From positions 1 to 24,075 of the IMG/VR virus record IMGVR_UViG_3300007542_000179: a DNA stretch of 24,075 nt. One strand, 5' to 3'. Shown one piece after another: positions 1 to 24,075 of the stretch. Positions within the stretch are counted from its first letter, which is position 1, and each line of letters opens with the position of its first letter. The notes below the pieces were generated by a model. The model had not been told where the DNA came from. It did no database searches and was given only the letters and a program-made list of their open reading frames with translations. A program made the translations under genes and the position numbers. Source of the DNA: a virus.

Positions 1-470
1 AGGCCTACGCTGCCTTCATCCCCGAACAGGTCGCGCGTCTGCCACGCTGGGACATCATCGCGTGCCTTGACCTCTTCTGTGGTCAGCCATTCGAAGCCGT
101 CAGTCTTGGTGTAGTAGACGTCCTTCCCGCCTGTGATCAGGTTCCCAAGGCCCTCACCAGCCCACTGGACTGTGTTAAGGGTCTCTTGTGCTGCGTCACG
201 CACCCCGCCGACGACACCAACACCGATGTCGGCCATGTAGCCCCTGCCTGTTTCATCGGGGGCCAAGTCAAGTGTGATCTCTTGGGACGGAGGGGTTCCA
301 CCGCCGACGATCTGCCCCTGTGCATCAAGGACAGGAAGCGGAGGGAGTTGTGCCCCACCAGCTGGCTGGCCCTGTGCATCAAGGATTGGCAGTGGAGGCT
401 GTTGTGTTGCACCACTGTCCCCCAAGATTGGCAGAGGTGGTAGTTGGGTTGCCCCTGTTTCGTCGGCCAT
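1..470 (-). CDS. 16: Internal virion protein D, gp16-like, C-terminus beyond window edge
   Basis: Only the first 156 codons are visible; the frame is open to the left edge. The ATG at 470 has AAAGGA 8 nt upstream and follows the gp15 stop by 18 nt. The N-terminus holds a Pro-rich repeat (residues 9-57) and then an ordinary segment (IGVGVVGGVRDAAQETLNTV followed by WAGEGLGNLITGG), a type of helix common in the very large internal virion proteins of T7-like phages. No lysozyme or transglycosylase motif (SLT) is seen in the visible part, whereas T7 gp16 carries that domain at its N-terminus. The gene should be very long; identity is by order and by this segment. Confidence 0.8.
   Translation of the reverse strand, partial: MADETGATQLPPLPILGDSGATQQPPLPILDAQGQPAGGAQLPPLPVLDAQGQIVGGGTPPSQEITLDLAPDETGRGYMADIGVGVVGGVRDAAQETLNTVQWAGEGLGNLITGGKDVYYTKTDGFEWLTTEEVKARDDVPAWQTRDLFGDEGSVG
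297..446 (-). repeat. Three tandem Pro-rich repeats in the gp16-like N-terminus
   Basis: The protein reads QLPPLPILGDSGAT, then QPPLPILDAQGQPAGGA, then QLPPLPVLDAQGQIVGGG: three imperfect units of 14 to 18 residues. The DNA copies are also similar, which points to recent tandem duplication. They probably form an extended, flexible arm or a docking site. Confidence 0.85.
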
Positions 471-488
471 GCGTTATTTCCTTTGGGA

Positions 489-2726
489 TTATTTGGGTGG
501 TGTGTAGCCGTACAGCGTCCATACCTGTTGGCGGTACGCATCTGTAGTTAGGCCACTGTCTGCTGCAGCTTTTGCAATGCCAGCATCTGAGTAGCCCGCA
601 AACGGATCGGCTACGGTTTCGACACCGGATGCCACACTGTCGAGTTGTGTCTCGGACTGCTGGCTGTACAGGTCAATCGGCTGATATTCTGACTTCTTCA
701 TCAGCTCACGCCGGGTATCACGAACGAACTTTCTCAGCTTAACGACAGAGGTCTCTGGGTTGTCCTCCAAGAAGATCAGGATCTCGTCCAGAAACTCTTC
801 TTCGTAGGCCATCGCAGCTTTGAAGCCGTCACCAATGTTGTTGCCACTGATGTCTTTCAGGATGCGTCCGTCCGAGATTATGCTCGCACCGTCGTCGATC
901 ATGCGCCGAACGCTCTGGTCGTTGATCTTGTCTTCGAACTTGGCGACCCTTTCGAGGTCATCAAACAGGGCCATGCCCACAGACGACGGGTACTCGGTGC
1001 CAATGCCTTTCAGGATGCGTAGCTCCATCTCGTCCTTCGGGAAAGAGCTGCGATTGATGGCGAGACGTAGCTCACCGACTTGCTCGTGGTTGGTGTTGAC
1101 GGTGTAAGTCTCTTGCTGGAGCTGGCGCTGCAGGTTGTGCATCTCCATTGCGAGGGAAGGCTCCCCCGCCTCTGTCAGAGCACTGATCATTTTCTTGTGG
1201 TCCCCGAAAGGGTCACTCATGATCGCCCTGTATCCCGCCTGCTTCATCACCCGCGTCTCTTCAACGCGCTGTTGGTCCTCTACGATCTTGGCGCGAGAGT
1301 CTGTCTCCCACGCTTCGTCGTCGATGTCCTCTGCAGCCTTGCGTCGTGCCTCACGCACCCAAGCGATGTTGCCAAGGGGACCGTGCCCAGTGTCGAGTTG
1401 TTCAAGGACTGTGAGCATACTGGAGTCCCCAGAAGCCATCGCCTGTTCGATCACCGCGTGGACGGCCATCTCGTTGACCTTCTTTGGGTTCATCCCATTG
1501 GAGACCGCTGAGTTGATCATGCTTTGGATGTCGTGGGTGGCTGTGTCTTGGTAGTTCCCTGCGACAGGTGCCCCGCTATCGAACTCATGGATGGCCTGGA
1601 CCAGCTCGGCCTGCATGGCGTTTCCATAGGATCCCCAAGCGTTGTCTTGTCCAGCGCCGGGTTTAACGAGGTCGATGTGGAAGCTGTCACCCATGTATTC
1701 AGGACCAAGGCCGAAGCCTTTTGCGCCATTGCGGGCTGCAGTGATCATGAACTGGCGGGAGCGAGGATCGTCAGCCTTCAATCGGTTACCCTGTGGGTCC
1801 ACGATGTAGAAGTCAGCTGCGGTGCCAGTCTTGTGGCGCGTTGATCCGTGCTGCGGCTTGTCACCCTCCTGCCCTGAACCAACAACAATGCGCGTGCCCT
1901 TGCCTAGGACAGCCTCAGCGGATGCGCCGAGGACGTCGAGGATCTCATCATTAGGGCGATACGGGCGGGCCTTGCCCTCCAGCTGGAACTCAAACTCGAC
2001 CGAGTGGGACAGGTTCGAGAGCACGGGAGGGCTATAGGGACCGCTGTTGCCCATTAGGGCGAGGCCTAGGCCAGCACTGAACTCGTCTTCGAACTCACCC
2101 ATGCGTGCCTTTGAGCGGTACGACATATGGTGGCTCATGAGAGCTTGTTCAGCCTGTAGCAGCCTAGGTGTGAAGGCCTCTGCGGTAATCAGCGGGTCGA
2201 TCCCGTCAAGGCCTTTACCTTTGGTGTAAGCCACCGTCTGGTTCTGCATCCACGCCTGCACAGCTGCAGGGTCATCCATGCCCTGAACACCACCTTCGTT
2301 GTCCGTCCACTGTTGTTGCATGTGGGCAGCGAGGCCGACCCCGATCCGGGTAGCTTTCTGGGACACGAGGCCCCGACGAAAGTGGGGTGATGCCCCAACC
2401 AGATCGTCAGCTTTGCTGGTGCCGTTGATCTTGTCTGTTGCTCTCACCTCAGTGATCAGTTGCTGCCACCCGTTCTTGTTGGCCAGAAGGCCTGAGGATG
2501 GATCCGTGAACTGTGCGGCTGTCATGCCAGCAGCGAACTCACGCTCGGCCAGCTCTTTGTTGCGCGATCCCAAGAACCTTTGAAGCTCTGGGTTGATACG
2601 CGACAAGGACTGGGCAAGGCTTTGCAGCCCGCTGGTTTGTGGGGCTTCCAGACGTGGTGCTACGAAGGTGTCGACTGGTGCCGCTACGGGCGTCAGCGAC
2701 GGGTCTGAAACGACTTTTTGAACCAT
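489..2726 (-). CDS. 15: Internal virion protein C, T7 gp15-like, with embedded M15-type peptidase domain
   Basis: This 745-residue protein matches T7 gp15 in position and length (747). Residues 30-220 and 380-745 are helical, as expected for the periplasmic ejection tube. Residues about 255-375 look different and match peptidase M15A: GTRIVVGSGQEGD, then STRHKTGTAADFYIVD with the HxxGxAxD motif (H298, D305), and GLGPEYMGDSFHIDL with FHxD (H350, D352). These are the zinc ligands of D-Ala-D-Ala or L-Ala-D-Glu peptidases. The protein may therefore cut the peptide bridges of the wall during DNA entry, a job that in T7 is done by the gp16 transglycosylase. gp15 identity is by order; the peptidase call is by motifs. 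Confidence 0.85.
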   Translation of the reverse strand: MVQKVVSDPSLTPVAAPVDTFVAPRLEAPQTSGLQSLAQSLSRINPELQRFLGSRNKELAEREFAAGMTAAQFTDPSSGLLANKNGWQQLITEVRATDKINGTSKADDLVGASPHFRRGLVSQKATRIGVGLAAHMQQQWTDNEGGVQGMDDPAAVQAWMQNQTVAYTKGKGLDGIDPLITAEAFTPRLLQAEQALMSHHMSYRSKARMGEFEDEFSAGLGLALMGNSGPYSPPVLSNLSHSVEFEFQLEGKARPYRPNDEILDVLGASAEAVLGKGTRIVVGSGQEGDKPQHGSTRHKTGTAADFYIVDPQGNRLKADDPRSRQFMITAARNGAKGFGLGPEYMGDSFHIDLVKPGAGQDNAWGSYGNAMQAELVQAIHEFDSGAPVAGNYQDTATHDIQSMINSAVSNGMNPKKVNEMAVHAVIEQAMASGDSSMLTVLEQLDTGHGPLGNIAWVREARRKAAEDIDDEAWETDSRAKIVEDQQRVEETRVMKQAGYRAIMSDPFGDHKKMISALTEAGEPSLAMEMHNLQRQLQQETYTVNTNHEQVGELRLAINRSSFPKDEMELRILKGIGTEYPSSVGMALFDDLERVAKFEDKINDQSVRRMIDDGASIISDGRILKDISGNNIGDGFKAAMAYEEEFLDEILIFLEDNPETSVVKLRKFVRDTRRELMKKSEYQPIDLYSQQSETQLDSVASGVETVADPFAGYSDAGIAKAAADSGLTTDAYRQQVWTLYGYTPPK

Positions 2727-2738
2727 CGTCTGGTTTCC

Positions 2739-3332
2739 TTATAATGAGTACGACCCAGTCTGTGGATCACGAACTGCGAATGTTTCGAATGAGCTTAAGG
2801 CTCCAGCCCCAAACTCTAGGGCTGAACCGAGAAGGCTCGGTCCTGCCACCGGATTGAGTGGCATAGTGTTGATGCGCCCTTCGGCCTGTGACTGTAGGCC
2901 CTGACGGCTACGCTCTAGCTGGTCATTGGTGAAGCCGAGCTGCTGCATCTGCGTGTCAGCATATGAGCTGTACTGCCTGTCATAGTCACTCAGCAGTGCG
3001 TCCATAGACAGCCCTGAGCTTTCACTCGTTGCTACTGCGGTTGACGTGGCCTCACGGGCCTTTGTCTTTGCGTTCTGGATACGAAGCGCTGTTGATGCAC
3101 TCTCTTGTTGCTCGCGCTGTTGTAGGCTGTCATTCCCGTCGATCATCGCCTGTACGGCGGCGTTGCGGGTGTTCAGGGCATTGATCTCTTGGGCCTTTAC
3201 CTGTGCGGTCTGGTTCTGCTTCTGGGCCATGTAGCTGACACCTGTCGATACCAACGTCAATGCCAGTGAAGCCGCCATCATCGTCGTAGCGGACATAGCG
3301 CCTATGGCACCAATAGCTGCTGGGAAGCACAT
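2739..3332 (-). CDS. 14: Internal virion protein B, T7 gp14-like
   Basis: This 197-residue protein (T7 gp14 has 196) is an ejection protein that inserts in the outer membrane to form the first part of the DNA channel. The N-terminal 35 residues are hydrophobic with small residues (AIGAIGAMSATTMMAASLAL), as in the family. A long helical, Gln/Ala-rich middle (KAQEINALNTRNAAVQAMID) and DRQYSSYADTQMQQLGFTND follow. AGAGG lies upstream of the ATG. It is part of the ejection-protein operon gp14-gp15-gp16. Confidence 0.9.
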   Translation of the reverse strand: MCFPAAIGAIGAMSATTMMAASLALTLVSTGVSYMAQKQNQTAQVKAQEINALNTRNAAVQAMIDGNDSLQQREQQESASTALRIQNAKTKAREATSTAVATSESSGLSMDALLSDYDRQYSSYADTQMQQLGFTNDQLERSRQGLQSQAEGRINTMPLNPVAGPSLLGSALEFGAGALSSFETFAVRDPQTGSYSL

Positions 3333-3338
3333 ATGGTT

Positions 3339-3779
3339 CTACCTCTTAAATGGGATTACGCGGATCTTATCCACGCCGTAGTTGCTGATTGGATCGCCTA
3401 GGTCGAAGCCCATGAATTTGATCAGGCGGATGTGTAGCTTGTTGCGTGCGTCTACGACGTTCTCAAGTCGCCCATGCTTCATGGTCATGGCCGTGATCCA
3501 TGCACGTCCGGTCGTCGCCAGCTCACGTGCATTGGTCTTTATGTCAGGGGCAGACAGCATCCACACAGCTCCGTAGGAACCTGTAGACACGACCCCTGCG
3601 ACGAGGCTAACTGTCCCCTGTTTGCCTACCCCGGTGATGCAGTCCGTAGATTGCATGTAACCGAGGGAGAGGGCTTCCAGTGGCGAGAGGCCAGCCATAG
3701 ACTGGACCTCCCGTTGATCTTCCACCCGCATCGTGTTTGCGAGTTCTAGGATGTCGTTTGGTTCTGTTTTGCGGATCAT
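3339..3779 (-). CDS. 13: Internal virion protein A, T7 gp13-like
   Basis: This 146-residue protein (T7 gp13 has 138) starts at the ATG at 3779, which overlaps the gp12 stop. It has a GNAT-like layout: MIRKTEPNDILELANTMRVE, then ALSLGYMQSTDCITGVGKQG, AVWMLSAPDIKTNARELATT, and RNKLHIRLIKFMGFDLGDPI near the end, the last resembling an acetyltransferase core helix. In T7, gp13 is needed for correct assembly of the internal core. Members of this family are not known to be active acetyltransferases. Assignment is by order and overall pattern. Confidence 0.85.
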   Translation of the reverse strand: MIRKTEPNDILELANTMRVEDQREVQSMAGLSPLEALSLGYMQSTDCITGVGKQGTVSLVAGVVSTGSYGAVWMLSAPDIKTNARELATTGRAWITAMTMKHGRLENVVDARNKLHIRLIKFMGFDLGDPISNYGVDKIRVIPFKR

Positions 3780-6199
3780 CTGAACCCCGAGGTGTGACGA
3801 CTGTACCGTCCCTCCCACTCGGCAGCGGTGAAGCCACTCGGCAGGAACGTGTCGTTGATTAAGGTTACGCTGAACTCCCCTGCCTTAGCTTGGACAGGCA
3901 CACGCAGCACGCCTTGGACCGTGTTGATCTGGCCTAGGATTGTGCTCTCGTTGCCTAAGGTCACGCCAGTCAGCCCGTAGTTCAGCGGGTCTGATGCGTA
4001 CTCTTCCCCTAAGCGCCCGGTGGCTTTCACCTCGACGCGGAAGTATCCTGTCTTTGCGTAGGCCACGAGCCAGCGGCTGATCTGTAGACGGCCAGCGATG
4101 ACTGAGGCTACACCACCAGAGCTAGACTGGGCTTTGATAACAGGCTGCGAGAAGGTGTACTTGTGTGCGTATTTCACACCAGCGAAGAACTTCATGTTGG
4201 CAGCTAGGCCCGACACCGTAACCAGTGTTCCACCTCCAACTGGGTCCACAATTTGGGACACCACCGTGAGGTTCTTCCCCGGCCCGGTAGAAGACGTACC
4301 GTCCCCAACGCGGGTGGCTACAGCTAAAGGTGCAGTGGTTTCATACGAGAGGCGGAACGTCGTCCTGCGTGCCCCCGTGTCTTCAACCAGATCGGTAACA
4401 CTGGTCTCATCAACTCGGCGGTCAAGGTGGTACACAATCGTCTCACCTTCCTCTTCTCGGCCCTTCCCAAGGTCCATGACTTCGAGGTACACCCCGTCAG
4501 CGTATTCCGTGAGCAGGATGAGTTCGTCGCTGATGAAGTCCACGCTCCGCACCACACCGTCTTCTGGCATTGTCCATCGGGACCAGCTTGACTGCAGCTT
4601 CTGTTGTCCATTCCAGTGGTACTTGTAAACGAAGATCGAACGTGGATCACCAGAAGATAGAACCACAGCCATACCAGCACTCTCAGAAGCTGACACTTTT
4701 GTAATAGGCGCAGGGATATATGTGGGGACGTGTTCAGTGATCTCTGCTGCATCAGTCTCAGCGCTATCCTGCATGACGTAGTATTCATAGACAGCTCCAA
4801 ATGTGCCTTTGTTGACTGGGAAGAACAGCGTCCGTCCAGCCCCAACAGGCGCAGTGTCCCCTCGGCTCTCATAGTCCGACAGGGTCTTGATTGTTGGCGG
4901 CTTTCCAGCTGCGAGGTATTCGTCTTCGATAACGAACTGTCGTTGATCAGAGAACAGAAGAACCTTCTTGTTGAACAGCACTGCGTAGTTGAGGCTGGTT
5001 ACAGAGGTTCCCGGTGACGACACGTCGATAGGACCGTCGTCTAGGACTGTGATCACTGTGGCTGCGAAGAAGTTGAAGAAGTCGTTTGATGCTGACATAC
5101 TCACGGTGTCAGCGCCTAAGAAGCACAGGCGGCGTCGGTCGAAGTAAACGTCTCGGATGGTTCCGCCAACGAAGGACGGCCAAGGAGACGTATCCACGTC
5201 ACCAACCACGCGCCGCCCCCAGTTGATCTGTCGCAGCTCGAAAGACCCATCGACCATCCGTACCAGTGAGTGTGGCATTGTGGCTGGGTTGAGTGCCGTA
5301 AGTGTCCCCGGTGCTGTGGTCTCTTCCCACACCCCACTGTCGTAAGTGAGGGATGCGTTGTTGGGGATGAACTTAAGGTAATAGTCGTCTGTCTCGGACC
5401 CTTCGTCCCCGGTGACCTTAACCAGAAAGTTCCGCTTGCCTACAACAGGGAGATCGGTGAACCGCTGGATACTGTCTGTAATTGCCTGCGTCTTGGTGTT
5501 GCCATCATCGTCCGTAAACTCCAGCTCGAATGCAGAGTTGTCGGACTTCGTGATGTGCAGGATTGGCGAGTAAGAATTAAACAACCACCCAGTCGGGAGA
5601 CTGCCCAGAAGTTGAGCCTTAAGGGCCTCTATAACTTCATCAACAGACACTGAAGCATCAGCATCTGCAGAAGCATCGGTAGTGTAGCTGGCAACCTCAG
5701 TCCCATTGATACGGACTTTGTAGGTTACGTCATAGTTCACTGCCTTTACAAACAACATAGCCTCTTCAATGGGAGCTGGAGCTGTCACGGTGAAGGTCTC
5801 AACAATGCGCTTGCGGTTCACGATGAACGTGTAGTCAGCGACAGTGATTGCCCGTAGGTCAAGAGCGGCATTCGTCGAGCTGATGTAGTTGGTTCCTGCC
5901 GGATACGTGACAGACCGCTCTTGACCTGTGGTCACGTCGTAGACAGCGATCCCTGTCCCATCAGCAATCACACTGTACCGTTCAGCGCTATCTCGGTTGA
6001 TGGTGTGGAAGTACGCGCCCTGTGCTGTAGCAACTGTCAGCTTTGCCCTGAACTTCGTCGGAGGGCGTTTGATGTTGCCCTCAACAACGGACGAAACAGC
6101 GTTCTCCTGTAGCTCTGCCTGTGAGGCCATACGCATGGTAACAGCCTGCTGGCTCACGCCGTTCATCAGGTTTGGGAGTTGTTCAGAAACAAGCGTCAT
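3776..6199 (-). CDS. 12: Tail tubular protein B (nozzle), T7 gp12-like
   Basis: This 807-residue protein (T7 gp12 has 794) builds the tail nozzle. It opens with the typical VSEQLPNLMNGVSQQAVTMR and NIKRPPTKFRAKL, and has an internal FVGGTIRDVYFDRRRLCFLG segment that is conserved in the family, followed by SDQRQFVIEDEYLAAGKPPT. The C-terminal part is rich in beta segments. It overlaps the gp13-like gene by 4 nt (ATGA). Confidence 0.96.
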   Translation of the reverse strand: MTLVSEQLPNLMNGVSQQAVTMRMASQAELQENAVSSVVEGNIKRPPTKFRAKLTVATAQGAYFHTINRDSAERYSVIADGTGIAVYDVTTGQERSVTYPAGTNYISSTNAALDLRAITVADYTFIVNRKRIVETFTVTAPAPIEEAMLFVKAVNYDVTYKVRINGTEVASYTTDASADADASVSVDEVIEALKAQLLGSLPTGWLFNSYSPILHITKSDNSAFELEFTDDDGNTKTQAITDSIQRFTDLPVVGKRNFLVKVTGDEGSETDDYYLKFIPNNASLTYDSGVWEETTAPGTLTALNPATMPHSLVRMVDGSFELRQINWGRRVVGDVDTSPWPSFVGGTIRDVYFDRRRLCFLGADTVSMSASNDFFNFFAATVITVLDDGPIDVSSPGTSVTSLNYAVLFNKKVLLFSDQRQFVIEDEYLAAGKPPTIKTLSDYESRGDTAPVGAGRTLFFPVNKGTFGAVYEYYVMQDSAETDAAEITEHVPTYIPAPITKVSASESAGMAVVLSSGDPRSIFVYKYHWNGQQKLQSSWSRWTMPEDGVVRSVDFISDELILLTEYADGVYLEVMDLGKGREEEGETIVYHLDRRVDETSVTDLVEDTGARRTTFRLSYETTAPLAVATRVGDGTSSTGPGKNLTVVSQIVDPVGGGTLVTVSGLAANMKFFAGVKYAHKYTFSQPVIKAQSSSGGVASVIAGRLQISRWLVAYAKTGYFRVEVKATGRLGEEYASDPLNYGLTGVTLGNESTILGQINTVQGVLRVPVQAKAGEFSVTLINDTFLPSGFTAAEWEGRYSRHTSGFR

Positions 6200-6208
6200 G
6201 CTGCTATC

Positions 6209-6814
6209 CTATGTTAGATGCCAGAACTCAGGCGTAGATCGGATCATGTTGAGATCTTCATCGTCTGCGTGCTGTTCAATGAATGTTGCACGTGCTCGCA
6301 TCTCAGATGCAGCCGTGTATCTATGGAGTGCCTCGGACCCGATAGTCGCGTCTTGGAACTCACGACAGGCGCGGTGTGTGATGTAGTATCTGGCACTCTC
6401 AGGCAGGTCTTCAAAGTCCAGCATGAATATGACCTTGGCCTTGATCATCTGGTTGAAAACCTGTGTGTGGTTCTGTCGGTCGTACAGCTTCCCACCACGC
6501 CAGACCGGATCCACTCCAGGGTATGCGTCCCGGTTGATGTCAACGGAAAGCGCGTTCTCTGGGAGGGTTATGGTGCCTGTCCCAAACACTGCGCCGGGGC
6601 TGTCGTCAGCTGTCATAAGCAGCGGGTAGTCATATTCCGTGTTGAACTGCCAGCCTTCCAGTAGGACAGAGCGCAGGACTTGATCCAACACGAGAAGAGC
6701 GTTGGCTGTGTCAAGCCCGCCTATGCCAGCTATGGTTGTTACAGGGGCTTCACCAACAGCACGCAGCAGCTGGTTCACCGCGTCGAGTTTGGGTGTAGGT
6801 GTGAGTGCAGTCAT
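6209..6814 (-). CDS. 11: Tail tubular protein A, T7 gp11-like
   Basis: This 201-residue protein (T7 gp11 has 196) forms the gatekeeper ring between the portal and the nozzle. The N-terminus with LDAVNQLLRAVGEAPVTTI and LLEGWQFNTEYDYPL is the family signature; VWRGGKLYDRQNHTQVF and RYYITHRACREFQDATIGSE follow in the expected order. The Shine-Dalgarno GAGG lies just after the T-run of the preceding terminator. Read-through of that terminator is needed for expression. Confidence 0.96.
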   Translation of the reverse strand: MTALTPTPKLDAVNQLLRAVGEAPVTTIAGIGGLDTANALLVLDQVLRSVLLEGWQFNTEYDYPLLMTADDSPGAVFGTGTITLPENALSVDINRDAYPGVDPVWRGGKLYDRQNHTQVFNQMIKAKVIFMLDFEDLPESARYYITHRACREFQDATIGSEALHRYTAASEMRARATFIEQHADDEDLNMIRSTPEFWHLT

Positions 6815-6830
6815 GGGAGCCTCGTCTGTG

Positions 6831-6870
6831 AAAAAAAAGGGGGGCCAACGCTATTAACGTCAGCCCCCCA
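6831..6870 (-). terminator. Rho-independent terminator after the capsid gene (T-phi position)
   Basis: On the minus strand a 12-bp stem (GGGGGGCTGACG / TGTTGG-type partner GCGTTGGCCCCCC, two wobbles) encloses the loop TTAATA and is followed by eight T residues. It lies between the capsid and gp11 genes, as T-phi does in T7. The tail and ejection genes have no visible phage promoter of their own, so they would depend on read-through. Confidence 0.93.
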
Positions 6871-6891
6871 TTGGAGATCTTAGGTGCGGGT

Positions 6892-7863
6892 TTAGGCCAC
6901 AACACCAGTGGCGATCTCGATTGCACACTCAGGACGCAGAGGACCGTGGCCCATTGCGTACTTGCCGACCATCAGCGTACCTTGGTACATCAGTTCGTAG
7001 TCAGCGCCAGACTTCTGGATCTGTAGGTCCATCAGCTTGACAGTACCAGCAGCAGCTTTCTGGAAGACCAGACCTGCCGTGGTGGTGAAGTCGCCGTTGT
7101 AGGCGTTTTGCTCGCCAGTTGCAGCCGCAACAACAGCCGAAGGGACGTTGTTAGACTTGTGCAGCTGGATGCCGTTGATCTCAGGCAGTGTGCCCTTGGC
7201 ATAGGAACCAGCGCCGCCCCAGTCACGGTTCAGTGCGTCCTTCTGTTGGACCAGAAGCGAGTGTTGAGCAGGCTTGAACACGCCGTAGCGCTCGCCTTCC
7301 CACACGTCTTTCTCGTCGAAGGTTGTGCCAGCATCAAAGAGCAGAGAGGCAAGAACAGCGCCGTCAGTCTTTGCAGCAGCATTTACCAGACGCGAGCCAC
7401 CGGGCAGGTCGTCGATCTTGTTTGCGGAGCGAGCGGCCAGAGCGATCACGCGGGCGACTTTCAGGTCGAACTCACGGGACAGAGCAGCACCAAGCTGTTT
7501 GGTGTACTCAGAACGCACGTCGTAGTGGTTCTTCGCTTCTTCAAGCTCGTCGATGAAGACCTTGGAGATCAGGCGGTTGTCGATGTTGATCACGGTCTCG
7601 TTGGCTTTGATCTTTTCACCACCGACGATAGGCGTGCCAGCAACGTGGTAGGCTGCGGAGGCTTTGCCTGTGTGGTTGAAGGAGGCCGATTTACCCTGCG
7701 TGATCGTCCGCACAGTGTGCAGAGGCATGAAGATGTTCATCTCGTTGAAGGCAGTCAGCACTTCACCAGCGAAGGTCTTCAAGAACAGAGCGTTAGCAGC
7801 GGCGAAGTCAGCTGGAGTAGCAGCGTTGATAACACCGAGTTGGGAGATAATAGCGTCAGCCAT
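6892..7863 (-). CDS. 10: Major capsid protein, T7 gp10-like
   Basis: This 323-residue protein (T7 gp10A has 345) has an HK97-type fold. Recognisable stretches are AANALFLKTFAGEVLTAFNE at the N-arm, VRTITQGKSASFNHTGKASA, INIDNRLISKVFIDELEEAK, HYDVRSEYTKQLGAALSREF, and the C-terminal MYQGTLMVGKYAMGHGPLRP. It is placed between a dedicated promoter with a long leader and a strong terminator, which should give a very abundant transcript. There is no room for a long frameshift extension (T7 10B) before the terminator. Confidence 0.97.
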   Translation of the reverse strand: MADAIISQLGVINAATPADFAAANALFLKTFAGEVLTAFNEMNIFMPLHTVRTITQGKSASFNHTGKASAAYHVAGTPIVGGEKIKANETVINIDNRLISKVFIDELEEAKNHYDVRSEYTKQLGAALSREFDLKVARVIALAARSANKIDDLPGGSRLVNAAAKTDGAVLASLLFDAGTTFDEKDVWEGERYGVFKPAQHSLLVQQKDALNRDWGGAGSYAKGTLPEINGIQLHKSNNVPSAVVAAATGEQNAYNGDFTTTAGLVFQKAAAGTVKLMDLQIQKSGADYELMYQGTLMVGKYAMGHGPLRPECAIEIATGVVA

Positions 7864-8133
7864 TGGGGTATTCCTTAGTGAGTTTTCGGGGATTGCGTCC
7901 CTTCGACTTCACACTCGCTTTCCACAGGGTTGTCCTCCGCAGAGGGCCAAGCGCTGCTTGTGCTGTGTCATCAGGTGCCAGCTCGCTAAAAAGCGATGGT
8001 GACTTCCGATCTCACTTAAGGTTGGGTGGTATATGTCCTCGGCCCAGACCGTGACCGTCATTACGGCAGCTTGGTCTTGGGCTTCGGGACAATGGCGCTA
8101 AGGCATACCGCTGCGGTGGCGGTTCTACCTATG
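7864..8133 (-). promoter_or_regulatory. Structured 5' leader of the capsid mRNA
   Basis: About 270 nt lie between the promoter and the capsid start, the longest gene-poor stretch in the window. The minus strand can form several small hairpins: GCAT/ATGC plus ACCGC/GCGGT at 8103-8134 (the very 5' end), CCGT/ACGG at 8055-8066, TCGCT/AGCGA with a TTTT loop at 7983-7996, and CCTC/GAGG at 7934-7945. A weak 50-codon ORF (7909-8061) lacks a ribosome binding site. The capsid gene itself has AAGGA 7 nt before its start. mRNA stabilisation or RNase processing is a reasonable guess. Confidence 0.6.
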
Positions 8134-8151
8134 CTATGGTGGTGGGTAATT
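8134..8151 (-). promoter_or_regulatory. Candidate phage RNA polymerase promoter for the major capsid gene
   Basis: The minus-strand sequence is AATTACCCACCACCATAG, one base from the consensus, with the presumed +1 G at 8134. It is positioned as the T7 phi10 promoter is, directly in front of the capsid unit. The transcript start can pair with bases 25-30 nt downstream to form a 5' hairpin. Confidence 0.85.
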
Positions 8152-8380
8152 AACAGAGCTTGGCGAAAAGCTCATTGTGGTCACCGATCTTGTTAAAGTC
8201 GGAGGCGGCGCTGGGTGGCCACTCTTGTTTCGTCAGCCAATCCTTGGTTGCTTGATCAAACTCAATGGCCTCAGCCCAAGTGCATTCCTTTGGAATTACC
8301 GGGGTGGGCCTGTCGAGGAAGCTACATGCGGTCAAGAATGCTGGACTTATCAAGAGGCACAGGGCGAACGCGAACTTCAT
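8150..8380 (-). CDS. Rz1-like outer-membrane spanin lipoprotein
   Basis: This is a 76-residue protein with a lipoprotein signal: positive start (MKF), a hydrophobic core (AFALCLLISPAFL) and the lipobox LTAC, so Cys19 should become the lipidated first residue. The mature part is short and contains Pro (RPTPVIPKEC), with DWLTKQEWPPSA further on. It begins 59 nt inside the Rz gene in another frame. With Rz it would span the periplasm and fuse the membranes at the end of lysis. AAGGA lies 8 nt before the ATG. Its TAA stop overlaps the capsid promoter element. Confidence 0.85.
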   Translation of the reverse strand: MKFAFALCLLISPAFLTACSFLDRPTPVIPKECTWAEAIEFDQATKDWLTKQEWPPSAASDFNKIGDHNELFAKLC

Positions 8381-8552
8381 AGGCCTGTTCCTTTATTTGG
8401 TGGGTGATGGTCTTGGTGGTCAGGTCCGCGACCTCGTCGGAGAGGTGCTTGTTCCGTACCGTCAGGATCTTCCAGAAGATGAATGCGACTGCCCCCACTG
8501 TGGGGAGCAGCCACTTGCGGATCTGTTTGATGCAGATCAGGATGGATGCCAT
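8322..8552 (-). CDS. Rz-like inner-membrane spanin subunit
   Basis: This is a 76-residue protein starting at the ATG at 8552 (a GTG just before it is an alternative start). A single N-terminal membrane helix (WLLPTVGAVAFIFWKIL, about residues 14-30) is followed by a charged, helical periplasmic part (LSDEVADLTTKTITHQIKEQ). This is the i-spanin layout: anchored in the inner membrane with a coiled-coil arm that meets Rz1. The Rz1 gene starts inside it in another frame, a hallmark of Rz/Rz1 pairs. It is shorter than T7 gp18.5 (143 aa). Confidence 0.8.
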   Translation of the reverse strand: MASILICIKQIRKWLLPTVGAVAFIFWKILTVRNKHLSDEVADLTTKTITHQIKEQAYEVRVRPVPLDKSSILDRM

Positions 8553-8557
8553 CACAG

Positions 8558-8776
8558 CTAATTGTCCCGATCCGAAAGGCGGTTGGCCGGGGAGGCTTTG
8601 GCAGTCTTGGTCACCACACCAGCAATGAGTTCGACCACCTTGTAGATCTTACCAAGGATGATGTCGTCAGCTGGGGTTGGCGTAAGGTTCACAATGACCA
8701 CCGCCAGACCGTGCAGTGATGCAAGGCAGATGGAGATGGTGTTCACGTGAACCAGAAGGAAGGCGATGAGTTCCAT
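8558..8776 (-). CDS. Holin-like small membrane protein
   Basis: This is a 72-residue protein. A hydrophobic stretch covers about residues 3-31 (IAFLLVHVNTISICLASLHG followed by LAVVIVNL). After a turn (TPTPADD) there is an amphipathic helix (LGKIYKVVELIAGVVTKTA) and a charged, polar tail (ANRLSDRDN). One or two membrane segments, a charged C-terminus and position directly before an Rz/Rz1 pair are the expected features of a holin, which times lysis by opening the inner membrane. AGGAG lies 8 nt before the ATG, which overlaps the scaffold stop by one base. Holins share little sequence, so the call rests on topology and context. Confidence 0.7.
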   Translation of the reverse strand: MELIAFLLVHVNTISICLASLHGLAVVIVNLTPTPADDIILGKIYKVVELIAGVVTKTAKASPANRLSDRDN

Positions 8777-9663
8777 CAGCGTACTCCTAGGACCGCCTGC
8801 GATGACGAGGCCAGTTTCTTCTGGACGTTGTCACGGAAGGCAGCGGATGTCTTGTATTCAGGCTTGGCCATGTCTTCCAACAGCTGTGCCTCAGACTCGT
8901 AGCCAGACACTGCTGCCGGGGTCTTGCCGCCGATCAACTTAGGCTCAACGCCAACAGCTTTTGTGTACCGGGCGTGTGCCTCGGCAACGGCAGCTTTGGC
9001 TGTCTCTGGGTCGTTCAAGGCAGCATTGAAAGCGTCTGCCTCAGTTTGGGTGTAGGTCGATGCCATGTGCTTTGTCATGGCGGCATACCCATCATCACCC
9101 CCAGCCAGTGCCTTCACCGCAGAGATCTGTTCTGCAGCAGACGCTGCGACAGCTTCCTGTGCAACAGCCGCGTCAGCGTTGGACGCAACCACACCACGAA
9201 GGTAGGCCTCGACAATCTCTTTTGGAAAGCCAGCAGCGTTGAACTTGTCCATCGTTTCAGGCGTAAACTTGCCGTCATTGTCGGTGAACTCTTTCTGGAC
9301 GTCGGCCACCGAAACACCAGCCGCTGTCAACGCATTGTCAACGACAGTTCCGTAGCCACTCGCTTCGGCGTCATCAGCCTTTGGTTCAGCTGGATCTTCT
9401 TTGACAGGTGCGTCATCAACAACAGGAGCCTCAGCTTCTGCTTCTTCGGCTGGGGCCTGCCCGCCCATCTTCTTCTCAAGGGCTGTGTATGCTGCGAGAA
9501 GGTCTTCGTTGGTCTTGAACTTACCACCGATCAGGGGGTTGTCCGCAGCTTCCTTAGCCGCAGCCGCCTCTGACGCAGCAGCTCCAGTGTCCACGGTTAC
9601 GGTAGCGGCTTGGGCACCCTCGACCACGGTGATGTTCGCGCCATTGTCATTCACGTCGCTCAT
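8776..9663 (-). CDS. 9: Scaffolding (capsid assembly) protein, T7 gp9-like
   Basis: This 295-residue, very acidic, Ala/Glu/Asp-rich protein (T7 gp9 has 307) drives procapsid assembly and then leaves. Residues 45-65 contain LIGGKFKTNEDLLAAYTALE, a segment typical of T7-like scaffolds, followed by a low-complexity acidic region (EEAEAEAPVVDDAPVKEDPA). The C-terminal part contains SEAQLLEDMAKPEYKTSAAF and RDNVQKKLASS, again the usual end. It lies between portal and the lysis cassette, instead of directly next to the capsid gene. Confidence 0.95.
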   Translation of the reverse strand: MSDVNDNGANITVVEGAQAATVTVDTGAAASEAAAAKEAADNPLIGGKFKTNEDLLAAYTALEKKMGGQAPAEEAEAEAPVVDDAPVKEDPAEPKADDAEASGYGTVVDNALTAAGVSVADVQKEFTDNDGKFTPETMDKFNAAGFPKEIVEAYLRGVVASNADAAVAQEAVAASAAEQISAVKALAGGDDGYAAMTKHMASTYTQTEADAFNAALNDPETAKAAVAEAHARYTKAVGVEPKLIGGKTPAAVSGYESEAQLLEDMAKPEYKTSAAFRDNVQKKLASSSQAVLGVR

Positions 9664-9665
9664 GT

Positions 9666-9785
9666 TCAGAAGTCCTCACGTGTGGTTCCGCCAGTCAGTT
9701 TGATGGCTTTGGCTTTCGATGTCTTGACGGCCTTCGCTGGCTTAGGCGGCGACTGCGGGGCCTTGGGGGCTTGGGGGTTGTCCAT
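9666..9785 (-). CDS. Small Pro/Lys-rich hypothetical protein, 39 aa
   Basis: The ORF starts at the ATG at 9785, inside the end of the portal gene in another frame, with AAGGA 10 nt upstream. It ends with TGA at 9666-9668, two nucleotides before the scaffold start. The product begins MDNPQAPKAPQSPPKPAKAV and ends IKLTGGTTREDF. It has seven Lys and one Arg, no hydrophobic segment, and a conserved-looking C-terminus. It fills the gap of about 80 nt between portal and scaffold and carries the scaffold Shine-Dalgarno (GAGGAC) in its last codons, so coupled translation is likely. Lys/Pro-rich peptides of this kind could bind DNA or a virion protein; nothing more can be said. Confidence 0.6.
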   Translation of the reverse strand: MDNPQAPKAPQSPPKPAKAVKTSKAKAIKLTGGTTREDF

Positions 9786-11400
9786 CTGGTGCTTGTCCTT
9801 GCTGTAGTTGTTGGGCGATCATTGGCCCGACTTGCTTCATCATCTCAGGTGCGAGGTTCTGCATTGAAGCAGCCTGTTGATCCTGCTCTTGCTTGGCTGC
9901 ACGATCTGCAGACGAGATCAGGAGGCCTTTGGTTTCTATGCCGTCAGACACGGCGAGGCGGGATGCGAGTTCATCCAAGTTTATGTAGCTTTCGAGCTTT
10001 TCCTTACCCACGAGCTGGGCAATGGTCTCGGCGTAGCGCATCAGCTTGTCGCGGTCGTGCCCGCGTCCAAGAGCAGCGAAGCCTGTCACGATGACTGGCT
10101 CAACACCCTCGGGAAGCTGTGGCATTTTCCCACCCTTACGGAGCAGGAATAGACGACGACGCACGAATGGCAGCTGGAAGTCTTGGGACAGGACCGAGTA
10201 GATCCCGCCTAGGCTGTCATCAAGTTCTTGTGCAATGAACCTGACCTCTTCTGCAGTCACACGCTCGGCGTTACGCATGACCTCGGCGTTGATCATGAAG
10301 GCGTGGGCCAGCTGGCTTCGTAGGCCGTCAACCACAGCCTTTGCGATCTGCATGTCAGCTGCTTTATCCAACCGAAGGGCCGTCACGTCAGCTGCGTTGC
10401 CAGCCTTAACGTCTCCGTTGTTGGCAGTGGCAATCGTTTTTGGGTTGGTGGTGCCGTTAGCGTTAACCAGCCAGACAACCTTCGCAGCGTTTAGGGCTGC
10501 ATCCCTGATCGCCTTGGACAGAACCTCAAGACTTTCGAGGTCGCCTAGGTACATCTCGACGTAGCCTCGTCCATAGTTCTCACCGTCCACACGCATGAAG
10601 CGTAGGAACAGCCAAGGGTTGCCATCCTCTGGGACATTTCCCTCGGACCCGGCTACCTTCTTGCCCATGATCTCCTGATACCACTTCACCCGGTCACCCT
10701 CGTAGGTGATGTGGGTGTAGACTTGGACGTGGCGGTCAGGTGACGCACCAGCAGCGATAGGGGCTGCATCGACGATAGACTTTGCTGCACCTGTAAGAGA
10801 CGATGGGGCTGTGTCTTCGCACAGGATGCCCTCAAGCATGTTCCCCTCAGGGTCACGCGAGACGACATACTTGTTCAGGTTGTAGAGCTTGCTGCTCTTC
10901 TCACCGATATGGAGCAACACGTTCCCTGTGATCGACAGGTGCTTGAGCGCTTCAAAGACAACGGTGACATCTCCAGCGTTCTCTACTGCACGTATGGCAG
11001 CGCGTTCAATTACACCGAGGCCTTTCTCGACCTCAGTCTTTAGAAGCGCTGTTTCCTCTGGATCAGCGTTGGGGTCTTGTTCACCCTGCGCTTCGATCAG
11101 GTCAATGTTGAGCTTGAAGAACGGTGTGTTCGTCGGCAACAGGGACAAGACCATCTTGGCCGCGAGAGTGTTGACCCCTCTGGCCCCCATAGACTGCACA
11201 GGATCCACGATCTTCTGGCTTGATGTGTGCTGTTGGTCCTTCATGAAGATCGTCGGGATCGTCAGCTTTGCACACTTGTCACCACGGTCTACGAAGTGGG
11301 TACGGTCTGGCGTAAGCTGGTTGTATCGGGCTTGAGCTGTGCCAGTAACCGCGAGTGTACGGTCGTCTGAACTCGCTGTTGCGCGGTTATCTTCTGGCAT
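9742..11400 (-). CDS. 8: Portal (head-tail connector) protein, T7 gp8-like
   Basis: This 552-residue protein (T7 gp8 has 536) forms the dodecameric portal through which DNA is packaged and ejected. Family-like segments include ARYNQLTPDRTHFVDRGDKC near the start, MGARGVNTLAAKMVLSLLPT, ALKHLSITGNVLLHI, GRGYVEMYLGDLESLEVLSK, and AEVMRNAERVTAEEVRFIAQ near the middle to end. The tail is Gln/Pro-rich (QLQQGQAPDGQPPSPQGP). Its start follows AAGGTGAT. Its last 44 nt overlap the start of the 39-aa ORF in another frame. Confidence 0.97.
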   Translation of the reverse strand: MPEDNRATASSDDRTLAVTGTAQARYNQLTPDRTHFVDRGDKCAKLTIPTIFMKDQQHTSSQKIVDPVQSMGARGVNTLAAKMVLSLLPTNTPFFKLNIDLIEAQGEQDPNADPEETALLKTEVEKGLGVIERAAIRAVENAGDVTVVFEALKHLSITGNVLLHIGEKSSKLYNLNKYVVSRDPEGNMLEGILCEDTAPSSLTGAAKSIVDAAPIAAGASPDRHVQVYTHITYEGDRVKWYQEIMGKKVAGSEGNVPEDGNPWLFLRFMRVDGENYGRGYVEMYLGDLESLEVLSKAIRDAALNAAKVVWLVNANGTTNPKTIATANNGDVKAGNAADVTALRLDKAADMQIAKAVVDGLRSQLAHAFMINAEVMRNAERVTAEEVRFIAQELDDSLGGIYSVLSQDFQLPFVRRRLFLLRKGGKMPQLPEGVEPVIVTGFAALGRGHDRDKLMRYAETIAQLVGKEKLESYINLDELASRLAVSDGIETKGLLISSADRAAKQEQDQQAASMQNLAPEMMKQVGPMIAQQLQQGQAPDGQPPSPQGPAVAA

Positions 11401-11407
11401 GGCTTTA

Positions 11408-11623
11408 TCACCTTGGGATCTGGAGTGCGGACGACACGGAGTCTGGGATGTTAAGGTTCACCCGTAGCGCCTGCATGTCGGTCTTCTTTTTCGAGGCAGA
11501 GCTTCCGGCCCCGTCAGACTGTGCCCCGGCATACGAGATGCTCTGGGCTGTCTTCGAGGCAGAAGGCGGTGCCTCAGGTGCAGGTGGCGGCGCGTCTGGT
11601 ACGATTGGTTTTGGCATACACAT
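11408..11623 (-). CDS. gp7.3-like virion/tail assembly protein
   Basis: This is a 71-residue protein. It has a Pro/Ala-rich N-terminal half (PKPIVPDAPPPAPEAPPSAS), a basic linker (SASKKKTDMQ), and a short end, LRVNLNIPDSVSSALQIPR. T7 gp7.3 sits at the same place, directly upstream of the portal gene, is 99-106 residues long and also has a low-complexity start, a KKA-type basic stretch and a short conserved tail. The tail LR....g.LqIP resembles versions in other marine T7-like phages. GGAG lies 8 nt before the ATG. The assignment rests mostly on position and architecture. Confidence 0.65.
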   Translation of the reverse strand: MCMPKPIVPDAPPPAPEAPPSASKTAQSISYAGAQSDGAGSSASKKKTDMQALRVNLNIPDSVSSALQIPR

Positions 11624-11628
11624 TTGTG

Positions 11629-11808
11629 CTACTCCGGTTGATGTGGGTCTTCATTCTGCATCTCGTATGTCGCACGCAGGTGGCGGATAACCTCGACCTG
11701 ACCGTACACCTGTGCGGCGTTTGCGGTTGGGCTTGGGCACCGATCTGGGAAGGCGCTTTCGAGGTATCGCAGAAGAGCTGGGTCAATGGCTGGGCATCGG
11801 ATTTCCAT
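11629..11808 (-). CDS. Small hypothetical protein, 59 aa
   Basis: I chose the ATG at 11808 (MEIRCPAIDPALLRYLESAF) because AGGAA lies upstream and the longer frame would start inside the promoter element. The rest is a soluble, mostly helical peptide (VYGQVEVIRHLRATYEM) with a polar tail. It has no membrane segment. It is the first gene of the late unit that continues through gp7.3-like, portal and scaffold. Small proteins of this type (ending with a residue pattern A.vYGqvevI..LRa.yE) appear next to portal genes in T7-like phages, but I can give no function. Confidence 0.7.
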   Translation of the reverse strand: MEIRCPAIDPALLRYLESAFPDRCPSPTANAAQVYGQVEVIRHLRATYEMQNEDPHQPE

Positions 11809-11825
11809 AAAAAGGTGTTCCTGTG

Positions 11826-11843
11826 CTATGGTGGTGGGCAATG
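11826..11843 (-). promoter_or_regulatory. Candidate phage RNA polymerase promoter for the portal/scaffold unit
   Basis: The minus-strand sequence is CATTGCCCACCACCATAG, with the presumed +1 G at 11826. It differs from the consensus at -17, -13 and -8. It lies between the DUF3310-like gene and the first virion-gene unit. The bases downstream (CACAGGAACACC) already include the Shine-Dalgarno of the next gene, so the leader is only about 17 nt. Confidence 0.75.
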
Positions 11844-11848
11844 GTGTC

Positions 11849-12127
11849 CTAGATGCGCTGGCCTTTGGCGATCATGCCCCGCATCCGGTGGACAAAGAGT
11901 TCGATCTTGTTCAGGTCATAGAGCGGGTCGATGCCTGCTTTCTCACCAATGCGGTACAGCGCCTTGAAGCAGTTGCCCCGTGCGAAGCTCATCTCTTTGG
12001 CCTCCACGAGGTCGTTCAGTTCAGTGGCATCTTTGGGCAGGTAGTAGTAGCTGGAGCTACCACCGTCGCTGCACACTTTTGCTGTTGGCTCATCGTCCCC
12101 TAAGGTCAGTCGGAGTTGGGTTTCCAT
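11849..12127 (-). CDS. DUF3310-like small protein
   Basis: This is a 92-residue protein. The C-terminal 60 residues, with LVEAKEMSFARGNCFKALYR, IGEKAG, and then DLNKIELFVHRMRGMI, have the pattern of DUF3310/SaV-like phage proteins (ARGN.xKyl.R.G.K....eDLxKa). T7 gp1.7, a nucleotide kinase, has been grouped with this family; whether this protein has that activity cannot be judged from sequence. A short Ser/Tyr-rich stretch (GGSSSYYYLPKDA) precedes the core. The gene starts 22 nt inside the end of the exonuclease gene and ends just before a phage promoter candidate, so it closes the replication unit. Confidence 0.7.
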   Translation of the reverse strand: METQLRLTLGDDEPTAKVCSDGGSSSYYYLPKDATELNDLVEAKEMSFARGNCFKALYRIGEKAGIDPLYDLNKIELFVHRMRGMIAKGQRI

Positions 12128-12972
12128 AGGATCACTTTCTTGTTTTCAAGGTCATAGTCTGAGGCGCGTAGGATGCGAGCAACACGGGCCTGTCGCATGG
12201 CTTCCTCTTCCCCGAGACCCGCAGCGGTGAAGTGTGAGACCACTGCGTCCCAGATGTTGTCGAAAGGCTGGCTCACCCAAGAGGACACTTCGGTCCCCTT
12301 ACGCGGCCCTGACTTGAGCACGCGGGTTTCCTGAACCTTGCCAGTCAGGTTGGCGATGATGTCCCGAGCGGTTTGTTCACCAATGCCGGGGCACCCTGCG
12401 TATCCGTCCGTCGCATCCCCCATAAGCGTCTGGAGCATGTGGTTCGCGTTGGCTGTTTCCTCGTCAACCACGGTGACGTCGTAGGCCCCCACAAGCTCTG
12501 CCCCATCATCGCCAACGATAGCGCGGGTGCGGACGTAGTTGCATGGTATGGTCTTCATGTCCTTGTCGATGGAGACAATGACCCGCTCACCCTTGTGGGG
12601 CATGGTGGCGAGGATCCCCATGAGGTCGTCACCTTCCAGCCCCGGCATGACTTTGGCGTCGTGGTGCTCGATCAGGTAATCCTTGAGCAGCATCAGGACC
12701 AATGGCTTGCGGACAGTCTTGCGGTGGGTCTTGTAGGTGGGCAGGACGTCAACACGGAAGTTGTGATGCGGGTCGGTCAGGCAGAGGATCGCCTTGTCAG
12801 CGTCCAGCTTTTCCTTGATGTCGTCGATCATCGTAAGGGCGCGGTCAACGACCTGATCGAAGCAGACGTTCCACGTCCAGTATCCGGGGGACCACTCGGT
12901 GGCCATCTCCAGAGACGACGCGGCCTGATAGGCAACCACGTCTGCGTCAATGAGCAGTGTGCGTTTGGTCAC
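12106..12972 (-). CDS. 6: 5'-3' exonuclease, T7 gp6-like
   Basis: This 288-residue protein (T7 gp6 has 300) is a FEN-type nuclease that removes RNA primers and degrades host DNA. Metal-binding acidic residues are visible in LLIDADVVAY near the N-terminus, GLEGDDLMG, and VSIDKDMKTIP. The helix-hairpin signature GDATDGYAGCPGIGEQTA follows, as in the family. PTYKTHRK is the expected basic segment. I chose the GTG at 12972 because GGAGG lies 5-6 nt upstream, it overlaps the preceding TGA, and the family begins at this point. The 20 residues upstream in the same frame belong to the overlap and look unrelated to the family. Confidence 0.93.
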   Translation of the reverse strand: MTKRTLLIDADVVAYQAASSLEMATEWSPGYWTWNVCFDQVVDRALTMIDDIKEKLDADKAILCLTDPHHNFRVDVLPTYKTHRKTVRKPLVLMLLKDYLIEHHDAKVMPGLEGDDLMGILATMPHKGERVIVSIDKDMKTIPCNYVRTRAIVGDDGAELVGAYDVTVVDEETANANHMLQTLMGDATDGYAGCPGIGEQTARDIIANLTGKVQETRVLKSGPRKGTEVSSWVSQPFDNIWDAVVSHFTAAGLGEEEAMRQARVARILRASDYDLENKKVILWKPNSD

Positions 12973-13148
12973 ACGGCACCTCCGATCAGCCCACGCTGGC
13001 AGAATACAGCTGCGTGCTCCAGCCACATCCACACGTGTTCGAAGCCGTTGGTGTCAGTGAGGATCGCCCCATCAGTGTAGACCTTTGCGGCCATTGCATG
13101 TGAGGTGACGTAATCCATGAAGGCCTGTGGGGATAAGCAGTTGTTCAT
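12969..13148 (-). CDS. Small hypothetical protein, 59 aa
   Basis: The ORF begins at the ATG at 13148 (MNNCLSPQAFMDYVTSHAMA), one nucleotide after the stop of the nuclease gene, with a purine-rich AGAGA upstream. The product has an aromatic central stretch (FEHVWMWLEHAAVF) and ends GLIGGAV. Its TGA stop overlaps the GTG of the exonuclease gene, again a coupled arrangement. A longer in-frame version reaching 13223 would overlap the nuclease gene and is less likely. I recognise no family and can give no function. Confidence 0.75.
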   Translation of the reverse strand: MNNCLSPQAFMDYVTSHAMAAKVYTDGAILTDTNGFEHVWMWLEHAAVFCQRGLIGGAV

Positions 13149-13149
13149 T

Positions 13150-13635
13150 TTATCTCTTTCTGTAGCCTGCATAATCACAGTAGGGATCATCAGGTTTGAG
13201 GGTGATGGTGTCGCGTCCAACAAGCATGGTGGCTGGGATTACCCAGAGCCTGTTCAGGTTCACGACAGCGAGCTGGTCATACCGATCATGGGGTTCTTGC
13301 CCCTCGTCGGACCCGAGTGAACGCACACGGATTGCCTTGCCCTCACCAGCCGTCGTCTTGACTTGTACGCGCTTGAAGCCGTGAGGGGTCTGGGCGATGA
13401 GGTCCACCCACCCGGCCTGAGCCATAGGGAAGTACACTGGATACCCAGAAGCGAGATAGAAGGAGGCGACAAGGTGTTCCCCTGCCGCCCCCAAGTAGTG
13501 TGAAGGTGTACTGCCTGAATGATCAGTGAGTTTCAGACCAGTTGCTACCGTACTTGTAGTCTGCCGCAAGAGCACAGCGGAACCCAAGGATCTCGCCAGC
13601 TTCTCGGGCAGACTCTTTTGCTGTTTCTCCAACAA
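13150..13635 (-). CDS. Putative PD-(D/E)XK-type nuclease, start uncertain
   Basis: The ORF has no ATG before its conserved core. The core reads LGAAGEHLVASFYLASGYPV, then GWVDLIAQTPHGF and KRVQVKTT. E53, D78, Q91 and K93 form the E...D...(E/Q)xK pattern of PD-(D/E)XK endonucleases, and the layout resembles the small phage group I-intron-type or PDDEXK families. The longest start is the TTG at 13635 with AAGGA about 9-10 nt upstream, giving 161 aa and a 113-nt overlap with the polymerase gene. Family comparison suggests the fold begins near residue 45, where only weak starts (such as the TTG at residue 48) exist. Junction processing or host-DNA degradation is plausible. The ORF is real because the fold is recognisable; its start is not settled. 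Confidence 0.7.
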   Translation of the reverse strand: MLEKQQKSLPEKLARSLGSAVLLRQTTSTVATGLKLTDHSGSTPSHYLGAAGEHLVASFYLASGYPVYFPMAQAGWVDLIAQTPHGFKRVQVKTTAGEGKAIRVRSLGSDEGQEPHDRYDQLAVVNLNRLWVIPATMLVGRDTITLKPDDPYCDYAGYRKR

Positions 13636-15622
13636 CGTCTTCGAGTCCTTCCTTGACTAGAGTTTGCACCTCGTCGTGGATGTGGGCGACAATTAGGAAG
13701 TCCACCCCAGACACTAGGCCTTTTGCCACCAGCTTGTCGTAGAACAGGATGGTCATCACCTTGACGGCGATGGCACCTGCGGACTGGAGCATGGTGTTTA
13801 GGGCTGCGTGTGCGTGACGGACGTGCATGGTCCCGCCGTCGATGGCCGTGAGACACTTGTCCTTCTTGACCGAGGCAGCGATCCTCTCACGCAGCAGCTT
13901 AAGTGCTGGTGTACGGGCGAGGAACTTGGCGATCAGGAGCTTGCCAGCTTTGATCTTTGCGGCGGTTGACCCCTTAGGCAGCACGATGTCACCGATCATC
14001 TCAGGCCCTGCCCCATAGAGGTAGGCGTAGATGAAACGCTTGGCGACTTTGTTACGTCCGAAGTCGTGCTCTGGGATGTGCTCGTCGTACTCTTCATCCT
14101 CAGGGATAAGGCCGAGAGCCTTGGCATTGGTGGTGTGGATGTCCCCGTCGAGGACCACCTTGATGTAGGCCCCACCGTCGAAGTACGACATATAGTGAGC
14201 GAGGCACCGCAGCTCCAGGCCAGAGGCGTCCCACCCAAGCAGGACGTAGCCGGGTGTGGAACACATGAGGCTTCGAAAGTCTTTACCGAAGGGCACGTTG
14301 TTCGCTGGCAGCTGCGCCATGTTTGGTGACGTGTGGGTGCATCGCCGGGTCACTGCGCCGTTGGTGTTGACGTTGCCGTGGATCCGACCAGACTTACCTG
14401 CCGGGATCAGACCCCTGCCCCCTTTGCCCTCAAGCATCCCTAGACGTTTCTCCAGCAGGAAGTATTCTGCCAGCAGCTTGGCCTCAGGGTACTGGAGCTT
14501 CTTGAGCACCTTCTCGTCGATGTTGGGAAGGCCTGTGTCGGTGAAGGTCTTTGGCTTCCACCCGTACTTCTCCTTCAACCACCTTGCGATGTGCTGCCGG
14601 GATGCCGGGTTGAACGTCACGGTATTGCGCTTGGTGAACAGCTCACCCTTAACGTAGCCTAGGGTCTTGTTGTTGACCTTTGGCATGAACTCAGTGACGT
14701 CTTCCTTGGGAGGGAACGCCTCCAGCAGGATGCCCTTAAGCTCGGCGTGGCGGCGCATCAGTCTGCGCTGCAGGTCAGAGGCTTTCTCCCGGTCGAAGGG
14801 GAAGCCGTTGCGTTCCATCTCGGCTAGGATCCAAGCGAAGTCACGCTCGATAGCGAGGGCCTGTGGTGAGTACCCGTGGCTGTCCAGCTTTTTCAGGAGC
14901 TTGTCCGTGACCACGACGTCCTGCTCACAGTAGCTCTGCATCGCCGGGTTCCAGACGCCCCAGACGTAGGTGACCAGTTCCTCTTTGGTCGGCTCTGGTA
15001 GGCCTCTGGCTTCGTGTTCAGCCTTAAGCGCTGCCTCTCGCTCTTTCTTATAGTCACCCTTCCACTCACCGAGGCGATACCCCCATGCCTCTAGGCCGTG
15101 GGAGCCAATGAGATGGCCGGGGAAGCGGATCTTGAGCTGGTCCTTTACCCATACGGCGAGGTCGATGGCCCAGCCCTCAGGCATCGGCGTGTCGTCTTCA
15201 CCGCCGTCCCAGTCTGCTGGCTCGCGCTTGGTTTCTGGTGGACGCTTGGCGCGTATCCTGTGTGTCAGCTTGTCCCGCAGAACGAAGTCCCGGTCGCGTA
15301 TGTCTGGGTAGATCAGACGTGACATCAGCAGGGTGTCGATCACCTTCTGCCGATCAAAGATCACATCGTAGCCAGCCACAGCAAACGCTGGCACGTCGAA
15401 CTTGATACCGTTCTGCCAGACTGTGGTGTCAGCATCAGCCATCAAGGCTATGCCGTCTCGTATTGACAGCACCGTGTAACCCAGCGGGGACACGTACTCA
15501 GGGTGATCACAACAGGACCACCCCTCGCCAGTATCACGGTCGAGCAAACACAGTGAGTGGATGGTCGTCATCGTATCAAGGAGACCGTCAGTCTCAATGT
15601 CGCAACTTAGAACTCTTCCCAT
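13523..15622 (-). CDS. 5: DNA polymerase, family A, T7 gp5-like
   Basis: This 699-residue replicative polymerase (T7 gp5 has 704) has an active 3'-5' exonuclease domain: D8 and E10 in SCDIETDG, D76 in NGIKFDVPAF, and D235 in YCEQDVVV. Polymerase motif A is WDASGLELR (D465), motif B is KVAKRFIYAYLYGAG (525-539), and motif C is HIHDEVQ (D650, E651). The C-terminus GSNWSETH parallels the T7 end GPNWAICH. Two differences from T7 are visible: a Pro/Asp-rich extension of about 40 residues near 120-170 in the exonuclease domain, and a short segment (about 304-336) where T7 has its thioredoxin-binding loop. The start at 15622 has GGAG 8 nt upstream. Confidence 0.97.
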   Translation of the reverse strand: MGRVLSCDIETDGLLDTMTTIHSLCLLDRDTGEGWSCCDHPEYVSPLGYTVLSIRDGIALMADADTTVWQNGIKFDVPAFAVAGYDVIFDRQKVIDTLLMSRLIYPDIRDRDFVLRDKLTHRIRAKRPPETKREPADWDGGEDDTPMPEGWAIDLAVWVKDQLKIRFPGHLIGSHGLEAWGYRLGEWKGDYKKEREAALKAEHEARGLPEPTKEELVTYVWGVWNPAMQSYCEQDVVVTDKLLKKLDSHGYSPQALAIERDFAWILAEMERNGFPFDREKASDLQRRLMRRHAELKGILLEAFPPKEDVTEFMPKVNNKTLGYVKGELFTKRNTVTFNPASRQHIARWLKEKYGWKPKTFTDTGLPNIDEKVLKKLQYPEAKLLAEYFLLEKRLGMLEGKGGRGLIPAGKSGRIHGNVNTNGAVTRRCTHTSPNMAQLPANNVPFGKDFRSLMCSTPGYVLLGWDASGLELRCLAHYMSYFDGGAYIKVVLDGDIHTTNAKALGLIPEDEEYDEHIPEHDFGRNKVAKRFIYAYLYGAGPEMIGDIVLPKGSTAAKIKAGKLLIAKFLARTPALKLLRERIAASVKKDKCLTAIDGGTMHVRHAHAALNTMLQSAGAIAVKVMTILFYDKLVAKGLVSGVDFLIVAHIHDEVQTLVKEGLEDVVGETAKESAREAGEILGFRCALAADYKYGSNWSETH

Positions 15623-15655
15623 TGCTTGGCACTCCGCATAGGTTTGGACACAGGT

Positions 15656-16060
15656 TTAGAACGGGCTGCCGTTCACGTGGGTTTGGATGCAGCCGCAGAA
15701 AAAGCAATGTTCACCAGCTTCTGCTTCTGTATTACAGCCGACGATGAACTCACGGATACGCATAAGATCAGACAGCGGTGCCGAGGTCATGAGAACAGTG
15801 AACTCTCGGATGACGCGGGTCTCTTCATAGTGTGAGCTTGAGATGACCTCTGTATTCGACTTTCGTTCCATCTTGAAGTCAACGTGGGCCACAGTATTTT
15901 TATGGCTATACGGATCATCGTCCCGCATTTTGATGTAGTTCGCTTGTGACATTACTGCGATAGAGATTGTTGAAGAGCGTGGAGACAATGCACGGTCATA
16001 CCGCACCACCCCAAGGAAGCGTTCAGTGTTCTTGCTGTCGTATACTTTGAGCATAGCCAT
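15656..16060 (-). CDS. Hypothetical protein, 134 aa, Cys-rich C-terminus
   Basis: I do not recognise this protein. It begins MAMLKVYDSKNTERFLGVVR, has a predicted alpha/beta look, and ends with GEHCFFCGCIQTHVNGSPF, where H-C-x2-C-x-C could bind a metal. I chose the ATG at 16060, which has GGAA 8-9 nt upstream, over an in-frame TTG at 16072. It lies between primase-helicase and DNA polymerase, where T7 carries genes 4.1 to 4.7, and is separated from them by a few nucleotides on each side, so it is surely in the replication operon. A role in replication or host DNA metabolism is possible from context alone. Confidence 0.75.
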   Translation of the reverse strand: MAMLKVYDSKNTERFLGVVRYDRALSPRSSTISIAVMSQANYIKMRDDDPYSHKNTVAHVDFKMERKSNTEVISSSHYEETRVIREFTVLMTSAPLSDLMRIREFIVGCNTEAEAGEHCFFCGCIQTHVNGSPF

Positions 16061-16077
16061 GTGTGTTTCCAATCAAA

Positions 16078-17757
16078 TTAAAATGGAGTGTCTTCGCTGT
16101 CGTCCCCGAATGGGTGACCGCCATAGGCAACATTGTCGGCTCTCTCTAGGAGCTTGCCCGTGTCGTGGTCGTAGCCGAGGTTGAATGTCTTACCCGTGGA
16201 CTGCCCGGTCACCCGGTCCTTGAGGCAGCGGAACACCGTAGTGGTCCTGATGTCCTCGTCCTCGTTCTGCTGGTCACGCTCCAGCCCGTACATATGATGG
16301 CACCAGTACCCAATGGATCTGGATCCTTTGAAGTGCCGGATCATGACACGTCCACCTTCTTCATGCGGCTTTCCGTCAGGGGTGGCGAGGTGGCTTATGA
16401 GGCAGACCCAGATCGGCAGCTCCTTCACGATCCCACCTAGGCGGGCCATGATTGTCTCAAGAGCTTTCCGTTCGTCGTCCTCCTGTGCAGCCAGAGCTGT
16501 CAGGTGATCCACATAGAAGATCTGCACACCCTCTGTGTGGTAGAGGTAGCGGATGAAGTCTTCGACGTTGTCATAGTCTGCAGAACCGAAGTGGTCGTAC
16601 ATGAACAGGCCGTCTTCTTCTTCGAACTTGTCAAGACCCTCCATCAGTTCAGCTGATGTCCAAGGGTTTGTCTCTGGGTCCGATGGGATGTGGAACTTAC
16701 GACCCACGAACTTCCCGGCTAGGCGACGGCCAGTCTCTGCTGGCTGTTGCTCTAGGAAGATGGCACCCACCTTGAGCTTGAGGGTGACGAGGTCGTGTTC
16801 AATCTGCTGCAGGAGGAAGTCAGTCTTGCCGACACCTGTACCTGCACCGAGGGCGTCCAGCTCACCGAACTGTCGGCCATAGGTCGCCTTCGTCAGCCCC
16901 TTATGCCACCAAGACATCCCCGTCGTGATCTCGGTCAGGATCTCCTGCCTGATGTCAGACAGCTTTACGATACCTTCTGGCTTGAACTCTTTCGCGCCGA
17001 AGATGGCGTCGATTACCTCAGCGGCCCGCCCAGCCCGGAGCATGTCGTTGGCGTCCTTGAGGGGAAGCGTGGCGATCTTGCATTTACCGGACTTGAACAA
17101 GCGGGCGCAGACCTGTGCAGCTTCGATCCCCGGCTCGTCGTTGTCGAACATAAGGATCACTTCATCCGCTTTGTTCAACGTGGCCAGCTGGGCAGCGAGG
17201 TCGTGCTTGGCACCCTTGGCACCACTCTTGATGGACATCACACCCCAGCGGCTGTTACGCCCTGCGCTGATGATCTCCCACACGGACATGGCGTCGATCT
17301 CCCCCTCGGTGATGATCACCTTGGAGGTAGCTTCACGGGACACGTGCTGGCCGAAGAGGGTTGCGCTGTCCTTGTCTCCAATCCAAGGGAACTCTTTGCC
17401 CTTAAGCCGGATGTGCTGGGCCACTGTGTTACCAGCGAGATCCTTGAAGCCTGCGATGTGGCAGGGCTTCCCGCTGAGGGTGCCGGATGAATAGTCGAAG
17501 CGGCGACAGGTCTCTTCTGACACGCCACGGATGGCTTTGTACTCACCTCTTTCGATCAGGTCTTCTGACATGCGGGGTCTCGCTTTCCGGGGTTGGGCAG
17601 CAGCGTCGTCGGCTGGCCCGTAGTGCTCACAACCAAAGCAATGTGCGTGCCCATCGGAGTAGCGGGCAAGGTTGTCTTTGGAGCCACACGCTGGGCATGG
17701 CTCCTTCTGGATGAACACCGATGTGCTCTCTTCCTCACCACCTGCGCTACGCATCAT
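16078..17757 (-). CDS. 4: DNA primase-helicase, T7 gp4-like
   Basis: This 559-residue protein (T7 gp4A has 566) makes RNA primers and unwinds DNA at the fork as a ring. The N-terminal zinc-binding domain has CPACG (C21, C24) and CFGCEH (C40, C43). The TOPRIM primase domain shows ITEGEIDAMS (E152) and MFDNDEPG (D205, D207). The helicase domain has Walker A GAGTGVGKT at 304-312, IFYVDHLTAL near 415 as the Walker B region, and the HFKGSRSIGYW motif. The acidic tail ends DDSEDTPF, with a terminal Phe as in T7. Two Met codons open the ORF; the first overlaps the stop of the 47-aa gene. Met63 is a candidate internal start for a short form lacking the zinc domain. Confidence 0.97.
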   Translation of the reverse strand: MMRSAGGEEESTSVFIQKEPCPACGSKDNLARYSDGHAHCFGCEHYGPADDAAAQPRKARPRMSEDLIERGEYKAIRGVSEETCRRFDYSSGTLSGKPCHIAGFKDLAGNTVAQHIRLKGKEFPWIGDKDSATLFGQHVSREATSKVIITEGEIDAMSVWEIISAGRNSRWGVMSIKSGAKGAKHDLAAQLATLNKADEVILMFDNDEPGIEAAQVCARLFKSGKCKIATLPLKDANDMLRAGRAAEVIDAIFGAKEFKPEGIVKLSDIRQEILTEITTGMSWWHKGLTKATYGRQFGELDALGAGTGVGKTDFLLQQIEHDLVTLKLKVGAIFLEQQPAETGRRLAGKFVGRKFHIPSDPETNPWTSAELMEGLDKFEEEDGLFMYDHFGSADYDNVEDFIRYLYHTEGVQIFYVDHLTALAAQEDDERKALETIMARLGGIVKELPIWVCLISHLATPDGKPHEEGGRVMIRHFKGSRSIGYWCHHMYGLERDQQNEDEDIRTTTVFRCLKDRVTGQSTGKTFNLGYDHDTGKLLERADNVAYGGHPFGDDSEDTPF

Positions 17758-17897
17758 TTGGTCCAGTAGTTATCGGACAGGGTGACACGCTTGGGCAGGT
17801 TGTAGCTGACGGCCACAGTCTCTGGCAGGCGCATCAGCAGCTTGTAGGATGGCACGCCCATGTGTGGGTTTGAGGTGATGAACTTTAACAGCAGCAT
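17754..17897 (-). CDS. Small hypothetical protein, 47 aa
   Basis: The ORF begins at the ATG at 17897, with a good Shine-Dalgarno (AGAAGGA) 9 nt upstream, and reads MLLLKFITSNPHMGVPSYKL to the end YWTK. Its stop codon TGA overlaps the ATG of the primase-helicase gene (ATGA), which supports coupled translation. The product is basic (about five Lys/Arg), with a short hydrophobic N-terminus but no convincing membrane helix. I do not recognise it. It fills the gap of about 155 nt that would otherwise be empty. Confidence 0.75.
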   Translation of the reverse strand: MLLLKFITSNPHMGVPSYKLLMRLPETVAVSYNLPKRVTLSDNYWTK

Positions 17898-17912
17898 GGG
17901 CGTTGATCCTTC

Positions 17913-18449
17913 TTAAGCTACAAGCGAGTAGCGGGTGTAACGGCGGGATGTGATCGGGTTGATCAAAGCCTTACGAATGACGTTGAAGCCCTCGCGTTCG
18001 ATGTCGCAGATGCGGGAGGCCAAGGTGGCCGAGGTGATCCCGTGGTCATCGTAGGCCTCACGGGCACTGACCGATCCGGCACGGCTCATGTGCTTGTAGA
18101 TCAGGGCAGATTGTGGGGTCAGGTTGGAGAAGCTCGGGGCTGTGACTGTTGTTGGCACAGTGGACTTGCACCAGTTGGCGTATGGCTCGGGGCCAGTGTC
18201 TCCGTCAGCTTCAACCACAGGAAGCATAGCCGAACATGCGTCAGCGAACTCTTTGACTGATGAGTGGATTTTCATGTGGGCCAGAATTGCCGTGACCAAA
18301 GTGATCTGGCTTTTTACGTCCAGCACGATGGCGCCGCTTCCACACACTGTTCGCGTGCCGATGCTGACAGCTGTCTCGCCATTGGATCGGTACAAGGTCA
18401 AGCTGTCAGTTGAAACTTCACAGCAATTCAGTTTGGTCATGTTAAGCAT
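17913..18449 (-). CDS. Hypothetical protein with C-terminal helix-turn-helix-like domain
   Basis: This is a 178-residue protein. Residues 1-55 carry beta-like segments (LTLYRSNGETAVSIGTRTVC) and residues 55-80 a helix. From about residue 110 there is a winged-helix-like stretch: SALIYKHMSRAGSVSAREA, then HGITSATLASRICDIEREGF as the likely recognition helix, then VIRKALINPITSRRYTRYSL as the wing. Similar C-termini occur in small phage HTH proteins found among replication genes. The Shine-Dalgarno AAAGGA lies 9 nt before the ATG. It is the first gene of its promoter unit, after a 100-nt leader with a hairpin. A DNA-binding regulator is the likely role, but the target is unknown. Confidence 0.75.
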   Translation of the reverse strand: MLNMTKLNCCEVSTDSLTLYRSNGETAVSIGTRTVCGSGAIVLDVKSQITLVTAILAHMKIHSSVKEFADACSAMLPVVEADGDTGPEPYANWCKSTVPTTVTAPSFSNLTPQSALIYKHMSRAGSVSAREAYDDHGITSATLASRICDIEREGFNVIRKALINPITSRRYTRYSLVA

Positions 18450-18494
18450 GGGTGATTTTCCTTTACCGGATGTCGGTCGCGTGAGAACGCATAA

Positions 18495-18524
18495 GCCCCC
18501 GTCAGCGTGATTGCTGGCGAGGGC
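18495..18524 (-). other. Hairpin in the leader of the HTH-protein gene
   Basis: About 25 nt after the presumed transcription start there is a 12-bp inverted repeat with one mismatch (GCCCTCGCCAGC, loop AATCAC, GCTGACGGGGGC). It is followed only by TTATG, so it is a weak terminator at best. An RNA-processing site, a 5' stabilising structure or an attenuator would all fit. Confidence 0.6.
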
Positions 18525-18548
18525 ACAGGGATTTCGTTTTTGGTAGAA

Positions 18549-18566
18549 CTATGGTGGCGGGTAATT
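18549..18566 (-). promoter_or_regulatory. Candidate phage RNA polymerase promoter upstream of the HTH-protein gene
   Basis: The minus-strand sequence is AATTACCCGCCACCATAG, identical to the copy at 21710-21727, with the presumed +1 G at 18549. The TAA stop of the amidase gene overlaps its upstream end. It should drive the HTH protein, the 47-aa protein, primase-helicase and the replication genes beyond. Confidence 0.85.
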
Positions 18567-19254
18567 ACCGGATGATCAGGATCTGACCTGGCTGGATGAT
18601 GGTTCCGCTCACCCCATTGGTGGCCATGAGATGGTCCACAGGCTGGCCGAAGCGGGACGAGATGCCATAGAGGGTGTCACCAGCTTTGACCGTGTAACGC
18701 TTAGGCACAACAAGGCTTGGCTTGGGGCTGCTCGGTGCGTTGGGTGCTGGTGTGAAGGCCAAGCCACTGCGGAAGCCGTTGAGCACTGCGCTTACGGAGA
18801 AGCATGGGCAGGCCTTGGGTGCAGAGTGCGTCTGCTTGATCAGGTCGCGGTGACCCATGACGTTGTCCATTGGGATGTCGAAGGTGACTGTTGCCCACCG
18901 GACGTATTCCTTCATGGACTTGAACTGGTCCTCGGTGAAGTTGTCCTCGGGGGTCTTGGCGTCAGCCTCAACACCACCGACCATAGAGTAGCCGATGCTG
19001 CGCTTGTTCCACCCTTCACCACATCCACCGACGTGGGCTGGAACTGTGGCGTAGGGCCGGTTGCGGTGGCCAGAGCGCTCGCCTTGGACGGACCCATCGC
19101 GCATCCCGATGGCGTGGTAGCCACAGCCATTGAAGCCGCGCTGGCGGTGCATACGGTCCACAACCACAGCGTCAACGAACATATTGGCGGGGGTGGCAGT
19201 GGCGTGGATGATCAGGTGGTCATAGCGGTCGCGTAGGTTTTCGAAGTTGGTCAC
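18565..19254 (-). CDS. 3.5: N-acetylmuramoyl-L-alanine amidase (T7 lysozyme, gp3.5-like) with C-terminal LysM domain
   Basis: The enzyme cuts the amide bond between N-acetylmuramate and L-Ala in peptidoglycan; in T7 it also binds and inhibits the phage RNA polymerase. Residues 10-160 are the amidase domain. The zinc ligands are H17 (IIHATA), H135 (MGHRDL) and C149 (PKACPCF); Y46 (CGYHAIG) and K147 match the T7 catalytic Tyr and Lys. Residues 165-185 are a Pro/Ser-rich linker. Residues 186-229 are a LysM domain (RYTVKAGDTLYGIS, then TNG and IQPGQILII). T7 gp3.5 has only 151 residues and no LysM, so this is a fusion that should add wall binding. It starts with GTG, overlapping the gp3 stop, and its own stop lies inside the promoter element that follows. 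Confidence 0.95.
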   Translation of the reverse strand: MTNFENLRDRYDHLIIHATATPANMFVDAVVVDRMHRQRGFNGCGYHAIGMRDGSVQGERSGHRNRPYATVPAHVGGCGEGWNKRSIGYSMVGGVEADAKTPEDNFTEDQFKSMKEYVRWATVTFDIPMDNVMGHRDLIKQTHSAPKACPCFSVSAVLNGFRSGLAFTPAPNAPSSPKPSLVVPKRYTVKAGDTLYGISSRFGQPVDHLMATNGVSGTIIQPGQILIIR

Positions 19255-19703
19255 GATAGGCCTGCTTTCTGGAGGGCCAAGACGGAGGCGGGGTTCGTGG
19301 TCTCATACAACCACCCCACAGGCACCGAGCGCTTGGCATAGAGGAAGCCGTGGCGGTCGCACCACATCGCGTATGTCGTCACCGACGTCTTGCTGATGCG
19401 TGAGTTTGGGTTGGAGAACACGAAGCGAATGTCTAGGTCTGGGTGTTGGGCCTTGATCAGGATGTGCTTCTGCCGATCCTTGGTATCAAAGCGCCCTTTG
19501 GTTTCGACGATGATGCCGTTGGGCTGGACAAAGTCTGGGGTGTACCGGGCTGGGCGGGCGGGCACAGCGTAGCGGATGAGGTCTTTCTCGTACTTCACTG
19601 GGATGCAGGCTGCGGCGTACTCTTCCGCCACTACCTCTTCGAGGCCCGATCTGTAACCAGCAGCAATCGCCCGTTGGCGAACTGTCATATGTTTTGGGGA
19701 CAT
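19251..19703 (-). CDS. 3: Endonuclease I, Holliday junction resolvase, T7 gp3-like
   Basis: This 150-residue enzyme (T7 gp3 has 149) resolves branched DNA and helps degrade host DNA. The catalytic set aligns with T7 at a constant offset of two residues: E22 in SGLEE, D57 in YTPDF, and E67 and K69 in IIVETKG; these correspond to T7 E20, D55, E65 and K67. The C-terminal half, with FVFSNPNSRISKTSVTTYAM, is also typical. It starts just downstream of the terminator. Its stop codon overlaps the GTG start of the amidase gene, so the two are probably translated together. Confidence 0.95.
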   Translation of the reverse strand: MSPKHMTVRQRAIAAGYRSGLEEVVAEEYAAACIPVKYEKDLIRYAVPARPARYTPDFVQPNGIIVETKGRFDTKDRQKHILIKAQHPDLDIRFVFSNPNSRISKTSVTTYAMWCDRHGFLYAKRSVPVGWLYETTNPASVLALQKAGLS

Positions 19704-19724
19704 GGGTTGGAACTTTCTGAACGC

Positions 19725-19754
19725 AAAAAGGGGAGCAGCGATCAGCTACCCCCC
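19725..19754 (-). terminator. Rho-independent terminator after gp2.5
   Basis: On the minus strand a perfect 10-bp stem with two wobble pairs (GGGGGGTAGC / GCTGCTCCCC) encloses the 5-nt loop TGATC. It is followed at once by TTTTT. It lies in the 80-nt gap between the gp2.5 and gp3 genes. It may mark the end of early transcription or simply lower expression of the downstream genes relative to gp2.5. Confidence 0.9.
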
Positions 19755-19783
19755 TATTCAGGTGTCGTTGTGGTGTTGTGACT

Positions 19784-20503
19784 TTAGAACGGGATCTCGT
19801 CGTCGAGGTCATCGTCCCCGTCAGCACCATCCAGATCGTCGTCCAGATCGTCGTCGTCCTTGGACTTGCCCTCGTACTCGTCCAGCTCGTCTGCGTCGAA
19901 GTCGCTGTCCTCGTCGGCCCCGAATGGGTTGGACCCACCAGATGCACCGAGCTTGGTGATCTGCACCGTGTTCAGGTACAGGCCGAGGTAGGCATCAGCA
20001 TCCTTGGGGATGAAGACGTTGCCTGTGGAGAAACCAACGCGGCCCTCGCTGCCACTGTAGATCAGCGGGCGCTTCTTGTCAGGGATCGTCACGCCTTTAC
20101 CGTCGATGAAAGGCACGGACTTCTTGATCATCTTGCCATCGCGGCCTTTGAACTCAGCCTTGGTCTTGAACCGCATCTCAACGCGGCCAGTCTCGGCACC
20201 ATCCTCGTCCACCTCGTCGCTGAAATAAGGGTTCAGGGTCGCCTCGGTTACCTTCTTCTTCTTCCATGCCGCCTTGGCTTTCGGGTTGGCGTTGTCGAAC
20301 TCTTCCTGAGCTGCCTCAAGGGCACCTTGGTGCAGGACGTCCATGGCTGTCATGAACTTCTGTGCGGCCACAGTGTCTTTGTCGAACACCAGAGTGACCT
20401 TGTATTCAGGAGCGCCGCCGAAGCGTTCAGCACCTTTGATGTCAGGGTTGTTCAGGTGTGTATATTTGAAGATGCCCTTAGGGGAGCTGATCTGTTTAGC
20501 CAT
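19784..20503 (-). CDS. 2.5: Single-stranded DNA-binding protein, T7 gp2.5-like
   Basis: This 239-residue protein (T7 gp2.5 has 232) coats ssDNA at the replication fork and recruits the polymerase and helicase through its acidic tail. The N-terminus (MAKQISSPKGIFKYTHLNNP) fits the family, with an OB-fold core to about residue 190. The last 35-40 residues are almost all Asp, Glu and Gly, ending DDDLDDEIPF with a terminal Phe as in gp2.5. A Shine-Dalgarno AAGGA lies 9 nt before the ATG. The gene is followed immediately by a strong hairpin terminator, so it is the last gene of the first phage-promoted transcript. Confidence 0.95.
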   Translation of the reverse strand: MAKQISSPKGIFKYTHLNNPDIKGAERFGGAPEYKVTLVFDKDTVAAQKFMTAMDVLHQGALEAAQEEFDNANPKAKAAWKKKKVTEATLNPYFSDEVDEDGAETGRVEMRFKTKAEFKGRDGKMIKKSVPFIDGKGVTIPDKKRPLIYSGSEGRVGFSTGNVFIPKDADAYLGLYLNTVQITKLGASGGSNPFGADEDSDFDADELDEYEGKSKDDDDLDDDLDGADGDDDLDDEIPF

Positions 20504-20642
20504 TGTCGAAGTTCCTTGTCAGTTCATTGATGTCAACACCTGCAGCGTCGAGTTGAGCGTACAGGTCGAGAGGGATGACCCCGTCTTTCGACAGAGCTTT
20601 GTGGGCCTTGCGGATCAGGCGATCAGTGCCGAACCAGCTCAC
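20496..20642 (-). CDS. Small hypothetical protein, 48 aa, GTG start, overlapping both neighbours
   Basis: The GTG at 20640-20642 overlaps the TGA stop of the 86-aa gene (GTGA arrangement). The TAA stop at 20496-20498 lies 6 nt inside the gp2.5 gene (ATGGCTAA). The product begins VSWFGTDRLIRKAHKALSKD and ends in DINELTRNFDNG. It looks like a helical, charged peptide with no membrane segment. It fills the whole gap between two genes that would otherwise leave about 135 nt empty in a very compact genome, and the two overlaps are typical of coupled genes in operons. I do not recognise a family. No clear Shine-Dalgarno is visible, so expression would depend on coupling. Confidence 0.6.
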   Translation of the reverse strand: MSWFGTDRLIRKAHKALSKDGVIPLDLYAQLDAAGVDINELTRNFDNG

Positions 20643-20899
20643 AGTTCTGTTGCCAGATACATGCGGACAGCGCGGAACTCAGCCCGCTTGCCCTCTGCGT
20701 TGTTCATGATGTTGTCCACGGCGGTGAAGGCGTCCTGTGGATCCACGCCGAAGCGTTCGAGCATCAGCTTGAATGTCGCTGTGATCCCGATCAGCTGCAG
20801 ATGGGGTGGGAGATCTTGGGCGGCGTCGATGACACGCATGGTGGACGTGGCGGCTTCTTTGACGCTCGCCATGTTCATCAGGTCACGGTTGAATTTCAT
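20639..20899 (-). CDS. Small hypothetical protein, 86 aa
   Basis: I do not recognise this protein. It is short, mostly helical in appearance and soluble, with no membrane segment or obvious motif: MKFNRDLMNMASVKEAATST at the start, then ILE/LEU-rich helices and a RMYLATEL end. It is the first gene after a phage promoter candidate and shares its transcript with the next small ORF and gp2.5. Its stop codon overlaps the GTG start of the 48-aa ORF, which suggests translational coupling. The start at 20899 follows a leader containing GGAAAATGGAAACC. It sits where T7 carries small host-takeover genes, but no function can be assigned. Confidence 0.8.
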   Translation of the reverse strand: MKFNRDLMNMASVKEAATSTMRVIDAAQDLPPHLQLIGITATFKLMLERFGVDPQDAFTAVDNIMNNAEGKRAEFRAVRMYLATEL

Positions 20900-20943
20900 G
20901 GGGTGTGGTTTCCATTTTCCAGATGTCGGAGTTTTTGGTAAAT

Positions 20944-20961
20944 CAATGGTGGCGGGTAATT
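20944..20961 (-). promoter_or_regulatory. Candidate phage RNA polymerase promoter upstream of the 86-aa gene
   Basis: The minus-strand sequence is AATTACCCGCCACCATTG, with one difference at -1 from the consensus. The presumed +1 G is at 20944. Downstream, TTTACCAAAAAC is nearly the same as in the copies at 21710 and 18549. It lies in the 70-nt gap between the antirepressor-like gene and the 86-aa gene. Confidence 0.8.
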
Positions 20962-20969
20962 GCCCCTGC

Positions 20970-21671
20970 TCAGTGCAGAGCGCGTGGTGTCAGTATCCCA
21001 GTTGAGCGTGCTGCTGCGTCGAGGCAGGCACGTGGGTAGACGTTGACTGCGCTGTCGATCACCTCACCGCTGCTGAGAGTTACCTTGCGACTGGACTTCG
21101 TGATCTCCTGCCCGCTCTCTGCCGCTGCCTTCTTAGCATGGTAGGACAGGCGTCCCTTCTCAGACTGTGAGAGGTAGACGTGGTTCAAAGAGACGTACTC
21201 AGCCATCGTAACGACAGACAGCTCGTGCTTGAGGCCTGCGTTCTCCGCAGCTAGGCGGGCGACCTTGGCTGTCAGCACCTCATGGGCACGTAGGATCAGT
21301 TCGTCTTCGGACATCTCGCCCGTGGTCACCTTCTCTTCACCCATCACATAGCCACCGTCTTTGCGGATGGCCGGAAGGACGACGTTGGTGACCCAGTCTT
21401 GGAATGCGCGGGCTGCTGGTTTGTCGGAGCGCATGATCAGTTTGCAGAGACCACCCACGCTTAGGAATTTGGGGGCACGGCCAGCCACTCCGGGTAGGCG
21501 GTGAGTGCAAACATAGGACCGATCTATGTTTGGTAGGGCCGTCGTTAGGTTTGTGATCGACAGCGCATTGCACACGTCGCGGGCCATGAACCAAGGCGAA
21601 CCCTTGATGTCGATCACGCGGATGCTGGCGGTGTTGAAGTTGAATGTGTTCACTGTGTTATCGTTTGCCAT
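20970..21671 (-). CDS. Bro-N domain antirepressor-like protein
   Basis: This is a 233-residue protein. Residues 10 to about 110 look like a Bro-N domain: a short beta segment (IRVIDIKGSPWFMARDVC) followed by NALSITNLTTAL, FLSVGGLCKLIMRSDKP and FQDWVTNVVLPAIRKDGGYV, the usual order in phage antirepressors. Residues 125-165 look like a coiled helix. The C-terminal part (about 165-233), with GRLSYHAKKAAAESG and VNVYPRACLDAAA, resembles the C-terminal DNA-binding half of KilAC/antirepressor proteins. A Shine-Dalgarno AAAGGA lies 10 nt before the ATG. A phage promoter candidate stands directly upstream, so it is probably an early or middle gene. Antirepressors normally inactivate prophage repressors; the target in a T7-like phage is unknown. 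The domain call is made by eye. Confidence 0.8.
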   Translation of the reverse strand: MANDNTVNTFNFNTASIRVIDIKGSPWFMARDVCNALSITNLTTALPNIDRSYVCTHRLPGVAGRAPKFLSVGGLCKLIMRSDKPAARAFQDWVTNVVLPAIRKDGGYVMGEEKVTTGEMSEDELILRAHEVLTAKVARLAAENAGLKHELSVVTMAEYVSLNHVYLSQSEKGRLSYHAKKAAAESGQEITKSSRKVTLSSGEVIDSAVNVYPRACLDAAARSTGILTPRALH

Positions 21672-21709
21672 TGTCGATGGTCCTTTCGATGGTGTCGTTT
21701 TTGGTAGAA

Positions 21710-21727
21710 CTATGGTGGCGGGTAATT
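21710..21727 (-). promoter_or_regulatory. Candidate phage RNA polymerase promoter upstream of the antirepressor-like gene
   Basis: The minus-strand sequence is AATTACCCGCCACCATAG, with the presumed +1 G at 21710. It occupies the gap between the end of the RNA polymerase gene and the next start codon. Including downstream bases, 34 nt (21695-21728) are identical to the copy at 18534-18567. The end of the 18-mer (CCATAG) resembles the initiation end of the T7 promoter (CACTATAGGG). Confidence 0.85.
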
Positions 21728-21750
21728 ATCCGTTGGCAATCCGCATTGAT

Positions 21751-24075
21751 CTAGGCAAAGAAAAAGTCACTGTGCCTGACCGCAGATACGTCGAGGGTTC
21801 CTTTGGCTGGTACAGGGAGGATCTTGGCCTGCTGTTCAGGGGCTACCTGACGCAGGAACTGCTGACGCAGGTCTTCGAGCACGTCAGTCTCATGGTACAG
21901 GCCGACGAATGCCTCGCGCAGGCACGCCGAGAGTAGGGCTGTGTTGGCCGCGTGGGTGCCGAAGCTGTCGTGGATCATAGCGAAGGCGCTGATGCCGTTG
22001 GTGACAGCGAGATCTGTTGACAGCACAAGGTGGGTCGCGTCGAGGGAGTGGACGACATTGGGGCTGATAGCGTTGGCCATCCGGCGCTTGTCGATGGTGT
22101 CGATCTCATCTTGCAGGGACAGACGTATGGTGGCGTCCCCGATCTTGGTCTCCACCCGGCGCAGCTTGTAGTTCTGGTAACGCTGCATGACAGGGAAGCC
22201 TGACGGTGTGATCCAGTAGACGGGCAGCTCTTCCTTTGCCACAACCGATGCACACTTCTGGAGCCAGCCCATCGCGTCACGTGCGGCAACCACGACTTCA
22301 CTTATGCTGTCCCAGATCATCTTCGACATGAACTGAGTTGCCTTGAAGGTTTCCTTCTCCCCGAATGGATTGGTGTAGCCTTCTGCGATGCGTCCCTTAA
22401 GCCACTGTTCAGTGTACGACCGACAGGAAAAGAGTGTAGACCCATAGGGAAGTGTCATCACCTGTCTCTTGGTGGTGCTGCGATTTGGCTCAAGCGAAAG
22501 CCAGCCTTTTGCCATAGCTATAGCTCCCTCTATAGTTATAGCTATAGCTTCTTCCCCTTCCTCTTCTTCTCCTGATGGGGGAGTATCTATGGGAGTAGCT
22601 ATAGCTATGGTGGCGGGTAACTGATTGATCACGCCGTTCAGCTTGGCGATCACCTGATCACACACCGTCTGGTAGATGTCTGCAGGTGTGTCTTGAGGGA
22701 TCAGGTTCACAGCCTTACCGCCCATAGGATCCCTCAGCATGGCACTAAAGTGCTGGATGCCAGAGCAGCTGCCATCTAGGGCAACAGGCAGGTGAGAGAC
22801 GAAGCCATAGCCCTGTGTGTGGAAGTCTGCCCACTCGAAGCAGAACGCGAGGAACTGCCACGGGCTTTTCGCCTGCATCCACGCGATGTTGCTTAGTGGG
22901 TCGAGCGCTGTCTCAATGATCAGGTCTGTGTGTTCTTCGACCCAGCCGATGCGATCCTCCAGTGACGCCTTGTCGTAGCCATAGACGTTGGCCCCTTGGA
23001 TAGCGAGCCAGCCAGCCGCCACGCCGTCTTCGATAGCCATGCCATCAGCGAACTCGATCAGGCCCTTGGTGATGTCCTGTCCCTGCGGATGGAACGACCC
23101 CACCGCATAGACCCGGCCCCGGAAGTCAAAGTTATGGGGGAAGTGGATCGCGTCGAAGCCCACGAAAGCCTCAGCTACCTTGAGGGTCTTCGCTGTCGCC
23201 ATCCGCTTGGAACGCATGGACACGTTGGCCTCGTGCTGACGGAATGCTGCCCGCTTCCACGCCTTGAGGACATCCTCGTCTTCGAAGCACGTGTGCTCAG
23301 ACCGCTTGCGGGTGTTCATGGACGGCATCGGGATCTGTTCCTTACAGGCTGGACACTGCACCATCTCCCAGTCCTCACGTGAGGGCAGAGGGGTGGCCTC
23401 AGGGGCGATGTCCCAGAACTCTTGGGCAGTGGCGTTGACGCGGGCGTTCACCCTCCACCGGGTGTCCTGCAGCGCGTTGATGGTGCTATATACGGCGGGC
23501 ATGGTGTCGGCGTTGTCGGCCAGCTCGGACAGGTAGGCTTGGTTGCGGGTCTTGACCATCGTCATTGGCCCTTGCGCCAGCGCAGTGAGGTAGCCCCCAT
23601 CGAAGGGCGTTGTCCACGGTAGAGGGCGTACGACCATAGGCTGTTGGGTCGGGAACAGAAGCTCGCTCTTGTTGTTGTCCGCTTCGATCCACTTGAGCAG
23701 CTTAGGTGTCGGCTCCAGCACCTTGACGGTGTTCTTCTTGCCCTTCACCTCGGTGCCAACCGAGACCAGCCCAGTGTCCAGCAGCATGTCGATCAGCGCG
23801 GCACCCAGCTGGAGCCTGTCGATCTCGGGCCAGCCCACCCACTCTTCGCCGCGCTGGTGCTTTTCGTACCCGGACATGGTGGCCTTGCGGCGGTGATAGG
23901 CACCCCCCTTGGCACGCTCCTGCGCCCGCTTGAATACAGCTGGCGTGTCCTTGGCGAACTCTGTGAACCGGACCTCGTCTTCCATGCGACTGCCGATGGT
24001 GACGGCCACCCGCTGCAGCATCCTGCGCTTGCCTGTGAGGGCGTCAACCACCACGCGGATAGCGATGAACGCAGC
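21751..24075 (-). CDS. 1: T7-like single-subunit DNA-directed RNA polymerase, N-terminus cut by window edge
   Basis: This enzyme transcribes the phage middle and late genes from phage-specific promoters. The frame is open to the window edge and shows 774 codons; T7 RNA polymerase has 883 residues, so about 110 N-terminal residues are missing. Catalytic motifs are intact: LDGSCSGIQHFSA holds the first metal-binding Asp, RSTTKRQVMTLPYGS holds the active-site Lys and Tyr, and IHDSFGT holds the second Asp. The C-terminus ends in DFFFA, close to the DFAFA end of T7. The specificity-loop region after WITPSGFPV is divergent and appears shorter than in T7, which fits a promoter different from that of T7. 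Two odd regions stand out: a C-x2-C...H-x-C cluster at 23287-23355, and a Glu/Ala/Ile-rich loop at about 22505-22625 that contains a promoter-like element. Identity is certain; the true start lies outside the window. Confidence 0.98.
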   Translation of the reverse strand, partial: AAFIAIRVVVDALTGKRRMLQRVAVTIGSRMEDEVRFTEFAKDTPAVFKRAQERAKGGAYHRRKATMSGYEKHQRGEEWVGWPEIDRLQLGAALIDMLLDTGLVSVGTEVKGKKNTVKVLEPTPKLLKWIEADNNKSELLFPTQQPMVVRPLPWTTPFDGGYLTALAQGPMTMVKTRNQAYLSELADNADTMPAVYSTINALQDTRWRVNARVNATAQEFWDIAPEATPLPSREDWEMVQCPACKEQIPMPSMNTRKRSEHTCFEDEDVLKAWKRAAFRQHEANVSMRSKRMATAKTLKVAEAFVGFDAIHFPHNFDFRGRVYAVGSFHPQGQDITKGLIEFADGMAIEDGVAAGWLAIQGANVYGYDKASLEDRIGWVEEHTDLIIETALDPLSNIAWMQAKSPWQFLAFCFEWADFHTQGYGFVSHLPVALDGSCSGIQHFSAMLRDPMGGKAVNLIPQDTPADIYQTVCDQVIAKLNGVINQLPATIAIATPIDTPPSGEEEEGEEAIAITIEGAIAMAKGWLSLEPNRSTTKRQVMTLPYGSTLFSCRSYTEQWLKGRIAEGYTNPFGEKETFKATQFMSKMIWDSISEVVVAARDAMGWLQKCASVVAKEELPVYWITPSGFPVMQRYQNYKLRRVETKIGDATIRLSLQDEIDTIDKRRMANAISPNVVHSLDATHLVLSTDLAVTNGISAFAMIHDSFGTHAANTALLSACLREAFVGLYHETDVLEDLRQQFLRQVAPEQQAKILPVPAKGTLDVSAVRHSDFFFA
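22516..22606. repeat. Three copies of the 10-bp palindrome AGCTATAGCT in the RNA polymerase gene
   Basis: Exact copies are at 22516-22525, 22540-22549 and 22597-22606; the last one overlaps the +1 end of the promoter-like element. The intervening DNA also contains CTATAG and a purine-rich run on the minus strand. The stretch encodes an Ala/Ile/Thr/Glu-rich loop in which seven Ile codons are ATA, a codon otherwise scarce around it. It could be a simple-sequence expansion or a protein-binding site. Confidence 0.85.
22605..22622 (-). promoter_or_regulatory. Candidate phage RNA polymerase promoter inside the RNA polymerase gene
   Basis: On the minus strand the sequence is AGTTACCCGCCACCATAG, one mismatch from the consensus of the intergenic copies (AATTACCCGCCACCATAG). 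The presumed +1 G is at 22605. It lies within the coding sequence, in a loop that is poorly conserved relative to T7. If active, it would start a transcript covering the 3' part of the polymerase gene and the antirepressor-like gene. That it is a promoter is inferred from similarity to the other copies. Confidence 0.7.

Follow-up and report, generated by a model that had tools for sequence, protein, structure and literature searches.

Promoters in and around phage RNA polymerase genes

Promoters inside phage RNA polymerase (RNAP) genes are already known from Syn5 and KP34, at positions other than the one described here. In Syn5 an internal promoter was shown experimentally (PMC6834552, PMC3950665); it is located at 4929, in codon 270 of 779, and a second copy lies directly after the terminase gene. 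As in the phage studied here, a promoter of the single-subunit phage RNAP sits within the RNAP reading frame, but the Syn5 site falls in the first half of the enzyme and not in the Flap loop, so the two positions do not correspond. The Syn5 genome also has only two promoters, and their sequence is different. In the Klebsiella phage KP34, 5'-RACE mapped a start of the phage RNAP inside the RNAP gene itself (PMC6834552). Unlike the site reported here, the KP34 start is weak, lies near the 3' end of the gene and bears no sequence relation to that phage's strong promoters.

T7 itself has extra phage promoters near the 3' end of its RNAP gene (phi1.1A and phi1.1B), but these stand outside the coding sequence, while T7 phi4c lies inside a coding gene, that of the primase/helicase and not that of the polymerase. 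LUZ100, a T7-like phage with an integrase, has the phage promoter phi1 upstream of its RNAP gene (PMC10134795). A promoter upstream of RNAP is also seen in the present clade (position 4446 of contig L112, see below), but LUZ100 has a short loop and no internal loop promoter. Our literature search, which was light on subscription journals, returned only Syn5 and KP34 as cases of a promoter inside an RNAP gene, and no report of a promoter in this particular loop or of its co-variation across relatives. The two precedents suggest that promoters arise repeatedly in RNAP genes, so that their purpose becomes a testable question.

The locus and the polymerase loop

The window analysed here, a 24,075-base IMG/VR virus record, covers part of a T7-like phage genome whose main genes lie on the minus strand. 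These encode RNAP, an anti-repressor-like protein, a T7-type single-stranded DNA binding protein, an amidase, primase/helicase, DNA polymerase, exonuclease, portal, scaffold, capsid and nozzle. Megablast of the window against phage records gave no match. The MAG contig JAFMBH010000215.1 (L112) is identical to the window across a 2,364-base overlap and extends it 5.1 kb upstream, where a MarR-like regulator, a tyrosine integrase, a tRNA-Leu, the start of the RNAP gene and, upstream of RNAP, the promoter-like site TTACCCGCCACCATAA at 4446 are found. L112 (1-5147) was binned in a 'Bacteroidetes' MAG and represents the window phage or one identical over the overlap; because it may come from the same water sample as the window, it was left out of the count of independent phages. 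The features that concern the polymerase are as follows.

21751..24075, minus strand: gene for a T7-type single-subunit RNA polymerase (PF00940, E 2e-108; PF14700)
22513..22635, minus strand: expanded loop, approximately residues 481-521, corresponding to T7 residues 587-614 (Flap, split site 601)
20970..21671, minus strand: first gene downstream of RNAP, BRO-N / anti-repressor-like protein

The RNAP in the window comprises 774 amino acids, its 5' end lying beyond the window and present in L112, and the best structural matches of its model are T7 RNAP structures. In an alignment of about 100 RNAPs, the segment bounded by one helix that ends at residue 484 and another that begins at 515 is longer in the window than in most phages. 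Residues 486-510 have AlphaFold2 pLDDT values below 50 between two confident helices and are predicted to be disordered. ATA accounts for 7 of the 8 Ile codons in this stretch, compared with 2/34 elsewhere in the RNAP gene, and the run EEEEGEE lies in the same stretch. An earlier sequence-only reading had pointed to these seven ATA codons and the Glu run, to an unrelated T7 sequence at this place and to a possible insert; the ATA codons, the Glu run and the unrelated T7 sequence are confirmed, and a clade-specific expansion with predicted disorder is supported. T7 RNAP tolerates both splitting at 601 and added domains in this region, and the surface loop at its largest split seam was named 'Flap' by the authors (PMC4299498); that the 601 seam is the Flap loop is our own reading. 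Since the T7 enzyme can even be split at this point, an expanded loop should be tolerated here.

The promoter set of the window

Six matches to one promoter sequence were observed in the window against 0.09 expected, and every copy is oriented with the main genes.

22605..22620, minus strand: phage promoter within the RNAP coding sequence, TTACCCGCCACCATAG, exact (16/16), proposed +1 at 22605
21710..21725, minus strand: phage promoter directly past the RNAP stop codon (about 25 bases after it), exact
20944..20959, minus strand: phage promoter, 1 mismatch
18549..18564, minus strand: phage promoter, exact
11826..11841, minus strand: phage promoter, 2 mismatches
8134..8149, minus strand: phage promoter, 1 mismatch

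As expected for a T7-type RNAP promoter, for which elements of 16-18 bases are usual, the sequence is repeated upstream of phage genes on one strand; a putative T7-like layout from -17 to +1, with specificity bases at about -12 to -8, fits the T7 consensus when aligned by eye. The loop copy is read in frame as TTA CCC GCC ACC ATA G.., giving LPATIA. Its TTA is the sole TTA codon of the RNAP gene in the window and likewise in the relatives L025, L122 and L126. Synonymous resampling regenerated the loop match in none of the trials for the window or L026 and in a fraction of 0.00025 for L025. Exact scans of IMG/VR found TTACCCGCCACCATAG in only 3 contigs and TTAGGTTCCACCATAG in only 9, with one copy each, and the clade set used below leaves these contigs out.

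Conservation of the site and change of its bases among relatives

Seven relatives cover the loop (L025, L026, L122, L123, L124, L126 and L194), and L125 covers only the part after it. L025 and L026 share 64% and 62% RNAP identity with the window, respectively; the other five, which were found through C-terminal searches, share 57-60% overall. The expanded loop is common to all seven, and a promoter-type 16-mer stands at the same codons in 8/8 phages, the window included. Mean nucleotide identity is 0.79 on the 16-mer, against 0.43 just upstream and 0.27-0.36 downstream; the loop outside the 16-mer shows 27-45% nucleotide identity. In phages further removed, the loop is shorter and lacks the promoter. 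L213 (59% identity over the C-terminal part) also has a short loop, with the promoter absent there, and outside the clade no full mid-gene promoter match was found among 172 loci or among 58 more. The matches near the start of the RNAP gene in these two scans reflect promoters upstream of RNAP.

Variation between genomes falls mainly at -12 to -9 and at the last two bases of the 16-mer: CCCG and a final AG in the window, GGTT and TG in L025, GGGA and AG in L122, and AGTT and CC in L194. The loop copy usually follows the promoters of its own genome, at the cost of altered amino acids (LPATIA, LGTTIA, LSSTIP). L122 carries TTAGGGACCACCATAG in the loop and TTAGGGACCACCATTG or the same site ending in AG elsewhere. 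In L194 the loop copy is TTAAGTTCCACCATCC; all five sites of this phage end in ATCC, and the loop Ala has become Pro. One exception is L124, where only one other promoter is known and differs from the loop copy at five positions. Loop copies fitted the promoters of their own genome better than swapped ones (permutation P 0.0024); shared ancestry is uncontrolled in this comparison, and the loops of L123 and L124 hardly differ from each other. The own-genome set of L026 consists of two external sites, and for the loop copies of L123 and L126 the fit to certain other genomes is about as good as the own-genome fit.

A promoter that keeps its place while both letters and amino acids change suggests that a DNA signal, and not the protein, is retained there. 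The sequence-only reading had proposed that the variable loop captured a cis-element, and had named conserved amino acids with lost promoter bases as the pattern that would speak against it. The relatives give the opposite pattern, with bases kept and amino acids changed, and the element appears to evolve as a promoter across them.

The residue of the enzyme that would read these bases is encoded in the same gene.

22150..22152, minus strand: codon of Glu642, the equivalent of T7 RNAP Asn748 in the promoter specificity loop

In T7, Asn748 contacts bases -10 and -11 (PMC5937735). Its equivalent is Glu in the window and Lys in 8/8 relatives compared, and the promoter bases are CC at -11/-10 in the window, with G at -11 in the other phages. 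The Glu/Lys difference would fit a change of specificity carried through the whole promoter set, loop copy included, and we infer that Glu642 may have caused the promoter switch.

Palindromes, CTATAG and the inverted repeat

The promoter copy lies beside three exact 10-bp palindromes in the coding frame, just as the sequence-only reading had reported. The window has exactly three copies of the palindrome AGCTATAGCT (22516-22525, 22540-22549 and 22597-22606), with 0 expected in shuffles, and the copy at 22597-22606 shares with the promoter its final two bases.

22599..22604, unstranded: CTATAG element 1, core of palindrome 22597-22606
22542..22547, unstranded: CTATAG element 2, core of palindrome 22540-22549
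22530..22535, unstranded: CTATAG element 3, 12 bp from elements 2 and 4 (CTATAG-N6-CTATAG-N6-CTATAG)
22518..22523, unstranded: CTATAG element 4, core of palindrome 22516-22525
22591..22610, minus strand: inverted repeat, left arm, CCATAGCTATAGCTACTCCC, beginning within the promoter
22512..22528, minus strand: inverted repeat, right arm, GGGAGCTATAGCTATGG

CTATAG is the most over-represented hexamer of seven clade loops: these hold 14 copies, while 111 kb of the same contigs hold 4, and the loop total was reached in 0/3000 dinucleotide-preserving shuffles of the loops. All CTATAG of the contig fall within the loop in L025, L026 and L194, and these three phages share with the window CTATAG-N6-CTATAG pairs spaced 12 bp apart; no CTATAG is found in L126. 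As the flanks vary among phages, the 10-bp palindromes are largely peculiar to the window phage. Judged by sequence, they are elaborations of a second, putative shared DNA signal, CTATAG. An origin of the palindromes as slippage products, which had also been considered, does not simply hold, because the CTATAG core recurs in the relatives' loops with different flanks. A conserved RNA hairpin was sought and rejected, the loops folding only mildly better than shuffles (z -1.9, -1.8, -1.2, -3.0 and -2.7).

In a set of 23 T7-like loci, the 500 bases at and beyond the terminase stop show an 18-fold enrichment of CTATAG. In T7 itself the hexamer belongs to the promoter sequence, which contributes to the enrichment there; in L059, L122 and L123 it stands behind a promoter. 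In L049, whose RNAP is about 40% identical, five CTATAG were also noted right where the RNAP gene begins (9725-9830) and five more directly behind the terminase gene (3516-3600), with no promoter recognised at either place.

Proposed role of the internal promoter

The loop site is probably (about 0.8) a genuine promoter for the phage's own RNAP, kept by selection at the DNA level in a disordered loop. The polymerase would start RNA at 22605 on the minus strand, and this RNA would cover the last third of the RNAP gene and run on into the operon behind it. It would add to the transcripts from the promoter past the RNAP stop and from the upstream promoter on L112. The simplest view of its purpose is an extra start for RNA over the end of the RNAP gene and the following operon. 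The full promoter about 25 bases past the RNAP stop makes it less obvious what a second, internal one would add.

Read in this way, the locus would be a clear example from nature of a protein-coding loop that preserves a cis-regulatory signal, with a recognition domain and one of its targets sharing one gene and changing together. The clade also offers divergent promoter/RNAP pairs for specificity studies (Glu with CC; Lys with GGT, GGG or AGT), and some 'hypervariable loops' of phage enzymes should perhaps be read as DNA.

Alternative readings of the loop

The most interesting alternative for the purpose of the loop is a transcription-primed replication origin, a possible but rather improbable role that it would play besides being a promoter. 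The promoter RNA would open the AT-rich CTATAG stretch and prime DNA synthesis. The primary origin of T7 lies at phi1.1A/phi1.1B behind gene 1. The loop after the promoter ranks in the top 0.01-1.5% of AT-rich 60-base windows per contig in the clade (0.7% in the window); measured in the same way, the T7 origin region stands at 0.09%. CTATAG is enriched in the loops and also after the terminase gene, where it follows a promoter in L059, L122 and L123. However, the AT content is 53-67%, well under the 78% of the T7 stretch, and L126 has no CTATAG at all. T7 carries CCTAAAG clusters at its ends; the CTATAG of the clade differs in sequence and has one cluster in the RNAP loop. A more specific and still less likely version is that promoter and CTATAG array form one reusable module, placed at the genome end and within the polymerase's own disordered loop, which would act in the loop as a transcription-primed origin and have to co-evolve with the specificity loop about 470 bases further in the gene.

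It is unlikely that the palindromes are operators through which a MarR-like or anti-repressor-like product regulates the internal promoter. The CTATAG-N6-CTATAG spacing in four phages and the MarR-like gene and integrase upstream in L112 would suit such a regulator, and MarR sites near the RNAP promoter have been proposed for relatives (PMC10134795). Yet CTATAG is absent upstream of RNAP in L112 and L194, and the same hexamer clusters at genome ends, where it has no obvious role in lysogeny.

Somewhat less likely again is that the internal promoter yields mRNA for a C-terminal polymerase fragment, comparable with the engineered 601-883 'sigma fragment' of T7 RNAP. T7 RNAP split at 601 functions in trans (PMC4299498), and in the window GGGAG precedes by 8 bases an in-frame ATG (AMAKGWL) where the conserved core resumes. 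This ribosome site falls in a predicted stem, however, and L026, L123 and L126 have no comparable conserved start; a conserved internal translation start for such a fragment was not found across the clade.

It is very improbable that polymerase function preserves the motif L-x-x-T-I-A and that its likeness to a promoter is accidental. T-I is kept in 8/8 phages and T-I-A in seven, but the x residues (PA, GS, GT, SS) and the last A, which is P in L194, vary with the promoter bases of each genome, the Leu is encoded by a rare codon, TTA or TTG, in every case, and the predicted disordered loop is absent or unrelated in more distant relatives.

Further observations among the loci

Own-type promoter matches were seen within the exonuclease gene at L122:19832, in a GIG motif, and at L126:10426; their positions differ between the two phages and they were rejected as a shared site. 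The 'promoter' annotated within the RNAP gene of UNO-SLW was likewise set aside, being a predicted host-type site and not a phage promoter. In L110 (10001-12937) and L111 (34-2364) the RNAP gene is interrupted after the motif CKRPVV and so divided into two open frames, possibly through an insertion, and in L007 (2437-4613) the RNAP match lies in two frames that part near query residue 175. The short RNAP loop (at about codon 564) of the Roseobacter-type phages L035, L036 and L242 holds TCTAACCCGAAACGA, which also occurs directly before the promoter past their RNAP stop, a different DNA repeat in the same loop.
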